A stretch of DNA of 64,000 nt. Source: Clostridia bacterium. GTDB taxonomy: Bacteria; Bacillota; Clostridia; Oscillospirales; CAG-272. Made by a program: the position numbers and the translations under genes. The stretch is taken from NCBI GenBank assembly GCA_017453245.1, contig JAFTKM010000022.1:20901-84900 (forward strand). The letters are read 5' to 3'. Below, one piece after another: positions 1 to 64,000 of the stretch; positions within the stretch are counted from its first letter, which is position 1, and the number at the start of each line of letters is the position of its first letter. The notes beneath the pieces were generated by a model. It did not search any database. It saw nothing but the letters and a program-made list of their open reading frames with translations, and was not told the DNA's origin.

Positions 1-1307
1 TAAACGGTGTCGGTATCATAGCCTAAATCTCTGAACAAGACAACGTCACGAGCAAGCGTTTTCGGGTTGCAGGAAATGTAGACAATTCTCTTTGCATTAA
101 GGGTTGAAACAAAGCGGACGAGCCTTTCATCACAGCCGGCGCGGGGTGGGTCGAGAATGACGATGTCGGGGGTGATCTTTCTGCCGAGCTGTCTTTCCGC
201 GTTGGCGAGCAGGCGCTCGGTCTCGGTGGCGTCACCTGTGAAGAAGTGGGCGTTTTCTATACCGCATTTAGCGGCGTTTTCCTTTGCGCACTCGACTGCG
301 CTCTCGACGATCTCGATGCCGATGAGCTCACCGACAGAGTCTGCCATAGAGAGGCCGATTGAGCCCGCTCCGCAGAAAAGGTCCAGGAGCGTGTCACTTT
401 TTTGGGGCTTTGCAAGCTCCTTTGCCTTGGCGTAGAGGAGCTCTGCCGAGGCGTGGTTTACCTGATAGAAGGATGGCGCTGTTATCTTGAGGCGCACGCC
501 CGCGAGGGTGTCAAAGATGTGGTCTCTGCCCCAAATGGTGCGGTAGACGTCACCAAGGACGACGTTGGTGCTCTCGCGGTTTACGTTGATGAGGACTCCC
601 ACAACGGACGGGAAGCGCTCTGTTATTCTCTTTGCAAGCTCGTCCTCGTTTTTGAGGCTCTCGCCGTTTATAACAACGGTGAGGAGCACCTCGCCCGATA
701 CCTCGCCCCGACGGAGGTAGATATGGCGGAGGAGGCCTTCCCCGCTCTCTTCGTTATAAACCGAGATTGAGTGCTCCTTGAAGAAGCCGCAAAGCTCGGC
801 GCAAATCTCCGAGAAGATACTCGGGGTAAGTGGGCAATCGGTGACGGGGGTGACTCTATGCGACTTGGGAGCAAAGAAGCCGACTCTGTATTCCCCGCCC
901 GCGAGGGTTACGGGATACTGCGCCTTATTGCGGTATCTTGTAGCGTTTGGTGATACGGTTATCGGGGCTGTCGAAATTCCCGCAAGGGCGGACGAGGAGA
1001 AAAGCCTTCTCACTCCTTCTTCCTTGAGGGTTGCCTCGTCGCTATACGAAATGTTTTTATACGCGCAGCTCTTACACGCGCGCTCGGGACATCTGTCCGT
1101 GACTCTCTGCTCGGACACCCTTATATTTTTCTCCGCTCTGCCGACGAGATAGGTGTTATTCACTTTTATGATCTTTGCCTCGATAAGGTCGCCCGGCACG
1201 GTGTCGCTGACAAATATTACAGCGCCGTCTACCCTGCCGACTCCAAAGCCGAGATCGGTAAGGTCGGTTATCTCGACGGTTACGGTCTGATTCTTCTTAA
1301 AAGCCAT
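1..1307 (-). CDS. rlmD: 23S rRNA (uracil-5-)-methyltransferase RlmD/RumA family, 3' end cut by window
   Basis: SAM-dependent enzyme that makes 5-methyluridine in 23S rRNA. The reading frame is open from the ATG at 1307 to the window edge, so about 435 residues are present and only the last few are missing. The N-terminus is a TRAM-like RNA-binding domain. Near residue 70 is a C-x4-C-x2-C cluster (CPERACKSC) as in the Fe-S-binding members. The SAM motif LDLFCGAGSIG lies near residue 300, and PPRAGCDE followed by the catalytic-cysteine motif YISCNP lies near the end. The family also contains tRNA TrmFO-independent m5U enzymes, so the exact target nucleotide is inferred. It lies on the same strand as the AraC gene upstream, 50 bp away. 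Confidence 0.9.
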   Translation of the reverse strand, partial: MAFKKNQTVTVEITDLTDLGFGVGRVDGAVIFVSDTVPGDLIEAKIIKVNNTYLVGRAEKNIRVSEQRVTDRCPERACKSCAYKNISYSDEATLKEEGVRRLFSSSALAGISTAPITVSPNATRYRNKAQYPVTLAGGEYRVGFFAPKSHRVTPVTDCPLTPSIFSEICAELCGFFKEHSISVYNEESGEGLLRHIYLRRGEVSGEVLLTVVINGESLKNEDELAKRITERFPSVVGVLINVNRESTNVVLGDVYRTIWGRDHIFDTLAGVRLKITAPSFYQVNHASAELLYAKAKELAKPQKSDTLLDLFCGAGSIGLSMADSVGELIGIEIVESAVECAKENAAKCGIENAHFFTGDATETERLLANAERQLGRKITPDIVILDPPRAGCDERLVRFVSTLNAKRIVYISCNPKTLARDVVLFRDLGYDTDTV

Positions 1308-1357
1308 TTATTGCTCCGAATGTAAATTTTAGTTGTTATTTTTGGTGTTTTTCGTTT

Positions 1358-2197
1358 TTAGATAAAATCTTCCTTGGTAAGGTTGCGATAATCCTTAGGT
1401 GTCATACCAAAAGCAGACTTAAAGGTCTTGGTAAAGTATGACGGATCGTTAAAGCCGCACTCCTCGGATATCTCGTTAACGCTCTTGCCGCTCTCCTCGA
1501 GGAGCTTTTTGGCAAGCTTCAGGCGGTAGGCTATGATGTACTGGCGGAGCGTTGTGCCCTTGCGGTCCTTTAAGACCTTGGAGATATAGAAGGGGTGGTA
1601 GCCGAAAATTGCGCCGATCTCGGTGTTGGAAATATCGTCGCCTGCATTGTCACGGATGTAGTTATCAAGAGCCTCTACCATTCTCGCGGGCAGAGCATTC
1701 TCGTCAACGGTCTCGATCACCTTGAGAAGCAGTTGCTTAAGGATTGCCGAGCCCTGCGCGCGGTATGAGCCCTCAGCCGAGGTGAAGAGGCTGACAAGCC
1801 CCGTGAAGGTATCCCTCTCCGACTCCATATCCTCAATGTGTATCATTCTGTCAAGGGGCGCGAGCTCGGAAACGCTGTGGAGCTTTGACTCGTCGAAATC
1901 ACCGACGGCAACCGGCTTTATTCTCTCCTCGGGCTCGGGGTTGTCCGCTGTGGGATCAAAGGTTATCGTCACTAGACGGAGATACTGTCCCTTGAGCTTG
2001 TAGGGAGTGCCCGCGGGGACGTACAAAAGGTGGCCTGGGGAAAGATGGCCGACCTTTACTCCTCCGACAACTGCGGTGACGTCACCCGAGATCATATAGA
2101 ATAGTCGGCAGTCATAGGCAACGCACTCATCAGTGCGGTTGAGTTTTTCGTATTGTGATACCGTTCTTATAACGGGGTTTAAGTATGTAAGATTCAT
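1358..2197 (-). CDS. AraC family transcriptional regulator
   Basis: A 279-residue two-domain regulator. The N-terminal ~150 residues form a cupin-like ligand-sensing domain (LLYVPAGTPYKLKG), and the C-terminal ~100 residues carry two helix-turn-helix motifs, the second with the AraC signature around ISEECGFNDPSYFTKTF. The ATG at 2197 is chosen because GGAG sits nine bases upstream; a longer frame from 2281 would run into the upstream deacetylase gene. It follows the deacetylase by 40 bp and is probably cotranscribed with it from the promoter at 3024-3052. The ligand is unknown; AraC proteins of this layout usually sense a sugar and control a nearby carbohydrate gene. Confidence 0.88.
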   Translation of the reverse strand: MNLTYLNPVIRTVSQYEKLNRTDECVAYDCRLFYMISGDVTAVVGGVKVGHLSPGHLLYVPAGTPYKLKGQYLRLVTITFDPTADNPEPEERIKPVAVGDFDESKLHSVSELAPLDRMIHIEDMESERDTFTGLVSLFTSAEGSYRAQGSAILKQLLLKVIETVDENALPARMVEALDNYIRDNAGDDISNTEIGAIFGYHPFYISKVLKDRKGTTLRQYIIAYRLKLAKKLLEESGKSVNEISEECGFNDPSYFTKTFKSAFGMTPKDYRNLTKEDFI

Positions 2198-2237
2198 TCT
2201 TGTTTTCTCCTTCGTATTTACGGCGACGGAGTCGCCA

Positions 2238-2939
2238 TTATATCTCCAAGCACTCTTTGTTCGTTCCGTAGAAAATATCATCTCTTCCCGAAATCATCTC
2301 AAGAAATTCCTCGAAGCGACACCAATCATTATGGATATCGAACTCATAGGCGTGGCCCCAGATGTAGAAGAGCTTAGGCTCGTCGGCTTTGAGCGAGAGG
2401 AATTCCTCGCCTAGGCGGAACATCTCGTCCATCTCGCGGTGATGGTAGACGGTGGGGTTAAAGAGGTGGAGATTATTCGGCTGAAGATCAAAATTATGCG
2501 TGGATACGACTGTGCGCGCGTAGGTGACGCCCGTGCGATCGCGGAGTATGCGCGCGACTCTCTCGTCGCAGTCGCCCATCGGGTAAGCGTGGCCTGTGAC
2601 CTCGTATCCGACGAGCTCGGAGAGCTTGATCCTATCCTCCTCGACCTCTCTTGCTACCTCGTCGTCGGTAAGGCGTGTGAGATAGGGGTGGGTGAGGCTA
2701 TGCGTTGCGACCTCGTGGCCCTCGTAAACCGAGCGGACCTTGTCGGGTGCGACCTTGGTGTGATCGACTCTCACGCCCTCGCGAATGAGCTCACCGGGCT
2801 TGCCGAGAAGGGCGGAATTGAGATTGAAGGTGCATTTAAGACCGTATTTATTGAAAAGCCCGATAAGGCGGATATCCTGAGTTACTCCGTCGTCATAGCT
2901 GAAGGTTATAGCCTTTTTCTTACCGTAAAAATCTTTCAT
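2238..2939 (-). CDS. polysaccharide deacetylase (NodB-like) family protein
   Basis: A 233-residue metal-dependent deacetylase. Near the N-terminus FSYDDG replaces the usual TFDDG catalytic Asp motif, and ATHSLTHPYL gives the H-x3-H metal-binding motif. A C-terminal WGHAYEF supplies a conserved His. There is no signal peptide, so a cytoplasmic substrate or a small-molecule oligosaccharide is more likely than peptidoglycan. The start at 2939 is chosen for the AAGGAGG at 2945-2951. It precedes the AraC regulator in a likely two-gene operon. The substrate cannot be told from the sequence. Confidence 0.85.
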   Translation of the reverse strand: MKDFYGKKKAITFSYDDGVTQDIRLIGLFNKYGLKCTFNLNSALLGKPGELIREGVRVDHTKVAPDKVRSVYEGHEVATHSLTHPYLTRLTDDEVAREVEEDRIKLSELVGYEVTGHAYPMGDCDERVARILRDRTGVTYARTVVSTHNFDLQPNNLHLFNPTVYHHREMDEMFRLGEEFLSLKADEPKLFYIWGHAYEFDIHNDWCRFEEFLEMISGRDDIFYGTNKECLEI

Positions 2940-3023
2940 TTTGTCCTCCTTGGCACTTATTTTGCGGGCGGACGCACGCAGCGTGCGATAATTTGCGCGC
3001 AAAATGTATAGTTCTTCTATTTT

Positions 3024-3052
3024 ATTTTAATATAAACGCGCGAAAAAGTCAA
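3024..3052 (-). promoter_or_regulatory. sigma-A promoter for the deacetylase/araC operon
   Basis: On the minus strand TTGACT (3052-3047) and TAAAAT (3029-3024) are separated by 17 bp, about 85 bp upstream of the deacetylase start. Confidence 0.6.
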
Positions 3053-3073
3053 TCACCATTTTGCCGATACTAC

Positions 3074-3102
3074 TTGCAAACTGAGGTAATCTGTGGTAAA
3101 AT
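3074..3102 (+). promoter_or_regulatory. sigma-A promoter for the HAD/gamma-lyase-like pair
   Basis: TTGCAA (3074-3079) and TAAAAT (3097-3102) with a 17-bp spacer, 55 bp before the GTG start at 3158. It lies back to back with the minus-strand promoter at 3024-3052. Confidence 0.55.
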
Positions 3103-3157
3103 AACAGACAGTATGATATAAGGCGAGGTTTGCGCTTTGCCAAAAAGGAGTGAAAAC

Positions 3158-3844
3158 GTGATAAGAAACGTACTCTTTGACCTTGACGATACCCTGCTTG
3201 ATTTTAAGAGATCAGAGGCGGAGGCTATACGTCATACACTGCGTGAAATAGGCATTGAGCCAACGGACGAGGTCGTCTCTCTTTACAGTAGAATAAACAG
3301 AAGCTGCTGGGCGAAGCTCGAGACTGCCGAGTGGACGCGCGAGGAGGTCTTACACAACCGCTTTGATATGCTCTTTGAGGCACTCGGTGTCAGCGGTGAC
3401 GCCCGCGCGACGCAGAAGCTCTATGAGTACAGACTCAGCCTCGGTGCGTATTACATTGACGGTGCTAAGGAGATGCTCGACGAGATACACGGCAAGTACA
3501 GACTATATCTTGCGACCAACGGCATTGTAAACGTGCAGACGAGAAGGCTCCGCGACTCGGGAATTGAAAAGTACTTTGAGGATATCTTCGTCTCGGAGAA
3601 AATCGGCTACAACAAGCCCGACAAGCGTTTTTTTGACTACGCCTTCGAAAGAATTCCCGACTTTGTACGCGATGAGACCGTGATGGTCGGCGACCTTCTC
3701 ACCTCGGATATCAAGGGCGGAATAAACGCGGGAATAAAGACGGTTTATTTCAACCCAAAGGGCATAAAAAACGACACGGGTATCACCCCGCACTATGAAA
3801 TCGCCACCTACGGCGAGCTAATAAAACTACTCGAAACATTGTAA
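3158..3844 (+). CDS. HAD family hydrolase, YjjG/YfnB-like nucleotidase
   Basis: A 228-residue HAD-superfamily phosphatase. Motif I is DLDDTLLDF at the N-terminus, motif II is ATNG in the middle, and motif IV is VMVGDLLTSDIKGG near the C-terminus. The all-helical cap inserted after motif I and the overall length match the YjjG/YfnB subgroup, which dephosphorylates non-canonical pyrimidine nucleoside monophosphates; that substrate is inferred from family. The GTG at 3158 is preferred over an upstream TTG because AAGGAG lies seven bases before it. The next gene begins 10 bp downstream. Confidence 0.85.
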   Translation: MIRNVLFDLDDTLLDFKRSEAEAIRHTLREIGIEPTDEVVSLYSRINRSCWAKLETAEWTREEVLHNRFDMLFEALGVSGDARATQKLYEYRLSLGAYYIDGAKEMLDEIHGKYRLYLATNGIVNVQTRRLRDSGIEKYFEDIFVSEKIGYNKPDKRFFDYAFERIPDFVRDETVMVGDLLTSDIKGGINAGIKTVYFNPKGIKNDTGITPHYEIATYGELIKLLETL

Positions 3845-3854
3845 AGGACAAGTT

Positions 3855-5120
3855 ATGTACTACGGATACAAGATCAGCGACTACACCGCAAATCTGGCGC
3901 GTCAGGCGGAGGCAGACTGCCAAGAGGTGTTCAGAAAAATTGATGAGAATGCGCTCATCTGCTCGGCAAAGGTGCTCTCGGCATTCCAGGAGTGCCGTGT
4001 TTCTACCGCGGACTTTCTCGAGATAACCGGCTACGGATACACCGACTCAGGCAGAGACAAGCTCGAGGAGGTATACGCCAAGGTCTTTGGCGCGGAGGAT
4101 GCTCTCGTAAGACCTCAGCTCATGTCGGGCACGCACGCTCTGTACGTCACTCTCGGCGCACTACTGAAGCCCGGCGAGACGCTTTTATACATCACGGGTG
4201 AGCCCTACGACACCCTCAAGAGCGTTATCGGCACTGCGGGAGATAGCCGCAACTCACTCATAAAATTCGGCGTAAAGTACGAGGAGATCGACCTTATCGG
4301 CGACGACTTCGACCTCGAGGCAATAAGAAAAAGACTAGAAAAAGGTGACGTAAAGGTTGCCGCAATACAGCGTAGCCGCGGCTACTCGCAGAGAAAATCT
4401 CTTGTGATAGACAAGATTGCCGAGGCTATCAAGGTGTGCAAAGAGGCATCGCCCGAGACCGTCATAATGGTTGATAACTGCTACGGTGAATTCACCGAGG
4501 ACAGAGAGCCTACCGACGTAGGAGCAGACGTATTCGTCGGCTCGATGATGAAGAACCTCGGCGCAGGCTTTGCGGTCAGCGGAGGCTACTGTGTCGGTAA
4601 AGCGGACGTTATCGAGGATATAGCTGAGAGGCTCACCGCCCCCTGTGTTGGTAAGTCGCTCGGCGCTAACTTCAATCAGCTCGCTTCCTTCTTCAAGGGC
4701 TTCTTTATGGCTCCCACAACGGTTGCGGCTACACTTAAGTCGATGGCGTTTGCGGCAAGGCTTCTCGAGCTCGCGGGCTATTCCGACGTCTCCCCAAGAT
4801 ACGATGAAAAGCGCACTGACATCGTGCAGACAATAGACTTCCACTCTGCGGAAAAGCTTATCAAATTCTGCAAGGGTATTCAGCTCGGCTCACCCGTTGA
4901 GTCCTACTGTGTGCCCGAGCCCGGCGAGATGCCCGGCTACCCCCACGAGGAGATCATGGCGGCAGGCACCTTTGTCACGGGAGCAACAAACGAGCTCTCC
5001 TGCGACGGCCCCGTATGCGAGCCATACACCGCGTATATGCAGGGCGGTCTCTCCTACGATTACGGCAAGCTCGGCGTTATGAGAGCGCTTGACGAGATGC
5101 TGGATCTGGCGCAGAATTAA
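3855..5120 (+). CDS. methionine gamma-lyase family (aluminium-resistance-like) PLP enzyme
   Basis: A 421-residue fold-type I PLP enzyme of the Firmicutes family often labelled aluminium resistance protein or methionine gamma-lyase family. Visible marks are VRPQLMSGTHAL in the cofactor-binding half, the MVDNCYGEF Asp that would contact the pyridine nitrogen, and FVGSMMKNLG, whose Lys is the likely Schiff-base residue. The real substrate of this family is not settled. In many Firmicutes it neighbours miaA; here it follows the HAD gene with a 10-bp gap. The start has an AGGA site just upstream. Confidence 0.85.
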   Translation: MYYGYKISDYTANLARQAEADCQEVFRKIDENALICSAKVLSAFQECRVSTADFLEITGYGYTDSGRDKLEEVYAKVFGAEDALVRPQLMSGTHALYVTLGALLKPGETLLYITGEPYDTLKSVIGTAGDSRNSLIKFGVKYEEIDLIGDDFDLEAIRKRLEKGDVKVAAIQRSRGYSQRKSLVIDKIAEAIKVCKEASPETVIMVDNCYGEFTEDREPTDVGADVFVGSMMKNLGAGFAVSGGYCVGKADVIEDIAERLTAPCVGKSLGANFNQLASFFKGFFMAPTTVAATLKSMAFAARLLELAGYSDVSPRYDEKRTDIVQTIDFHSAEKLIKFCKGIQLGSPVESYCVPEPGEMPGYPHEEIMAAGTFVTGATNELSCDGPVCEPYTAYMQGGLSYDYGKLGVMRALDEMLDLAQN

Positions 5121-5204
5121 GAATTAAACGTACAGAAAAAATCTGCTTATTTCAGCTTTAAACCAATTATTTGACAATAGTTATTTACAAAAAGGCGGTA
5201 TAAA

Positions 5205-5813
5205 ATGGGCATTTGCTATTTAGTCGGCGCGGGAGATTTTTACGGACAGATCTCCGCCGAGAACGAAGATATAATAATCGCCGCTGACGGAGGCTACGAC
5301 AATCTCGTCCGACGCGGCTATACCCCCGACATTCTCATCGGTGACTTTGACTCGGTAAAGAGTGAGATACCAGAGGGTCTGCGCACAATAAAATATCCGA
5401 AGGAGAAGGACGAGACGGATATGTTCCTCTCCTACGAGGCGGGTGTAAAGCTCGGCTACACAGAGTTTGTTATGCTCGGTGCGACGGGTGGCAGACTCGA
5501 TCACACCTACGCTAATATTTCCCTGCTCCTCTACGCGAGAGAGCGCGGTCATAACATCACGCTTATCGACGGTAACGGCATCATAATCTGCCTTAAGGAT
5601 GAGGCTATAACGCTATCGGGTAACCCGGGCGGCAAGCTCTCCGTCTTCGCCTTCGGCGGTGTTGCAAAGGGCGTCACTATCCTCGGCACTAAGTATGAGG
5701 TAGAGGGCGCAAGGCTCACTCCCGAATTCCCGCTCGGCGTGTCCAATGAGTTCACAAACGTGCCCGCGCGCATATCCGTCGAGGACGGCGCTCTGCTTGT
5801 TATAGCGGAATAG
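5205..5813 (+). CDS. thiN: thiamine pyrophosphokinase
   Basis: A 202-residue enzyme that transfers pyrophosphate from ATP to thiamine to give TPP. The N-terminal half has the conserved DILIGDFDSV and DETDMFL motifs, followed by GGRLDHTYANI, which binds thiamine and metal. Length and motif order are those of bacterial ThiN. AAAGGCGG sits before the ATG. It lies upstream of the riboswitch-controlled transporter gene thiT, so uptake and activation of thiamine are encoded side by side. No riboswitch is seen in front of thiN itself. It is separated from the upstream PLP gene by 84 bp and may share its transcript. Confidence 0.93.
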   Translation: MGICYLVGAGDFYGQISAENEDIIIAADGGYDNLVRRGYTPDILIGDFDSVKSEIPEGLRTIKYPKEKDETDMFLSYEAGVKLGYTEFVMLGATGGRLDHTYANISLLLYARERGHNITLIDGNGIIICLKDEAITLSGNPGGKLSVFAFGGVAKGVTILGTKYEVEGARLTPEFPLGVSNEFTNVPARISVEDGALLVIAE

Positions 5814-6000
5814 CGCAGCAAAGCTGCGCAATGAATTGCAATAAATTGCATGATTTGACACTTTGTGTCATGAATTGCCTGCGGCATGAGTTGCACTGAA
5901 GTGCATTAATTTGATTGCAATTCAATTCATTGAGCGGAGCGAAAAATCATGGCACAGCCAATTCATGATGCGTCAGCTTCAATTCATTATAAAGAGTCAT
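5813..6000. repeat. intergenic hairpin array 1 (spacer TGAATT)
   Basis: Non-coding stretch made of short perfect hairpins joined by a repeated TGAATT/TGAGTT spacer. Hairpins: GCGCAGC/GCTGCGC (5813-5829), TGACAC/GTGTCA (5856-5870), TGCC/GGCA (5876-5886), TGCAC/GTGCA (5892-5905). The second half carries the spacer in the opposite sense (AATTCA repeated). The first hairpin overlaps the thiN stop codon region and may help end that transcript. No open reading frame fits. Confidence 0.6.
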
Positions 6001-6039
6001 TTGATCCTCTCTGTATTTGTAAAAAATTTAATTGTGCTA

Positions 6040-6068
6040 TTGACATCTACGTGATACAGTGCTATAAT
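6040..6068 (+). promoter_or_regulatory. consensus sigma-A promoter of the TPP riboswitch/thiT unit
   Basis: Perfect TTGACA (6040-6045) and TATAAT (6063-6068) with a 17-bp spacer, about 20 bp before the riboswitch aptamer. Confidence 0.85.
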
Positions 6069-6085
6069 TAACTCAACCAAACAGA

Positions 6086-6170
6086 ATATGTCAGGGGTGC
6101 CCACAAGGCTGAGATAGCGAATGCTGAACCCTTTAACCTGATACGGATAATGCCGGCGTAGGGAGATAAA
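6086..6170 (+). ncRNA. TPP riboswitch (THI element)
   Basis: The conserved THI-box blocks appear in order: CAGGGGTGCCC (6092-6102), GGCTGAGA (6107-6114), ACCCTTTAACCTGAT (6128-6142), GGATAATGCCGGCGTAGGGA (6145-6164). These form the two parallel arms that bind the pyrimidine and pyrophosphate ends of TPP. It is followed by a small AT-rich hairpin (6173-6192), then a terminator, then thiT, so it should lower thiT expression by transcription termination when TPP is plentiful. Confidence 0.95.
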
Positions 6171-6193
6171 CTATAGATATCCTTATATCTATC

Positions 6194-6233
6194 TTACCGC
6201 ACGGACGTTTGTTCTGTGCGGTAATTTATTTTT
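6194..6233 (+). terminator. riboswitch-controlled attenuator before thiT
   Basis: A perfect 9-bp stem, TTACCGCAC (6194-6202) with GTGCGGTAA (6216-6224), is followed by TTTATTTTT. The thiT ribosome binding site AAGGAGG starts right after the U-tract, so the hairpin separates promoter and riboswitch from the gene. Confidence 0.85.
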
Positions 6234-6246
6234 AAGGAGGTACTCT

Positions 6247-6843
6247 ATGAGTACGCAAAAAAGGCTCAGTACAAATCTGACCACACTCACCGAATGCGCG
6301 ATAATGCTCGCGCTCTCATTCGCGCTTAGCTGCGCGAAGCTTTTCGAAATGCCTATGGGCGGCTCTGTAACCGTCGCAAGTATGCTCCCCGTGATGCTTA
6401 TCAGCATCAAATACGGCGTCGGCACAGGCCTTGCGACCTGCTTTGTCTACTCGCTCACCCAGCTCATGCAAGCGGTAGCGAGCGCAAACGTCTTCCCCTA
6501 CTGCGAGACTCCCGCAACTCTCGTCATCTGCATTCTCTTCGACTACGTTGTTCCCTTCACCGTCCTAGGTCTTGCAGGTCTCTTCCACAAGATGAAGCTA
6601 ACAAAGAATACCGAAATGAACATCTACATCGGTATTGTCTCTGTTGTTGTCCTTCGTTTCCTCTGCCACTTTATCACCGGAGTTGCAATCTGGGGACAGT
6701 GGGCACCCGAGGGAATGGGCAAATACCTCTATTCCTTCCTCTACAACGGCGGTTTCCTCTCTCTTGACTTTATCATTTGCATTGTATGCGCCGTGCTTAT
6801 GTTCAGAAAGGCAGAGCTAAGAAAGCTCGTAAACATAGACTAA
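6247..6843 (+). CDS. thiT: energy-coupled thiamine transporter ThiT (ECF S-component)
   Basis: A 198-residue integral membrane protein with about six hydrophobic segments, typical of ECF-transporter substrate-binding subunits. The N-terminal ALSFALSCAKLFEMPMGGSVTVASM matches the ThiT signature region; the later aromatic positions (WGQWAPEGMG) fall in the thiamine-binding part. The shared energizing module EcfAAT is not in this window. The location directly behind a TPP riboswitch and attenuator supports thiamine as substrate. AAGGAGG lies seven bases before the ATG. Confidence 0.95.
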   Translation: MSTQKRLSTNLTTLTECAIMLALSFALSCAKLFEMPMGGSVTVASMLPVMLISIKYGVGTGLATCFVYSLTQLMQAVASANVFPYCETPATLVICILFDYVVPFTVLGLAGLFHKMKLTKNTEMNIYIGIVSVVVLRFLCHFITGVAIWGQWAPEGMGKYLYSFLYNGGFLSLDFIICIVCAVLMFRKAELRKLVNID

Positions 6844-6916
6844 CCGTTTAGTCCGAAAATACGTGCACATCACGTGCAAAATCTTTGTTTTGTCATATTT
6901 TCAATAGAAAAACATT

Positions 6917-6946
6917 AAGCCGAGGCTGAAACGCCTCGGCTTTTTA
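6917..6946 (+). terminator. rho-independent terminator after thiT
   Basis: Stem AAGCCGAGGC (6917-6926) pairs with GCCTCGGCTT (6933-6942), followed by a T-run. Confidence 0.85.
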
Positions 6947-6948
6947 TC

Positions 6949-7216
6949 TAAACAATCATTAAAGCATTTAATGCTGTCACCAAACAATCATCGAGGCATT
7001 TAATGCAGCTAAATTAAGTGCAGAAATTTCTGAGCGCGACCCAAATCTAACAAAAAACACCTATAATCCTTGTGCTAATAAATTTTTAGCAGAAATCGTC
7101 GAATACGCGCTCACACTATGTACTTTTAATTACTTGAGCATAAATTTCGAACAGAAATCGTCGAATACGACTCGATGACGTATACACATACGTCGAAGTG
7201 GTCGTATTCGGCGATA
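6949..7216. repeat. direct and inverted repeats between thiT and the exonuclease gene
   Basis: No gene is seen here. AAACAATCAT plus a GCATTTAATGC block occurs twice (6950-6974 and 6982-7006). An exact 18-bp repeat, CAGAAATCGTCGAATACG, occurs at 7090-7107 and 7152-7169. The second copy forms one arm of a large near-perfect inverted repeat: 7157-7171 pairs with 7201-7215, and inside it a second stem joins the TCG...ACGTAT arm to ATACGTCGA. Confidence 0.6.
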
Positions 7217-7256
7217 AAAAAGAAACAGGTACTTCCCGCAGTACCTGTTTCTTTTT
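7217..7256. terminator. bidirectional terminator, mainly for the exonuclease gene
   Basis: A 13-bp perfect stem, AGAAACAGGTACT (7221-7233) with AGTACCTGTTTCT (7240-7252), has an A-run on one side and a T-run on the other. It ends the minus-strand gene at 7271. Confidence 0.85.
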
Positions 7257-7270
7257 GTTTATGTCGAAAT

Positions 7271-8230
7271 TTATCGCACAAGACGTGGGCCGCGAGGCTT
7301 GCGTTGGCGCATCTTCCTCTTCACCGCCGTGCGTTCAATTCCGCGTCTGAACTCCTCGAGTGACGCCTCGGTTGCGAATGCGATAGTACGCTTCGCTCTC
7401 CAGGTCTCGTTAAAGTTCCTTCTGAGTCTGAGGACAAGGAGCATATCTCCGTCCTTCTTGCAGTTAAAGTGGAAGGTATATTTCTGTCCCTTGGAATGAA
7501 GGACTCTGTCCTCTGTCTGCATCACACACTTGCAGATCGGACACTTAGGCGACTTTACTATCTCGTCATCGAGCATCTCTCCGATGGTTACGTATCCGTC
7601 ATCTCCCGCATCGGCATCACCAATGACGGTCGACTCAAGGAATTCGCCTCTAAAATCGTTGTAGGTTTTGATTCCCTCCTCGACATTAAGCTTCTGAGCC
7701 ACGAGGGCGGTAAAGTAAGCGTCGTTGAGCGCATCGTGCGCGGGAAGGTTCATTGGAATCTCAAAGTGCTCCATAGCAAACTCGAGTGAGCGCTGCTTGG
7801 ACTCATCAGAGGTCTGTCTTGCAAAGATCTTCTGCAGATCGTAGGTATGATCAAGCCAACCATAGTCGATATCGTTTACGTTGAAGTTCTCCTTCAGCAT
7901 CGGGATATCGTCTGGGCCCCAGGTGAGAAAGGCAAAGTCCTCTCCGCACCATTTCCTGAAGCTCTCTGCCGCAACCGTCAGCGGTGTGCCGACGTCCATC
8001 TGCTCCTGAGTAATACCCGTGAGCTCGGAGACGTGCTTGTGCAGCTTCTTGAAATATTTCGGCTTAACTATGATCTGATAGGAGCCGCAAATGCGCAGGC
8101 TCTTATCCAGCTTGACCGCGCCAATCTGTATAACCTCACCGCGAAGGCGGGAGGACAGCTGTCTCTGAACGGCAAGCGCCTTCTGTGCGTAGGCCTGATT
8201 CCATTCAAGGTCAAGTGTTATATAAAACAT
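7271..8230 (-). CDS. 3'-5' exonuclease, KapD/ERI-1-like DEDDh family
   Basis: A 319-residue protein. The N-terminal ~190 residues are a DnaQ-like exonuclease: LDLEWN holds the first catalytic acidic pair, WGPDD the next Asp, and PAHDALNDA the final His and Asp. The C-terminal third has a CPICKC motif and a later HFNCKKDGD Cys, suggesting a small zinc ribbon, and ends in a very basic tail (RKMRQRKPRGPRLVR), both consistent with nucleic-acid binding. The domain order resembles KapD-like sporulation inhibitor/RNA exonucleases; DNA versus RNA as substrate cannot be decided from sequence. It is transcribed alone. Confidence 0.82.
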   Translation of the reverse strand: MFYITLDLEWNQAYAQKALAVQRQLSSRLRGEVIQIGAVKLDKSLRICGSYQIIVKPKYFKKLHKHVSELTGITQEQMDVGTPLTVAAESFRKWCGEDFAFLTWGPDDIPMLKENFNVNDIDYGWLDHTYDLQKIFARQTSDESKQRSLEFAMEHFEIPMNLPAHDALNDAYFTALVAQKLNVEEGIKTYNDFRGEFLESTVIGDADAGDDGYVTIGEMLDDEIVKSPKCPICKCVMQTEDRVLHSKGQKYTFHFNCKKDGDMLLVLRLRRNFNETWRAKRTIAFATEASLEEFRRGIERTAVKRKMRQRKPRGPRLVR

Positions 8231-8312
8231 TTAGCTTTCCTTTATGTATTATTCTTTTCTACGGCCGCAGGAAATCGAGCTTACAGTTTATCCTTACGGC
8301 TACCAAGATGAT

Positions 8313-8341
8313 ATTCTATCACAAACAGTATAAAAAGTCAA
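8313..8341 (-). promoter_or_regulatory. sigma-A promoter of the exonuclease gene
   Basis: On the minus strand TTGACT (8341-8336) and TAGAAT (8318-8313) are 17 bp apart. Confidence 0.55.
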
Positions 8342-8354
8342 TAGAGGTCTTGCG

Positions 8355-8672
8355 TTATATAAGAAGAAGTAATCCCTCAGCGATGAGGACGGTGGCAATA
8401 CTGCCGAGCATACACGCGATAAGTCCCTTGCCTCTGTATGCAAGAAGGAGGCACACTACGGTCGCCAAAATGCCCGAGATGAGGCTACCCGTGGAAAGAA
8501 ATATCGCGGGAAAGGCTATCGCGCTGAGCACCGCGTACGGCACGTAGTAAAGGAAGGAGCGGATAAATCTGTTGGTAATTCTCCGCCTGATAAAGAGCAG
8601 CGGCAAGAGTCTGATAAGGTAGGTGACACCCGCCATAACAAGGAGCGCCGTGAAGAAGTAGGTGGGATTCAT
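8355..8672 (-). CDS. azlD: AzlD family branched-chain amino acid exporter subunit
   Basis: A 105-residue protein with three to four hydrophobic segments, matching the size and sequence style of AzlD (YLIRLLPLLFIRRR near the N-terminus). AzlD acts with the larger AzlC to export branched-chain amino acids and their analogues. Its ATG overlaps the azlC stop as ATGA, so translation is coupled. It is the last gene of the long minus-strand run. Confidence 0.9.
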   Translation of the reverse strand: MNPTYFFTALLVMAGVTYLIRLLPLLFIRRRITNRFIRSFLYYVPYAVLSAIAFPAIFLSTGSLISGILATVVCLLLAYRGKGLIACMLGSIATVLIAEGLLLLI

Positions 8673-9397
8673 TCCTGCACCTCCTCTGCCCAGGGATCGT
8701 TATCCGGCACCGGAGCCACAAGCGCAAATACAACGCTCACGGAAACGGCGATGATTACGATCACTATTCCCGACGGAATGCCCGAAAGGACGGGAACAAA
8801 CTTAAACGCGCAGGAAAGAGCGATTGACGAGAGGATACAAAGCGCGCTCGGGCGCGAGGACTTAGCTACGGGCATAAGTATAGCAATAAACATCGCGTAA
8901 AGAGCGACCGAAAACGCGGTGGTAAGAAACTCAGGCAAAACGCTTCCGAGAAGCGCCCCAAGAAGGGTGCCGAGCGACCAGCCAAAATAGGGGAACAGAG
9001 CAAGCGAGAACAGATATTTTCTGCCAAGCAGACTATTTTTGCCGCACGCAACGGCGAATATCTCGTCGGTGTTGACAAACGCGATGAGGAATCTGTCCGC
9101 AAGGGTTACGCTCGGCGAGAGCCTCTGCGAAAGAGAGACCGACATAAGAGCGTAGCGCGCGTTTATCACAAGCTGTGTGAGAGCGAGCTCAAAGAGGCTG
9201 CCTCCCACCGCAATTATAGGCACCGCAGCAATCTGTCCTGCCGAGGTGAGATTGAACATAGAGATCAAAAGGCTCTCTATACAGGAAAGACCAAGGGAGA
9301 CAGAGAAAAGGCCGAAGGCGAAGGAAATCGCGAAGTATCCGATGCCTATCGGCAATCCATCTCTCAAGCCCATTCGATAGTTATTATTTTCATTCAT
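8669..9397 (-). CDS. azlC: AzlC family branched-chain amino acid exporter
   Basis: A 242-residue polytopic membrane protein. The N-terminal GLRDGLPIGIGYFAISFAFG is the AzlC/YgaZ signature, and later residues (NARYALMSVSLSQRL, FVNTDEIFAV) match conserved loops. It forms the exporter with AzlD, whose gene overlaps by four bases. A regulator of the Lrp or AzlB type is not found nearby. It follows the ABC exporter by 43 bp. Confidence 0.92.
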   Translation of the reverse strand: MNENNNYRMGLRDGLPIGIGYFAISFAFGLFSVSLGLSCIESLLISMFNLTSAGQIAAVPIIAVGGSLFELALTQLVINARYALMSVSLSQRLSPSVTLADRFLIAFVNTDEIFAVACGKNSLLGRKYLFSLALFPYFGWSLGTLLGALLGSVLPEFLTTAFSVALYAMFIAILMPVAKSSRPSALCILSSIALSCAFKFVPVLSGIPSGIVIVIIAVSVSVVFALVAPVPDNDPWAEEVQE

Positions 9398-9440
9398 ACA
9401 ATAAACGTACTTTTTGCTAATTTATATTTACAAATATTTG

Positions 9441-11168
9441 TTATTCAAGCGATTTAAACTGATAAGAGTAAAGCTTCTTATATTCACCGTCAAGCAGGAG
9501 TAACTCCTCGTGAGAGCCGCGCTCAACGATGCCTGTCGAGTCGATAACGACTATCTCATCAGCGTTCTTGACAGTGGAGAGTCTGTGCGCGACAACGATG
9601 ACGGTACGTCCCTCGGAGAGCTCCTCGAGAGCCGATTGGATCTGCATCTCCGTCACGTTGTCAAGGGCGCTGGTCGCCTCGTCAAGGATAAGGAGCTTCG
9701 GATTCTTTAAGAATACTCTGGCAATAGAGATCCTCTGTCTCTGTCCGCCCGAGAGCTTAACGCCTCTCTCTCCGACCTCGGTGTCATAGCCCTCGTCGAG
9801 AGTGAGGATAAAGTCGTGGATATTAGCCTTCTTTGCCGCCTCAACGATCTCCTCGTCGGTAGCGTCGGGCCTGCCGTAGGCAATATTATCGCGTACGGTG
9901 CCGTCAAAGAGGAATACACTCTGGGAGACCATACCGATATTGCGCCTGAGGCTGTCGAGAGTGATGTCCATAACGCTGACACCGTCGACGGTTATCCTAC
10001 CCGATTGAACGTTGTAGAATCTCGGAATAAGGTTACAGATTGTGCTCTTTCCTCCGCCCGAGGGACCTACCAGAGCGACCGTGTCGCCCGCCTTCAGGCT
10101 GAGAGAAAGATTGGATATTACCGCCTTATCTCCGCCCTCGTCGGGAGAGTAGGAGAAGGTCACGTTCTCAAACGCAACGTCACCGCGGATATCGTCGATA
10201 ACAACCGTTCCCTCGTCCACCTCGTCGGGGGTCGTCATGATCTCGTAGAAGCGCGAGAAGCCTGACATACCCTCCTGCAGCTGCTCAAAGAGCGTTACGA
10301 AGCGGTGAATGGGGTTGATGAACATATTAATATATAATAGGAAGGCTGTGAAGTCTGCAGCGTTGAGCTTACCCTTTATCATAAAGACGCCGCCGATGAA
10401 GATCACGACGAGATAAAGCACGTCGGTAAGCAGCTCCATAACCGAGGAATAGATACCTATCCATCTGACCGATTGCGAGCGGTACTTGGCAAACAGAGTG
10501 TTGGTAGCGTCAAACTTGCACTTCTCGTGGTGATGCGCAACGTAGGCCTTGGTCTCGCGGATACCGGTGATGGAATTCTCGAGAGTCGAGTTTACGTTGG
10601 ACATCTCCTTTCTCGAGTTCTTCATCGCCTCAAACATCGAGCGGCGGGTAAGAACCGTGAAGAGAATGATGAACGGGATTATCGCGAACATTATGAGCGT
10701 CAAGGTCGCGTTGATGTTGATGAGTATCACGAATGCGCCGACAAACATAAGCACCGCGAGGAAGAGATTTTCAGGACCGTGGTGAGCGAGCTCGGACACA
10801 TTCTGAAGGTCTCCCGTAAGCCTTGAGAGAAGGTCGCCTGTCTTGTGGTCGTCAAAGTATGAGAACGGGAGCCTCTGATACTTATCAAAGAGGTCGCGCC
10901 TCATATCCTTCTGCATACGAATTCCCACAACGTGGCCGTAGTATCCCATAATGTACGTTCCCAGCGCCTTGACAAGATAAACGCCAAGGAGAAGGAGCGC
11001 GCCGATTATTATTGGCGTAAAGTCACTTCTCAAAGAGTACTCGTTGATTATCTTACGAGCCAGCGTCGGATAGTAGAGATTGCAAAGAGCAACCGCTACC
11101 GCGCATAGCATATCGAGTGTGAACATACCCATATGCGGCTTGTAATAGCTTATGAATTTCCTGATCAT
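9441..11168 (-). CDS. ABC transporter, fused permease and ATPase (MsbA/LmrA type exporter half)
   Basis: A 575-residue half-transporter. Residues ~1-310 hold about six membrane helices of the type I exporter fold, and residues ~330-575 the nucleotide-binding domain with Walker A GPSGGGKST, signature LSGGQRQR, Walker B LLILDEATSALD and the AHRLSTVKNAD switch His. All catalytic residues are present, so it may work as a homodimer. No second half-transporter lies beside it. The substrate is unknown; lipid or drug export is the family default. Confidence 0.92.
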   Translation of the reverse strand: MIRKFISYYKPHMGMFTLDMLCAVAVALCNLYYPTLARKIINEYSLRSDFTPIIIGALLLLGVYLVKALGTYIMGYYGHVVGIRMQKDMRRDLFDKYQRLPFSYFDDHKTGDLLSRLTGDLQNVSELAHHGPENLFLAVLMFVGAFVILININATLTLIMFAIIPFIILFTVLTRRSMFEAMKNSRKEMSNVNSTLENSITGIRETKAYVAHHHEKCKFDATNTLFAKYRSQSVRWIGIYSSVMELLTDVLYLVVIFIGGVFMIKGKLNAADFTAFLLYINMFINPIHRFVTLFEQLQEGMSGFSRFYEIMTTPDEVDEGTVVIDDIRGDVAFENVTFSYSPDEGGDKAVISNLSLSLKAGDTVALVGPSGGGKSTICNLIPRFYNVQSGRITVDGVSVMDITLDSLRRNIGMVSQSVFLFDGTVRDNIAYGRPDATDEEIVEAAKKANIHDFILTLDEGYDTEVGERGVKLSGGQRQRISIARVFLKNPKLLILDEATSALDNVTEMQIQSALEELSEGRTVIVVAHRLSTVKNADEIVVIDSTGIVERGSHEELLLLDGEYKKLYSYQFKSLE

Positions 11169-11202
11169 TTTACACCTTAGTTTATTCCGGTTACTCTCTT
11201 TT

Positions 11203-11784
11203 TCAGATCTTGTAACCGAATCTGTATTTCAGGGCGAGTCTTTCCTCGTCCGTTTCAGCCCCCCTTTTCTCGGCGAGCCTTTCAAAATTAGCCTCAAAGT
11301 CAACGTCGCCGCACTCGACAAGTGTACGTATCGCGGAGTCAATATCCGAAAGAGAATATCCCTTGCCCGCAAGCTTGCGCTTGACGTGGTATTTTCCCTT
11401 CAGGTTGTAGTTTGCCTCACGCTCTACCGCGCGAAGAAGCTGACGTGATTCATCGAGGTAGCCCAGCTCAAGGCACCTGGCGATCGCCTCGCCCGCGGCC
11501 TCTGAGGAGAAGCCTGCCTGAAGCAGCTTAACCTTGAGTGCATACCTACTCTTGTCCGATGCGCCGATAAGGCTGTATGCCTTCTTCGTCGCTCTGTAAA
11601 GCTCGTCGTCACGTCGGATATCGACAAGGTCGCACTCGGAAAGAGGAGCGCCCCTCTTGGGGACGCCTATTGAGGCATAGGTTGCGGAGGATATATTGTA
11701 GCTCGACGATTCAAGCTCGTCTTCCACGCCCAGCTTATATCTCGTATTCTTTTCATTAGCCTTAACAAAAAGAACCTTTGCCAC
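11203..11784 (-). CDS. recX: regulatory protein RecX
   Basis: A 193-residue RecX-family modulator of RecA filaments. The three-helix repeats are visible, including AYSLIGASDKSRYALKVKL and CLELGYLDES, plus the basic KGKYHVKRKLAGKG. The start is a GTG at 11784 with GGAGG eight bases upstream. It directly follows recA by 54 bp, the usual pairing, and probably shares its transcript. Confidence 0.88.
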   Translation of the reverse strand: MAKVLFVKANEKNTRYKLGVEDELESSSYNISSATYASIGVPKRGAPLSECDLVDIRRDDELYRATKKAYSLIGASDKSRYALKVKLLQAGFSSEAAGEAIARCLELGYLDESRQLLRAVEREANYNLKGKYHVKRKLAGKGYSLSDIDSAIRTLVECGDVDFEANFERLAEKRGAETDEERLALKYRFGYKI

Positions 11785-11838
11785 CGCTTATACCTCCGTT
11801 TTGCAAACTTTAATTTTCTTTTTCGATTATTTTAGAGC

Positions 11839-12930
11839 TTAGATCTCGATATCGCCATCAAGATCGTCGAGATCGAACTCCTCCTCGGTAAGCTCGTCAG
11901 CTCCCATAGAAGCTACCTTCTCACGGATCTGGCTCTCGAGCTCTGCCATAAACGCCTTGTCGCTCTCAATGAACTTTCTGACGTTGTCCTTACCCTGACC
12001 GAGTCTGTCCTCGCCGTAGTAGAACCACGCACCGCTCTTGGAGATGATGTCGAGCTGAATAGCCATATCTATGATCTCGCTCGACTTGGAAATGCCCGAG
12101 CCGTAGAGAATATCAAACTCCGCAACCTTGAAGGGGGGAGCAACCTTGTTCTTAACGACCTTACACTTGGTGTGAGCGCCGTAAACCTCGGTGCCGTTCT
12201 TGAGAGCCTCGGTCTTTCTCACGTCGATACGGACGGAAGCGTAGAACTTAAGAGCCTTACCGCCGGTGGTAACCTCGGGGTTGCCGTACATAACGCCAAC
12301 CTTCTCACGGAGCTGGTTGGTGAAGATAACGATACAGTTGGACTTAGCGATAGCGCCGGAGAGCTTTCTCATAGCCTGAGACATAAGTCTTGCCTGAAGA
12401 CCTACGTGGGAGTCACCCATATCACCCTCGATCTCGGCTCTCGGAACAAGCGCCGCAACAGAGTCAACTACGATAATATCGATAGCGCCTGAGTTTGCGA
12501 GAGTCTCAGCGATGGAGAGCGCCTGCTCACCGTAATCGGGCTGGGAAACGAGAAGATTGTTGATATTAACGCCAAGCTTCTTTGCGTATGCGGGATCAAG
12601 CGCGTGCTCCGCGTCGATGAACGCAGCCTCGCCTCCCTGACGCTGAACCTCTGCGATAACGTGCAGAGCGATGGTGGTCTTACCCGAGGACTCGGGGCCG
12701 TAGATCTCGGTGATCCTTCCTCTGGGAATACCTCCTACTCCAAGCGCAAAGTCAAGCGAGAGAGAGCCTGTGGAAACTGCGGAAACGTTCATATTTGCGT
12801 TCTCGCCAAGGCGCATAATAGAGCCCTTGCCGCACTCTCTTTCTATTCTGGAAATAACCGTTTCAAGAGCGGCACGCTTGTCGCTCGCGGGATTCTTTTC
12901 AACTGCTTTTTCTGTCTTTTTTGCTGCCAT
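11839..12930 (-). CDS. recA: recombinase RecA
   Basis: A 363-residue RecA. Walker A is GPESSGKT, Walker B is [10 protein letters not shown], and the L2 region has the [14 protein letters not shown]-type sequence ([14 protein letters not shown]). The C-terminus is acidic ([12 protein letters not shown]) as in other RecA proteins, and the N-terminus has a short basic extension. It catalyses strand exchange and stimulates LexA self-cleavage. AAGGAG lies before the ATG. It follows galactokinase by 24 bp, so read-through transcription is likely; no clear LexA box was found in that short gap. Confidence 0.97.
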
Positions 12931-12954
12931 TTTTATATACTCCTTAAATTTTAA

Positions 12955-14229
12955 TCAAGTTAAATCGAGCCTGCAAGCTCCCACGGGTCTTACGTTCAAT
13001 GCCATTGCCGAGCCCTCGCCGAATACCGAGTTCATAAGGCGGGTGAGCTCACCAAGGCGCTCCTTCTTAACGAAGATCTGGACCGTACCTGCAAAGCCGC
13101 CGCCGTGAACTCTCGACGCTCCCTCGCCATCAAGGAAGCCGTCCGCAAGCGCGAGCGCAAGCGAGAGTCCCTGCTCGGAAACGTTGACCGTGGTATATAC
13201 GTTCTGAAGGTACTTGAAGGAGGATGCGCCCGACTCGTTCACAGCCTTAAAGAAGCCGTCGAGTCTTCCGTCAAGGAGCGCCGCCTTAGCCTTTTCTACC
13301 CTCTTGTTTTCTCTGATAAAGTGCAGAGCGCGAAGCACCGCTCTGTCGCCGAGCTTCTCACGTAGCTCGGGTATTTTTGCGATAAGCTCATCCTCACCTA
13401 TGCCGCGAAGGACGTCTCTGCCAAGCTCGGAGGCTACCGCCTTCATCTCGCGCGGGACGGACGCGTAATCCTCGTTAAGGTCCGCGTGGTTGCCGCCCGT
13501 GTTGACTATGCAGAGAGCGTATCCCGCCTTGTCAAGCGAGAAGTCGATCGGTACGACCTCGGGATTCTTCACGTCCTCGAAGTCGATATATACGAAGCCG
13601 CCTACCGCGCACGCCATCTGGTCCATAAGTCCGCAGGGCTTGCCGAAATAGACGTTCTCGGCATACTGCGCGAGCTTTGCGAGCTCGGTGTTTGCCACCT
13701 TGCCGCCGTTGTAGAGGTTGCTCAGCGCATTGCCTATCATAACCTCAAACGCCGCGGAGGAGGATATACCGCTTCCCTTCAGGACCTCGGAGGTAATGGC
13801 AATATCAAAGCCGCCGACCTCATAGCCCTTCGAGATAAAGCCGCCAACCGTACCCGCGATAAGAGAGGCTGACGTGTATTTTTCAAATTTGCTGGGGTCG
13901 GAGCAGTCTGCAACGACTATCTCCTCCCTCTCATAGCCCTCGGAGTAAAATCTGATAACTCCGTCGGTGTTTTTTGCCGCCACGGCGATGACGTCACGGT
14001 CTATCGCGCCCGCAAGCACACAGCCGCGGTTGTGGTCGGTATGGTTGCCCGATATCTCACTTCTGCCGGGGACGGAAAGAAGCTCTGCCTCCTTGTCTCC
14101 GTAGAGCGAAATAAAGGTGTCGATGGCCGAGATAAATCTCGCCTTCTGTCCCTCGGGACACGCATAGAGCTCTCTGTATTTCAGAAGAGCTCCCTCGTTT
14201 ATTCTGGTCTTTAATTCGGATGCTTTCAT
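12955..14229 (-). CDS. galK: galactokinase family GHMP kinase
   Basis: A 424-residue GHMP kinase. The N-terminal galactokinase signature reads PGRSEISGNHTDHNRG, the ATP-binding glycine/serine loop is LKGSGISSSAAFE, and the C-terminal GHMP motif is HGGGFAGTVQ. It would phosphorylate galactose at C1 in the Leloir pathway. The signature differs from Escherichia GalK (GRVNLIGEHTDYN) but is common in Clostridia, so the sugar is assigned with moderate certainty. No galT or galE is adjacent; instead miaA is upstream and recA downstream, both within 25 bp. Confidence 0.82.
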   Translation of the reverse strand: MKASELKTRINEGALLKYRELYACPEGQKARFISAIDTFISLYGDKEAELLSVPGRSEISGNHTDHNRGCVLAGAIDRDVIAVAAKNTDGVIRFYSEGYEREEIVVADCSDPSKFEKYTSASLIAGTVGGFISKGYEVGGFDIAITSEVLKGSGISSSAAFEVMIGNALSNLYNGGKVANTELAKLAQYAENVYFGKPCGLMDQMACAVGGFVYIDFEDVKNPEVVPIDFSLDKAGYALCIVNTGGNHADLNEDYASVPREMKAVASELGRDVLRGIGEDELIAKIPELREKLGDRAVLRALHFIRENKRVEKAKAALLDGRLDGFFKAVNESGASSFKYLQNVYTTVNVSEQGLSLALALADGFLDGEGASRVHGGGFAGTVQIFVKKERLGELTRLMNSVFGEGSAMALNVRPVGACRLDLT

Positions 14230-14250
14230 ATGCTTTTCACCGTATCCGTG

Positions 14251-15222
14251 TTAAGTTATTCTCTCTTGCCTAAGAAGCTCATCCGCAAGTGAATAGAGCT
14301 CGGAAAGGAGCTCGTCCTTGTCCTTCATTGTGCCATCCTCGCGGTCGATATAAAGCCTCTTTGCACCTTCGTTGTGTCTGAACCAGGTGAGCTGCCTTTT
14401 GGCGTAGCGTCTGGTCGACATCTTAAGGAAATCCAACGCCTCACTGAGCGTGCACTCGCCGTCGAGATAAGAGATTATCTCCTTGTATCCGATGGCCTGC
14501 GCGGCGGTCGTATTCTTCTTTAAGATACCGCCGAAGTAAAGAGCCTTCACCTCGTCGAGAAGCCCCTCCTCCATCATCTGGTCAACGCGGAGGTCAACCC
14601 GCTCGTAGAGGTTGTCTCTGTTGTGAAAATCGAGGGTTATCATCCCGACCTCAACGTCGGGAGAGCTTTGTCTTGAGAGCTCGTCAAAGTAGGTCTTCGT
14701 CTTACCCGTGAGCTCATATATCTCAAGCGCGCGGACTACGCGCCTGACGTTATTCCTGTGCGTTTTATTCGCGGACTCGGGGTCAACGAGAAGAAGCCTC
14801 TGCCAGAGCGCTTCCCTCTCCTCGTCCGTCGTAGCAGACGCAAGCAATCTCTCCTTGAGCTCCTCGCTCGACGGAGGGGACATAAGCTCCGCGCCCCTCA
14901 TCACCGTGTCCATATAAAGACCTGTGCCGCCGACGAAAAGCGGAAGCCTGCCGCGCGACTCAATATCCTTTACGGCGCGCATAGCGCCCTCGCGGTAATC
15001 CTCTGCGCTGTAGCTCTCGCTCGGAGGAAGGAAATCTATCATATGGTGAGGGACTCTCGCCCTCTCCCCCGCCGTCGCCTTTGCCGTGCCGATGTTCATA
15101 TCGCGGTATATCTGCATCGAGTCGATGGAGATTATCTCACAGCCGAGCCTCTCGGCAAGCGAGAGTGAAAGCGAGGTCTTGCCCGAAGCGGTCGGGCCGG
15201 TTATAGCCAGAGCAAAGCTCAT
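14251..15222 (-). CDS. miaA: tRNA dimethylallyltransferase MiaA
   Basis: A 323-residue enzyme that adds a dimethylallyl group to A37 of tRNAs reading UNN codons. The P-loop is GPTASGKTS, followed by ISIDSMQIYRDMNIGTAK, the conserved substrate-binding region. KRQLTWFRHN near the C-terminus is also typical. The start at 15222 is chosen because it overlaps the upstream lipase stop as ATGA; an earlier frame start would extend further into that gene without a ribosome binding site. Confidence 0.95.
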   Translation of the reverse strand: MSFALAITGPTASGKTSLSLSLAERLGCEIISIDSMQIYRDMNIGTAKATAGERARVPHHMIDFLPPSESYSAEDYREGAMRAVKDIESRGRLPLFVGGTGLYMDTVMRGAELMSPPSSEELKERLLASATTDEEREALWQRLLLVDPESANKTHRNNVRRVVRALEIYELTGKTKTYFDELSRQSSPDVEVGMITLDFHNRDNLYERVDLRVDQMMEEGLLDEVKALYFGGILKKNTTAAQAIGYKEIISYLDGECTLSEALDFLKMSTRRYAKRQLTWFRHNEGAKRLYIDREDGTMKDKDELLSELYSLADELLRQERIT

Positions 15223-16154
15223 CCGACTACACCCGAAAGCCAAGCGAGAATATCCTCGAATACCTCGTCGGCGTTTGTCTCATTGAAGAGCTCGTGACGC
15301 GCGCCCTCATAGATCTTGAGGGTAACGTTCTCCGCTCCGCTGATCATAAGCTGCTTGTAAACGTAGCGCGGGCCCTTGCCATAATCTCCTACGGGGTCCA
15401 TATCACCGCTCATAATGATGGTGGGCAGACTCTTGGGATAATTCTTAAACCAAGCCTTGGAGTTGCATCCCGCAAGGAAGGTAAAGAGGTCGATATAGCC
15501 CGAGACGGTGAACTTGAACGAGGTGAACTCGTTTGTATCTCTGTCAGCAACCTTCTGAAGATCGCGAGTTAGCCAGGCGTTGTGCCCCTCCTCCTTCGGA
15601 TACTTCGAGTTGTAGGAGCCGAATGCCATCTTGTTAATAAGCTCGCTCCTGTGGCGCGGACCGTAGAAGGACCTGATGATCTTAGCAAGAAGCTTACCCA
15701 CACCGACAAGAGGATTGGGACCTCCGGTGCCGTGAATTATAAGGCCCGAGATGGACGAGGGATGCTCTTCGGAATAAAGTCTGGAAATAAACGAGCCCAT
15801 ACTGTGTCCGAGAAGAACCACGGGAAGTCCGGGATACGCCTTGCGAAGATGCGCGTTCATAAGATGCACGTCCTCGATAACGTACTTGTATCCGTCCTTT
15901 TCCGCAAAGAAGCCAAAGTCCTCGGGGGTGGACACGCTCTTGCCGTGTCCGAGATGATGGTGTCCCGCAAAGATAAAGCCGTGCGACGTAAGAAACGCCG
16001 CAAGATCGGTATACCTGCCGGTATAATCGATCATACCGTGCGCAAGCTGAACTATGCCGCGCGGCGGCATATTCTTCGGAGTATATATCTCCGCGTATAT
16101 AGTATTCTTACCGTCAGACGACGGGAATCTGTATTCGTTGAAGTTGTAATCCAT
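15219..16154 (-). CDS. alpha/beta hydrolase, monoacylglycerol lipase/lysophospholipase-like
   Basis: A 311-residue serine hydrolase. The oxyanion-hole region is VQLAHGMIDYTGRY, the nucleophile elbow is GHSMGS, a catalytic Asp lies in SGDMDPVGDYG, and the His in GARHELFNE. This matches the PldB/YtpA-type lysophospholipases and monoglyceride lipases. There is no signal peptide. The stop codon overlaps the miaA start by four bases. The gap of 218 bp to ribokinase upstream contains structured element A. Confidence 0.85.
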   Translation of the reverse strand: MDYNFNEYRFPSSDGKNTIYAEIYTPKNMPPRGIVQLAHGMIDYTGRYTDLAAFLTSHGFIFAGHHHLGHGKSVSTPEDFGFFAEKDGYKYVIEDVHLMNAHLRKAYPGLPVVLLGHSMGSFISRLYSEEHPSSISGLIIHGTGGPNPLVGVGKLLAKIIRSFYGPRHRSELINKMAFGSYNSKYPKEEGHNAWLTRDLQKVADRDTNEFTSFKFTVSGYIDLFTFLAGCNSKAWFKNYPKSLPTIIMSGDMDPVGDYGKGPRYVYKQLMISGAENVTLKIYEGARHELFNETNADEVFEDILAWLSGVVG

Positions 16155-16265
16155 AACTATACCTCCGGGGTAATAAGTTAAGTTTTGTATACAAAGGTGG
16201 GCAAAAAGATGCTTTTATCGTTATCTATCATCTCGCTCAAAAAAATAGCGATAACCTACCAAGTC

Positions 16266-16377
16266 TCTGATTGAGGGAATTTTGAGGGGAAAGAGTCGTT
16301 CTTCGACCCGAAGCAATAGAAACCTATTGCGAGCCTTGGTCGAAAACGGCACTTTACACCAAAATTCACCAATCAGA
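16266..16377. ncRNA. structured element A, unknown class, at the 3' end of rbsK
   Basis: A nested inverted repeat of 112 nt. The outer stem TCTGATTG (16266-16273) pairs with CAATCAGA (16370-16377); after a 3/2 internal loop GAATTTTG (16277-16284) pairs with CAAAATTC (16360-16367). Further in, AAAG-GTCGTT and TTCGACC pair with GGTCGAA and AACGGC-CTTT. The core is CCGAAG, then the hairpin CAATAG-AAAC-CTATTG (16314-16329), then CGAGCC. Element B at 55256-55361 has the same plan and core. The outer stem includes the rbsK stop codon. The active strand is not known; both elements follow minus-strand genes. Confidence 0.6.
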
Positions 16378-17314
16378 TAAGATCTTCTTTGAGGATGAGG
16401 GCTTGAACCTCCTCCGCCGTCGGTATCGACGTCGACGCGCCCTTACGGGTAACGGTGATCGCGCCTGCGGCAATGCCAAACTTGACCGCGTTGCGGATGT
16501 TGCCGCCGTTGTTAAGATACTCAACGGTAAGAGCGGCGGTAAACGCATCACCTGCGGCGGTGGTGTCGATTGCCTTACCTATTCTGATGGCGGGGATAAC
16601 GAAGAAGTGCTTGCCATCATAAACGAATGCGCCTCTGTCGCCCTGCTTGAGAACTATGTACTTTGCCTTCACTCTCTTGTAAAGTGCGAGAGCGGCGCGC
16701 AGAGCGGAATCAGTGCCCTGCGGAAGAATGCCCGTGTAGGTCTCGGTCTCGGTCTCGTTGGGAGAGAATACCTCAACGGGAGGAAGGCTCTCGAGCGCGT
16801 GGTCCTTGCTTGCGGGAGCCGCGTCAACGAAGATCGGAATACCCTTGGAGGCTGCTATTCTCGCAGCGGTGAGCGCTACCGAGAAGGGGATCTCAAAGCC
16901 GATGTAAAGAGCGTCGGGCTCACACTCAAACGCCTCGGTAATATTCTCGGGAGTGAGGTTACCGTTAGCGCCGGGATAAACGACGATACGGTTGTTGCCG
17001 TCGCTCTCCTTCATAACCACGGCAAGGCCCGTGGGATTCTCACGGTCTACCTTAAGGTAGGAGGTATTGATGCCTATCTCCTTGTAGTACTGATAGAGCT
17101 TCTGACCGTGGAGGTCGGCGCCGACCTTAGCCGAGAAGTAGCAATCCGCGCCGAGCTTGTTAAGGGCAATTGCCGCATTCGCGCCCTTTCCTCCGGGGAT
17201 ATAGGCAACACCGCCGTCGTCGATAAGAGTCTCGCCAACCTCGGGTACCTTATACATATTCATCGACAGATCCATATTTGCGCTGCCGACGACGAGAATT
17301 TTCTTGTTTGCCAT
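16373..17314 (-). CDS. rbsK: ribokinase, PfkB family
   Basis: A 313-residue sugar kinase. The N-terminal GSANMDLSM and GGKGANAA motifs bind the sugar, and the C-terminal DTTAAGDAFTAAL holds the catalytic Asp and anion hole. Length and motifs fit ribokinase, which makes ribose 5-phosphate. No ribose transporter is adjacent. AGGAAGACAGAAAA precedes the ATG. Its stop codon lies inside the outer stem of structured element A. Confidence 0.88.
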   Translation of the reverse strand: MANKKILVVGSANMDLSMNMYKVPEVGETLIDDGGVAYIPGGKGANAAIALNKLGADCYFSAKVGADLHGQKLYQYYKEIGINTSYLKVDRENPTGLAVVMKESDGNNRIVVYPGANGNLTPENITEAFECEPDALYIGFEIPFSVALTAARIAASKGIPIFVDAAPASKDHALESLPPVEVFSPNETETETYTGILPQGTDSALRAALALYKRVKAKYIVLKQGDRGAFVYDGKHFFVIPAIRIGKAIDTTAAGDAFTAALTVEYLNNGGNIRNAVKFGIAAGAITVTRKGASTSIPTAEEVQALILKEDLI

Positions 17315-17365
17315 TTTTTCTGTCTTCCTTTTTGATTTCTGAGAAGATTTTAGTCAACTAACAAC

Positions 17366-17471
17366 GCACCGAAGGTGCATATCACGTCTCGCCTGAGCGA
17401 GACATATCACTCGACTGAAGGTCGAATATCACTCTTCGGCAGAAGAATATCACGTCTCGCCGGGGCGAGAC
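17366..17471. repeat. intergenic hairpin array 2 (spacer ATATCAC)
   Basis: Five short hairpins are joined by four exact copies of ATATCAC (17379, 17404, 17426, 17447). The hairpins are GCACC/GGTGC, GTCTCGC/GCGAGAC, TCGAC/GTCGA, TCTTC/GAAGA and GTCTCG/CGAGAC, with 3-6 nt loops. The stems differ in sequence while the spacer is constant, and the unit length is 21-25 bp. The array ends four bases from the stop of the YhaN-like gene and may serve as its 3' end, as no ordinary T-tailed terminator is seen. Confidence 0.75.
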
Positions 17472-17475
17472 ATTG

Positions 17476-19800
17476 TCAGTCCTCTACTACGGAGAGTTTG
17501 AAGATGCCGGCCTTCTTCACCATATCCGACGCGAGAGTCGCCTCTCTTGCACGGCAGGTAAAGATGAAGCTCTGGTAGCCCTCCTTGCCAAGGTGAGCAA
17601 GCGACTTCATCATAGACTTCGCGCGTACGTTGTCCTGATGAGCGAAGCTCTCGTCAAGGCATACGGGAGGCTTCTCTGTATAGAGCATATCGATAAGAGC
17701 CATTCTCACAGCTATGTAAGCAAGGTCTCTTGTACCGCCGGAGAGGAAGTCTACTGTTCTCTGCTCTCCCGTCTCGGAGAGGTAGCTTACCTTAAGACCG
17801 GAGGTAACGTCGAAGTCACCGTACTTCTTGTCGGTCATAATGCCCATAAGCTCGGTGGAGTACTCGCCAAGGCGAGGAGAAATGCCTGCGCGGAGGTTGT
17901 CGGACGCGCTCTCGATAGCCTTGTAAGCTATGAAGTACGCCTTATGTCTCTGGCGGAGCTCGTCGATGCTGGACTCAAGCGACTTAACCTTCGCGTAATA
18001 CTCAGCGGGGTCGCCGGAGTTGGTCTTAAGAGCCATTATCTCGTTCTCGACGGTGTAGATCATTCTGTCGAGCTCAACTATCTTATTCTTGTAAGCCGCG
18101 ATGGAGGTGATGATCTCATCGTGGTTGATGTGTGTGAGCGCCTTTCTCTTAAGCGGAGGCACCTGACCGCGGATGTCGATCTCGTTCTTATCGGCAAGAG
18201 ACTGACGGAGCTCCTTAACGGTGAGCTCGATGGTGTTCTTCTCCTCAAGGAGAATTCTCTTTCTCTCAAGGAAGGTAGCAACCTTGGACTCAAGTCTGTC
18301 AAGGAACTCGTTGAGAGAGGATGTCGGAGGCTCCTCGCCCCAGCGGATGATAACGCGGGTGAGCTCCTGCTTTGCGTTCTCGTAATTGAGCCTTGACGCC
18401 TCGAGAGCGATTCTCGCGTCCTCGGTGGACTTGATCATACCGTCTCTCTTAGCGCGGGCGTCGGAGATGACAGCAATCTTACCCTTGAGGTCGCCGTAGC
18501 CGGAAACACCAAACTTACCTGCGAGGGTGGAGAGGCTCTTCTTGTTCTTGATAATGCCTACAAGCGCGACGATAGAGAGCGCAAGAGCGCCTGCGCCGAG
18601 CACACCGCCGATAACTCTGAAGGCTGTGCCAGCAAGAGTACCCTTAGCTATAATTTCGTAAACGATGACTGCGATGATAGCGAGTGCGCCGACGGTGGTA
18701 AGAGCGATATTCTTTGCAAGGCCCTTAACGTAGGAGAGAGCTCTCTTAAGGATGTTCTCCTCGCCGCCCTCCTCGTCAGCGTGCTCGATCGCGCCCTCGA
18801 TCTCACGGGTGATACCGATAGCGTTCTTCTCCTTGGTGTACGCGTCATCCGCGTCTGCGAGCGCGTGGTAAGCCTCGTTAACTCCGCGGCGCGCCATACT
18901 GATCTCGGTGATATAGGAATCGGAGGGGACGTATCCCGCTCTGGTATTCTCGTCGATAAAGTTGTTGTACGCCTCGTTCTTGCGTACGCACTCCTCCTCG
19001 AGCTCGTGGAGCTTGTCGAAGGTGTCAATGAGCATAACGCTCTTGTAGCAGGAGTCGAGGTCGTAGAGTCTCTCAAGCTTGTCCTCTGCCTCTGCTCTCT
19101 CCTGACGGATCTTGAAGAGCTCGGTCTCCTTGGCAAGGATCTGCTTGTTGTCCTCGTTGGAGCGCGCCATAGCCTCCTCGAGTGCCTCCTGCTTGTGCAT
19201 GAGGTCGTGGATTACTCCGCCGCCGCCACCGCGGTGAACGAGTCCCTCCATCTTCTCGGAGATCTTGGTCATAGCTCTCTGGTTATTGATCTTCTCACTG
19301 CCGGAGAAGAGAATATTCTCGATGGACTCCTTGACAGATCCCTCGTTGATGGCGGAGTCACCGATCTGACCGATGAAGGCCGTGTTCTCAAAGAGCTCGC
19401 GGCTCACGCCGAAGAACACCTCGCCTGCGGGCATCTTACCGAATGCGGTAGCGCCGCTCTCCATATCGATAATGGAGGACTCCTCCTTGAACGCCTGTCT
19501 GCCGTCCTGTCTGACGGTAGGTGTAGTGGAGCGGGTGATAAGGTATCTCTTATCCTTAACGCGGACTACCATAGAGCCCTCTGCGATACCCGTATCCCAG
19601 TTGATTCTCTTTCTTCTCTCGCTGAGCACCTCGTCGGTCTCAACACCGTCGAAGCCGAAGAGCATATATTTGATGAATGCGGCAATAGTGGTCTTACCCG
19701 CCTCGTTCTGTCCCTCGATAACGTTGACCGTGGGGGAGAACTCGAGCGTCATATCCTTGATAAGTCCAAAGCTCCTTATGTCAATCTTCTCAATAATCAT
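17476..19800 (-). CDS. AAA/SMC-like ATPase of the YhaN family with internal membrane segments
   Basis: A 774-residue ATPase of the Rad50/SbcC superfamily. The N-terminus has an AAA_23-type P-loop, GQNEAGKTT (residues 30-38). Two long coiled-coil regions flank a pair of membrane segments near residues 365-415. The C-terminus has the signature FLSGGTRDL and Walker B PVCLDESF. Central membrane segments are characteristic of YhaN-like proteins. YhaN usually sits beside the YhaO/SbcD-like nuclease, but here the upstream neighbour is a DUF6062 gene and no such nuclease is present. A role in DNA repair or end processing is inferred from family. Confidence 0.85.
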   Translation of the reverse strand: MIIEKIDIRSFGLIKDMTLEFSPTVNVIEGQNEAGKTTIAAFIKYMLFGFDGVETDEVLSERRKRINWDTGIAEGSMVVRVKDKRYLITRSTTPTVRQDGRQAFKEESSIIDMESGATAFGKMPAGEVFFGVSRELFENTAFIGQIGDSAINEGSVKESIENILFSGSEKINNQRAMTKISEKMEGLVHRGGGGGVIHDLMHKQEALEEAMARSNEDNKQILAKETELFKIRQERAEAEDKLERLYDLDSCYKSVMLIDTFDKLHELEEECVRKNEAYNNFIDENTRAGYVPSDSYITEISMARRGVNEAYHALADADDAYTKEKNAIGITREIEGAIEHADEEGGEENILKRALSYVKGLAKNIALTTVGALAIIAVIVYEIIAKGTLAGTAFRVIGGVLGAGALALSIVALVGIIKNKKSLSTLAGKFGVSGYGDLKGKIAVISDARAKRDGMIKSTEDARIALEASRLNYENAKQELTRVIIRWGEEPPTSSLNEFLDRLESKVATFLERKRILLEEKNTIELTVKELRQSLADKNEIDIRGQVPPLKRKALTHINHDEIITSIAAYKNKIVELDRMIYTVENEIMALKTNSGDPAEYYAKVKSLESSIDELRQRHKAYFIAYKAIESASDNLRAGISPRLGEYSTELMGIMTDKKYGDFDVTSGLKVSYLSETGEQRTVDFLSGGTRDLAYIAVRMALIDMLYTEKPPVCLDESFAHQDNVRAKSMMKSLAHLGKEGYQSFIFTCRAREATLASDMVKKAGIFKLSVVED

Positions 19801-19816
19801 TTTCTGTCCTCATCCT

Positions 19817-20542
19817 TTACTCTCTTTTTTGTTTTGCGTCTATCTCCTCGCCGAAGCATCCGCCGAGGAATTTAACCGCTCGCTTGACCGAGTCCTTGGA
19901 ATTGTACCACGGCTCCTCATCGTAGCGGTAATCGAACTTTTTGCAGAACCAGCTGACGTCACCCTTCAGCTCGGTTATATATTTCTTCTCGATGGCGTGC
20001 GCCTCGTCGTAGAAATCGTTGTAAAGCTTTTTCGGCATCTTCTTTGACGCGTACTCAAGCATCGCACGGTAGTGCGGTAAGCAGAACCACGGCTGCTTGT
20101 TGAACTTGCGACGGAAGTTTGGGTCTGACTCCCAGAGGTAACACACCGTGGCAACCATCGCTGAGAGATTCTTTTCTATCCTCGAGCAGACGTAGCAGCT
20201 ATCCTCAAGCTTGCCGAGTGCCTCCTTTGCGGCGGCTCGTTTATTGCCGAGGACCACAGGTCCGTCGAGCTTTTTCTCGACCTCGTCAAGATGGCTCTCA
20301 AGAATAAGTCCCATACCGAGCATTCTGCGCCTAGAGAGCATCATATTGTAATGCGTCAGACAGAAGCCAAGCTCGTTGGTCTTTATTCTTATGTCCGGCT
20401 CCATCATGGAAGCGCCGAGAATTATGTCGAGCTCGTCCTCCTGCAGTCGCTTGTACAGCATACACACAGGACAGCCGCACTCGGGCTTTTCTATCACCGC
20501 GTCAAACGCCTCGTTGACGGGGATGGTATAAATCTGTTCCAC
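19817..20542 (-). CDS. DUF6062 family protein, cysteine rich
   Basis: A 241-residue soluble protein that resembles the DUF6062 family of Clostridia; no function is established. It has two similar halves, each with a cysteine pair and a Cys/His motif: CGCPVC and GFCLTHYNMML in the first, CYVC and WFCLPHYRAML in the second. This arrangement suggests two equivalent metal-binding sites, which is inference. The start is a GTG at 20542 with AGGAGG four bases before it. It precedes the YhaN-like ATPase by 16 bp, so the two are probably cotranscribed. Confidence 0.75.
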   Translation of the reverse strand: MEQIYTIPVNEAFDAVIEKPECGCPVCMLYKRLQEDELDIILGASMMEPDIRIKTNELGFCLTHYNMMLSRRRMLGMGLILESHLDEVEKKLDGPVVLGNKRAAAKEALGKLEDSCYVCSRIEKNLSAMVATVCYLWESDPNFRRKFNKQPWFCLPHYRAMLEYASKKMPKKLYNDFYDEAHAIEKKYITELKGDVSWFCKKFDYRYDEEPWYNSKDSVKRAVKFLGGCFGEEIDAKQKRE

Positions 20543-20605
20543 GTTGCCTCCTTGTCGCCTTTTTTATCTGCCGATTTTTAACAAAAAATTAGTTGGCGCA
20601 ACGAC

Positions 20606-20634
20606 TTGAAAAAAGTCAAAATTTATGTTAAAAT
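20606..20634 (+). promoter_or_regulatory. sigma-A promoter of the ogg gene
   Basis: TTGAAA (20606-20611) and TAAAAT (20629-20634) with a 17-bp spacer, 69 bp before the ATG at 20703. Confidence 0.55.
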
Positions 20635-20702
20635 ATAAAAAAATATTACGCCTCATCTCATTATACTACATAATTTTATGTTTTTCAAGAGGAAGATCAA
20701 AA

Positions 20703-21644
20703 ATGTTTGAGAAATTTGAGACCGTTTTTGACGGTAAAAATGCAATAAAAGTCACGGGACTTGGCAGGTATAGCCTCACCGACACTATGGAGTGCGGTCA
20801 ATGCTTCAGATACGAGAGAGTCCCGAGAGATGACGAATACGTCGAATATATGACCGTGGTCGGTGACCACCTTATCAGAGTCGCCCAAGAGTCGCGCGGC
20901 GAGCTCATCTTCCCCGAAATGAGTGACGAGGTCTTTGACAGCGTGGCTGTCCCCTACTTTTCTCTCGAGAGAGACCTCGGGAGTGTGAAGAAAAGCGTTA
21001 CCGAGCGCACCGACTCGGAGTGGTTAAAGGCCGCGGCGGAGTTTGGCGAGGGAATCGCCATCCTCACTCAGGATACGTGGGAGACGCTCCTATCCTTCAT
21101 CATCTCGCAGAATAACAATATTCCGAGAATCAGAAAAATAGTCAGAGAGATCTCAAGCGAGTACGGAACCAATTTAAGCCTTGAAAATGACTACAATAGT
21201 TGTCCTTTAAAGCGAATTAACGGTGCGCCCAGCGACGCCGACTGTAAGTCGTGCGGAAGGTGTTACACATTCCCAAAGGCAGAGGATATCCTCGTGTATC
21301 CCGACGGACTCCTCCCCTCCAAGCCGGGATTCAGATACGGATACATACTTGATGCCGCAGAAAAGGTCACCTCGGGCGAGGTCGATCTTGTGAAAATCAA
21401 GGCAGAATCAAGCTATGAATATACCCTCACCGAGCTCAAGAAAATCAAGGGCGTCGGCGATAAGGTCGCATCCTGCTGCGCACTGTTTGGCTTTGCGAAT
21501 CTTGAAGCCTTTCCCATCGACGTGTGGATGAAAAGAGCTATCGATACCTACTTTGACGGTAAGCTCGACCCAACCTCACTCGGTCCCTATGCGGGTATTG
21601 CACAGCAATATATTTTTCATTATATAAGAAACAAGGTTTCTTGA
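20703..21644 (+). CDS. ogg: 8-oxoguanine DNA glycosylase/AP lyase (Ogg), with four-cysteine insertion
   Basis: A 313-residue bifunctional glycosylase that removes 8-oxoguanine and cuts the abasic site. The helix-hairpin-helix LKKIKGVGDKVASCC carries the catalytic Lys254, and PIDVWMKR carries Asp273; LLSFIISQNNNIPRI is the conserved DNA-intercalating loop. Unusual is an insertion between residues 165 and 190 with cysteines at 167, 181, 184 and 187 (C-x13-C-x2-C-x2-C), which could bind zinc or an Fe-S cluster. The start at 20703 is chosen for the AAGAGGAAG upstream; an earlier in-frame ATG at 20625 overlaps the promoter. Confidence 0.88.
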   Translation: MFEKFETVFDGKNAIKVTGLGRYSLTDTMECGQCFRYERVPRDDEYVEYMTVVGDHLIRVAQESRGELIFPEMSDEVFDSVAVPYFSLERDLGSVKKSVTERTDSEWLKAAAEFGEGIAILTQDTWETLLSFIISQNNNIPRIRKIVREISSEYGTNLSLENDYNSCPLKRINGAPSDADCKSCGRCYTFPKAEDILVYPDGLLPSKPGFRYGYILDAAEKVTSGEVDLVKIKAESSYEYTLTELKKIKGVGDKVASCCALFGFANLEAFPIDVWMKRAIDTYFDGKLDPTSLGPYAGIAQQYIFHYIRNKVS

Positions 21645-21820
21645 GTTTGCTACGCAAACGCGCATACCGCTTTGCGGTATCCAGCGTCATTTGTCGTGTC
21701 CGACCGACAAATAGCTGATATTCCCTTCAGGAGCGATATTATCCGAATGAATTCGGATAGCGATATGTTGCCTATTGGCAACGCGATATGCGCTGCGGCG
21801 CGTAAAGAAATACTCAATCC
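21626..21820. repeat. intergenic hairpin array 3 (spacer GCGATAT)
   Basis: A run of small hairpins beginning inside the end of ogg: AAGAAAC/GTTTCTT (21626-21642), GTTTGC/GCAAAC (21645-21659), ATACCGC/GCGGTAT (21664-21680), ATTTGTCG/CGACAAAT (about 21689-21712), ATCCGAAT/ATTCGGAT (about 21741-21758), GTTGCC/GGCAAC (21767-21782). GCGATAT occurs exactly at 21733, 21760 and 21783. Its reverse complement, ATATCGC, differs by one base from the ATATCAC spacer of array 2. No gene is seen between 21645 and 21994. Confidence 0.65.
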
Positions 21821-21836
21821 ACCCCTTTCATATCAA

Positions 21837-21872
21837 AAGAGCCGATGCAAAACGCATCGGCTCTTACTTTTT
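21837..21872. terminator. bidirectional terminator between ogg and infB
   Basis: Stem AAGAGCCGATGC (21837-21848) with GCATCGGCTCTT (21854-21865), flanked by A-rich and T-rich sequence. It can end both convergent transcripts. Confidence 0.8.
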
Positions 21873-21994
21873 CTTATTACTTGTACCTTGGTGGTAGCGC
21901 TGAATAGTTTTTGAGATAGTTGCCACGTACTTCTACCCGAAGCTGTATATCCAATACAGCGAGTTTGGTAGAATACGGGGGAAATATCCGAAAA

Positions 21995-24940
21995 TTACCT
22001 CTTGACTTCTTCCATTATGAAGGATTCAAGCACATCCCCCTCACGGATATCATTAAACTTCTCGATACCAACACCGCACTCATAGCCCTCGTTGACTTCC
22101 TTCACGTCGTCCTTGAAGCGGCGGAGAGAGGAGATCTTATCCTCGAAGATAACTACGCCGTCACGAACGATACGGATAGAGGACTGACGGGTGATCTTAC
22201 CGTCCTGGATATAGCATCCCGCGATGATACCGACGCCGGGAACCTTGATGGTCTGTCTGACCTCGGCGTGACCCTGAAGGACTTCCTTATACTCGGGAGC
22301 GAGCATACCCTTCATAGCGGCCTCGACCTCGTCGATGATCTCGTAGATGATACGGTGAGTTCTGATGTCGACCTTGTTTCTCTCTGCGGAGTCAAGAGCG
22401 TTCTTATCAGGACGCACGCTGAAGCCGACGATGATAGCGCCGGAGGCAGCCGCGAGCATAACGTCGCTCTCGGTGATACCGCCTACCGCGGTGTGAATTA
22501 CGTTAACCTTAACCTCGTTATTGGAGAGCTTAAGGAGTGATGCCTTTACTGCCTCGGCAGAGCCCGCAACGTCAGCCTTAACGATGATGTTAAGAGTCTG
22601 AGTACCCTCGGAGATCATGGAGAAGAGGTCGTCAAGGTTAACTCTCGCGTTAGCGTTGAGTATCTCCTGTCTCTGCTTCTCACGTCTCTGCTCTGCAAGG
22701 CTTCTCGCCATTCTCTCGTCCTCAACGGCATTGAGCTCATCGCCCGCCTGAGGAACGTCGTCAAGACCGATGATCTCAACGGGAACGGAGGGACCTGCAA
22801 CCTTTACGGTCTTGCCCTTATCGTCGATCATAGCTCTTACTCTACCGGTTGCGGTACCTACGATCACGTAGTCACCCTGATGGAGAGTACCGTTCTGAAC
22901 GAGGACGGTAGCTACGGATCCGCGGCCCTTATCGAGCTTGGATTCTATTACGATACCCTTAGCTCGCTTCTGAGGATTAGCGCGGAGCTCCTTCATCTCT
23001 GCGACGAGAAGCACGCTCTCAAGAAGGTCCTCGATACCCATACCCGTGTGAGCGGAAACAGGCACGGTGATAACGTCACCGCCCCATGCCTCGGGAACGA
23101 GCTCATAGGTTGTGAGCTGGTTGAGAATGTTATCGGGATTAGCCGTGGGCTTATCCATCTTGTTGATTGCTACTACAATATCAATGCCTGCCGCCTTAGC
23201 GTGGTTGATAGCCTCAACGGTCTGGGGCATTACGCCGTCATCCGCCGCAACAACGAGGATCGCGATATCGGTGGACTTAGCGCCTCTCATACGCATAGCG
23301 GTGAACGCCTCGTGACCGGGGGTATCAAGGAAGGTGATGTCCTTGCCCTGAGCCTTAACACGGTATGCACCGATTGCCTGAGTAATACCGCCCGCCTCGC
23401 CGCGGGTAACGTTGGTGTGTCTGATTGCGTCAAGGATAGAGGTCTTACCGTGGTCAACGTGACCCATAACGCAAACTACGGGTGCGCGCTCTACGAGATC
23501 CTCATCATTATCCTCTGCCTCGGTAAAGAGCTTCTCCTCGATGGTAACAACGACCTCGCGGGTAACCTTTGCGCCGAACTCGTCAGCGATGATCTCCGCG
23601 GTACCGAAGTCGATAACGTCGTTGAGACCCTTCATCTCGCCCATCATCATGAGCTTCTTGATAACCTCTGCGGAGGTCTTCTTGAGTCTTACTGCAAGCT
23701 CGGAAACGGTGATCTCGTCGGGAACGGTGATCTCAAGCTGCTTCTGTCTTGCTCTCTCCTGCTCCATACGCTTGATCTTTTCCTGAGCCGCTCTTTCCTT
23801 ATCCTTAGCGGTCTTCTGATTCTGTCCCTTGTTGTCCTGCTTCTTAAGCTTGGTCTTGGAGCTCTTCTGATCGGTGCCGTTGAGGATTGCGTAGTACTGA
23901 TCGTTGTAGCGGTCGTCATACTTGGAGAGATCAACGTGAGAGGTTCTCGTATCGATGATCCTCTTGCCCTTATTCTCCTCGGTGGTGTATCCGTCGAGGT
24001 TTACGCCGCCCTTGACGTTACTTCTGTCAACGGTGGGGGTAATGGTCTTGAACTGCTGCTTCTGAGCCGCCTTCTTCTCTTCCTTCTTAGGCTGCTGAGG
24101 CTTCTGCTGAGCCTGCTGGGCTTCAAGCTTCTGCTTTCTCTCAAGCTGAGCCTGCTGAGCGGGACGAAGTCCGGAGTCCTTTCTGGGCTCGGTAACTACG
24201 GGAGCCGCCTTAGGTGCGGGAGCGGTCTGGGGCTTCTGCTGAGGCTTAACAAAGCCCTCGCCGGGCTTTCTCTGTCCGTTCGCCTCGCGGTTCATATTCT
24301 CGCGGCGCTTTGCAAAGGGATCGTCGGAGGGACGCGCGCCGTACTTGTTGTTACCCTGATAGCCCTGGCCATCAGGTCTTCTGTTCTTATCAAACTGAGG
24401 TCTTGCGCCGTCGGGACGCTGAGTGCTTCTGTCGCCCTGAGGTCTCTGACCGTTTCTGTCAAACTGAGGTCTCTGTCCCTCGGGACGCTTCTGTGCCTCG
24501 GGTCTCTGCTCGGGGCGTCTGTCCTCCTTAGGAGCGGGTGCTGCCTTAGGCTCTGCCTTGGGTGCGGGTGCGGCCTTCTGCTCAGCCTTAGGTGCGGGCG
24601 CAGTCTTGGGCTCTGCCTTGATCTCGGGCTTTGCCTCAGCCTTAGGAGCGGGAGCTGCCTTAGGAGCAGCCTTCTGCTCAGCCTTAGGTGCGGGAGCTGC
24701 TTTAGGCTCCTCCTTTGCCTTACCTGCTATTCTGATCGTGATCTTACCCGAGCGATATCCCTCAAGATCAGATATCTGATTCTTGGAGGTAATATGCTGC
24801 ATAAATACAGCAAACTCCTCGTCGGAGACGGTGCCGCCCGTGGTCTTCTCAATATTTACAGATTTAAATTCCTCGATAACGTCCTTAGACTTCATTGCGA
24901 AGTCCTTCGACAGCTCGGAAATCTTAATTCCTTTTGCCAT
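21995..24940 (-). CDS. infB: translation initiation factor IF-2
   Basis: A GTPase of about 981 residues that places initiator tRNA on the 30S subunit. The first ~400 residues are a long low-complexity linker rich in Ala/Pro/Lys and then in Gln/Arg/Pro/Asp/Gly (repeats such as APAPKAE and QRPxxxRPQFD). The GTPase domain has [17 protein letters not shown] and NKMDKP, followed by the usual beta-barrel and C-terminal tRNA-binding domains. The ATG at 24940 (MAKGIKISE) is the homologous start; an in-frame ATG four codons upstream also exists. It is the last gene of the operon: rbfA and truB, often next, are absent. Confidence 0.96.
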
Positions 24941-25037
24941 ATTGTTCACCATTCACCGTTTGGTGAATTCCCTTTCGTTGTAATTTGACGGGAATTTTCG
25001 GGGTTAAAGGTGATTATGCAAATCTAGTTTTACATTT

Positions 25038-25370
25038 TTAAGCATTTTCACCATCTAAAAGATTAGTTATTGCGCGTGAAAAATTCTCGTCTGTAATACC
25101 GACTACGGCGGGAGTGTAGGTCTTGCCAAGCAACCTGCCGAGCTCGTCGGTGTCTATCCCTAATTCCTCTGTGCGTGTCTTATAGAACTCGCACTTATGG
25201 AATATTTTCTTCTTCGTCCCTTCGGAGGCACTGCCCGATAGGAGCACAAGCTTAAGTCTCCCTTTCTGAAGAAAGGCTATCACCTGCTCCGTACCTATTA
25301 CAACCTTGCCTGCCTTCATCGCAAGGCCGAGCATTCCGAGGACGCGCTTCATTACGTTACTGTCAGCCAT
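25038..25370 (-). CDS. ylxQ: L7Ae/L30e family RNA-binding protein (YlxQ-like)
   Basis: A 110-residue protein of the L7Ae/L30e/Gadd45 fold, which binds kink-turn RNA. The N-terminal MLGLAMKAGKVVIGTEQV and the central KLVLLSGSASEGTKKKI match YlxQ-type proteins encoded between nusA and infB in Firmicutes. The start at 25370 is chosen by homology and overlaps ylxR by eight bases; an upstream in-frame start lies deeper in ylxR. Confidence 0.87.
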   Translation of the reverse strand: MADSNVMKRVLGMLGLAMKAGKVVIGTEQVIAFLQKGRLKLVLLSGSASEGTKKKIFHKCEFYKTRTEELGIDTDELGRLLGKTYTPAVVGITDENFSRAITNLLDGENA

Positions 25371-25647
25371 GGCTAATTTCTTCTTCCATTCTGTCATATA
25401 CCTCATCGGGGATAGAGCACTCGAGAGAGGATTCTATTCTCCTTGACTTACGCGCCTTCTTGAGGCAAGCCGACTTCTTGCATATATATGCTCCGCGGCC
25501 TGATTTCTTGCCTGTCAGGTCAAGTGTAACCTCTCCCTCGGGGGTTCTCAAAACTCTTACGAGCTCGCCCTTCGGAAAGTGCTCACCGCAACCGACGCAA
25601 CGTCTTTGGGGTATCTTTTTTGTGGAAGGCTTCTTTATATCTGCCAT
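25363..25647 (-). CDS. rnpM: YlxR/RnpM family RNA-binding protein
   Basis: A 94-residue DUF448 protein. RRCVGCGEHFPKGELVR near the N-terminus and KKSGRGAYIC are the family signature. The Bacillus homologue (RnpM) binds RNase P RNA and modulates it; the same role is inferred here. The ATG at 25647 overlaps the nusA stop by one base (TGATG), so a GTG one codon upstream is less likely. It sits in the standard nusA-ylxR-ylxQ-infB order. Confidence 0.92.
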   Translation of the reverse strand: MADIKKPSTKKIPQRRCVGCGEHFPKGELVRVLRTPEGEVTLDLTGKKSGRGAYICKKSACLKKARKSRRIESSLECSIPDEVYDRMEEEISHG

Positions 25648-26678
25648 CACGCCTTAATGTCTATCTTACAGCCTGTGAGTCTTGCAACGAGCTTAGCGTT
25701 CTGACCCTCCTTACCGATAGCCAAGGAAAGCTGATCGGGAGAAACAAGAACCTTAGCCGAGCGCTCTGCATCCATAACTACCGAGATTACCTTGGCAGGA
25801 GAGAGTGCCTCTGCAATAAACTCCTCGATGGAATCGCTGTATCTGATGATGTCAACCTTTTCACCGCCGAGCTCGGAGAGAATGGAGTTGATTCTCATAC
25901 CGTTCTTACCGATACAGGAGCCGATCGCGTCAACGTTCTCATCTCTGGACTGAACCGCGATCTTGGTTCTGGAGCCTGCCTCACGGGACACACCCTTAAT
26001 AACGATGGTGCCGTCCTGGATCTCGGGGATCTCAAGCTCGAAGAGTCTCTTAACGAAATTGGGGTGAATTCTGGAAAGTGAAACGATAGGACCTCTGGTC
26101 TCGCCCGAATTAACCTCGGAAACGAATACCTTGATTCTGTCGCCTACGTCGTGTACCTCGCCGGGGATCTGCTCTGCCTTGATAAGGGTTGCATATCCTG
26201 TGCCGGTGTCGAGGATAAGGTTGCCGGAGATCATATCCACCTTATCAACAACTGCGGTGATGATCTCTTCCTTCTTCTCCTCGTATGCGCGGGTCTGCTT
26301 CTCACGCTCTGCGGTACGGATAGCCTGAATGATCATCTGCTTACCGGTCTGCGCGGAGAAACGGCGGAAGGTCTTGGTCTTGAGCTCGGTCTCAACGTAG
26401 CCGCCAAGCTTGTTTCTGCGGCTTAAGGACTTAGCCTCGGTAAGGCCGATCTCACACTTGGGATCAACAACCTCTCCGTCCGGAACAACGAGTCTTCTGT
26501 GATATACCTTCATATCACACTTGACGGGATCGAGATGCACTCTGATAAGAGCGGTTGCTCCTACCTCTTTTCTGCATGCGTTTGCGAGCGCCTCCTCAAT
26601 CTTTTCGAGCATATACTCCTTGGATATGCCGCTTTCTTTTTCGAGTAGGTCAAGGGAAGTGAATAATTCTGCGTTCAT
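25647..26678 (-). CDS. nusA: transcription termination/antitermination factor NusA
   Basis: A 343-residue NusA with the usual order: N-terminal RNA-polymerase-binding domain, S1 domain (about residues 135-200), then two KH domains (IGSCIGKNGMRI and LAIGKEGQNAKLV). It lacks the acidic C-terminal repeats of Gram-negative NusA, as in other Firmicutes. It controls pausing and termination. The ATG at 26678 follows AAAAGGAAAAA. The 126-bp gap to rimP is AT-rich and may hold an internal promoter. Confidence 0.96.
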   Translation of the reverse strand: MNAELFTSLDLLEKESGISKEYMLEKIEEALANACRKEVGATALIRVHLDPVKCDMKVYHRRLVVPDGEVVDPKCEIGLTEAKSLSRRNKLGGYVETELKTKTFRRFSAQTGKQMIIQAIRTAEREKQTRAYEEKKEEIITAVVDKVDMISGNLILDTGTGYATLIKAEQIPGEVHDVGDRIKVFVSEVNSGETRGPIVSLSRIHPNFVKRLFELEIPEIQDGTIVIKGVSREAGSRTKIAVQSRDENVDAIGSCIGKNGMRINSILSELGGEKVDIIRYSDSIEEFIAEALSPAKVISVVMDAERSAKVLVSPDQLSLAIGKEGQNAKLVARLTGCKIDIKA

Positions 26679-26724
26679 TTTTTCCTTTTTACCCGTAGCA
26701 AAATGCTACGCCCTTTCTATATTT

Positions 26725-26762
26725 ATTATAATAAACTAAGTAATAAGTAATCAATTGATTAC
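26725..26762 (-). promoter_or_regulatory. possible nusA promoter overlapping a 16-bp perfect palindrome
   Basis: The palindrome GTAATCAATTGATTAC lies at 26747-26762. On the minus strand its right half supplies a TTGATT -35 (26754-26749), with TATAAT (26730-26725) 18 bp on. A palindrome over a -35 box is a common repressor layout; this is inference only. Confidence 0.4.
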
Positions 26763-26804
26763 ATTTTATATATATTTCCGCGGGGCGCGGATGTTTTTTC
26801 TGTT

Positions 26805-27266
26805 TTACGCCTCGGTGTATACCGTGGTGAGCTTGGATATCTCGTCGCGTCCGAGAGCTACCGTCTCGTCGCCCTCCTTGATAAAGACTTTGGAGTCCTC
26901 GTAGGATACGAGTGTGCCGACGAAGGACTTTCTGCCGTCCTTCTGCGAGAAGAGCTTTGCCTCAACGCGCCAGCCGATACAGTAAAGGATATGCTCGTCG
27001 GTGCGAAGGTCTCTCTCAGCTCCGGGGCTGGATACGTCGAGATAATAGAAGCCCTCGATGGGGTCGCACTCGTCGATGATGGGATCGATAGCTCTGTGCA
27101 CCTTCTCGCAATCGTTGATATTGATGCCCGCATCGTTATCAATGGTGATCTCGAGATGGTAGTCGGCACCGACCTTGGAATAGGTAACGTCCCAGATTCT
27201 GTAACCGAGCTCGGTCACGGTGGGAAGTATTGCCTCTCTTACTGTTTCCTTAACGCTTTTCTTCAT
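26805..27266 (-). CDS. rimP: ribosome maturation factor RimP
   Basis: A 153-residue protein needed for 30S subunit assembly. The alpha/beta N-terminal domain (ILPTVTELGYRIWDVTY, LEITIDNDAGININDCEKV) and the SH3-like C-terminal domain are both present, with the conserved YYLDVSSPGAERDL between them. The start at 27266 is chosen because GGAAGAG precedes it and the homologous sequence begins there. It is the first gene of the rimP-nusA-ylxR-ylxQ-infB operon. Confidence 0.92.
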   Translation of the reverse strand: MKKSVKETVREAILPTVTELGYRIWDVTYSKVGADYHLEITIDNDAGININDCEKVHRAIDPIIDECDPIEGFYYLDVSSPGAERDLRTDEHILYCIGWRVEAKLFSQKDGRKSFVGTLVSYEDSKVFIKEGDETVALGRDEISKLTTVYTEA

Positions 27267-27391
27267 TTTACTCTTCCTTTTCCCGCCTTCGCCCGATTGC
27301 ACGCGGTCTTATAGAAGCATTTTATATGCTTTTTCTTAATTCCCGGGTGCTTTTTTCATAGCGAAAACGAATTTGTTTTTACAACAACAGA

Positions 27392-27411
27392 GAGTGACCT
27401 TTCGGTCACTC
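27392..27411 (-). promoter_or_regulatory. stem-loop in the rimP operon leader
   Basis: Stem GAGTGACC (27392-27399) pairs with GGTCACTC (27404-27411); on the transcript strand the loop is GAAA. It lies 20 bp downstream of the rimP promoter, so it is in the 5' leader. Its T-tail is poor, so attenuation is possible but not shown. Confidence 0.45.
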
Positions 27412-27437
27412 CCCATTTCTTTCATATTTCTACGCAC

Positions 27438-27466
27438 ATTATATCATAATTTTTGGGGAAAATCAA
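27438..27466 (-). promoter_or_regulatory. sigma-A promoter of the rimP-nusA-infB operon
   Basis: On the minus strand TTGATT (27466-27461) and TATAAT (27443-27438) are 17 bp apart, giving a leader of about 165 nt before rimP. Confidence 0.65.
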
Positions 27467-27511
27467 TAGCTATATACAATTTTCTCAAAAATATTTTAAA
27501 ATACGTATGTT

Positions 27512-27736
27512 TTACTCGGGATCTCTGTCGTTGGGTGCATCACCGAGAGGATACTTACGGTTCCTCAGGCGGCGCATTCTCGTTTCTCTGGAGATCCTCA
27601 CCATAAGCTTCTCGATACGGCGGACAACGTCGTCGCGCTGTTCCTCAAGCCTATCTGTCTTTGCCTTACGCTGCTTATCCGACATATCGGAAATCATCTT
27701 ATCAGCAAATCTATCTCTTTTCTGAAATAATGCCAT
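27512..27736 (-). CDS. small charged protein of unknown function
   Basis: A 74-residue highly charged protein, largely predicted helix (RLEEQRDDVVRRIEKLMVRI looks like a short coiled coil), ending in a basic stretch and an acidic tail. I do not recognise a family. It is believable as a gene because GGAGGAGA lies before the ATG and it starts 18 bp after the giant repetitive protein on the same strand. It may be a partner of that protein; this is inference from position. Confidence 0.6.
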   Translation of the reverse strand: MALFQKRDRFADKMISDMSDKQRKAKTDRLEEQRDDVVRRIEKLMVRISRETRMRRLRNRKYPLGDAPNDRDPE

Positions 27737-27754
27737 AACTGTCTCCTCCCGAAA

Positions 27755-30700
27755 TTAAAGCGGCCAATGCTTAAGAATGATGTCTAAGTACTTATGGAAG
27801 TTCTCGGGCACGAGAAGCTTGAACGCCTGAATAATGGTCGGGCCCATAAATACCATAGCAACAACGAAGAGCGCGATAAGAGCGAAGATGCTGTATGCAA
27901 TAACCATTGCTCTTTCCTGCTTCTCACGCTTTCTTGCCTTGATGAGTGCTCTGACTGTGGAGCGCTCGATAGACTTCTTAAGGATACGGATATCACGCTT
28001 AGCGATCTTTCTCTCCTTGAGATACTCTCTCTTAACCTTGCCGACGGGTCTTTCCTTCCTTAATATATAATTAGCTCTTGCAAGCTGTCCCTTAAGGTCG
28101 ACAACCTCATCCATCTTATCGAAGATTCTCATCTTCTCATTGCGTGTTACACGGTGCTTGTTAAGCACTCTGAAGTATCTCATGAGCTTTGCGTGAGCCC
28201 ACTTACGAGCTCTGAGAGTCGCCTTTGCTCTGCCCTTGGTGCTACCTCTCATACCGTTTTCGGTACCGGTGTAGAGCTCAAGAAGCTGAGTGTTGATCTC
28301 GTCACGGATGTCGAGAAGTCGCATAAGCTCCTCACGCATTGCAACAAGCTCCTCGCGGTCTGCCTTTGCGGGAAGGTCAACTCTCTCGAAGTCGGTCGCT
28401 ACTACGGAATAGTAACGCTCGTTATCAAGCTTCTCGTACTTGAGCGCGCTTGCAATTCTGGACTTGAGATTCTTAAGCTTTGCTCTGCTGTCACGGAGCC
28501 AATGCTTTTCCTTGCGGGTTCTGTACTCACCGGAGAACTCCTGCTCAACTCTTGCAACCTCGAGCTTGAGTGCGGTGTACTCGGACTGAACTCTTGCCTC
28601 GATCATCTTATTATCGACCTTGCACTGGCTGCGGGAAAGCTCGGAGAGCTTCTTCTTATCGAAGTAGGAAAGTCTTTCCTTCTTGGGTGTTCTTCTTCTG
28701 CTTCTCGCAAGCTTAACGCCCTCAGTGTAGGGGTGAACCTCGGGAAGACCGTAGTTATTGAAGTCGCCATCCCACTCGGGATCGTAGGTCGAGCCGTACT
28801 CAAGCATGAACTTGCCGTACTTCTTAGCTCTCTTAAGGCGCTTCTTGTTTCTCTTGAGTCTGAGGTCGTAATCCTCTGCGAAGTAGAGCATCTCCTCGTT
28901 CTCAAGATTCTTTTCGTATTCCTTGACCGCGCGACGGTCCTTCTCCTCACGCTCAGCGCGCTTGGCGTCCTTAAGCACGGTACGGGTGTCTGCCATCTCA
29001 AGAGATCCGTCCTCGACGTACTTGTCTGCAATGTCAAGTGTCTCGATGTCGTATCTGATCTTCTTAAGACGTCTCTTTTCCTTGTTAACGAGAAGGGCGA
29101 GCTCCTTGTCCTCTCTCTCGGCTCTTCTGATCTCGCGGACGCTGGTTATTCTCGGGATCTTGCCCTCAATAACGTCGCCGGGATTAGCCGCGGTAAGCTC
29201 AAGGAACTTATCGTCAAACTCGTCGGGAAGGTACTCGGGATCGGGATATACAACGCCGTGAGAGCCGGTCTCGTCCGCCTTAATAGCAGCGAGCATATCA
29301 GCCTCAAGAAGCTTCTTATACTTCTTAGCGCGCGCCTTGGTCTCCTTCTCGTCCTGTCTGGCGAGAGCAACCATTTCCTTTTCCTGAGCCTCGGTGTTAA
29401 TATGCTTGCCAAGAGCCTTATCGTATTTGGAGATAAGCTTATCCTCGCGCGCGATCTTGCGTGCGATGTCCTTCTCTACCTTTGCCTCGTGCTTCTTAAG
29501 GTCACGTGCAATTGCGGCATCTGCCTCAGCCTGAAGGTCGTTGGAATACTGGATCTCGTCAAAGGTCTCGGTAATATCGGGATAAATGGATTCGTAGATG
29601 GGCTCAAGAGACTTCTCAGCCTTGGCGATAGCCTTGTCAGCTGCGCGCGCTCTCTCAGCTCTTTCCTTCTCTTCCTTGGTGTACTGCTTGTTAAGAGCAA
29701 GCATCTCTGCCGCCTCTTCCTTCGCAGCGGTTGCCGCGCCGACAGCCTTGTCGTATGCGGCGAGCATCTTTTCTTCACGGTTAGCGCTCTTGGCATTCTG
29801 CTTCTCGAGCTTGTGCGCGTGTCTTGCAAGCTCCTTTTCCGCTATTGCCTCGTTTGCACTCGCTGTCTCGGAAACGTAGAGAGCCTCGTCAAACTGCTCC
29901 TCGTAGTCGGGATATTCGATCTCGTCGAATTCACGAAGAGCCTTATCACTCTTTGCGATAGCCTTTTCTGCCGCGCGAGCCTTTGCCGCTCTTTCCTTTT
30001 CTTCCTTGGTATACTGCTTATTGAGAGCAAGCATCTCTGCTTCCTCCTCAGCAGCTGCCAATGCAGCGCCGGTAGCCTTGTCATAAGCAGCCATCGCCTT
30101 CTCATCGCGATTATTGATGCGATCGTTGCGTTTTGCTAACTTATGTTCACGTTTTGCGAGTTCTTCTGCAGCATTAAGCTCCTTAGCATTTTCAAGCTCG
30201 GTATTGTAAAGAGTCTCGTCGAACTGCTCCTCGTAATCGGGATATACGATCTCGTTGGCTTCCTTAAGAGATCTTTCGCCCTTAGCGATAGCCTTTTCTG
30301 CCGCGCTAAGCTTTGCGGCTCTTTCCTTCTCTTCCTTGGTATACTGCTTGTCGATGGCGAGCATTTCTGCCGCCTTCTCCATATCGGTGATCTCTCTGCC
30401 GGTTGCGTTATCGTAATCCGCCAAGATCTTCTCCTCAGCGGTTGCGTTCTTCAGAAGGCGCTTCTCGGATCTTCTGTATGCGGATTCTGCGGCAGACTGA
30501 GCCTTAGCGTCAGCCTCAGCCTTCTTAGCGGCATCGTAAGCTTCCTTATCAAAGGTCTCGGTGTAATCGGAGTAAACTACCTCTGCGGGCTCAGACTTAG
30601 GAGCGGTCTTGCCCATAGCGGCCTTAGCGGCAGCCTTGGCAGCCTTTTCTCTTGCGATTTCTTCCTTATATGTAAGAAGAAGCTCGTCTCTCTCCTCACG

Positions 30701-33631
30701 CTCGCGGATGATCTTCTCCTCGTGAGTCTCGTACTTATGCTGGCTCTTGGCATCGCGCTTTGCGTCCTTGGAGGCCTTGGCATCATGGCGCTCGGCCGCT
30801 CTGGCTTCTCTGTTTGCCGTATTCTCGGCATCGCGTCTTGCCTTATCGTTTGCCGCCCAGTTGGGATCGTAGCCCTCGTCATAGTTTGCGTCGGGATATA
30901 CGGTCTCCTCTACGGGTGTGGGCTCTTCCTTCTGTGCCGTCTTCTTTACGGGCTTGTTACCGTTATAGAAAGCGACGAGAGCAGCGGCGGTTGCCGCTCT
31001 GTTATTCTTCTTATCCTTAGCCTTCTCGTGAGTAGCTGCAGCGGACTCGTTCTTAGCCTCGTTCTTCTCAGCCTTTCTCTCAGCCTTGGAGTTATCGGGA
31101 GCTACGGGAGCCTTCTTAAATGCGGAAGGATCGTATCCCTCGTCATAGTTGGAATCGTTATATACGGGAGCGGCTACGGGAGTCTCCTTTTTAGCCTCGG
31201 CCTTAGCCTGAGCCTTATCCTCCTTCGCCTTCTGCTTATCCGCAGCGGCTACTGCAAGGAGCGCCTCACGCTCTGCCTTCTTCTCAGCCTTTGCTTCCTG
31301 CTTCTCAAGCTTCTTATCCTGCTTGTTGGCGTATGCATCGGGGGAGAATTCCTTCTTCGCCTTGGGCTCTGCCTTGGCAGGTGCCGCATTAGCGGGTGCA
31401 TTATAGGGCTCGGAATCGCTGAAAACGGGAGTAACTACGGGAGCTACAACGGGCTTGCCGGCTTCCTTAGCCGCGGCCTTATCCTCCTTTGCCTTCTGCT
31501 TATCTGCAGCGGCTACTGCGAGGAGTGCCTCACGCTCTGCCTTCTTCTCAGCCTTTGCATCCTGCTTGTTGGCGTATGCCGCGGGAGAGAATTCCTTTTG
31601 TGCCTTGGGCTCTGCCTTGGCAGGTGCCGCATTAGCGGGTGCGTTGTAGGGCTCAGCATCACCGTAAACTACCGCAGCGGCAGCGGCCTTAGCCGACTTG
31701 TCGCCCTTAGCATTCTTGGCGTCAAGCTCTCTGGCCTTCTCCTCGCCGTAAACAACGGCAAGTGCCTCACGCTGTGCGCGCTTGGAGTCCTTAGCATCCT
31801 TCTTAGCGTCGTAAGCGGCGGTAGAAACAGCCTTGGGAGCGCTCTCCTTAACGGGAGATGCCTTAACGGGAGCAACGTAAGGCTCCGCGTCGGGATGAGC
31901 GGCCTTCTTCTCAGCCTTCTTGCCTCCCGATGCAAGCTGTCTTGCTCTCTCTGCGCCGTAAACAACGGCAAGAGCCTCGAGCTCGGCATTCTGATCCTTC
32001 TTATTCTTCTTTTTATCGTATGCATCAGCGGGAACGTCTACCTGCTTCATAGGAATAGGCGTCGCCTGATTTTCATCAACAGAGTATGCCTCTACCTCAA
32101 CGCCCTCGGAAGCAACAACGCCCATACCGGACTTATCCTCGGGAAGAAGAAGCATAACCTTCTTGGGAGCCTCGGCATTGGTAAGAGGAGCCTGGCTCTG
32201 TGTATTCTCAGCCTGAGCGGGAGCAGCTACGGGAGATGCCGCCGCAGGCGCTGTGTTGTCTGTCTTGGGAGCGTCAGCCTCTGCAGTCTCGACCACGACT
32301 GCGGGAGCCTCGCTGTTATTGTTGCGCTTAGCCGCCTTAAGAGCCTTGAGTCTCAGCTTCTCTGCCGCAGCAGCCTCAAGAAGCGCCGCAGCCTCCTCGA
32401 TGCCGGGATCGATAGGCTTCTCATTTACAGATGCAGGTACAGAGGTGGGAGCCGATGCGGATCCACTCTCGGTAGGCTTGTTTTCGGAATTGTCGCCTGT
32501 GGGAGCCTCTGCTACAGGAGCGGGCTCGGATACGGTGCTCGCGGGCTGATTCTTGGCTGACTTTCTTCTTTTTCTCTCCGCCTTATCGTCGGAAAGGAGA
32601 GCGTTAGCCTCTGCAATACCGGGATCTATCCAAGGGTCCTTTTTGGCAGGAGCGGACTTAGCGGTGCTTGCTGCCTCGCTTGTGCCGGAATTCTTGTCAA
32701 AAGGGGTGTATTCGGGCATGGGCTCGGGCTCAGCGAAATTTGCGAGCTCCTGCTTTGCGCCCAAGAGTGCATTTTCTTTATCATATGTAGGAACGTAAGG
32801 TCTGGTAGCGGCATCATAGCCTGCGCCGAAGGGTACACCTGCTACGCCCATCTGCGAAAGCTCATCCATCTGATCCATGTTGCTAGCCTGAGCCTTCTCT
32901 GTCTCAACGACAGTGGTGGGAGCTACTGCGTCATTACCCGCCTTATTCTTCCTATTCTTTCTATTCTTCCTTTTCTTGCCGCCTGTTTCGGCAACGTCGG
33001 ATGCGTCTACGCCAATGGCAGCCGCTGTTGCGGGAACCGAGAAAGGCATAGTGATGGAATCCGAGGTGAAATCTACGTCCTCACCCTCGTCATCCTCCTG
33101 ATGCTGTTTTACCTCGTTAGCAAACACGGGGAGCTTTCTCTCCTTAGGCTTGATAACGGGTTCCTTTCTCTGAGGTTTACCTCCGTTTTCTCCGTCCGCC
33201 TCATTCTTGAAGGTCGGGAGCTTTCTCTCGGGCTTATTCTGTGCCTCGCCCGAATTGTCGCGCTCGCTTGCAAATGTGGGGGGCGCCTTTCTCTCAGGCT
33301 CGGCAAAAGCCGGCGCCTTTCTTGCAGGTGCCGATTCATTGCTTGCAGGTGCCTCTGCGGGTGCTTCCTCTGCAGGAGCTTCCTCTGCGGGTGCTTCCTC
33401 TGCGGGAGCTTCCTCTGTGGGTGCCTCCTCTGCGGGTGCCTCCTCTGCAGGAGCTTCCTCTGCGGGAGCCTCCTCTGCGGGTGCTTCCTCCGCAGGAGCT
33501 TCCTCAGTCTGGGCAGGAGCGGTGTTCTCTGCCTGTTCCTCGGGAGCAGCAGGGGTGGTAACCTCTACCTTTTCCTCCGGTGTCGGGGAGCTTACCTCTC
33601 CCACGTTCTCGTTTCTAATCTGATCTGCCAT
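27755..33631 (-). CDS. giant repetitive, highly charged, C-terminally membrane-anchored protein
   Basis: A 1958-residue protein with no recognised domain. Residues ~43-95 are an EEAPA repeat. Residues ~100-650 are disordered and rich in Ala/Pro/Lys, with a basic patch (KKRKNRKNRKNK) and a doubled DPGI-x-EA-x-ALL motif. Around 660 and 740 is a doubled YNAPANAAPAKAEPKA block. Five starts of a YPDY-x-E-x-FDE motif lie at residues 1020, 1130, 1240, 1350 and 1462: a ~110-residue repeat containing AYDKATG and MLALNKQYTKEEKERA. Residues ~1480-1900 are basic coiled coil. One membrane helix (~1910-1932) and a 26-residue tail end it. AAAGGA precedes the ATG at 33631. It is likely cytoplasmic and anchored by its C-terminus. 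Confidence 0.85.
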   Translation of the reverse strand: MADQIRNENVGEVSSPTPEEKVEVTTPAAPEEQAENTAPAQTEEAPAEEAPAEEAPAEEAPAEEAPAEEAPTEEAPAEEAPAEEAPAEEAPAEAPASNESAPARKAPAFAEPERKAPPTFASERDNSGEAQNKPERKLPTFKNEADGENGGKPQRKEPVIKPKERKLPVFANEVKQHQEDDEGEDVDFTSDSITMPFSVPATAAAIGVDASDVAETGGKKRKNRKNRKNKAGNDAVAPTTVVETEKAQASNMDQMDELSQMGVAGVPFGAGYDAATRPYVPTYDKENALLGAKQELANFAEPEPMPEYTPFDKNSGTSEAASTAKSAPAKKDPWIDPGIAEANALLSDDKAERKRRKSAKNQPASTVSEPAPVAEAPTGDNSENKPTESGSASAPTSVPASVNEKPIDPGIEEAAALLEAAAAEKLRLKALKAAKRNNNSEAPAVVVETAEADAPKTDNTAPAAASPVAAPAQAENTQSQAPLTNAEAPKKVMLLLPEDKSGMGVVASEGVEVEAYSVDENQATPIPMKQVDVPADAYDKKKNKKDQNAELEALAVVYGAERARQLASGGKKAEKKAAHPDAEPYVAPVKASPVKESAPKAVSTAAYDAKKDAKDSKRAQREALAVVYGEEKARELDAKNAKGDKSAKAAAAAVVYGDAEPYNAPANAAPAKAEPKAQKEFSPAAYANKQDAKAEKKAEREALLAVAAADKQKAKEDKAAAKEAGKPVVAPVVTPVFSDSEPYNAPANAAPAKAEPKAKKEFSPDAYANKQDKKLEKQEAKAEKKAEREALLAVAAADKQKAKEDKAQAKAEAKKETPVAAPVYNDSNYDEGYDPSAFKKAPVAPDNSKAERKAEKNEAKNESAAATHEKAKDKKNNRAATAAALVAFYNGNKPVKKTAQKEEPTPVEETVYPDANYDEGYDPNWAANDKARRDAENTANREARAAERHDAKASKDAKRDAKSQHKYETHEEKIIREREERDELLLTYKEEIAREKAAKAAAKAAMGKTAPKSEPAEVVYSDYTETFDKEAYDAAKKAEADAKAQSAAESAYRRSEKRLLKNATAEEKILADYDNATGREITDMEKAAEMLAIDKQYTKEEKERAAKLSAAEKAIAKGERSLKEANEIVYPDYEEQFDETLYNTELENAKELNAAEELAKREHKLAKRNDRINNRDEKAMAAYDKATGAALAAAEEEAEMLALNKQYTKEEKERAAKARAAEKAIAKSDKALREFDEIEYPDYEEQFDEALYVSETASANEAIAEKELARHAHKLEKQNAKSANREEKMLAAYDKAVGAATAAKEEAAEMLALNKQYTKEEKERAERARAADKAIAKAEKSLEPIYESIYPDITETFDEIQYSNDLQAEADAAIARDLKKHEAKVEKDIARKIAREDKLISKYDKALGKHINTEAQEKEMVALARQDEKETKARAKKYKKLLEADMLAAIKADETGSHGVVYPDPEYLPDEFDDKFLELTAANPGDVIEGKIPRITSVREIRRAEREDKELALLVNKEKRRLKKIRYDIETLDIADKYVEDGSLEMADTRTVLKDAKRAEREEKDRRAVKEYEKNLENEEMLYFAEDYDLRLKRNKKRLKRAKKYGKFMLEYGSTYDPEWDGDFNNYGLPEVHPYTEGVKLARSRRRTPKKERLSYFDKKKLSELSRSQCKVDNKMIEARVQSEYTALKLEVARVEQEFSGEYRTRKEKHWLRDSRAKLKNLKSRIASALKYEKLDNERYYSVVATDFERVDLPAKADREELVAMREELMRLLDIRDEINTQLLELYTGTENGMRGSTKGRAKATLRARKWAHAKLMRYFRVLNKHRVTRNEKMRIFDKMDEVVDLKGQLARANYILRKERPVGKVKREYLKERKIAKRDIRILKKSIERSTVRALIKARKREKQERAMVIAYSIFALIALFVVAMVFMGPTIIQAFKLLVPENFHKYLDIILKHWPL

Positions 33632-33711
33632 TATTAATCCTTTCCGACGTGGTCGCGTCAAAGTAAGATTTCGAAATATTGCTAAAGGCTCATCGCCTTA
33701 CATTAAACCGT

Positions 33712-34128
33712 TTAAATTCTTTTCTCGGGATCGTAGTACTTAAGAAGGAAGTTCATAACGTCGCGTCTTAATACAATACCGATGAAGCAGCCTCTGTCAT
33801 CCACCACGGGGACCGAGTTATGCTCCTTTACGAGCTCGAAGAGCTCATCCATCGTTGAAGTGTGGTACAGCGGCCTCGAGTAAGACGGGTCGATGATCTG
33901 TCCGACCGTTGTCTTCTCAGCCGATTTCATATTAAAGCTCTCTACCGATAAGAAATACTGAAGGATATCGTCGTTTCTCAGCATACCTACGTATTTTCCG
34001 TCGCCGTCAAGAACGGGTATCGCTACGTATCTGTGAAAACGCATCTTTTCAAATCCCTGTCTGACAGTGCTGTCCGCCGTGACGTATTCAACCAGGCTCT
34101 TAGGTATAATGAAACGAAAGATATTCAT
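33712..34128 (-). CDS. CBS domain pair protein
   Basis: A 138-residue protein made of two CBS motifs in tandem: VTADSTVRQGFEKMRFHRYVAIPVLD with LRNDDIL, then LYHTSTMDELFELVKEHNSVPVVDD with LRRDVMNFL. CBS pairs bind adenosyl nucleotides or similar ligands as regulatory modules. No other domain is attached, so it may regulate a partner in trans. The ATG at 34128 is favoured over one a codon upstream because AGGAG is five rather than two bases away. It lies between coaW and the giant protein gene on the same strand. Confidence 0.85.
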   Translation of the reverse strand: MNIFRFIIPKSLVEYVTADSTVRQGFEKMRFHRYVAIPVLDGDGKYVGMLRNDDILQYFLSVESFNMKSAEKTTVGQIIDPSYSRPLYHTSTMDELFELVKEHNSVPVVDDRGCFIGIVLRRDVMNFLLKYYDPEKRI

Positions 34129-34160
34129 CATAGCTCCTTTCGGGTATAGAGTATTCTGTT

Positions 34161-35000
34161 TTATCCGAATGCCGATATCGCGCATCCGATAGCCGTGGAG
34201 AACTCCGAGAGCTCGGGAACAACGAAGCGTACTCCGTATCCGAGATTGTTGAACTCCTCAAACTTAACCTTGCAGGAGTCAAGCCTCGTGAGGTTACCCG
34301 TGAGGACTATATCGGTGACTCCCACAGAGCGCGATGCGAAGATAGAAACCATACCGACCGTCTCGTAGACGAGGTTTGTGATTCCCTTGGCTATATCCGC
34401 CTTGGTGGCAACGTCAGAGACGTTACCGAAGTTTGCCGCGGTCATATCCGCGTTTATCACGGGCTGTGTGCCCGATGCCGTCATATCCTTGATCCTCAGG
34501 TCAACGTTGCCAAGGTCGCCCTCCGCAACGAACTCGCTGATGTGACCGATATCCGCCGCGCCGACAAGCAGCTTTGAGAGTCCGAGAAGCGTTCCGCCGC
34601 CGACTCCCGTACCGCCGAGGTACTTCATCGTACCGTCACTCCCTGCGTGCACGATCGCCGTGCCCGTGCCCATACTGACCACGATCGCGTTCTCAAGCCC
34701 CGAGAGGTACATACCTCCTCTGCCTATGCAGTCGAACTCGGGAACTCTCACGCATTCGATGCCGTAGAGATCGTGCTTGACGTAGGATGATCCCACGCCG
34801 GTCATAAGGACCTTATCTATATCGGATATCTTGATACCGTTTTCGTCCGTAAATTTACCGAAGGCTCCGTAGGTCGCTGTGAGCGGATCGTTTGCCTTGA
34901 CGAGCTGCGGACTTATCAGCTCGCGCTTGCCGTCCTTATCACGGAAGCCGACTATCTTGGTCGTGCTGCCGCCGACGTCTATTCCAATTACTATTCCCAT
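34161..35000 (-). CDS. coaW: type II pantothenate kinase
   Basis: A 279-residue ASKHA-fold kinase that phosphorylates pantothenate, the first step of coenzyme A synthesis. The N-terminal phosphate loop is GIDVGGSTTKIVGF, and GTGTAIVHA followed by GGTGVGGGTLLGLSKLL is the type II signature. Type II enzymes are insensitive to CoA feedback in Staphylococcus; whether that holds here is unknown. It starts three bases after the mutS-like stop and lacks its own good ribosome binding site, so its translation is probably coupled. Confidence 0.9.
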   Translation of the reverse strand: MGIVIGIDVGGSTTKIVGFRDKDGKRELISPQLVKANDPLTATYGAFGKFTDENGIKISDIDKVLMTGVGSSYVKHDLYGIECVRVPEFDCIGRGGMYLSGLENAIVVSMGTGTAIVHAGSDGTMKYLGGTGVGGGTLLGLSKLLVGAADIGHISEFVAEGDLGNVDLRIKDMTASGTQPVINADMTAANFGNVSDVATKADIAKGITNLVYETVGMVSIFASRSVGVTDIVLTGNLTRLDSCKVKFEEFNNLGYGVRFVVPELSEFSTAIGCAISAFG

Positions 35001-35003
35001 TGC

Positions 35004-36623
35004 TTAAGTACGCTTTGCGCCCATCCTTTCCATAAGATTCTCAAAGGAAAGGCCGTATTTATCGGCGATGTCTCTTGCGTAAGACTTGCCGTCGGGCTTA
35101 GCTCTGTAAATTTTAAAGGATCGCTGTCCTTCCTCGATGCCGGCAACGAGAGTATCAAGCCTGATGCCGCCCTGCCTCATAGATCGCTCGTTGATATCCG
35201 GTACGGATGCGGCAAGCTCGTGAAGGTGGGTCGAGAAGATTCCGCGGCATCTCATAACCGCAAAGGCCGAGAGGATCTCGGAGGCTATATACGACGCCTC
35301 GTAAGCGCCGGTGGAGGAGAGGGACTCGTCAAGGAGAATGAGCGTGTTCTCATCCGCCGAGTCGAATATTTCCTTGAGTCTTGCGCATTCCTCACCGAGT
35401 CTTCCCTTATCGATGGTGTCGTCGGCACCCTCCGGGAAGTGGGTGAATATGCCGCTCACGGGAGAGATAACACAGCTCTCTGCCGGCACGGGAAGTCCGA
35501 GCTGACACATAGCCTGCGCCGCTCCGAGAGCGACCGTGATAACCGATTTACCGCCTCGGTTGGGGCCCGTCAATACGTATATTCTTGCCTCATCGTCAAA
35601 CGAGAGGTCGTTGGTCACTATCTCATCCTCTATGGCAAGCGCCACGCGGGGATTGTAAAGCCCTGTCGACTCAAAGCGCTTATCCGCCATAGGAGCAAGC
35701 TCGGGATAGCAGATGGAGCAGCCGGGATGAGTCGAAAGCTTGGTAAGAAGCTCTGCCGCCCTTGATACAAACTCGATCTCGGGAAGGAGCTTCAGAAGGA
35801 AGTCGGTGTTGTCCATAACGTAGTCTGCAACAACGTTTCTCCACCCCTTGACCGAGGAGCGGAAGACGTCCTCTATCGCGCTGTTGAACGCTCCGATGAG
35901 AGCCTCCTGCTTGTTGTCGCTCTGTCCCTTGCCGAAGGGGGCGAGGTTGGCGATGCAGGTAAAGGCGTCATTCTTAAATGAGAGTCTCAGGATCTTGTCA
36001 AGCAGCTTACCCGACTTGAAATGCTCGGAGTTGATGGAAATGACTCCCGCAGACTCGGGGCGGAGCTCTCTGTCAAGGTTAACGCCGATGGTAATGCTCT
36101 TAACCTCGTGGACTCTGTCGGAGAGTGCCTCGAGCTTCTCGTTGAGCTCACGGTAATAGTCGGACTCGGTGAGCTCGCGCACGAAGTCGGAAAGCGCCGA
36201 AAAGGCGGGGCTCGTGATCCTGTCTCTTACACCGGCAAAGCCGCGCTTCAGGGTGTCAAGGCAGGAGACGTAAAGCTCGATCTCGGTGATGCTGTATAGG
36301 TAGGAGTCCGCGGAGGTGACGTTCTCGTTGTCAAGTCTGCGAAGCTCGCGAATGTCATCAAGAATGGGGTGTATGCCCGAGAGCGTATCAAGAAGCTCCG
36401 GGATCGAAAGAAGGTCGCGGACGGTGGACTGGCGGTAGGAAATAACGCTCTCGTCGGTGGTGAAATAGTCTGTCAGGGACGAGGTCTTGAGATCAAAAAT
36501 CTCGTTAAGTCCGAGCTCGTCACACACTTCCTCGGTGACGTTTGGCAAATTCGCTCTGTTACGGTGAAATATCTCGGATTCCTCGTTCGGGTAAAGCAAG
36601 CTTACGAACTTGTTTTCCATCAT
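35004..36623 (-). CDS. MutS-family ATPase lacking the mismatch-recognition domain
   Basis: A 539-residue MutS-related protein. It has a core/clamp region and the C-terminal ATPase: Walker A GPNRGGKSV, then GRLGEECARL, Walker B TLILLDESLSSTG and STHLHEL. The N-terminal mismatch-reading domain of MutS and the C-terminal Smr nuclease of MutS2 are both missing, so it belongs to the short MutS-like group whose role is not well defined. The start at 36623 is chosen for AGGAG seven bases upstream. It is the first gene of an operon with coaW, the CBS protein and probably the giant protein. Confidence 0.85.
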   Translation of the reverse strand: MMENKFVSLLYPNEESEIFHRNRANLPNVTEEVCDELGLNEIFDLKTSSLTDYFTTDESVISYRQSTVRDLLSIPELLDTLSGIHPILDDIRELRRLDNENVTSADSYLYSITEIELYVSCLDTLKRGFAGVRDRITSPAFSALSDFVRELTESDYYRELNEKLEALSDRVHEVKSITIGVNLDRELRPESAGVISINSEHFKSGKLLDKILRLSFKNDAFTCIANLAPFGKGQSDNKQEALIGAFNSAIEDVFRSSVKGWRNVVADYVMDNTDFLLKLLPEIEFVSRAAELLTKLSTHPGCSICYPELAPMADKRFESTGLYNPRVALAIEDEIVTNDLSFDDEARIYVLTGPNRGGKSVITVALGAAQAMCQLGLPVPAESCVISPVSGIFTHFPEGADDTIDKGRLGEECARLKEIFDSADENTLILLDESLSSTGAYEASYIASEILSAFAVMRCRGIFSTHLHELAASVPDINERSMRQGGIRLDTLVAGIEEGQRSFKIYRAKPDGKSYARDIADKYGLSFENLMERMGAKRT

Positions 36624-36676
36624 CACAACTCTCCTTTCTTTATGCATTATAATACGCGCAAATAATAGTTTTATAA

Positions 36677-36705
36677 ATTATAACACATAATTTAAATAAT
36701 ATCAA
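36677..36705 (-). promoter_or_regulatory. sigma-A promoter of the mutS-like/coaW operon
   Basis: On the minus strand TTGATA (36705-36700) and TATAAT (36682-36677) are 17 bp apart. Confidence 0.65.
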
Positions 36706-37011
36706 TAGTTATTTCAAAATTTTCTCGATTTTTGCATTTTTTCGACCTTTCGCGACATCGTGGCAAAGCCTCAAAAATCAAGTAAACAATACTTTACATT
36801 TGCTCGTTTATGACGCTTTTTCGCCCCTCGAAAAAGTTTACACGCCCTGCCCTTATGATACAAAGGAGGGCTGATTGTACGCTAAAATCGACGGTAAAAA
36901 CGCTAAAAAGATACCCCGATAATGTTGAGCCTGACGGGAATGCTCAAAAAGTAGAATTTACAATTTGTTCACATTTATTTTGGCGCTTTATATGCAATTA
37001 TGCTCTGCCTC
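36706..37011. other. AT-rich intergenic stretch, no gene seen
   Basis: Between the divergent mutS-like and FMN reductase promoters. A few weak stems are visible: GATTTTTG (near 36728) with CAAAAATC (near 36773), and GCCCT with AGGGC near 36850-36873. No reading frame with a ribosome binding site fits. It may be only a spacer. Confidence 0.4.
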
Positions 37012-37040
37012 TTGCATTTTTGCATTTCCTCGTTTATAAT
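37012..37040 (+). promoter_or_regulatory. sigma-A promoter of the FMN reductase gene
   Basis: TTGCAT (37012-37017) and TATAAT (37035-37040) with a 17-bp spacer, 31 bp before the ATG. Confidence 0.6.
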
Positions 37041-37071
37041 ATATTATAGTAAATGAAAGGAGCTTTAAGCT

Positions 37072-37725
37072 ATGGCTGATATGAACATTCAACACGCACC
37101 GAGGGTAATTCTTCTTAACGGAAGCCCCCACAAGGAGGGCACGACCGCAAGAGCGCTTCGCGAGGTCGCAAATACACTCGAAAAGGAAGGAGTGGAGGCA
37201 GAGATCATTCACGTAGGACACCTTGCCGTAAGAGGATGCTCGGGCTGCTATGCCTGCGGCAAGCTCGGTAAGTGCGTACACGATGATATAGTCAACGAGA
37301 TCGCTGAAAAATTTAAGGATGCGGACGGTCTTATCATCGGCTCTCCCGTATATTACGCTTCCCCCAACGGCGGCTTCCTCGCTCTGCTTGACAGACTCTT
37401 TTACAGCAGTCGCTTTGACAAGTCGATGAAGGTAGGCGCATCGGTGGTTGCGGCAAGAAGAGGCGGATGCACCGCTTCCTTCGACGTACTCAACAAGTAC
37501 TTTACCATCAGCGATATGCCTATCGTCTCCGCAAGATACTGGAATCAGGTGCACGGCAACGGCGCAGAGGACGCGGAGCGTGATCTTGAGGGCCTGCACA
37601 CTATGAGAGGCCTCGGCAAGAATATGGCCTTCCTTATCAAGTGTATAAGACTCGGCAAGGAGCAGCTACCGCCCATCGAAAGAGAGTCCAAGGTGTATAC
37701 CAACTTTATCCGCAAAGAGAATTGA
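37072..37725 (+). CDS. NADPH-dependent FMN reductase/iron-sulfur flavoprotein family oxidoreductase
   Basis: A 217-residue flavodoxin-fold protein. The FMN phosphate loop is LLNGSPHKEGTTARAL, and the flavin contact loop is GSPVYYASPNGG. A cluster of cysteines (GCSGCYACGKLGKC) follows the first strand-loop, as in the iron-sulfur flavoprotein-like family; four cysteines could hold a 4Fe-4S cluster or act as redox thiols. The electron acceptor is unknown. AAAGGAG is nine bases before the ATG. It is transcribed alone and ends in a bidirectional terminator. Confidence 0.85.
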   Translation: MADMNIQHAPRVILLNGSPHKEGTTARALREVANTLEKEGVEAEIIHVGHLAVRGCSGCYACGKLGKCVHDDIVNEIAEKFKDADGLIIGSPVYYASPNGGFLALLDRLFYSSRFDKSMKVGASVVAARRGGCTASFDVLNKYFTISDMPIVSARYWNQVHGNGAEDAERDLEGLHTMRGLGKNMAFLIKCIRLGKEQLPPIERESKVYTNFIRKEN

Positions 37726-37778
37726 TCCTATAAAACCCAAACACATTTTCGTGTATTGCTTTTTGAACGCAAGCATTA

Positions 37779-37822
37779 AAAACCGCTAAAATGCCAATTT
37801 TTGTGTGCATTTTAGCGGTTTT
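37779..37822. terminator. bidirectional terminator, FMN reductase / TIGR01906 gene
   Basis: A 16-bp perfect stem: AAAACCGCTAAAATGC (37779-37794) with GCATTTTAGCGGTTTT (37807-37822), between convergent genes. Confidence 0.88.
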
Positions 37823-37835
37823 ACCTTTTATAGAA

Positions 37836-38498
37836 TTATTTTCCTCTCGCCTTTCTGATTTTGCCGATCACTATGAACGCGGCTGAAATCAGGAGTATCG
37901 ATGCGCAGATGAGTATCGCGCAATTCATAAAGAACTGCTGAGGCATAAAGAGGATTATCGGGTCGGTATACGGATCAAAGAGCCAGTTATCCTTACCCGG
38001 GAAGAATATCTTGTGGAAGACGGTGAAGGCTGCCGAGAAGTCCATAGCGACCACTACCGCCAAAGAGGCAAACAAAGCGAGTGTGCCAATACCTGCCCAG
38101 AAGGTGAGACCGTAGCCCCGCGGCTTTACAAGCCTGATAACGCCAAGCTTGTTAAGAACAAGAAGAATAACGAGTACTATCAATGAGATTATCAGAGCAT
38201 TTCTGTTGAGGTCAAAGAGCACCTTGCAATCCTCGAAGTGTCCCTTACCCTCCTCGGAGTGTATCAGCTTGCCCGTACCGAATTCCCTGCCCTCGAGAGT
38301 AAGGAAATCAAGCACCTCGTCGTAAGCCTCGATTATGTATTCTCTGTCGATACCCCACTTCTCGTCTAAAGCAAGCGCGTCGACGTGAGCATAATAGAAG
38401 GGTCTCACGTAAATCGGAAGTCCGATCGATACGGTTATGGTCAGTACAACAACGGATATTACGAAAAGAACCGAAAGGATAATATTTACCGCCTTCAT
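37836..38498 (-). CDS. TIGR01906/DUF1461 family membrane protein
   Basis: A 220-residue membrane protein with four to five hydrophobic segments and one extracytoplasmic loop between the first and second (YYAHVDALALDEKWG ... GKGHFEDCK). It resembles the TIGR01906 (DUF1461) family of Firmicutes, which has no established function. Its ATG overlaps the udk stop codon as ATGA, so it is translated with uridine kinase; no functional link is known. Confidence 0.75.
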   Translation of the reverse strand: MKAVNIILSVLFVISVVVLTITVSIGLPIYVRPFYYAHVDALALDEKWGIDREYIIEAYDEVLDFLTLEGREFGTGKLIHSEEGKGHFEDCKVLFDLNRNALIISLIVLVILLVLNKLGVIRLVKPRGYGLTFWAGIGTLALFASLAVVVAMDFSAAFTVFHKIFFPGKDNWLFDPYTDPIILFMPQQFFMNCAILICASILLISAAFIVIGKIRKARGK

Positions 38499-39118
38499 AC
38501 GTTGTCCTCCTTGAGCTTATGCGCAATTCTTGCGGCTACGATGTCAAGCGCGGTCTTATTCATTCCGCCGTTGATCATAATATCAGCGTACTTCTTGGTA
38601 GGCTCAACGTAGATGCCGTGCATTATCTTGACCGTCTCAACGTATTGCTTGATAACACCATCTATATCTCTGCCACGCTCGGTAACGTCGCGGCGGAGTC
38701 TGCGGAGTATACGCTCGTCCGCATCGGCATCAGCGAAAATCTTGATGTCAAACATCTCGCGAAGACGCTCGTCGTGGAAGGTCAGAATGCCGTCAACAAT
38801 TATCACGGGGGTGGGTTTGACGGCCGTGTAGTCCTCCCTGCGGGTGTGAATGCAGAAGTCGTAGTTGGGTATATCCACCGCCTCGCCGCGCTGAAGAATG
38901 CGCAGGTGCTTAACAAGAAGGTCGGTGTCAAGCGCATCAGGGCAGTCGTAATTCGTCTTGAATCTCTCCTCCATTGAGAGGTGATCCTGCGGCTTGTAGT
39001 AGTTGTCGTAGGAAATGATGGTTATATCCTCGGGAAAGAGGCTCTTAAGACCGGTGGCAAAGGTAGATTTGCCCGAGCCGGTGCCGCCCGCAATTCCAAT
39101 AAGCAAGGGTGCTGACAT
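38495..39118 (-). CDS. udk: uridine kinase
   Basis: A 207-residue kinase that makes UMP from uridine. The P-loop is GIAGGTGSGKSTF, followed by ISYDNYYKPQDH, and the C-terminal PTKKYADIMINGG is the conserved closing segment. The ATG at 39118 is chosen because AAGGAG lies just upstream, behind a perfect promoter at 39186-39214. The downstream TIGR01906 gene overlaps by four bases. Confidence 0.92.
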   Translation of the reverse strand: MSAPLLIGIAGGTGSGKSTFATGLKSLFPEDITIISYDNYYKPQDHLSMEERFKTNYDCPDALDTDLLVKHLRILQRGEAVDIPNYDFCIHTRREDYTAVKPTPVIIVDGILTFHDERLREMFDIKIFADADADERILRRLRRDVTERGRDIDGVIKQYVETVKIMHGIYVEPTKKYADIMINGGMNKTALDIVAARIAHKLKEDNV

Positions 39119-39185
39119 ATTCTTCTCCTTAATTATCATTTAGCGTGCATAATACGCGCGATAGGTTGAAAGCTAATATATGCCT

Positions 39186-39214
39186 ATTATACACCCAAAG
39201 ACTCCGTTTGTCAA
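39186..39214 (-). promoter_or_regulatory. consensus sigma-A promoter of udk
   Basis: On the minus strand TTGACA (39214-39209) and TATAAT (39191-39186) are exactly 17 bp apart. Confidence 0.8.
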
Positions 39215-39328
39215 CCGCGAAGCGCCACTTGCTCACTCTTCCCTGCCCCGGCGTTTTTCCAAAATAACCCCCATACCAAGACAAATCGCCCACAAAATGA
39301 AAGATAAAAATATTTTTCAAAAAGCTAT

Positions 39329-39357
39329 TGACTTTCCTTTCTTTCTGTGATATAATA
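39329..39357 (+). promoter_or_regulatory. sigma-A promoter of the tRNA-Met/tRNA-Glu pair
   Basis: TTGACT (39329-39334) and TATAAT (39352-39357) with a 17-bp spacer, 33 bp before the first tRNA. Confidence 0.75.
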
Positions 39358-39389
39358 CTCAAGCGAGATTTATGAGGCTCGTACAAAAT

Positions 39390-39466
39390 GGCGAATTAGC
39401 TCAGTTGGCTAGAGCGTCCGGTTCATACCCGGCAGGTCGTTGGTTCAAATCCGACATTCGCTACCA
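39390..39466 (+). tRNA. tRNA-Met (CAT anticodon)
   Basis: A 77-nt cloverleaf with acceptor GGCGAAT/ATTCGCT, D-arm GCTC/GAGC, anticodon loop TTCATAC, T-arm GTTGG-TTCAAAT-CCGAC and an encoded CCA. The acceptor and D-loop are those of an elongator rather than initiator tRNA; a CAT-reading tRNA-Ile2 is a less likely alternative. Confidence 0.93.
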
Positions 39467-39541
39467 GGCTCGTTGGTCAAGCGGTTAAGACACGGCCCTT
39501 TCACGGCTGTAACATGGGTTCGATTCCCGTACGAGTCACCA
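39467..39541 (+). tRNA. tRNA-Glu (TTC anticodon)
   Basis: A 75-nt cloverleaf that begins at the base after the tRNA-Met CCA. Acceptor GGCTCGT/ACGAGTC, anticodon loop CTTTCAC, T-arm ATGGG-TTCGATT-CCCGT, encoded CCA. It is followed by a terminator. Copies of its 3' end recur in the next 850 bp. Confidence 0.95.
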
Positions 39542-39547
39542 TAAAAA

Positions 39548-39580
39548 AGACACCACCCGAAAAAGGGTGGTGTTCTTTTT
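39548..39580 (+). terminator. terminator after the tRNA pair
   Basis: Stem ACACCACCC (39550-39558) with GGGTGGTGT (39565-39573), followed by TCTTTTTT. Confidence 0.85.
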
Positions 39581-40430
39581 TACTTTATGATGACTCGTAC
39601 GCTCATCGAACCCAGCGCACATACTAGCCTCAGCTATATTCCCTACTAAGTAAGCATCTAAACCTTACCTCGCATAGCACTCTGTGGCCGTGCGCTATGG
39701 GTTCGAATCTCAGCCTCGCCGTCTTCCGCGAAGACCTCGTAGGGCGAGGCTGATTCCCGTACGAGTCGAGCACTTTGTTCGCATCAATCGAATTCTAGCA
39801 TTTCATTATGGGTATTGCCGCTCGCGGTTAATGAGCGATAATCGTTCCGCTCTATACTAATTACACCTACATCTGCTCGCTTGGCAAGATACCGCCCGGG
39901 GCGGTATGCGAAACATTGCTCCGTCCTTCCCTGCGGGAAGCTTGTCAGACGGAGCAAATTCCCGTACAAAATCCCGATGGGCTCGACGCCCTCGGGATTT
40001 TCCTTTCTGCACTCCTCTGGCGGTATCTTGCGTTATTCGTCGTGTCGGCCGACGAATAGCAAATTCCCGTACTTGTTTGCCGCTCGCATTTTTCTTTGTG
40101 CCGGTTGATCTGTTTGATCTAAGCTTGCTGATTATCTGCTCGCTTGGCAATATACCGCTCCCGCGGTATGCACCCGAAAGTATCAATAGTAACGAGATGT
40201 TCATCCTTGCGGGTGTCCTTTTGTTATGGTGTCCCGTGCCGCAATCGGCACGGAATAAAAATGCTCTGCGTTTTTATTCTATGGGTTCGCATTTGCCGCT
40301 CGAAGATCGGCAAGCTCGCTTGCCAGGCGCAGAGCGAGCAAATATTCGCCAAAGGCGAAATTCCCGTACGAGTCGGGCACTTTGTTCGCACCAATCGGCA
40401 TCTAACATTCTCTGACAACACAAAATAACC
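39581..40430. repeat. tRNA-Glu 3'-end fragments and hairpin array 5
   Basis: Non-coding. ATTCCCGTACGAGTCG followed by GCACTTTGTTCGCA occurs at 39752-39785 and again at 40359-40392 with one base changed in this stretch; ATTCCCGTAC also occurs near 39958 and 40063. GATTCCCGTACGAGTC is the tRNA-Glu T-arm/acceptor 3' half. TATGGGTTCG, the 5' half of the same T-arm, appears at 39696 and 40279, separated from the 3' half by inserted hairpins (for example TCAGCCTCGCC/GGCGAGGCTGA). An inverted copy sits at 39591-39616. ATCTGCTCGCTTGGCAA plus an ATACCGC/GCGGTAT hairpin is duplicated (39871 and 40134). No gene is supported. Confidence 0.65.
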
Positions 40431-40446
40431 ACCTTCAACACCAAAA

Positions 40447-40490
40447 ACCCCACCGCCGAGGTTATCCCTCGGAGGTGGGTTCTATTTTTA
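40447..40490. terminator. terminator of the ECF sigma operon
   Basis: CCGAGG (40456-40461) pairs with CCTCGG (40467-40472), extended by CACC/GGTG outside; on the minus strand it is followed by GGGTTTTTGG, so it ends the YfjL-like gene. Confidence 0.75.
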
Positions 40491-40537
40491 TCTCTATATT
40501 CTATTTCTATCTCAATCTATATCAATTTTCCATCATA

Positions 40538-41359
40538 TCATTCTGCGATATCTTCCTTGGTAAGACCGAAGTAGGCTTTAGCCTTCTCATTGGCCTCCGC
40601 TACTCTCTCTACAAGTCCGTCCTCGTAGATATCGGAATAGCGGAACTCAAGCACCTCAAGTCTGTCACCCTCGGAGCTATCCACGTCCTCGGGATACTCA
40701 AGAGTAAGGTCGATAGCGTAGAAGCCGACGCCTGCGTTGTCAAAGCACTCGCGGATGCCGAGAAGGATCTCTGCCATACGCTCGGCGGAGACGGTCGCGT
40801 CCTCGATGTGTACGGTGAGCTTACCCGCGCTCTTGCCAAGCTCGTTTGCGTTGTAGTAAGCGTCAACGGTCAGCTCGTTCGAGATGAGGGCGTAGGTGGG
40901 AATCGTGGAGTTATCCTTATACTCCTCGGTGGTAAAGGCGAGCTCGCCGTAGCCGATGTACACGTCATAGGGGAAGCTGCCGCTCTCGATAAGGGTTTCA
41001 ACCGTGTTGCGGTAATCCTTATCAATTCTCATTGCGGTATTCCAACCGCTGGTAACGTCGTAGTCGAAGTTATCGTATTTGAGCTTGCCAAAGCCGTTGA
41101 TCCAGAGCTCGAAATGAGTGTCAATGCTGCTCGGGGATGAAACATATGCATGGTAGTAACAATCCTTGAAGCTGTATTTTACCTCCTCAAGCTCGTAATC
41201 GGTATTTGCGTAATTTTCTTCAAGATGCTTTTCTGCGGTGCTCTTCGCAAGTGCCTTGGACAGAGGATTTCCGACAAGGGAGTTGGCAAAGAGGAGTACA
41301 CCTGCGATCAGGACGATCGCTAATGTAAGGGCTGCTATTTTTAATACTTTTTTCTTCAT
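40538..41359 (-). CDS. YfjL-like membrane-anchored protein of an ECF sigma operon
   Basis: A 273-residue protein with one N-terminal membrane helix (IAALTLAIVLIAGVLLFA) and no lipobox, so the rest is likely extracytoplasmic. The segment after the helix (NPLSKALAKSTAEKHLEENYANTDYELEEVKYSFKD region) resembles YfjL-like proteins, which have no settled function. The ATG at 41359 follows AAAGGAG and shares one base with the anti-sigma stop codon (TAATG). As third gene of a sigma/anti-sigma operon it may be a sensor or target of the stress response; that is inference. Confidence 0.72.
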   Translation of the reverse strand: MKKKVLKIAALTLAIVLIAGVLLFANSLVGNPLSKALAKSTAEKHLEENYANTDYELEEVKYSFKDCYYHAYVSSPSSIDTHFELWINGFGKLKYDNFDYDVTSGWNTAMRIDKDYRNTVETLIESGSFPYDVYIGYGELAFTTEEYKDNSTIPTYALISNELTVDAYYNANELGKSAGKLTVHIEDATVSAERMAEILLGIRECFDNAGVGFYAIDLTLEYPEDVDSSEGDRLEVLEFRYSDIYEDGLVERVAEANEKAKAYFGLTKEDIAE

Positions 41360-41910
41360 TAATCTTTCTCCTTTCTTAGAGCATAGTGTAGAAGAAATGC
41401 TATCGCAATTCCCACTAACACAAACAAACTGTAAACAATTGTCCACATAAATGCGGAATAAAGGTCAAGCTTTACGAGCTTGAATACGCACACGAACATA
41501 TCGATTATAAGAAGAAGGAGGGGGAGCTTGTAGACCGATCTGTATCCGAATACACAGTAGCCGAAGATGCCGACAATGGGCATTATCAGGCTATTGTACA
41601 TAAGGTTTTCTCCGCCGGTCCAGCCAAAGCCGAGGAAAATAAAGAAGATAACGAGCGAGTAGGATAACGAATAGAACACTCTGTTCATACGCTTCATAAC
41701 CTTTTTGAAGGGCGCTGAGCTGTCGACCTTCGGCGCGGGCGTCTGCTCGACCTTCCGAGGCTCTGCTCCTCCCTTCAGTATTTCAAGCTCTGAGAGGCAC
41801 TCGGGACACTCGTCAAGATGACGGATTACGTACTCCGCCGTCTCCTCGCTTACCATATCCTCAACGTAAAGAGGTAACAGGTCCCTGACGATGCTGCATT
41901 CTTTTTTCAT
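41359..41910 (-). CDS. zinc-finger anti-sigma factor, membrane bound
   Basis: A 183-residue protein. The N-terminus is a zf-HC2 anti-sigma domain with HLDECPEC (H-x3-C-x2-C), which would hold the cognate ECF sigma factor. Residues ~80-180 contain four hydrophobic segments, so it is an integral membrane protein. Its ATG overlaps the sigma gene stop as ATGA, which keeps the two products in ratio. The start at 41910 has GGAGG upstream. Confidence 0.87.
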   Translation of the reverse strand: MKKECSIVRDLLPLYVEDMVSEETAEYVIRHLDECPECLSELEILKGGAEPRKVEQTPAPKVDSSAPFKKVMKRMNRVFYSLSYSLVIFFIFLGFGWTGGENLMYNSLIMPIVGIFGYCVFGYRSVYKLPLLLLIIDMFVCVFKLVKLDLYSAFMWTIVYSLFVLVGIAIAFLLHYALRKEKD

Positions 41911-42404
41911 CTCTCTTTTTCCTCCATTCTTTCTAAAATCATTTTTCGTGCGCGGTGATAGGTGACGCAAGCCCAGTTCTCGGTCTTGCCGAAGATACCC
42001 GCTATCTCCTTGAAGCTGAGCTCGGCGTAAGCGCGCCACATAAATACCTCTTTATACGGCTCGGCTACGTCGTGAAGTATCCTTTGTATCCTGCCTACCT
42101 CCTCGCGCCGTATATATTCATCGGCGGCGTTGGGGGCAAGATCAGGGATCTCGGCAATCTCTGCTTCATCGATCTGCTCGGTTCTGTTGTTTTTCTTAAC
42201 GTAAGTGTAATAGCTGTTCTTTGCTATCTGACACAGCCAGACGCGTACGTCACAATCTCCGCGGAAGCTGTCGATCGACTTCATCGCCTTGAAGAATGTA
42301 TCGCTTGTTATTTCCTCAGCCACGTGCTCGTCAGCCGACAGCCTCAGAATGTACAAATAAACGTCATTAAAATATCTTTCATACAACCGTTCAAAATCCG
42401 TCAC
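41907..42404 (-). CDS. ECF-type RNA polymerase sigma factor
   Basis: A 165-residue group IV sigma factor with region 2 (YLYILRLSADEHVAEEITSDTFFKA) and region 4 (SFKEIAGIFGKTENWACVTYHRARK) only. The start is a GTG with AAGGAGGTGATAGA before it. It heads a three-gene translationally coupled operon with its anti-sigma factor and a YfjL-like protein. A possible ECF-type promoter at 42428-42453 suggests that it controls its own operon. The inducing signal is unknown. Confidence 0.92.
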   Translation of the reverse strand: MTDFERLYERYFNDVYLYILRLSADEHVAEEITSDTFFKAMKSIDSFRGDCDVRVWLCQIAKNSYYTYVKKNNRTEQIDEAEIAEIPDLAPNAADEYIRREEVGRIQRILHDVAEPYKEVFMWRAYAELSFKEIAGIFGKTENWACVTYHRARKMILERMEEKER

Positions 42405-42427
42405 TCTATCACCTCCTTCACTTATAT

Positions 42428-42453
42428 GACTCCCTAAGAAAAGAAATCTTACA
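42428..42453 (-). promoter_or_regulatory. possible ECF-sigma autoregulatory promoter
   Basis: On the minus strand TGTAAG (42453-42448) and AGTCATAT (from 42431) are separated by 16 bp, close to the TGAAAC-N16-CGTC form used by many Firmicutes ECF factors. No sigma-A promoter of similar quality was found nearer. Confidence 0.42.
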
Positions 42454-42557
42454 AACTTTTTTTCAATTATATCATAATTTTTTAAAAAATGTGTGAAAAC
42501 GGTAAAAATACATAAAATTTCATAATGTAAAACGTCGCGCGTGCGGGTTTATACTAC

Positions 42558-42586
42558 TTGATTTTTACTTATATAAGTGATATAAT
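42558..42586 (+). promoter_or_regulatory. sigma-A promoter of the GH3/RimK-like operon
   Basis: TTGATT (42558-42563) and TATAAT (42581-42586) with a 17-bp spacer, 49 bp before the GH3 start. Confidence 0.65.
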
Positions 42587-42634
42587 TCAAGTAAAGAATA
42601 TATAGATACGTCCTACATATAAGGAGAGACAGCT

Positions 42635-44743
42635 ATGTTAAAGAGTAATGAGCGCGTAGAAAGAATAATAAGCAATATGACCGTAGAAGAAAAGGCGGCG
42701 CAGATGCAGCAGGTTTCCGACACGTGCGGCAAGAACACCATACCCGACAAGGGCACGATCGGCTCATATCTCTTTACCAAGGAAGAAAACAAGGAAAAAT
42801 ATATTGGTCTTGCTAAGGAAACGAGACACGGCATACAGCCGATATTCGGCATTGATGCGATACACGGTCACGCCTGCTTAAAGGGTGCGACGGTCTTCCC
42901 TACCCAACTCTCACTTGCCTGCTCCTTTGACGAGGAGCTCACAGAAGAGGTGGGCGCTGTAACCGCGCGCGAGGTAAGAGCGGACGGTCACCACTGGGTA
43001 TTCTCTCCCGTGCTCTGTATGGCGAGAGACCTGCGTTGGGGACGAGTCGGTGAGACCTTCGGTGAGGACACGGAGCTTGTATCAAGGCTCGGCGCGGCAA
43101 TAATACGCGGATACCAGAGGGACGGTCTCGTCGCGGCGTGCGCAAAGCACTATATCGGATACGGCGAGGCAACCGGCGGACGTGACGCGTACGATACTCA
43201 GATAACCGAGCGCAGAGCAAGAGAGGTGCTCCTACCCGCCTTCCGCGCGGCGGTAAATGCGGGATGTATGTCGGTAATGACCGCATACGGCTCGATTGAT
43301 GCGACACCCCTGACGACAAGCCACAGATGGATGACCGAGATACTCAAGGAGGAGCTCGGCTTTGACGGCTTTGTGGTGACCGACTGGACAAACGTGGAAT
43401 TCCTCGTAAACGGTCAGCACGTGGCAGAAAATCTTGAGGAAGCGACAGAGATGGCGATAAACGCCGGCAACGATATGAGTATGCAGGTGGAGGGCTTCTA
43501 CGATGCGCTCGTCTCGGCGGTAAGAAACGGACGCGTCAGCGAGGAAAGACTTGACGACGCAGTAAGAAGGATACTTCTTGTTAAGGAGAAATTAGGTCTT
43601 ATTGACGAAAATATATGCGTCCCCGAAAGGTCGGTAATAGGCTGCGAGGAGCATAAGATGCTCAATCACCGCGCGGCGCTCGAGAGTCAGGTGCTCCTTA
43701 AAAACGACGGCGCACTTCCCCTTCGCGGTGTTGAGAAAATTGCCGTGATAGGTCCAAATGCGGACGATATAAAGGCGCAATACGGCGACTGGACGTATTT
43801 CACCCACCCCGAGAACAATCCCGACGCGACTCCGAAGGACGACTCGGTGACCGTGCTCAGCGGTATACGCGAGAGCTTCGCGGGTGAGGTAATCTATGCA
43901 AAGGGTGTAAACGTAACGCCTGCGGAGAATGATGACGAGCTTATCCTCAAGGCGCTTGATGCGGCAAGAAATGCCGACGTTGTAATAGCTGTGATCGGCG
44001 ACGATACCAGCTATAACGGTGAGTGGAAGGACAGAGCAAATCCCACGGTTCCGGGCAGACAAGCCGAGCTCTTGAAGCGTCTCTCCGAGCTTGGCAAGAA
44101 GATAATTACCGTTGTGGTCAGCGGTAGAGCTCTTGTGCTGAGTGAGGTAAAGAATTATTCTTCGGCAATCATTCAGAGCTTCTCATCGGGTGACCTTGGC
44201 GGCAAGGCTTTGGCCGAGCTTATATTCGGCAAGGAAAACTTCTCGGCAAGGCTTCCCATCTCTATCCCCACGGATGCCGCTTGCGCTCCCACCTACTACA
44301 ATCAGTATGATTACTGGCACACGCGCGGCGGATATATTGATGCAAAGAAAATGATAGACTATCCCTTCGGCTTCGGTCTTTCCTACTCGGATTTCGTTTA
44401 TTCCGACGTGACGACCGACAAAAGGTGCGTAAAAATCGGAGATAAATTCACACTTTCGGTAGACGTCAAAAACGACTCGGACAGAGACGGTACAGACGTG
44501 CTTCAGCTCTACTACAGAGATACCGTGTGTAAAATTCTGCGTCCCGTGCGCTCTTTAATCGACTTTAAACGCGTCTCTATAAAGGCGGGCGAAAGTGTGC
44601 GAGTGGACTTCACGGTCGACTCGATAAAGCTCGGCTATCTTGACGAGAGCTGCAAGTACAGAGTCGATGCGGGCGAGATAAAGCTCTTTGTCTCGGGTGA
44701 CGGCACAAGCTTCAAGGAAGCGATAATAAATCTTACAGAATAA
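42635..44743 (+). CDS. glycoside hydrolase family 3 beta-glycosidase
   Basis: A 702-residue GH3 enzyme. The N-terminal TIM-barrel carries the KHYIGYGEATGGRD substrate-binding region and GFVVTDW, whose Asp is the catalytic nucleophile. An alpha/beta sandwich follows, and a C-terminal fibronectin III-like domain (VDVKNDSDRDGTDVLQLY) ends the protein. There is no signal peptide, so it acts on imported oligosaccharides in the cytoplasm. Beta-glucosidase or beta-xylosidase activity fits the family; the sugar cannot be fixed from sequence. Two ATP-grasp ligase genes follow, the first after 14 bp. Confidence 0.93.
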   Translation: MLKSNERVERIISNMTVEEKAAQMQQVSDTCGKNTIPDKGTIGSYLFTKEENKEKYIGLAKETRHGIQPIFGIDAIHGHACLKGATVFPTQLSLACSFDEELTEEVGAVTAREVRADGHHWVFSPVLCMARDLRWGRVGETFGEDTELVSRLGAAIIRGYQRDGLVAACAKHYIGYGEATGGRDAYDTQITERRAREVLLPAFRAAVNAGCMSVMTAYGSIDATPLTTSHRWMTEILKEELGFDGFVVTDWTNVEFLVNGQHVAENLEEATEMAINAGNDMSMQVEGFYDALVSAVRNGRVSEERLDDAVRRILLVKEKLGLIDENICVPERSVIGCEEHKMLNHRAALESQVLLKNDGALPLRGVEKIAVIGPNADDIKAQYGDWTYFTHPENNPDATPKDDSVTVLSGIRESFAGEVIYAKGVNVTPAENDDELILKALDAARNADVVIAVIGDDTSYNGEWKDRANPTVPGRQAELLKRLSELGKKIITVVVSGRALVLSEVKNYSSAIIQSFSSGDLGGKALAELIFGKENFSARLPISIPTDAACAPTYYNQYDYWHTRGGYIDAKKMIDYPFGFGLSYSDFVYSDVTTDKRCVKIGDKFTLSVDVKNDSDRDGTDVLQLYYRDTVCKILRPVRSLIDFKRVSIKAGESVRVDFTVDSIKLGYLDESCKYRVDAGEIKLFVSGDGTSFKEAIINLTE

Positions 44744-44757
44744 TTGGAGGGCTGCCT

Positions 44758-45621
44758 ATGAAGGCATGGCTCATAGTAAACGGCTTCGTTGACTCAAAAA
44801 AGTTTAACGAGCTATACGGATACCTTTCCCGCGCCGCCGTGAGGCGCAATATAGAGCTTGAAATAAAAGCCTCGGACTCCTTCACAGTGCCCGTAGGCGA
44901 GAGGATATGCGGGAAAAACAAGCCCAATTTTGTCCTCTTTTGGGACAAGGATATACACCTCGCGAGACGGCTTGAGGCAGAGGGGATAAGGCTCTTCAAC
45001 TCGGCTTCGGCTATCGGGATATGCGACAGCAAGATACTCACAGCACTTGCTCTTGACGGCAAGGTCCTGACACCGAGGACGGTAATAGCGCCGAAAACCT
45101 TCGAGGGAGTCGGCTATAACAAGCCGGAATTTGTCGAAAACGCTACACGGGTACTGGGTTTACCCGTAATTATCAAGGAGGCATACGGCTCATTCGGCGC
45201 GCAGGTATACCTCGCGAGCACGCTTGACGAGGCGAAGAAAATCGTCAGCTCGCTCGGTCACAAGGACTTCGTAATGCAGGAGTTTATCGCAGAGAGCCGC
45301 GGCCGTGACGTAAGAGTAAATGTAGTCGGCGGACGTGTTGTTTCGGCTATGGAGAGATACAATGAAAACGACTTCCGCTCCAATATTTCAAACGGCGGAA
45401 GCATGAGAAAAATCAACCTCAGCCCCGAGATGGAAAGAGCGGCTGTTGATGCCGCTATGGCTATCGGTCTTGACTTTGCGGGAGTCGACGTGCTCTTCGG
45501 AAAGGACGGTCCTATCGTCTGCGAGGTCAACTCAAATCCGCACTTTAAGTCATCGCTCGAGTGCACCGGTGTGGATATGAGCGAAAAAATCATGGAATAT
45601 ATTCTGGAGCAAATGAAATGA
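44758..45621 (+). CDS. RimK-like ATP-grasp ligase, copy 1
   Basis: A 287-residue ATP-grasp protein of the RimK/LysX-like family, which joins amino acids to carboxylates. PVIIKEAYGSFGAQVYL is the ATP-binding lysine and glycine loop, FIAESRGRDVRVNVVGG the nucleotide-contact strand, and CEVNSNPHF the metal-binding Glu/Asn motif. The acceptor is unknown: ribosomal protein, peptide and small-molecule substrates all occur in the family. GGAGG precedes the ATG. Its stop overlaps the start of copy 2, and it follows a GH3 gene. Confidence 0.85.
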   Translation: MKAWLIVNGFVDSKKFNELYGYLSRAAVRRNIELEIKASDSFTVPVGERICGKNKPNFVLFWDKDIHLARRLEAEGIRLFNSASAIGICDSKILTALALDGKVLTPRTVIAPKTFEGVGYNKPEFVENATRVLGLPVIIKEAYGSFGAQVYLASTLDEAKKIVSSLGHKDFVMQEFIAESRGRDVRVNVVGGRVVSAMERYNENDFRSNISNGGSMRKINLSPEMERAAVDAAMAIGLDFAGVDVLFGKDGPIVCEVNSNPHFKSSLECTGVDMSEKIMEYILEQMK

Positions 45622-46430
45622 AGGGATTACTATTCTATGACAGCGAGGGCGCAAGGCGAAACAAATGGTTTATCGAGAGGCTGATTGAGTCGGCTAAGGA
45701 GCGCGGTTGCGAGCTCAAGCTCGTTATCCACCCCGATGAGACCGACGAGGCTCTCGGGGAGCATATCGACTTTGCCATAGTCAGGACAATTTGCCCTCAT
45801 CTCAACGTCAAAATGGCGCACAACTATATCTACACATTCAATAACTACCAGACCTCCTACATCGCTAATGATAAATGGAAAACCTATCTTATCGCAAAGA
45901 AGCTCGGTATTCCCGTTATGGATACTTACGAGGTCGCATCCGCCGAGGAGGCTATGGCGTCCATCGACTTTCCTTTTATCCTGAAAGCGGTTGACGGTCA
46001 CGGTGGTAGTGAGGTATTTCTCGTCAAAAACGCCGAAGAATGTAAACAAACAATGTCATTATTGACAAATAAGAGAGTTATCGTGCAAAGGCTCTGCGAC
46101 GAGCCGGGCGTAGATATGCGTGTGTACGTTATGGGAGACGAGATAATCGCGGCGGCAAAGCGCACGTCGGCGGTCGACTTTCGTTCAAACTTCTCACTCG
46201 GCGGCAAGGCAGAGCTTGACACGCCGACAGAGGATATGCTGTGGGCAATAGATAAGCTGAGAGAAGCGCTCCGCTTCGACTTTGTCGGCGTTGACTTTAT
46301 CCGTCATAACGGCAGATGGGTGCTCAACGAAATCGAGGACGTTGTAGGCACGAGAATGATCTATGCGCTCACCGATATAGACGCGGCGGATAGGTATATT
46401 GATTACGTCATCAAAAAGATGTCCGAATAG
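45618..46430 (+). CDS. RimK-like ATP-grasp ligase, copy 2
   Basis: A 270-residue paralogue of the preceding gene. It has FILKAVDGHGGSEVFLV (ATP-binding loop), CDEPGVDMRVYVMGD, and VLNEIEDVVGTRM, where NEIED replaces the usual NEVNSNPG metal motif, a notable change near the active site. It starts inside the stop of copy 1 (ATGA). Two adjacent diverged ATP-grasp ligases suggest either successive additions to one substrate or a heteromer. No peptide precursor gene is evident beside them. Confidence 0.82.
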   Translation: MKGLLFYDSEGARRNKWFIERLIESAKERGCELKLVIHPDETDEALGEHIDFAIVRTICPHLNVKMAHNYIYTFNNYQTSYIANDKWKTYLIAKKLGIPVMDTYEVASAEEAMASIDFPFILKAVDGHGGSEVFLVKNAEECKQTMSLLTNKRVIVQRLCDEPGVDMRVYVMGDEIIAAAKRTSAVDFRSNFSLGGKAELDTPTEDMLWAIDKLREALRFDFVGVDFIRHNGRWVLNEIEDVVGTRMIYALTDIDAADRYIDYVIKKMSE

Positions 46431-46490
46431 CGAGCAAAAAATGCCGTTTGGCGTATTTAATTTAGCAAAAGAAAAATCCGTGGAGGAAAT

Positions 46491-46994
46491 ATGTACGACG
46501 AATTAACATCGGTTGATATAAAGAAGATGGAGGAGGAGATCCGCTACCGTCAGGTAGAGCTCGCACCAAAGCTTATGGCTGAGATGAAGCGCACGCGAGA
46601 GTTTGGTGACCTCTCCGAAAATGCCGAATACAAGGAGGCAAAGCGAGAAAAGCGCAGAAACGAAGGCAGGATACGCTACCTTGAGAATATGATAAGGACC
46701 GCGAGGATCATAGAGATTGACGACAGCGCGGACACGGTATCTCTCTTTGACAGAGTCAGAATCTTCAACGAGAAGGCGGGCAAGGAGCGTGAAATACAGA
46801 TAGTAACCACCTTAAGACAAAACGCGCTCGAGGGATATATCAGCAAGGAATCGCCTCTCGGCTCTGCCCTGATGGGACGCAAAAAGGACGACAGAATACT
46901 CGTTGAGGTAAGCCCTACTATGAGTTATTACGTAAGAATACTTGAGATAATCAAGGGCGAGGATAACGAGGATCTGCCTATAAGCGGTTATTGA
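46491..46994 (+). CDS. greA: transcription elongation factor GreA/GreB family
   Basis: A 167-residue cleavage factor for backtracked RNA polymerase. The N-terminal coiled coil has the acidic tip LSENAEYKEAKREKRRNEGRI, in which the DLSENAEY motif holds the residues that enter the polymerase channel. The C-terminal FKBP-like domain includes GYISKESPLGSALMGRKKDD. GGAGG lies just before the ATG. It follows the RimK-like pair by 60 bp with no terminator seen, so it may be cotranscribed. It may be a second Gre copy in the genome; only one is visible here. Confidence 0.9.
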   Translation: MYDELTSVDIKKMEEEIRYRQVELAPKLMAEMKRTREFGDLSENAEYKEAKREKRRNEGRIRYLENMIRTARIIEIDDSADTVSLFDRVRIFNEKAGKEREIQIVTTLRQNALEGYISKESPLGSALMGRKKDDRILVEVSPTMSYYVRILEIIKGEDNEDLPISGY

Positions 46995-47039
46995 TCCACA
47001 ATTTTCCTGCGTCAAGGGCCGAATGTTTACTTCATTTTA

Positions 47040-47073
47040 TTGACAAAGCGCAGAAAAACGTATAAAATATAAT
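47040..47073 (+). promoter_or_regulatory. probable promoter of the PfkB kinase gene
   Basis: TTGACA (47040-47045) is followed by TAAAAT (47063-47068) at 17 bp and by TATAAT (47068-47073) at 22 bp. The first pairing is favoured by spacing. Confidence 0.5.
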
Positions 47074-47099
47074 CAGACGAAACGTTTACGGAGGATATT

Positions 47100-48137
47100 A
47101 TGATCAATTTCAATACCGACCGCGAATTTGACGCACTCGGCATTGGCGAGGTTATGCTGAGGCTCTCCCCCTCGGGCAAGGAGAGGATCTCCTACTGCGA
47201 GACCTTTGAGAAGATGGCGGGTGGCTCTGAGCTCAACGTTGTCTCGGGCATATCTATGCTCGGCCTGCGCACCGGCATTATCACAAAGCTCCCGAAAAGC
47301 GAGATAGGAAAATTCATCAAGCACAAGATACGCTTTGCGGGTACAAGCGACGATTATATTCTTTACGATGATACCGATGAAAAAAGACTCGGCATCTATT
47401 ACTATGAAAGCGGCGCCTATCCGAGACTCCCGATAGTCTCGTATGACAGAAAGCTATCTTCCTTCACAACCTTTAAGGCAGATGAGCTGCCCGAGGGCGT
47501 ATATGAGACGACCAAGGTATTCCACACCAGCGGAATTACCCTCGCGCTCAGCCACGAGATACGCCGCGAGGTCACGAAGATGGTGAAGGCCTTCCACGAT
47601 AAGGGAGCGGTCATCTCGTTTGACGTCAATTACAGAGCCTCGCTCTGGAGCGAGGAGGCGGCAAGGTCCTCTATCGAGAAGCTTCTTCCCTACATCGACA
47701 TACTCTTCATATCCGAGGAAACGCTCAGAAGAATGTTCGGTATGACGGGAACGCTTAAGGAGATACATAAGCACTTCGCCAAGAAGCACCCTAACCTCTC
47801 GGTTATCGCATCGACCAGCCGCACCGTAATCTCTCCCACCAAGCATAACTTCACCTCGCTCGCGTACGATTGCCGCGAGGACCGTCACTTTGAGGAGGCG
47901 GCTTACGAGAACATCGACGTCGTTGACAGAATCGGCTCGGGCGACGCCTACGTTGCGGGAGCTCTGTACGGTCTTATCAAATACGGAAGCATTGAAAATG
48001 CCGTAAAATACGGCAACGCAATGGCGGCATTAAAGAACACCATTGTCGGCGATATGATAGTATCCGACCTTTCCGAGGTTGACAGAATTATAAGGTCCCA
48101 TACCTCGACAGGTCCGAAGAGTGAAATGATAAGATAA
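47100..48137 (+). CDS. PfkB family sugar kinase, 2-keto-3-deoxygluconate kinase-like
   Basis: A 345-residue carbohydrate kinase. GIGEVMLRLSPSG and MAGGSELNVVSGISMLG are the N-terminal sugar-binding motifs, and DRIGSGDAYVAGALYG is the C-terminal active-site motif with its catalytic Asp. The opening sequence and size fit 2-dehydro-3-deoxygluconokinase best, but related kinases act on fructose and other sugars. GGAGG precedes the ATG. It appears to be transcribed alone. Confidence 0.85.
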   Translation: MINFNTDREFDALGIGEVMLRLSPSGKERISYCETFEKMAGGSELNVVSGISMLGLRTGIITKLPKSEIGKFIKHKIRFAGTSDDYILYDDTDEKRLGIYYYESGAYPRLPIVSYDRKLSSFTTFKADELPEGVYETTKVFHTSGITLALSHEIRREVTKMVKAFHDKGAVISFDVNYRASLWSEEAARSSIEKLLPYIDILFISEETLRRMFGMTGTLKEIHKHFAKKHPNLSVIASTSRTVISPTKHNFTSLAYDCREDRHFEEAAYENIDVVDRIGSGDAYVAGALYGLIKYGSIENAVKYGNAMAALKNTIVGDMIVSDLSEVDRIIRSHTSTGPKSEMIR

Positions 48138-48209
48138 GAGGTTCTATACCCTATTTTTCTTGCATATATTTCATTACTTGATTTTTTTAGAGAAAATCCA
48201 ATCTTCCAC

Positions 48210-48238
48210 TTGAAATAAGCTTAACAATGTGATATAAT
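48210..48238 (+). promoter_or_regulatory. sigma-A promoter of the small membrane protein gene
   Basis: TTGAAA (48210-48215) and TATAAT (48233-48238) with a 17-bp spacer. Confidence 0.65.
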
Positions 48239-48290
48239 CTATAATAGCGGAAGGACCGCTAACACAATAATACATAAGGAGAAAACGAAA

Positions 48291-48533
48291 ATGGCATCCA
48301 AGTCCATCACCGCTCAGTTTGAAGCGCTTCCTAAGCTCGTTAAGGTTCTTATCCTTATCGTTCTTGGCGTAGTTGTATCCGGTGTTTACAGAATCGTTCG
48401 CTACCTTGAGACCAAGAATATCGTTACCCTCGTAGCTGGTATCCTTTGCTTCACCGGTATCGGTTTCGTAATCGGCATCATTGACGCTGTTACCGAGATT
48501 CTTAGCAACAAGATCACTCTTCTCGCTGACTAA
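48291..48533 (+). CDS. small membrane protein of unknown function
   Basis: An 80-residue protein with two hydrophobic helices, around residues 17-35 (VKVLILIVLGVVVSGVYRI) and 46-68 (VTLVAGILCFTGIGFVIGII). I do not recognise the family. It is a well-supported gene: its own promoter, AAGGAG before the ATG, GC-optimal codons like those of highly expressed genes, and a strong terminator 12 bp after the stop. It is monocistronic, so its neighbours give no hint of function. Confidence 0.82.
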   Translation: MASKSITAQFEALPKLVKVLILIVLGVVVSGVYRIVRYLETKNIVTLVAGILCFTGIGFVIGIIDAVTEILSNKITLLAD

Positions 48534-48545
48534 TTTTCATCAAAT

Positions 48546-48600
48546 AAAAAGCTCCGTGCCAGTCACACCTTGTGATAACGCACGGAGCTTTTTATTTTTT
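48546..48600 (+). terminator. strong terminator of the small membrane protein gene
   Basis: Stem AAAAAGCTCCGTG (48546-48558) with CACGGAGCTTTTT (48581-48593), followed by ATTTTTT; an inner TCAC/GTGA stem extends it. Confidence 0.9.
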
Positions 48601-48601
48601 C

Positions 48602-48630
48602 TTGACTTTCTTCTTTGTTTCGTGTATAAT
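48602..48630 (+). promoter_or_regulatory. sigma-A promoter of ppa
   Basis: TTGACT (48602-48607) and TATAAT (48625-48630), 17 bp apart. The -35 box begins two bases after the preceding terminator T-run. Confidence 0.75.
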
Positions 48631-48727
48631 AGTAAGACAACAAAACAATAATTAAGAAAATGTGCTTTCAGAAAAGTGACGGGATAATACCCGCAGTCGA
48701 ATAACAGGAAGAAAGGAGAAAGCAAAA

Positions 48728-49258
48728 ATGGCAAACATCTGGCACAACATATCACCAAAAAGAATAACACCCGAGGACTTCATCTGCGTGGTTGAGATAT
48801 CCAAGGGAAGCAAGAAAAAATACGAGCTCGATAAGGAGACAGGCTTCATTATCCTCGACAGAATACTCTACACGTCCACCCACTATCCGGCAAACTACGG
48901 CTTCATACCGAGGACCTACGGCGACGATGGAGACCCCCTCGACGTCCTTCTCATCTGCGCTGAGCCGCTAGAGCCTATGTCGCTTGTCAGAGCCTATCCC
49001 ATCGGTGTCATCAAGATGATCGACAACGGAAGAAACGACGAGAAGATAATCGCCATTCCCTTCAATGATCCCAACTACAACCACTACACCTCAATAGACG
49101 AGCTCCCGAAGCACCTCTTCGACGAGATGTGCCACTTCTTCACCGTATATAAGAACCTTGAGCACAAGGATACGGCGGTTGACGAGGTTTCCACACGCGA
49201 GGAGGCAACAAGAATTATCAAAGAGGCCATCGACCACTACAAGGACTGCTTCTGCTAA
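48728..49258 (+). CDS. ppa: inorganic pyrophosphatase, family I
   Basis: A 176-residue soluble pyrophosphatase that drives biosynthetic reactions by splitting pyrophosphate. The metal-binding signature is DDGDPLDVLL, and YPANYGFIPRTYGDDGD and the later DPNYNHYTSIDELPKHL are family hallmarks. AGGAGAAA precedes the ATG. The dtxR-type gene follows after 50 bp that contain a hairpin (TCGGT/ACCGA, 49268-49295), so the two may be cotranscribed. Confidence 0.95.
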   Translation: MANIWHNISPKRITPEDFICVVEISKGSKKKYELDKETGFIILDRILYTSTHYPANYGFIPRTYGDDGDPLDVLLICAEPLEPMSLVRAYPIGVIKMIDNGRNDEKIIAIPFNDPNYNHYTSIDELPKHLFDEMCHFFTVYKNLEHKDTAVDEVSTREEATRIIKEAIDHYKDCFC

Positions 49259-49308
49259 AAACAAACGTCGGTCACAGGGGCTGTGCCCTGACCGAGAAAG
49301 AGGAAAAA

Positions 49309-49671
49309 ATGCATTTACAAGAATCAGGCGAGATGTATCTCGAAACAATATATATACTCACCGAGGAAAACCCCAACGTGCGCTCGATAGACATCTGCGA
49401 GCATATGGGCTTCTCAAAGCCGAGTGTGTCAAGAGCGGTAGGCCTGCTCAAAAACGGCGGATATATAAGCGTTGATAAGGACGGCTATATTTCCCTTACC
49501 GACGTCGGCCGCGAGGTTGCAGAGAAGATGTATGCGCGCCACAGCGTTATCAGCGACTTTCTCATCAGTCTCGGCGTAGACAAGGACGTTGCGATAAACG
49601 ATGCTTGTAAGATCGAGCACCATATATCCGACGAGTCCTTTGAGGCCTTAAAACGCCATATTTGTAAATAA
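49309..49671 (+). CDS. DtxR/MntR family metal-dependent repressor, iron-type
   Basis: A 120-residue regulator: winged helix (VRSIDICEHMGFSKPSVSRAV as recognition region) and dimerization/metal domain, without the SH3 domain of long DtxR. Metal ligands are visible: M and E in SGEMYLETIY, H in YARHSV, and NDACKIEHH. The Cys in DACKIEHH sits at the position of Cys102 of DtxR, where MntR has Glu, so iron sensing is favoured over manganese. It is convergent with the feo genes, whose promoter regions carry two near-identical palindromes likely bound by this protein. Confidence 0.88.
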   Translation: MHLQESGEMYLETIYILTEENPNVRSIDICEHMGFSKPSVSRAVGLLKNGGYISVDKDGYISLTDVGREVAEKMYARHSVISDFLISLGVDKDVAINDACKIEHHISDESFEALKRHICK

Positions 49672-49689
49672 TATTTTGTATTTTAAGTA

Positions 49690-49732
49690 AAAAACTATGC
49701 CCGAGCTTGATGCTCGGGCATAGTCTTTTTTT
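49690..49732. terminator. bidirectional terminator between dtxR-type and feo genes
   Basis: Stem ACTATGCCCGAGC (49694-49706) with GCTCGGGCATAGT (49712-49724), flanked by A-run and T-run. Confidence 0.9.
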
Positions 49733-49752
49733 ACGGAGTTTTTTTGATTATT

Positions 49753-49950
49753 TTAATTTTCTTCCTTGCTGCTGCAGCCGCAGGAGCAGGATGAGCATGA
49801 GCCTGAGCACTTGCTACCGCTCTGGCAGGATGCGCTGTCGGGACAGCCGATGCACTTCTTGCCGCTCTTTTTAGCGCGGTATATGTAGAAGGATGCGCCG
49901 CCTACGATAAGAGCGATAACCGCTATTACGACAAAATCGATGGGGCCCAT
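49753..49950 (-). CDS. FeoB-associated cysteine-rich membrane protein
   Basis: A 65-residue protein with one N-terminal membrane helix (VVIAVIALIVGGASFYIY) and a tail holding nine cysteines (CIGCPDSASC, then a run of CSGSC/CSCGC). This is the FeoB-associated Cys-rich family, thought to assist ferrous iron uptake in place of FeoC; a cluster or iron-relay role is inferred. It starts one base after the feoB stop, so it is translated with it. Confidence 0.88.
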   Translation of the reverse strand: MGPIDFVVIAVIALIVGGASFYIYRAKKSGKKCIGCPDSASCQSGSKCSGSCSSCSCGCSSKEEN

Positions 49951-49951
49951 A

Positions 49952-52009
49952 TTACACGTTCACCGTTTTCTTTGCCTCAGCCTCGCGCTTTACCTCCTCA
50001 CGCTTCTTAAGGATAGCGAAGGCGAAGATAGCCACGATAGCGGCAACGATAACCCAACCGAGGATGCTCATCCAGGGCTTACCGAGGTCTGCTCCGGTGA
50101 ATATCGAGCCGAAGAAGAAGGTAAGGAAGCCGATGCAGTAACCTACTGCAAGCTGAATTCCAATGCCTGCGAAGAGCCACTTTTTATCCTTGATCTCGGA
50201 GTTCATCGCACCGATAGCCGCGAAGCAAGGGGGGGTAAAGAGATTGAACATAAGGTATGCAAGAGCCGCCGCCTTGGTGATTGCCATAATGCCTGCAACC
50301 TCAGCGCCTGCGCCCTCCATAAGAGCAAGCTCCTCGGTGTCGATAAGATTCTCAAGACCTACGAAGCAAACTGCAAGAGTACCTACGACGTTCTCCTTAG
50401 CGATGAAGCCTGTGATAGCCGCTGCTGCAAGCTGCCAAGCAACAACACCGACAATGGGAGCGAAGAGATATGCAAAGGGAGTAGCGATAGTAGCAAGAAT
50501 AGACTCGCCTGCATCCTCAACGGGCTGAAGATTCCAGCCGAAGGTCTGCATAAGCTGAACTGCGAAGTTACATACAAGAATAATAGTACCCGCCTTAACT
50601 ATGTAGGACCAGCCGCGCTGACACATAGAGAGAGCCGCCTTCTTGAAGCTCGGAGCCTTGTACTCGGGGAGCTCGATGATGAAGAAGGACTTCTTAGGCT
50701 TGTAGCCGTTAAGCGCGTTGATAAGAAGCGCGCAAAGAAGAATAAGGATAATACCGATGAAGTACATAGAAACGCCTACCCAACGGCTCTCGCCGAAGAA
50801 CGCGCCCGCGAAGAGCGAGATTACGGGAAGCTTTGCGCCGCAGGGCATGAAGGGTGTGAGCATTGCGGTAGCTCTGCGCTCTCTTTCGTTTCTAATGGTA
50901 CGGCAAGCCATAACGCCGGGGATAGCGCAGCCTGTACCGATGATGAAGGGGATAACCGACTTACCGGAAAGACCAACCTTCTTGAAGATGGGGTCAAGAA
51001 CAACGGTAACGCGAGCCATATATCCGCAATCCTCAAGGAGCGCGATAAGGAAGTACATTACCATTACGAGAGGAAGGAATCCGACAACCGCGCCTACACC
51101 GCCGATGATACCGTCAACGATGATGGAGGAAAGAAGCGGATTTGCATTCTCAAGAAGTCCGCCAACCCACTCACCGAACATCTCGATGAGAGTTACAAGG
51201 CCGGGAATGGCGAATTCATTTTCTGCGCCCTCGTTAAACACAAGGCCCTCAGCGATCCAGGCGCCGAGCCAGGACTGCGAGATCTGGAATACGAGGAACA
51301 TTACGACAGCGAAGATCGGAATACCGAGCCACTTGTTGGTGAGCACGTTGTCGATCTTGTCACCGATATTTTTGTCCTTGGTGAGGACCTTTCTGGTCTC
51401 AACCTTCTTAACAACGTCATTGACAAACGCGAAGCGGCGTCTGTCCTCTGCCTCAACCGATGCCTTATCAGCGAGGTCAATGTCAGCCTGACGGTAAAGA
51501 GCCTTCTGCTCCTTGCCTACGATGCCTGCAGCCGCCTCTACGACCTTATCAAGGCCCTTTGCAGAGGTGGAAACTGTCTCAATTACGGGACAGCCGAGAA
51601 GCTCGGAGAGCTTTGCCGCGTCGATCTTGTTCTCCTTCTTCTCATTGGAGTCGGTCTTGTTGAGCGCTACAACGAGCGGAATACCGAGCTCGAGAAGCTG
51701 GGTGGTGAAGAAGAGGCTACGGGAAAGGTTGGTAGCATCGACGATGTTGATTATAGCGTCGGGATGCTCATTCTGTACGTAGTCCGAGGTGATGCTCTCC
51801 TCCGAGGTGAAGGGAGACATCGAGTATGCGCCGGGAAGGTCAACTGCTATAAGCTCCTCAGCGCCGGAGTAATAGCTTTTCTTGATAGGGTGCTCCTTCT
51901 TGTCAACGGTTACGCCCGCCCAGTTACCGACCTTTTCATTTCTGCCGGTGAGAGCGTTGTACATCGTGGTTTTGCCGCTGTTAGGATTACCCGCAAGAGC
52001 GATTCTCAT
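49952..52009 (-). CDS. feoB: ferrous iron transporter FeoB
   Basis: A 685-residue ferrous iron permease. The N-terminal G domain has G1 GNPNSGKTT, G3 DLPGAYS and G4 NKTD. About ten membrane segments follow, with the paired gate regions around GCAIPGVMACRTI and FTPPCFAAIGAM, whose Cys residues are conserved in FeoB. A linker of about 60 residues is variable. AGGAGG precedes the ATG. A palindromic operator lies 47 bp before the start, and feoA is upstream. Confidence 0.96.
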   Translation of the reverse strand: MRIALAGNPNSGKTTMYNALTGRNEKVGNWAGVTVDKKEHPIKKSYYSGAEELIAVDLPGAYSMSPFTSEESITSDYVQNEHPDAIINIVDATNLSRSLFFTTQLLELGIPLVVALNKTDSNEKKENKIDAAKLSELLGCPVIETVSTSAKGLDKVVEAAAGIVGKEQKALYRQADIDLADKASVEAEDRRRFAFVNDVVKKVETRKVLTKDKNIGDKIDNVLTNKWLGIPIFAVVMFLVFQISQSWLGAWIAEGLVFNEGAENEFAIPGLVTLIEMFGEWVGGLLENANPLLSSIIVDGIIGGVGAVVGFLPLVMVMYFLIALLEDCGYMARVTVVLDPIFKKVGLSGKSVIPFIIGTGCAIPGVMACRTIRNERERRATAMLTPFMPCGAKLPVISLFAGAFFGESRWVGVSMYFIGIILILLCALLINALNGYKPKKSFFIIELPEYKAPSFKKAALSMCQRGWSYIVKAGTIILVCNFAVQLMQTFGWNLQPVEDAGESILATIATPFAYLFAPIVGVVAWQLAAAAITGFIAKENVVGTLAVCFVGLENLIDTEELALMEGAGAEVAGIMAITKAAALAYLMFNLFTPPCFAAIGAMNSEIKDKKWLFAGIGIQLAVGYCIGFLTFFFGSIFTGADLGKPWMSILGWVIVAAIVAIFAFAILKKREEVKREAEAKKTVNV

Positions 52010-52055
52010 TTGGATTCCTCCTATATTTATGTTTTTAATAATACTGCTTAGTCGA

Positions 52056-52071
52056 GTTAGCCTCTGCTAAC
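52056..52071. promoter_or_regulatory. predicted DtxR-type iron operator before feoB
   Basis: GTTAGC-CTCT-GCTAAC, a perfect 6-bp inverted repeat with a 4-bp centre. The feoA site at 52380-52395 is the same apart from one central base. Confidence 0.7.
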
Positions 52072-52087
52072 CGTGTTTCAAATCACA

Positions 52088-52119
52088 GAGCCATTAATAC
52101 CGCGCGGGCTAAATGGCTC
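52088..52119. other. hairpin between feoA and feoB
   Basis: GAGCCATT (52088-52095) pairs with AATGGCTC (52112-52119). There is no T-run, so it is more likely a processing or stability element than a terminator. Confidence 0.45.
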
Positions 52120-52126
52120 AATATAT

Positions 52127-52342
52127 TTATTCTATTACAATAGCCTCGGCAAGGTCGTTGTCGATATTGTATCTGCCGTCCTTGATGGAAACGACACAGC
52201 CGTGCTTACGGCGTGTGACAACGGTGATGGGCTCGCCGCTGTAGCATCCGAGCGAGAACAAAAAGGAGTTGAGCTCCTCGTCATCGGTGTCTATGCGCGA
52301 AACGATATATTCTTTTCCTTCCTCAGCGTTAAGTAAAGTCAT
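52127..52342 (-). CDS. feoA: ferrous iron transport protein A
   Basis: A 71-residue SH3-like cytosolic protein that supports FeoB. LFSLGCYSGEPITVVTRR is the FeoA core, followed by VVSIKDGRYNIDNDLAEAI. The ATG at 52342 has GGAGAG four bases upstream; an earlier in-frame start four codons upstream would cover that site. It is first in the feoA-feoB-Cys-rich operon behind a consensus promoter and operator. Confidence 0.92.
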   Translation of the reverse strand: MTLLNAEEGKEYIVSRIDTDDEELNSFLFSLGCYSGEPITVVTRRKHGCVVSIKDGRYNIDNDLAEAIVIE

Positions 52343-52379
52343 AATTCTCTCCATTATATCTAAAAAGCGAAATTATCGA

Positions 52380-52395
52380 GTTAGCCTTTGCTAAC
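52380..52395. promoter_or_regulatory. predicted DtxR-type iron operator at the feoA start of transcription
   Basis: GTTAGC-CTTT-GCTAAC begins nine bases downstream of the -10 box at 52404-52409, so a bound repressor would cover the +1 region. Confidence 0.75.
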
Positions 52396-52403
52396 CGTAT
52401 AAC

Positions 52404-52432
52404 ATTATACTCGCCAAAATATGATTTGTCAA
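52404..52432 (-). promoter_or_regulatory. consensus sigma-A promoter of feoAB
   Basis: On the minus strand TTGACA (52432-52427) and TATAAT (52409-52404) are 17 bp apart. Confidence 0.82.
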
Positions 52433-52470
52433 GACGTTTTTTGAATTTTTTCAGGAAGTTTTTTTCGAAG

Positions 52471-52502
52471 AATAAAAACAGGCGCGGCAAAGCTGCCGCG
52501 CC
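52471..52502 (-). terminator. terminator of the SPFH gene
   Basis: Stem GGCGCGGC (52481-52488) with GCCGCGCC (52495-52502); on the minus strand TGTTTTTATT follows. Confidence 0.85.
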
Positions 52503-52526
52503 CACGCTTTATTATATACTATTAGA

Positions 52527-53594
52527 TTATGCAGTAGGATCAACGGGGATCATTATAGATGCGGAGTCACCTGTCATAACCTCGGGAAGCTCGCCATTCC
52601 ACTTGGAAAGATACTCTATGTACTTAAGGTATTCGGTGATGAGCTGAACCTCCTCTGTGGACTTGCCGGTGAAGTCGATCTCATACTCAACGGAGGTAAC
52701 AATGCCCTCCTCGTCTGTTATCTCGGTCTCGAGAATGGTAAAGCCGAGCGCACGCGCAACCTCAACGGACTTGAGCTTAACGGCGGTAGCCTCTGCCCTT
52801 GCAACCTCGATCTGAGCCTCAGCATCAGCCTTAGCCTTCTCAAGCTTTGCCTGAGCCTGAAGCTTAGCAACCTCGAGCTCCTTCTCAGCGTTGACGATAG
52901 CGGTCTCCTTCTCATATTCCGCCTTGAGCTTCTCCTGCTCTGCAATCATCTTATCCTCAACAGTCTTCTCAAAAGCATCGGAAAAGTCAATATTAGTTAG
53001 CACAACAGCCACAATATCAACACAGTATTCCTCATTGACCGCACTCTTGATAGTTTCCTCTACAAGAGGAGAAATGGTAGAACGAGTCTCGATAATGTTC
53101 ATCGCGGAGTAGGAAGAAAGAGTTGCCTTAGCCTTTTCGGTAGCGATGGATTCGATACGGTTTGCAAGAAGGTCGATGGTTCCATACTGGTTAGCGATGT
53201 CGATAACCTTGGCCTCGTCGATCTTGTACTGAACGTTCATAGCGATGGTCATAGTCTGCGCATCCTTGGAGTACGCCTGAGTCCTGATGTCCATATTCTG
53301 AACCTTAGCGTCATAGTACTCATACTTCTCTGTGATCCAGAAATCGAAGTAAGTACCCGCAGTGCGGACGTTTCTCGCCTCACCGAGATGCTTTACTACC
53401 GCGATCTGGCCCGCCTCAACGGTGTGGAAGCTGCCGGGTATAAGAGCAAGGCAAAGAATTGCCACGAGAATAACGATAGTACCCGAGAAGCTGAGCTTCT
53501 TGAACTTTGTCTGATAAAGACGCCACGCCATAAGGCCTGCGCCCACAAGTAACGCAACAACAAATATCGCGCTTAAAATTAAACTGATTGCCAT
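52527..53594 (-). CDS. SPFH/prohibitin-like membrane protein
   Basis: A 355-residue protein with two N-terminal hydrophobic segments (residues ~2-25 and ~38-55), then a Band 7/SPFH domain (EAGQIAVVKHLGEARNV ... LANRIESIATEKAKATLSSYSAMNI), then a long Ala/Glu/Lys coiled coil (~210-275) and a C-terminal tail. SPFH proteins form large membrane rings that organise lipids and partner proteases. No partner such as FtsH or NfeD is next to it. It has its own promoter and terminator. Confidence 0.87.
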   Translation of the reverse strand: MAISLILSAIFVVALLVGAGLMAWRLYQTKFKKLSFSGTIVILVAILCLALIPGSFHTVEAGQIAVVKHLGEARNVRTAGTYFDFWITEKYEYYDAKVQNMDIRTQAYSKDAQTMTIAMNVQYKIDEAKVIDIANQYGTIDLLANRIESIATEKAKATLSSYSAMNIIETRSTISPLVEETIKSAVNEEYCVDIVAVVLTNIDFSDAFEKTVEDKMIAEQEKLKAEYEKETAIVNAEKELEVAKLQAQAKLEKAKADAEAQIEVARAEATAVKLKSVEVARALGFTILETEITDEEGIVTSVEYEIDFTGKSTEEVQLITEYLKYIEYLSKWNGELPEVMTGDSASIMIPVDPTA

Positions 53595-53699
53595 AATTCC
53601 TCCAAAAATTTTAGATTTCTTCCCGGACGGTAACGACGTTTTTCAATATATTTTCACCCGGGATTTATAGCGAGAGTCTTTCTCGCTCTCACTGTAATT

Positions 53700-53728
53700 A
53701 TTGTACCATTTATCCCACAATTTGTCAA
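53700..53728 (-). promoter_or_regulatory. sigma-A promoter of the SPFH gene
   Basis: On the minus strand TTGACA (53728-53723) and TACAAT (53705-53700) with a 17-bp spacer. Confidence 0.65.
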
Positions 53729-53850
53729 AGTCGACCTTGGTTAACTACAATCGCCCCAAGTCAACCCCGAGCATTTAGAAATCCCCAAGTCTTAAAATCC
53801 CATTTTTTCTCGTTTTTTCTCACGTTTTTGGGCTTTTTACCCCGATGACG

Positions 53851-53884
53851 CAAAAAGGACTGCCGCAGATATGATCCACGGCAG
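53851..53884 (-). terminator. terminator of the iron alcohol dehydrogenase gene
   Basis: CTGCCG (53860-53865) pairs with CGGCAG (53879-53884); on the minus strand TCCTTTTTG follows. Confidence 0.7.
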
Positions 53885-53912
53885 CCACGTATATTTTACC
53901 TATGCTTCAGTA

Positions 53913-55058
53913 TCAAAGAAGGCTCATGTAAAGAGCGGTGATCTCCTCAACAGAGGTCTCTCTGGGGTTGCCGGGACGGCAAGCATCATCGTATGCAGAC
54001 TGCGCAAGGAAGGGTACGTCCTCTACCTTTACGATCTCCTTGAGATCTGCGGGAATTCCTACGTCGAGAGAGAGCTGCTTAACAGCCGCGATAGCTGCCG
54101 CGCGGTACTCCTCAACAGACATAGCGTCAACACCCTCAACACCCATAGCGCGTGCGATCTCTCTGTACTTCTCGCCGGTTGCGGGAGCATTATACTCCAT
54201 AACCGTGGGAAGAATAATAGCATTTGCAACGCCGTGAGGAGTATCGTAGAGCGCGCCGAGAGGATGTGCCATGGAGTGAACGATACCAAGACCTACGTTG
54301 GAGAAGCCCATACCTGCGATGTACTGGCCAAGAGCCATACCTTCTCTGCCCTCCTTGGTGTTCTCTACTGCGCCGCGCAGAGACTTAGCGATGATTCTGA
54401 TAGCCTCGATGTGGAACATGTCGGAGAGCGCCCAAGCGCCGCCGGTGATATAACCCTCGATAGCGTGAGTGAGAGCGTCCATACCTGTAGCCGCGGTAAG
54501 TCCCTTAGGCATAGTGGACATCATATCGGGGTCAACTACTGCTACTACGGGAATATCGTGCACGTCTACGCATACCATCTTTCTGTTGTTCTGTACGTCG
54601 GTAATAACGTAGTTGATGGTAACCTCTGCAGCAGTACCTGCGGTGGTGGGAACCGCAATGATCGGAACGCAAGGATTCTTGGTAGGAGCAACGCCCTCAA
54701 GAGAGCGAACGTCAGCGAACTCGGGGTTGGTGATGATGATACCAACAGCCTTAGCGGTATCCATAGAGGAGCCGCCGCCGATGGCTACGATGCAGTCAGC
54801 GCCCGAAGCCTTGAACGCCTCAACACCTGCCTGCACGTTCTCGATAGTGGGGTTAGGCTTGATGTCGGAGAAGATCTCGTAAGCGATGCCCGCGTTGTCA
54901 AGCACGTCGGTAACCTTCTTTGTTACACCGAACTTGATAAGGTCGGGGTCGGAAGCAACAAGAGCCTTCTTAAAGCCTCTTGCCTGAATCTCGGTAGCAA
55001 TAGCGCTGATCGCGCCCGCGCCATGATAGGAAGTTTCGTTAAGTACAAATCTGTTCAT
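53913..55058 (-). CDS. iron-containing alcohol dehydrogenase
   Basis: A 381-residue group III dehydrogenase. The NAD(P)-binding part has GGGSSMDTAKAVG; the iron-binding part has DALTHAIEGY, and HSMAHPLGALYDTPHGVANA with three His residues that hold Fe2+. It is closest in style to FucO-like lactaldehyde/1,2-propanediol or butanol dehydrogenases; the alcohol is not determinable. It would recycle NADH in fermentation together with PFOR upstream. The ATG at 55058 has AAAGGAAA before it; a longer frame overlaps the promoter. Confidence 0.92.
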   Translation of the reverse strand: MNRFVLNETSYHGAGAISAIATEIQARGFKKALVASDPDLIKFGVTKKVTDVLDNAGIAYEIFSDIKPNPTIENVQAGVEAFKASGADCIVAIGGGSSMDTAKAVGIIITNPEFADVRSLEGVAPTKNPCVPIIAVPTTAGTAAEVTINYVITDVQNNRKMVCVDVHDIPVVAVVDPDMMSTMPKGLTAATGMDALTHAIEGYITGGAWALSDMFHIEAIRIIAKSLRGAVENTKEGREGMALGQYIAGMGFSNVGLGIVHSMAHPLGALYDTPHGVANAIILPTVMEYNAPATGEKYREIARAMGVEGVDAMSVEEYRAAAIAAVKQLSLDVGIPADLKEIVKVEDVPFLAQSAYDDACRPGNPRETSVEEITALYMSLL

Positions 55059-55094
55059 TCTGGTATTTCCTTTCGGTTTTTGTTTACTACGTCT

Positions 55095-55123
55095 ATTATA
55101 TAACAATATGAAGAGATTGTCAA
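55095..55123 (-). promoter_or_regulatory. consensus sigma-A promoter of the iron alcohol dehydrogenase
   Basis: On the minus strand TTGACA (55123-55118) and TATAAT (55100-55095), 17 bp apart. Confidence 0.8.
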
Positions 55124-55181
55124 TAATTTATCAATCTTTTTATTTTACTATTTTTCTGCCGCGAGAAAGCCTCATTTAAGC

Positions 55182-55213
55182 AAAAAAACTCCCACGGGTT
55201 GCCCCGTGGGAGT
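55182..55213 (-). terminator. terminator of the PFOR gene
   Basis: ACTCCCACGGG (55188-55198) pairs with CCCGTGGGAGT (55203-55213); a seven-base T-run follows on the minus strand. It lies downstream of element B. Confidence 0.88.
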
Positions 55214-55255
55214 CGATATCTAACTATTTACAAGTCAGTAATTACGCTAAATACC

Positions 55256-55361
55256 ATAGCGCTATAATTTTGATGAAGTTTGTTCAAGCGGAACCCGAAG
55301 TCGTAGAAACCTACGACGAGCCAGGTGACGGTTGGGCAAAATTCGCAAAATTATTAGCTAT
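55256..55361. ncRNA. structured element B, unknown class, at the 3' end of the PFOR gene
   Basis: A 106-nt nested inverted repeat with the plan of element A. ATAGC (55256-55260) pairs with GCTAT (55357-55361); after a 3/2 internal loop ATAATTTTG (55264-55272) pairs with CAAAATTAT (55346-55354). A long imperfect stem leads to CCGAAG, the hairpin TCGTAG-AAAC-CTACGA, and CGAGCC. Three base pairs of the hairpin differ from element A on both strands while pairing is kept. The PFOR stop codon lies within it, and an ordinary terminator follows downstream. Confidence 0.6.
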
Positions 55362-58300
55362 AGAAATCAACGAACTTAACGAGGCGCTCATACTTTGCCT
55401 TTGCAGTTGCCTCTGCCTTCTCGAAGAGCTCCTTAGCTCTCTCGGGGAACTGCTGAGCAAGTCTGGTGTATCTTGCCTCGCTGTTGATGAATGCCTGGTA
55501 GTCGCCGGTGGGTGCCTTGGAGTCGAGAGTGAACTTCTTCTCTGCAGCGGGGTTGAATCTGAACATATGCCAGTAGCCTGCCTCAACAGCCTTTCTCATC
55601 TCGTCCTGGCAGTTAGCCATACCGCCCTTGATGGAGTGCATCTCACAAGGAGCGTAGCCGATGATGATGGAAGGTCCGGGATAAGCCTCAGCCTCTGCCA
55701 TTGCCTTGAGAGTCTGGTTCATATCAGCGCCCATAGCAACCTGTGCAACGTAAACGTAGCCGTAGGACATAGCGATCTCTGCAAGGTTCTTCTTGCCGAT
55801 TGCCTTACCTGCTGCTGCGAACTGAGCAACCTGACCGATCTGAGAAGCCTTGGAAGCCTGTCCGCCGGTGTTGGAGTAAACCTCGGTATCGAATACCATA
55901 ATGTTTACGTCCTCGCCCGAAGCAAGCACGTGGTCAAGACCGCCGAAGCCGATATCGTATGCCCAACCGTCACCACCGAAGATCCAAACTGCCTTCTTGG
56001 AGAGGTAGGACTTCTCTGCAAGGATCTTGTCCTTGAGAGGATTCTTGCAATCGCAGGACTCAAGCATAGCAACGAGAGCCTTGGTTGCGGGCTCGTTAGC
56101 CTTACCGTCGTTTACGGTGTTAAGGTAGTTATCGATGATAGCTGCCTTTTCCTCGTCACAAACGTTCTGACGAAGCTCCTTAACGTAACCGATGAGCTTC
56201 TCACGAACTGCCTTCTGACCAACGTAGATACCGAGACCGTGCTCAGCGTTATCCTCGAAGAGGGAGTTAGCCCAAGCGGGACCGCGGCCGGTAGCGTTAT
56301 TTACGGTGTAAGGAGTAGCAGGCGCGGAGCCGCCCCAGATGGACGAACAACCGGTAGCGTTGGAGATATACATTCTCTCACCGAAGAGCTGGGTGATAAG
56401 ACGAGCGTAAGAGGTCTCTGCACAGCCTGCGCAGGAGCCGGAGTACTCAAGGAGGGGCTGCTTGAACTGGCTGCCCTTAACGGTGGTAGCAACAAGCTCA
56501 GACTTCTCTGCTACGTTAGCAACAGCGTAGTCGTAAGCTGCCTGCTGATCAAGCTGAGTAGCGATGGGCTTCATCTCGATAGCGGTACCGAGCTTCTCGT
56601 TCTTGTTAACGGGACAAGCCTTAACACAAAGAGTACATCCCATACAGTCAAGGGGAGATACGGACATGGTGAACTTGTAGTTAGTCTTAAGAACGGGCTT
56701 AGCGGCGAACTTGGTAACTGCGGGAGCAGCTGCTGCCTCTTCCTCGGTCATTGCGAAGGGACGGATACAAGCGTGAGGACATACGAACGCACAGTTGTTA
56801 CACTGGATACAGTGCTCGGGGTTCCACTGAGGAACGGTAACTGCAACGCCTCTCTTCTCGAAAGCGGCAGAGCCCTGGGGGAAGGTACCGTCCGCATACT
56901 TAGCGAAGGTGCCAACGGTGAGGGAATCACCCTTCATTGCGCCAACGGGAACAACTACGTCGTTTACGAAGTCGATGAGATCCTGTCTCTTGCCCTCTAC
57001 CTTAGCTGCGGGAGCGGTCTTGCCTGCGTCCTTCCAGGATGCGGGAACTGCTACCTCGTGGATAGCGTCCTTACCTGCGTCGATAGCTGCGTGGTTGAGG
57101 TCAACGATAGCCTGACCCTTCTTGAGGTAAGACTTGGTAGCCATATACTTCATATAGCCGTTTGCTTCCTCTGCGGGAAGGATGTTTGCAAGGGTGAAGA
57201 ACGCGGACTGAAGCACGGTGTTCTTAACCTTTGCGTTACCAAGGCTGATAGCAAGCTGGGTTGCGTTGATGGTATAGAACTTAACGTTGTTGTTTGCAAT
57301 ATAGGACTTAACGGATGCAGGAAGGTGAGCATCAAGCTCTGCATCGGTCCACTGGCAGTCAAGAAGGAAGGTACCGCCGGGCTTAACGTCGGAGATCATA
57401 TCATACTTGTTGAGATATGCCGAGTTGTGGCAAGCAACAAAGTCAGCCTTATTGATGTAGTAAGAGGACTTGATGGGGGAGTCACCGAATCTGAGGTGAG
57501 AAATGGTGATACCGCCGGTCTTCTTGGAGTCATACTGGAAGTATGCCTGGATATGCTTATCGGTGTGGTCACCGATGATCTTGATGGAGTTCTTGTTTGC
57601 ACCAACGGTACCGTCGCCGCCGAGACCCCAGAACTTGCACTGGATCATATCGGTAGGAGCGGTGTCGGGAGCGGGCTGCTCGTCAAGAGAGTGACCGGTA
57701 AGGTCGTCCACGATTCCGATGGTGAAGTGGTTCTTCTTCTCGCCTGCCATGTTAGCGTATACTGCGAAGATGGAAGCGGGAGTGGTGTCCTTAGAGCCAA
57801 GACCGTATCTACCGCCAAGAACCTTTACGCTTCTGCCAACCTCATTGAGAGCTGCGATAACGTCGAGGTAAAGGGGCTCGCCAAGAGAGCCGGGCTCCTT
57901 GGTTCTGTCAAGAACGGAGATAACCTTTGCGGTCTCGGGAATTGCTGCAGCGAGCTTCTCTGCAACGAAGGGTCTGTAAAGTCTGACCTTAACAAGACCA
58001 ACCTTCTCGCCCTTAGCAAGGAGGTAATCGATAACTTCCTCTGCAACGTCACATACAGAGCCCATAGCGATGATCACGCGATCTGCATCGGGAGCGCCGT
58101 AGTAGTTGAAGGGCTTGTAGTTAGTGCCGAGCTTCTCGTTAACCTTGTCCATGTACTCCTCAACGATTGCGGGAAGTGCATCGTAGTAGGGGTTGCAGGA
58201 CTCTCTGTGCTGGAAGAAGATGTCGCCGTTCTCAGCCGAGCCGCGAAGTACGGGGTGCTCGGGGTTGAGAGCTCTGTTACGGAATGCCTGAACTGCATCC

Positions 58301-58914
58301 CAGTCAACCATATCTGCAAGATCCTTGTAATCCCAAGCGGCAACCTTCTGAATCTCGTGAGAGGTTCTGAAGCCGTCGAAGAAGTTAAGGAAGGGAACTC
58401 TGGACTTAATGGTAGCAAGGTGTGCTACTGCGCCAAGGTCCATGATCTCCTGTGCGTTGGTCTCAGCGAGCATAGCAAAGCCGGTCTGACGGCAAGCGTA
58501 TACGTCGGAGTGGTCACCGAAGATGTTAAGAGCGTGGGAAGCTACGCATCTTGCGGAAACGTGAATAACGCAAGGAAGAAGCTCACCGGCGATCTTGTAC
58601 ATATTGGGGATCATAAGAAGAAGACCCTGAGATGCGGTGTAAGTAGTGGTAAGAGCGCCTGCTCCGAGAGAACCGTGAACAGCACCTGCTGCACCTGCCT
58701 CGGACTGCATTTCAACAACCTCAACGTTCTCGCCGAAGATGTTCTTAGCGGGCTCGCCGAAGATGTTCTTGTCAGAAGCGGACCAAGTGTCTGTTACTTC
58801 AGCCATAGGGCTGGAAGGGGTGATAGGATAGATAGCGGCAACCTCTGTGAACGCGTAAGAAACGTGAGCAGCAGCGGTGTTACCATCCATAGAAATTTTC
58901 TTTCTGACTATCAT
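55354..58914 (-). CDS. nifJ: pyruvate:ferredoxin (flavodoxin) oxidoreductase
   Basis: A 1186-residue single-chain PFOR that turns pyruvate and CoA into acetyl-CoA, CO2 and reduced ferredoxin. Domain order is complete: N-terminal TPP pyrimidine domain (YPITPSSPMAE), the gamma-like region, a ferredoxin domain with two clusters (CIQCNNCAFVCPHAC and CMGCTLCVKACPVN), and the TPP pyrophosphate domain with GSCAGC and ISNATGCSSIWGG. The ATG at 58914 is preferred because GGAGG lies eight bases upstream, inside a longer frame from 58929. Its TPP need links it to thiT and thiN in this window. Confidence 0.97.
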   Translation of the reverse strand: MIVRKKISMDGNTAAAHVSYAFTEVAAIYPITPSSPMAEVTDTWSASDKNIFGEPAKNIFGENVEVVEMQSEAGAAGAVHGSLGAGALTTTYTASQGLLLMIPNMYKIAGELLPCVIHVSARCVASHALNIFGDHSDVYACRQTGFAMLAETNAQEIMDLGAVAHLATIKSRVPFLNFFDGFRTSHEIQKVAAWDYKDLADMVDWDAVQAFRNRALNPEHPVLRGSAENGDIFFQHRESCNPYYDALPAIVEEYMDKVNEKLGTNYKPFNYYGAPDADRVIIAMGSVCDVAEEVIDYLLAKGEKVGLVKVRLYRPFVAEKLAAAIPETAKVISVLDRTKEPGSLGEPLYLDVIAALNEVGRSVKVLGGRYGLGSKDTTPASIFAVYANMAGEKKNHFTIGIVDDLTGHSLDEQPAPDTAPTDMIQCKFWGLGGDGTVGANKNSIKIIGDHTDKHIQAYFQYDSKKTGGITISHLRFGDSPIKSSYYINKADFVACHNSAYLNKYDMISDVKPGGTFLLDCQWTDAELDAHLPASVKSYIANNNVKFYTINATQLAISLGNAKVKNTVLQSAFFTLANILPAEEANGYMKYMATKSYLKKGQAIVDLNHAAIDAGKDAIHEVAVPASWKDAGKTAPAAKVEGKRQDLIDFVNDVVVPVGAMKGDSLTVGTFAKYADGTFPQGSAAFEKRGVAVTVPQWNPEHCIQCNNCAFVCPHACIRPFAMTEEEAAAAPAVTKFAAKPVLKTNYKFTMSVSPLDCMGCTLCVKACPVNKNEKLGTAIEMKPIATQLDQQAAYDYAVANVAEKSELVATTVKGSQFKQPLLEYSGSCAGCAETSYARLITQLFGERMYISNATGCSSIWGGSAPATPYTVNNATGRGPAWANSLFEDNAEHGLGIYVGQKAVREKLIGYVKELRQNVCDEEKAAIIDNYLNTVNDGKANEPATKALVAMLESCDCKNPLKDKILAEKSYLSKKAVWIFGGDGWAYDIGFGGLDHVLASGEDVNIMVFDTEVYSNTGGQASKASQIGQVAQFAAAGKAIGKKNLAEIAMSYGYVYVAQVAMGADMNQTLKAMAEAEAYPGPSIIIGYAPCEMHSIKGGMANCQDEMRKAVEAGYWHMFRFNPAAEKKFTLDSKAPTGDYQAFINSEARYTRLAQQFPERAKELFEKAEATAKAKYERLVKFVDFYS

Positions 58915-58992
58915 TGGTTTTTCCTCCATATAAAAAATTTAATAATACACATTTTACGGGTGCGAGAGCGCGCCCTCGTACCTCAATTTTAT

Positions 58993-59021
58993 ATTATAGC
59001 ATATAAAATTCTAAAAGTAAA
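58993..59021 (-). promoter_or_regulatory. probable sigma-A promoter of the PFOR gene
   Basis: On the minus strand TTTACT (59021-59016) and TATAAT (58998-58993) with a 17-bp spacer. Confidence 0.5.
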
Positions 59022-59056
59022 GAAGAAAATAAAAATATTTGTTAAAATATATACAA

Positions 59057-59081
59057 GAGGGAGGATAATTACTCCTCCCTC
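59057..59081 (-). terminator. hairpin terminator after the RNase M5 gene
   Basis: GAGGGAGGA (59057-59065) pairs with TCCTCCCTC (59073-59081); on the minus strand a TTGTATATATTTT tail follows. Confidence 0.65.
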
Positions 59082-59142
59082 GTCATATATTAGTGCTTTT
59101 GCCGCAGGATAAATACCGCGCCTTGCGGATTTTTTCCTTTTC

Positions 59143-59745
59143 TTACAATTCCGACTCGACTACTTTCTTATATTCTTCCCTGTCGGTTATGATATTCAGA
59201 GCCTCAAGAAGCGCGTTGGCACTCATACCGTCAGGCAGTCCAAAATGCTTGGCGAGCTCATCACGTCTGGCGGCAGAATTCTCCGCTCCGGTGAGTTTAT
59301 CCATATAAAAGTCAACTTTAGTTATCAATTCCGCCCCATTTTTGTGAGATCGTACACCAGAGTCACTATCAACGATAAAAGGAGATAGGACACGCATAAG
59401 CTCTTCTCTGCCCATTCCCTCGACGCCGAGGAGCCCCTCCTTTGAGGGTGAGGTCTTGCGTTTTTCCTTGCCCGGTATCTTCGGTATATAGAGGTTGTAT
59501 ATCTTATCCTTAGGTATAATTCCGTTTAAGAAGGAGCGGATAACCTTGCCCGCGCCGTCCGAGTCGGTGAGTACAATAATTCCGCCCGAGGCTACGCGCC
59601 TGATAAGCGCCTGCTTTTCCTTGGAATTAAAAACTCCAAATCCGCCGAGCGTTATAACCGTTGTGTCAAACATAGATAAGACGGTGCTCTTATCATACTT
59701 CCCTTCTACAATTACAGGGAGGGATATCTTTATTCTCTCAGCCAT
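59143..59745 (-). CDS. rnmV: ribonuclease M5
   Basis: A 200-residue TOPRIM nuclease that trims 5S rRNA precursor. The TOPRIM motifs are PVIVEGKYDKSTV (catalytic Glu) and IIVLTDSDGAGKVIR (Asp-x-Asp); the C-terminal half is the M5-specific domain. In many Firmicutes it lies beside ksgA, but here it follows nth by three bases, so it is cotranscribed with maf and nth. Confidence 0.87.
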   Translation of the reverse strand: MAERIKISLPVIVEGKYDKSTVLSMFDTTVITLGGFGVFNSKEKQALIRRVASGGIIVLTDSDGAGKVIRSFLNGIIPKDKIYNLYIPKIPGKEKRKTSPSKEGLLGVEGMGREELMRVLSPFIVDSDSGVRSHKNGAELITKVDFYMDKLTGAENSAARRDELAKHFGLPDGMSANALLEALNIITDREEYKKVVESEL

Positions 59746-59748
59746 ACT

Positions 59749-60417
59749 CTATCCCTTCTTAAGCCTTGCTTCCTTTAGATGATGCTCACACAGATCCCGC
59801 ATAGGGCACTCAGCGCATTTCGGCGAGCGGGAGGAGCAGACATCTCTGCCAAAGTTAACTATCCTGTGACAGAAATCCGAGCCCTCGCCGTATGGGAGAA
59901 GCTCAAGAAGGATCTTCTCTATTTTATTCGGGTCGCGCAGGCTCTCGTTATACATTCCGAAGCGGCCGCATATCCTCATACAGTGCGTGTCGCACACGAC
60001 AGCCGGAAGACCGTATACGTCACCGAGAATAAGGTTTGCTATTTTACGTCCCACGCCCGGCAGCTTAAGAAGCTCGTCCATATCGCGTGGCAGCTCACCC
60101 GAGTAATCCTCGACAAGCATGCGCGATGCCTCCTTGATGCTCGACGCCTTCATACGGTAGAGGCCGCAGGGCTTGACAATGCGCTCGATTTCTTCAAGCT
60201 CTCCATCAGCCATAGCACGGGCATCCGGGAAGCGTGAGAAAAGCTCACGGCAAACTATATTAACCCTCGCGTCGGTGCACTGCGCAGAGAGTCTGCCCAT
60301 AACGAGCAGCTTCCACGGGTCGCCGTTATACTCGAGCGCGCAGGTCGCCTCGGGGTATATTTCCTTGAAGCGCTCGACTATCAGAGCGAGGCGCTTCCTC
60401 TTCTGTTTTTTAGTCAT
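59749..60417 (-). CDS. nth: endonuclease III
   Basis: A 222-residue base-excision glycosylase/AP lyase for oxidised pyrimidines. The helix-hairpin-helix is LLKLPGVGRKIANLILGDVYG with the catalytic Lys, VCDTHCMRICGRFG carries the catalytic Asp, and the C-terminus has a 4Fe-4S motif C-x7-C-x2-C-x5-C (CSSRSPKCAECPMRDLC). Its ATG overlaps the maf stop by eight bases. The SAQCTDARVN segment replaces the usual SAQTTD. Confidence 0.93.
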   Translation of the reverse strand: MTKKQKRKRLALIVERFKEIYPEATCALEYNGDPWKLLVMGRLSAQCTDARVNIVCRELFSRFPDARAMADGELEEIERIVKPCGLYRMKASSIKEASRMLVEDYSGELPRDMDELLKLPGVGRKIANLILGDVYGLPAVVCDTHCMRICGRFGMYNESLRDPNKIEKILLELLPYGEGSDFCHRIVNFGRDVCSSRSPKCAECPMRDLCEHHLKEARLKKG

Positions 60418-60979
60418 TCTCGGTTATCCTCTCAATCAGGCTTTTGGTAAGGCTGACCGACAGTCCCATAATGGTGTCGAAGTCTCCGTCATACCCCTCA
60501 ATGAATTTTCCGCCCTCACCCTGGATAGCGTAAGCTCCCGCCTTATCCATAGGCTCTCCGCCGTCGATATAGGCGTATATTTCCTCATCGGAAAGGGGCT
60601 TAAACTTTACACGCGCCGAGGCTACGCCCGAAATTACGCGTCCTTTATGATGTACCGCAATGCCTGTATGCACGTTATGGTAATTGTCTGAAAGGAGGCT
60701 GAGCATACGGTGCGCGTCCTCACGTGACGTGGGCTTACCGAGCGGCTCACCGCCAATCTCAACAAGGGTATCCGATGAGATGACGATACAGTCCTCGGGA
60801 AGCTTCTCTGCTACCGCCCTTCCCTTTCTCACCGACAAGATTTCAACGCCCTCCAAGGGGGTAATTTCACCGTCAAGGCTCTCATCCACCTCGGAGGTTA
60901 TGACCTCAAATTTATCGTAAAGCTTGCCGAGCAACTCACGCCTGCGCGGAGAGCCGGAAGCAAGTATTATTCTCGACAT
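60410..60979 (-). CDS. maf: Maf-like nucleoside triphosphate pyrophosphatase
   Basis: A 189-residue house-cleaning enzyme that hydrolyses non-canonical or excess nucleoside triphosphates. ILASGSPRRRELL at the N-terminus and SSDTLVEIGGEPLGKP are the family signature, with a DEIYAYIDGGEPMDKAGAY-type C-terminal motif. The start at 60979 is set by homology and an AGAGGT upstream; the longer frame extends through the promoter. First gene of maf-nth-rnmV. Confidence 0.92.
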   Translation of the reverse strand: MSRIILASGSPRRRELLGKLYDKFEVITSEVDESLDGEITPLEGVEILSVRKGRAVAEKLPEDCIVISSDTLVEIGGEPLGKPTSREDAHRMLSLLSDNYHNVHTGIAVHHKGRVISGVASARVKFKPLSDEEIYAYIDGGEPMDKAGAYAIQGEGGKFIEGYDGDFDTIMGLSVSLTKSLIERITEND

Positions 60980-61009
60980 ACTGTGTACCTCTTTATCTTT
61001 TCTTCCCTT

Positions 61010-61038
61010 ATTGTAATATATTTTGTCGATTAAGTCAA
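61010..61038 (-). promoter_or_regulatory. sigma-A promoter of the maf-nth-rnmV operon
   Basis: On the minus strand TTGACT (61038-61033) and TACAAT (61015-61010), 17 bp apart. Confidence 0.65.
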
Positions 61039-61119
61039 GTATTTCAGCTGGGGGATCGAGCAAATATCATTCTTGCGTTTTGCTTTATGCAAGGAAAGAA
61101 AAAACAGAGCGGACGAAGG

Positions 61120-61220
61120 GTGATGTCCTTAGCGGAGAATTTGGAAGTTTTGCTAAGTGCGAGCATCGCATTTGTCGGGACAAATTCAGTATGGGCTACG
61201 CCCAAACCCCTATTACAAGC
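61120..61220. repeat. hairpin-rich non-coding stretch upstream of maf
   Basis: Small stems with little else between: GCGA/TCGC near 61160-61172, ATTTGTC/GACAAAT near 61171-61186, and GGGC/GCCC near 61194-61204. Short frames on both strands exist but lack ribosome binding sites, so no gene is called. Confidence 0.4.
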
Positions 61221-61222
61221 AG

Positions 61223-61270
61223 AAAGAGCACACACGCAAGGCGTTAAACCTTATGTGTATGCTCTTTTTT
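61223..61270. terminator. terminator-like hairpin upstream of array 4
   Basis: AAAGAGCA (61223-61230) pairs with TGCTCTTT (61260-61267), followed by T's on the plus strand. No plus-strand gene is seen before it; on the minus strand it could end the lipoprotein transcript. Confidence 0.5.
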
Positions 61271-61275
61271 CTGTT

Positions 61276-61498
61276 AGTGAAGTTTTTGCTGTCGCAAAAG
61301 TGAAGTTGTGCAGATGCAGGACATCAGGCACAGTGAAGTTGCTCGTCAAGGCTCGCAGTGAAGTTAAGTTTGCCCATCACTTCGCCGTTAGGTGAAACTT
61401 CACTCACGAAGTGAACTTCACTATCGAAGATAACTTCACTTGCCCAAAGGGCAAACTTAGTTTCAGCGTGTTCTCCGTTAAGGATAACACGCTGAAAC
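61276..61498. repeat. intergenic hairpin array 4 (spacer AGTGAAGTT, convergent)
   Basis: AGTGAAGTT occurs four times in one sense (61276, 61299, 61332, 61357), then three times as its reverse complement AACTTCACT (61396, 61414, 61432). Between copies are hairpins such as CAC/GTG, ATC/GAT and TGCCC/GGGCA. The array ends in a 13-bp perfect stem, GTTTCAGCGTGTT (61460-61472) with AACACGCTGAAAC (61486-61498). It sits 37 bp from the lipoprotein stop. Confidence 0.7.
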
Positions 61499-61535
61499 CG
61501 CTCTGTCTTAAAAAGCTAATTAACTGTTATGTAAA

Positions 61536-63392
61536 TTAGTTAGGAAGGGTGGGATATACGCTATACTCAAGGTTGTAGAGTCTCCATGCCTTCTTGGGAG
61601 TGAGAGATGCATAGTATGCTCTCATCTCATCACCGGTAAGGTCGAACTCCTCATTCTTGATCATGGTATGCCACTGCTCGTTCATAGCTTCCTCATCGGT
61701 TGCGCTGTAGAATCTACCAAGAGCATCCTCGAAAGCCTTATCGAATGCGGAACGAACGTTCTCACGGATGTACTTAAGCATCTCAACGTTACCCTTTACA
61801 CCGGTACCTACAACGTCGTACTGAAGCTTGTAGTCATAGTACTCGGTAAGAATTTCGGTGGAGTTGACGGACTGATAGTTGAGGTATGCGGTGCACTGAG
61901 AGAACTTCTCGGTGGTGTAAGAGATAGCACCGATTCTACCGATGTTGTGGATCTGGGTAAGGTAAGGATCAACCTTAGTTACGCCATCCTCAACGTAGCT
62001 TGCTCTGTAAAGAGGAACAGGAACGATACCGTAGCCTGTGCCGCCCTCGCCGTTCATTTCCTTATAAACGTCGTACTCAAGAGATCCAAGACAGATGATA
62101 CCGCCGAAGAGAACGTAGTTACCGGCAAATCTCTGGCGGATCGCAAGAAGAGCGTCAGAGCCAAAGCCCTGAGTCTGAGAGTTGTTAACTGCGATAACGC
62201 CGGGCTGGTTGAAGAGGTTAGAGAGGTTTGCGCAGAAGGTGATAAGCTCCTCGTGAGTACCGTCGCTATCCATCTCAAACTGACCGTCTGCGACCTGGTG
62301 AGTATAGGGGTAGGAATAGGTGTAATCACCCTTAGCTACGTCATACTCTCTGTCGATAATGGTGATAGAGGTGGTATAAAGAATACCGGAAGCGGGAAGA
62401 CCGGAAGCGGAACCAAGTGCAAAGCCTACGGTATCGCGAAGGTCTGTGCCGTCGTCACCCTCACCCTCAATGGTAACAGCTGCAGAGAAAGCAGCGAGAG
62501 TTTCATAGTTCCACTGCTTATCGGTTACAAGCTGATAGAAGTCCTCGATGGTGTAGTTGGTCTCTTCGTTTCCATTTTCATCAAAGGTCTGAGCTCTGTT
62601 GGAGTTGTAGAGACCCTCGTTCTCCATATCTGCCTGGAGAGTCTCAAGAAGACCGATGTTAACGGGAACGATAAGGAACGCACGTACCATATCGGTGAAA
62701 TAGTCAGAGGAGAGGCAGTACATCTTGAACTTGGAGAGAGTAAGAGATCTCATGTACTCGTACATGTAACCCTTACCGGTATCAAGGTACTCGCCGAATT
62801 CATCAGTTGCTGTGTTCTCATCGGGGTTAACGAAGGTGAAATAGTTGTGGTCTGCGCCTGCGAGCTCGTGACCATCCTTGTACATGGTTGTGGACTTGAG
62901 GTTTGCGAACGCGCCCTTAAGGGAAACTGCAACCATATCGTAAACGAAGTTACAGTACATATCAGGACGTCCTGCGTCCTTAGCCATTACTTCCTCGAAG
63001 ATGGTGTTGATGTTCTGACCCCATCCGTGAGCGGAAATGTCGGGAAGATAGTCATAGGTAACAGTAACGTTGGTGTACTCGAGAGCATCCTCGTTTCTGT
63101 CAGAAACCCAGTCATCGATAGTCGATGCATCATCCTCGAAGCCTTCAAGGTCGCCTGCAAGATATCTTCTACAGGTAGAGGGGAGCTCCTGAGAGTTGGA
63201 GTTCTCGGTCAACTGGAAGACGAGGTTGGTTGTTCTCCAGGGATAGTTGTCGTTGATTATACCTTGGCCACCACCAAGGTCATTTCCGCCGCCTTCACCC
63301 GGACCGGGCGTATCTTCTCCGCCACCGCAGGAAGCAAGACACATAACAAGAACAACCATTGCAAGCAGAAGTGCGATAATTCTGTTTTTCAT
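61536..63392 (-). CDS. extracellular solute-binding lipoprotein, probably sugar ABC transporter
   Basis: A 618-residue secreted lipoprotein. The N-terminus has a signal peptide (KNRIIALLLAMVVLVMCLASC) whose lipobox LASC gives a lipid-modified Cys, then a Gly-rich linker. The rest resembles large family 1 solute-binding proteins of Clostridia, such as those serving oligosaccharide ABC transporters. The permease and ATPase genes are not in the window, and neither neighbour is a transporter gene, so the substrate is unknown. AAAGGAGAAAAAC precedes the ATG. The 5' leader is unusually long. Confidence 0.82.
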   Translation of the reverse strand: MKNRIIALLLAMVVLVMCLASCGGGEDTPGPGEGGGNDLGGGQGIINDNYPWRTTNLVFQLTENSNSQELPSTCRRYLAGDLEGFEDDASTIDDWVSDRNEDALEYTNVTVTYDYLPDISAHGWGQNINTIFEEVMAKDAGRPDMYCNFVYDMVAVSLKGAFANLKSTTMYKDGHELAGADHNYFTFVNPDENTATDEFGEYLDTGKGYMYEYMRSLTLSKFKMYCLSSDYFTDMVRAFLIVPVNIGLLETLQADMENEGLYNSNRAQTFDENGNEETNYTIEDFYQLVTDKQWNYETLAAFSAAVTIEGEGDDGTDLRDTVGFALGSASGLPASGILYTTSITIIDREYDVAKGDYTYSYPYTHQVADGQFEMDSDGTHEELITFCANLSNLFNQPGVIAVNNSQTQGFGSDALLAIRQRFAGNYVLFGGIICLGSLEYDVYKEMNGEGGTGYGIVPVPLYRASYVEDGVTKVDPYLTQIHNIGRIGAISYTTEKFSQCTAYLNYQSVNSTEILTEYYDYKLQYDVVGTGVKGNVEMLKYIRENVRSAFDKAFEDALGRFYSATDEEAMNEQWHTMIKNEEFDLTGDEMRAYYASLTPKKAWRLYNLEYSVYPTLPN

Positions 63393-63638
63393 GTTTTTCT
63401 CCTTTTTTGATTTTCGCCATTTTTTTCACCTGATTCCTTGGCAAGGGAATCAAGTGTTAAAGCGAGTGTACCCTTATGATTATATGCAGAGTCGCTAGAG
63501 CTCCGAAGGTCAGGCTATAGCTCCCCGAAGAGAGCAAGTACCTACTCTCAGCAAGCTAAAGCAAGGGCATTCTGCCCGATCATGCATTGCGGTTTCACCC
63601 TTCCGCAAGGCAAGAACGGATAATCACTACACTTTACC
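63393..63638 (-). promoter_or_regulatory. long structured 5' leader of the lipoprotein gene
   Basis: About 245 nt between the promoter and the start codon. On the transcript strand it holds hairpins TTGCGG/CCGCAA, GGGCA/TGCCC, GAGAG/CTCTC, GAGCT/AGCTC and GATTCC/GGAATC in order. I do not recognise a riboswitch class, and there is no clear terminator before the gene. Confidence 0.45.
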
Positions 63639-63644
63639 ATCCAT

Positions 63645-63673
63645 ATGATAACATAAACGCCAAATTAAGTCAA
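63645..63673 (-). promoter_or_regulatory. sigma-A promoter of the lipoprotein gene
   Basis: On the minus strand TTGACT (63673-63668) and TATCAT (63650-63645), 17 bp apart. Confidence 0.55.
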
Positions 63674-63877
63674 GCACAAGAAATGAACGCGCGGAAAGTT
63701 TTCACACTTTGCACAAAGGCGTGGGCGCGCACTTGTACAACTTTACTATTTATATTATTAATAATATATTAACACATCTTTCGGCAGTGTTCTATGGGCA
63801 AGGATGAGCCTTTCTATGCCTTAGCAACGCTCAAAAGCTCACGCTCCCCGCCCGCAAATTATTTTACGAAAAAATAA

Positions 63878-63906
63878 TTGACAAAATAAATATCTTGTGC
63901 TATAAT
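63878..63906 (+). promoter_or_regulatory. consensus sigma-A promoter pointing out of the window
   Basis: Perfect TTGACA (63878-63883) and TATAAT (63901-63906) with a 17-bp spacer. The gene it serves lies beyond 64000. Confidence 0.75.
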
Positions 63907-63975
63907 ACCCTTGTTGCAATTTCAGAGGTATGGCGAAGGCGGTAAAGCAGAAGTAAGTTTCAACCAACTTTCCAT

Positions 63976-64000
63976 TTTCAACTTTCAACTTTCAACTTTC
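63976..64000 (+). repeat. tandem heptamer repeat at the window end
   Basis: TTTCAAC is repeated with a 7-bp period up to the last base; the repeat may continue outside. Confidence 0.7.

Follow-up and report, generated by a model that had tools for sequence, protein, structure and literature searches.

An attC site is located 3' of the gene of its cassette. Such sites are palindromic, measure 57-141 bp, form part of the gene cassette and are recognised via extrahelical bases once their bottom strand has folded (PMC3053210). REP sequences are dispersed extragenic palindromes of 20-40 bp that carry a GTAG or CGTC tag, and recognition of single-stranded DNA has been reported for an E. coli RAYT transposase (PMC3733652). 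ERIC (127 bp) and RUP (107 bp) are short intergenic palindromes of the MITE group, to which YPAL and NEMIS also belong; ERIC is co-transcribed and affects the upstream mRNA according to its orientation, being destabilising in Yersinia (PMC2229807). Between genes of low-GC Firmicutes, stable stem-loops are concentrated in the first 50 bp past the stop codon, and these are 30-50 nt long and mostly terminator-like, large repeat families being no explanation for them (PMC1590033). Here, we describe a family of folded repeats of ~110 bases (about 90-112) that is absent from Rfam and is present in several groups of gut Clostridia.

The repeats share features with each of these systems. Like attC, they stand in one orientation behind a gene, seem to fold on the bottom strand, carry bulged bases and keep their structure while the sequence changes, but unlike attC they are found behind chromosomal housekeeping genes and conserve their centre rather than their ends. 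Membership among attC sites was rejected, as none of 90 copies has the RYYYAAC/GTTRRRY boxes at its two ends, whichever strand is read (0.1 on average in shuffles), and no integron integrase exceeded the cut-off in 60 genomes. Like REP sequences, they are numerous dispersed palindromes, and genomes with a Y1 transposase are somewhat richer in copies; they were rejected as REP sequences because they are ~110 bp long and because, among 90 copies, only 8 have GTAG and only 2 have CGTC close to an end. ERIC/IRU and the other bacterial MITEs are likewise short palindromes dispersed in many copies. AT-rich ATTTTG/CAAAAT arms are present in our element, and no clean target-site duplication was seen. 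The sections of PMC2229807 on these MITEs make no mention of a start at the stop codon, of template-strand polarity or of outer stems that differ from site to site, and the hosts listed there are not Clostridia. Unlike the 3' stem-loops of Firmicutes, the repeats form a covarying family and have no excess of T-runs, which follow the hairpin in 5 of 90 copies versus 15 of 90 at a control position, and the same counts led us to reject an intrinsic terminator. By analogy, the best fit would be a family that works like attC or REP, yet fails the sequence tests that define either.

Within the window, by which we mean the whole 64-kb stretch of DNA analysed, a sequence-only reading had described a structured element present twice. 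Both elements were confirmed at their positions and with the fold described, and in neither was any of 200 shuffles as good, the MFE z-scores being -7.1 and -7.8 on the + strand and -5.7 and -5.6 on the - strand. The number of copies proved too low, as covariance model R3 identified four in the window (Table 1), all belonging to a dispersed repeat family. Copy 1 lies 3' of a PfkB-type kinase gene whose TGA stop (16373-16375) falls inside the outer stem of the repeat, while copy 2 lies 3' of the PFOR gene, the final codons and TAA stop (55354-55356) of which sit in the 5' arm of the outer stem as read in the sense direction. In copy 4, ATAAATTTCGA at 7140-7150 can pair with TCGAAATTTAT at 7264-7274, the latter covering the TAA stop (7271-7273) of the host gene. 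The + strand of copies 1 and 2 is antisense to their host genes and is the better-folding strand, and DNA folding parameters returned the same strand order for all 4 of the 4 window copies. The core pattern GAAGNNNTAGAAACCTANNNCGAGCC occurs twice in the window versus 0.02 occurrences expected. In the vicinity of the copies, we also observed a strong terminator-like hairpin (ctcccacgggttgccccgtgggag) at ~55188-55214, 3' of copy 2 on the side away from PFOR, as well as a partial repeat of the segment AGCAGAAATCGTCGAATACG at 7080-7110 just outside copy 4, which is perhaps a decayed tandem copy.

Table 1. Repeat copies in the window with their conserved cores, host genes and a nested hairpin.
Feature	Positions	Strand	Evidence and remarks
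Copy 1	16266-16378	+ (best-folding strand)	R3 98.8 bits, E 3.4e-22
Copy 1 conserved core	16310-16335	+	GAAG - apical stem with AAAC loop (stem and loop 16313-16330) - CGAGCC; pattern match, alignments A4/A5
Copy 1 host: PfkB-family carbohydrate kinase	16373-17314	-	Pfam PF00294 E 4.6e-59
Copy 2	55254-55364	+	R3 92.3 bits, E 1.5e-20
Copy 2 conserved core	55297-55322	+	pattern match
Copy 2 host: pyruvate:ferredoxin oxidoreductase (PFOR)	55354-58929	-	Pfam PF01855 E 1.5e-75, PF01558 E 3.5e-33
Copy 3	21900-22007	+	R3 78.3 bits, E 5.8e-17; starts at TAA stop 21995-21997 of IF-2
Copy 3 host: translation initiation factor IF-2	21995-24952	-	Pfam PF11987
Copy 4	7131-7274	+	R3 match 7131-7241, 42.1 bits, E 1e-7; outer arms extended by eye
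Copy 4 host: RNase_T-domain gene	7271-8230	-	Pfam PF00929
Terminator-like hairpin nested between copy 4 arms	7223-7250		T-run on both strands; read by eye

The repeats extend well beyond the window. With up to three mismatches allowed, the core pattern was found at 12 places in the same genome versus 0 for a backward control, and model R1, built from eight copies, gave 28 rows at E<=0.01, representing 27 distinct places. Among 59 related genomes, 29 contained matches, comprising 29 of the 36 from the genus and 0 of the 23 from other families of the order, and with model R2 (47 copies) at least 50 of 60 genomes of the genus matched, own genome included, with up to 43 rows per genome. A scan of genome_contigs yielded 53 stretches, 49 of which are from ruminant-gut Clostridia MAGs (RGIG), three from Oscillospiraceae MAGs (SIG) and one from an uncultured bacterium. 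Across 291 genomes of the class, R2 produced weak matches in at least eight besides our own; inspection of nine such matches revealed that most have the core CTCGnnGTA..TACnnCTTCGGG, that four are located where a long open frame ends and that the antisense strand folds better in 9 of 9. With model R3, which combines 30 genus and 8 outgroup copies, seven of those eight genomes had rows at E<=0.1 (42, 33, 32, 31, 9, 7 and 4), some of them consisting of the core only, and there were no rows in the eighth (G221) or in four added genomes of the same order. In a separate sample of 41 class genomes, at least three besides our own had matches at E<=0.001, with 28, 3 and 1 rows. Ten genomes of other genera contain 1 to 42 rows, and the distribution is patchy across the class and copy-rich in some genera. 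All counts from scans of more than 40 genomes are lower bounds, as only part of the candidates was scored, and the element sets analysed below are the best of score-ordered match lists. In G013, several copies lie within some hundred bases of the ends of contigs C2, C6, C8, C9, C13, C15, C26 and C27, which would be expected if the repeats break assemblies; in that case, copy numbers would be underestimated.

A search of the whole window against Rfam 15 identified only a TPP riboswitch (6083-6181, upstream of the Thia_YuaJ thiamine transporter gene at 6247-6843) and two tRNAs, all located elsewhere, and relaxed Rfam scans of the two originally described loci gave matches that were all far below gathering scores. 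The claim of a selected structure outside the known RNA classes thus survives a covariance-model search of both Clostridia genomes, which supplied homologues, and Rfam, which supplied no family. Likewise, none of the papers that literature searches brought up, a list of human-microbiome RNA candidates (PMC8040213) among them, describes such a family in its title or the opening of its abstract.

In the shared fold, a variable outer stem is accompanied by an AT-rich stem that contains a bulged A and by a middle stem, and there are a conserved internal loop of the CGAA/GAGY type and an apical hairpin. Pairing in alignment A5 amounts to 90.3% of cells (shuffles, 63.2%), and both sides have changed in 317 cells (shuffles, 98.7); neither value was reached in any of 500 shuffles, though the cells in these counts are mutually dependent. 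Sliding the partner columns by 1-3 positions reduced pairing to 41-45%. The selected, covarying structure that had been proposed from two copies is therefore borne out in the family. Taken alone, the finding that 29 of 33 pairs show a two-sided change barely exceeds what shuffles give (25.9, with 9 of 500 reaching 29). The hairpin centre TAGAAACCTA, previously considered invariant, is indeed common to both of the copies cited for it, but it is not invariant in the family, where most apical pairs vary and it is the GAAG/CGAG flanks and TA/TA pairs that are nearly fixed. Both the unpaired CGAAG/CGAG loop and the bulged A are kept across families. The loop does not appear to fit a K-turn, and TATAAT, present inside some copies, was dismissed as a promoter because its position (judged by eye) is not conserved.

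An outer stem had also been described, and such a stem is present, but its sequence differs between sites, and in copies 1 and 2 it runs into the host stop codon. Despite the different sequence at each site, the two arms remain complementary. In 42 copies whose stem overlaps the stop, the flank duplexes averaged -5.59 kcal/mol versus -4.15 kcal/mol when mispaired, and in 46 copies whose stem follows the stop they averaged -9.95 versus -6.23 kcal/mol, with 0 of 300 shuffles as good in either class. In some copies of the stop-overlapping class, among them copy 2 behind PFOR, the coding sequence itself supplies the 5' arm with its end, and others of this class have no outer stem.

The position of the repeats relative to genes is similarly constrained. 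For 160 placed copies, with genes called by a codon-score gene caller made for this analysis, the upstream gene was on the same strand in 144, on the opposite strand in 7 and out of reach in 9; duplicates were dropped from this set, and some of the opposite cases arise because a few reverse-strand matches of listed places remain in it. A total of 88 of the 160 start within -14 to +7 nt of the upstream stop codon, and 52 are more than 60 nt away from it, 32 of these behind another copy and 20 alone. The host stop codons (n=92) comprise 66 TAA, 23 TGA and 3 TAG, which indicates that the target is not a single triplet. In the outgroup, where plain open frames served as genes, the end of a long open frame was found at the matching position in 15 of 29 distinct places (31 rows). 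The host genes are ordinary chromosomal genes, encoding a PfkB kinase, PFOR, IF-2 and an RNase_T-domain protein in the window and PGK and PFL elsewhere. Among eight rows inspected by eye in genome G091, four (L342, L346, L349 and L350) come after a terminator-like hairpin with a T-run and two after a hairpin without one, with known stops 49-263 nt away.

A start at the stop codon is as expected of an mRNA 3' element, which is the main rival explanation for the family. The sense transcript would then fold right after the stop and stabilise, process or limit the upstream message, a role that has also been hypothesised for REP sequences. In addition to the 88 copies starting at the stop, such an element would account for the copies found between co-oriented genes (PGK/TIM; PFL/radical-SAM protein) and for copy 2 lying between the PFOR stop and a terminator-like hairpin; the sense strands of copies 1 and 2 are also far above shuffles, the host genes are common to the species (13 of 19, see below) and the commonest apical loop in the sense direction (29 of 118) is GUAA, a GNRA-type loop. 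However, some of the G091 copies are beyond terminator-like hairpins, and the terminator-like hairpin between the arms of copy 4 suggests that the sense RNA might stop before the 3' arm. Together with the strand evidence that follows, this leads us to consider an mRNA 3' element an unlikely reading, albeit one to be taken seriously.

Of 136 copies, only 17 are more stable when folded as the sense strand, the means being -35.1 kcal/mol for sense and -40.8 kcal/mol for the other strand. Energy also fails to separate the strands of terminators, as sense was more stable in only 58 of 124 control terminators, so the energy comparison is weak and a count of mismatches is better evidence. Since a consensus fold can favour its strand of origin, we employed Watson-Crick-only folding and counted single in-stem mismatches, a mismatch-polarity test that provides an approach to identifying the strand under selection in a palindromic repeat. 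Read on the sense strand, 110 genus copies have 18 G.U, 71 A.C and 181 other mismatches, and per copy there is an excess of A.C in 49, an excess of G.U in 13 and a tie in 48. The corresponding values are 0, 12 and 41 for 26 outgroup copies and 29, 11 and 8 for the 124 control terminators, whose 29:11 ratio is partly built in, since they had been selected on a sense-strand fold in which G.U pairs were permitted. Because R1, to which A2 and A3 had been fitted, is a sense model, any bias in the genus test would be towards sense; antisense models served to find the outgroup copies, and the bias there may be towards antisense. Evidence in the other direction came from the 19 pairs taken from the sense alignment, in which G.U and A.C are equal at 43 each. 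Overall, selection seems to act on the fold of the host gene's template strand, either as single-stranded DNA or as antisense RNA, which runs counter to an element acting in the sense message. From both the energies and the mismatch polarity, we infer that the bottom strand probably folds here as it does in attC.

A template-strand fold would look identical if an antisense RNA were the functional molecule. In that case, the template strand would be transcribed from downstream to yield a small RNA that has the conserved fold and terminates (3') right next to the stop or terminator of the host gene. The mismatch polarity favours this as well, and T-runs are present on both strands at several of the nested or adjoining terminator-like hairpins (those of copy 4, L342, L349 and L350, by eye), but that of L346 has a T-run in the sense direction only, just 8 of 90 copies have a T-run after the antisense end, and no conserved promoter was apparent by eye in the flanks, which differ per copy. 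Accordingly, an antisense RNA strikes us as improbable.

Comparison between genomes revealed considerable turnover. Among score-selected loci, 13 of 19 host clusters of our own genome also have a copy in G006 or G018. Orthologous copies share a mean identity of 0.725, compared to 0.689 between non-orthologous copies and 0.708 between copies of one genome (72 pairs); some orthologous pairs reach 0.91-0.97, and others are no closer than pairs drawn at random. Directly behind the stop of PFOR, G006 carries an extra copy in front of one resembling that of G000, and a single comparison of this insertion with G000 by eye showed no clean target-site duplication. Inheritance, replacement, and either re-insertion or gene conversion all seem to occur. 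We also considered whether host-gene 3' ends are carried along with the element and rejected this, as the C-terminal PFOR fragments in G011, G012 and G014 look by eye like local duplications. Beside these duplicated pieces, a second palindromic repeat was observed behind PFOR (L263 in G014, L264 in G011 and L265 in G012), with ACAGTCCACCGGACTGT at its centre in places and arms rich in CGGCTCGGTCACGCTCGGGG.

Exchange and replacement of copies at the same gene, tandem copies, near-palindromes on both strands and the equal G.U and A.C counts in the helices of the sense alignment would all be compatible with a neutral palindrome, i.e. a decayed MITE of no present function whose arms are kept matching by hairpin-templated copying and gene conversion. 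Such a palindrome would leave the precision at stop codons unexplained, however, and the conservation of the unpaired CGAAG/CGAG loop and bulged A across families and the one-sided mismatch polarity also oppose it, so we hold it to be very improbable. The stand-alone structured RNA implied by the sequence-only reading was not upheld either: given the template polarity, the copies located beyond terminators and the unrelated copies at orthologous genes, the family seems to have more in common with repeats at the level of DNA than with riboswitches or ribozymes.

If the repeats are mobile, an enzyme acting on them might be encoded in the same genomes. The integron integrase model TIGR02249 was over its cut-off in 0 of 60 genomes, several of which, our own included, are ~64% complete, and 56 of the 60 as well as all 14 control genomes match it as generic recombinases. 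Y1_Tnp exceeded its cut-off in 15 of 60 genomes, and genomes with Y1 have a mean of 20.6 copies versus 11.5 without (p 0.025 by Mann-Whitney test, with no correction for kinship or multiple testing; copy number was compared with three enzyme families only). The association is weak, and Y1 may be a mobiliser of the repeats, although 9 of the 15 genomes with at least 25 rows have no Y1 match over the cut-off, including G000, G006 and G018 (each ~64% complete). RVT_1 was present in 9 of 60 genomes, with mean copies of 7.3 with it and 14.9 without, and it was found in none of G000, G005, G006, G018 and G022; with no positive association, a reverse transcriptase was rejected as the partner. By eye, the 25 largest clusters of 322 neighbouring proteins included no transposase-like protein. 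For our own genome, such negative results are weakened by its completeness of 64%. A phage or plasmid vehicle was also rejected: viral contigs had 0 matches to the genus pattern and 0 to the outgroup pattern, a looser pattern matched a single viral stretch that had no R3 match at E<=1, and copy 2 had no blastn match among plasmids.

Weighing this evidence, we favour the reading that the family consists of dispersed, probably mobile or recently mobile, folded DNA repeats whose template strand folds and is acted on in trans, and we assign it a probability of roughly 0.45. The dispersal of the copies, their orientation and position, the covariation, the strand polarity, the turnover, the copies located after terminators and the association with Y1 tentatively support a mobile hairpin. 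Counting against it at present are the lack of a convincing enzyme or a clean insertion junction, the equality of G.U and A.C in the sense structure and the fact that some orthologous copies, with identities up to 0.97, are plainly inherited. Copies are located behind genes, on the 3' side, in most cases with the same orientation and commonly with their start at the stop codon or overlapping it. Mechanistically, the template (bottom) strand of the host gene would fold while single-stranded, and in this form it could be recognised in trans by a recombinase or transposase, as attC is by integron integrases; the enzyme would insert or exchange copies at the 3' ends of genes. Of this picture, the family, its fold, covariation, orientation, place at stop codons and mismatch polarity are observations, while single-stranded DNA as the molecule that folds, mobility, the enzyme and the cause of the placement at stop codons are inferences. 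A more specific proposal, which we regard as doubtful, is an attC-like single-stranded DNA hairpin recombination system of Clostridia with its own fold and a putative recombinase, its sites being placed precisely behind stops or terminators and marking the 3' ends of genes across unrelated families.

It is unusual for a structure to be kept across families, to occur in tens of copies per genome, to be directed at the final codon of genes and, apparently, to fold on the strand opposite to the message. If the repeats are mobile single-stranded DNA hairpins, they would point to an unrecognised recombination system in gut Firmicutes, and if they are instead 3' RNA elements, they would constitute a device on the mRNAs of central metabolism (PFOR, PGK, PFL and IF-2).
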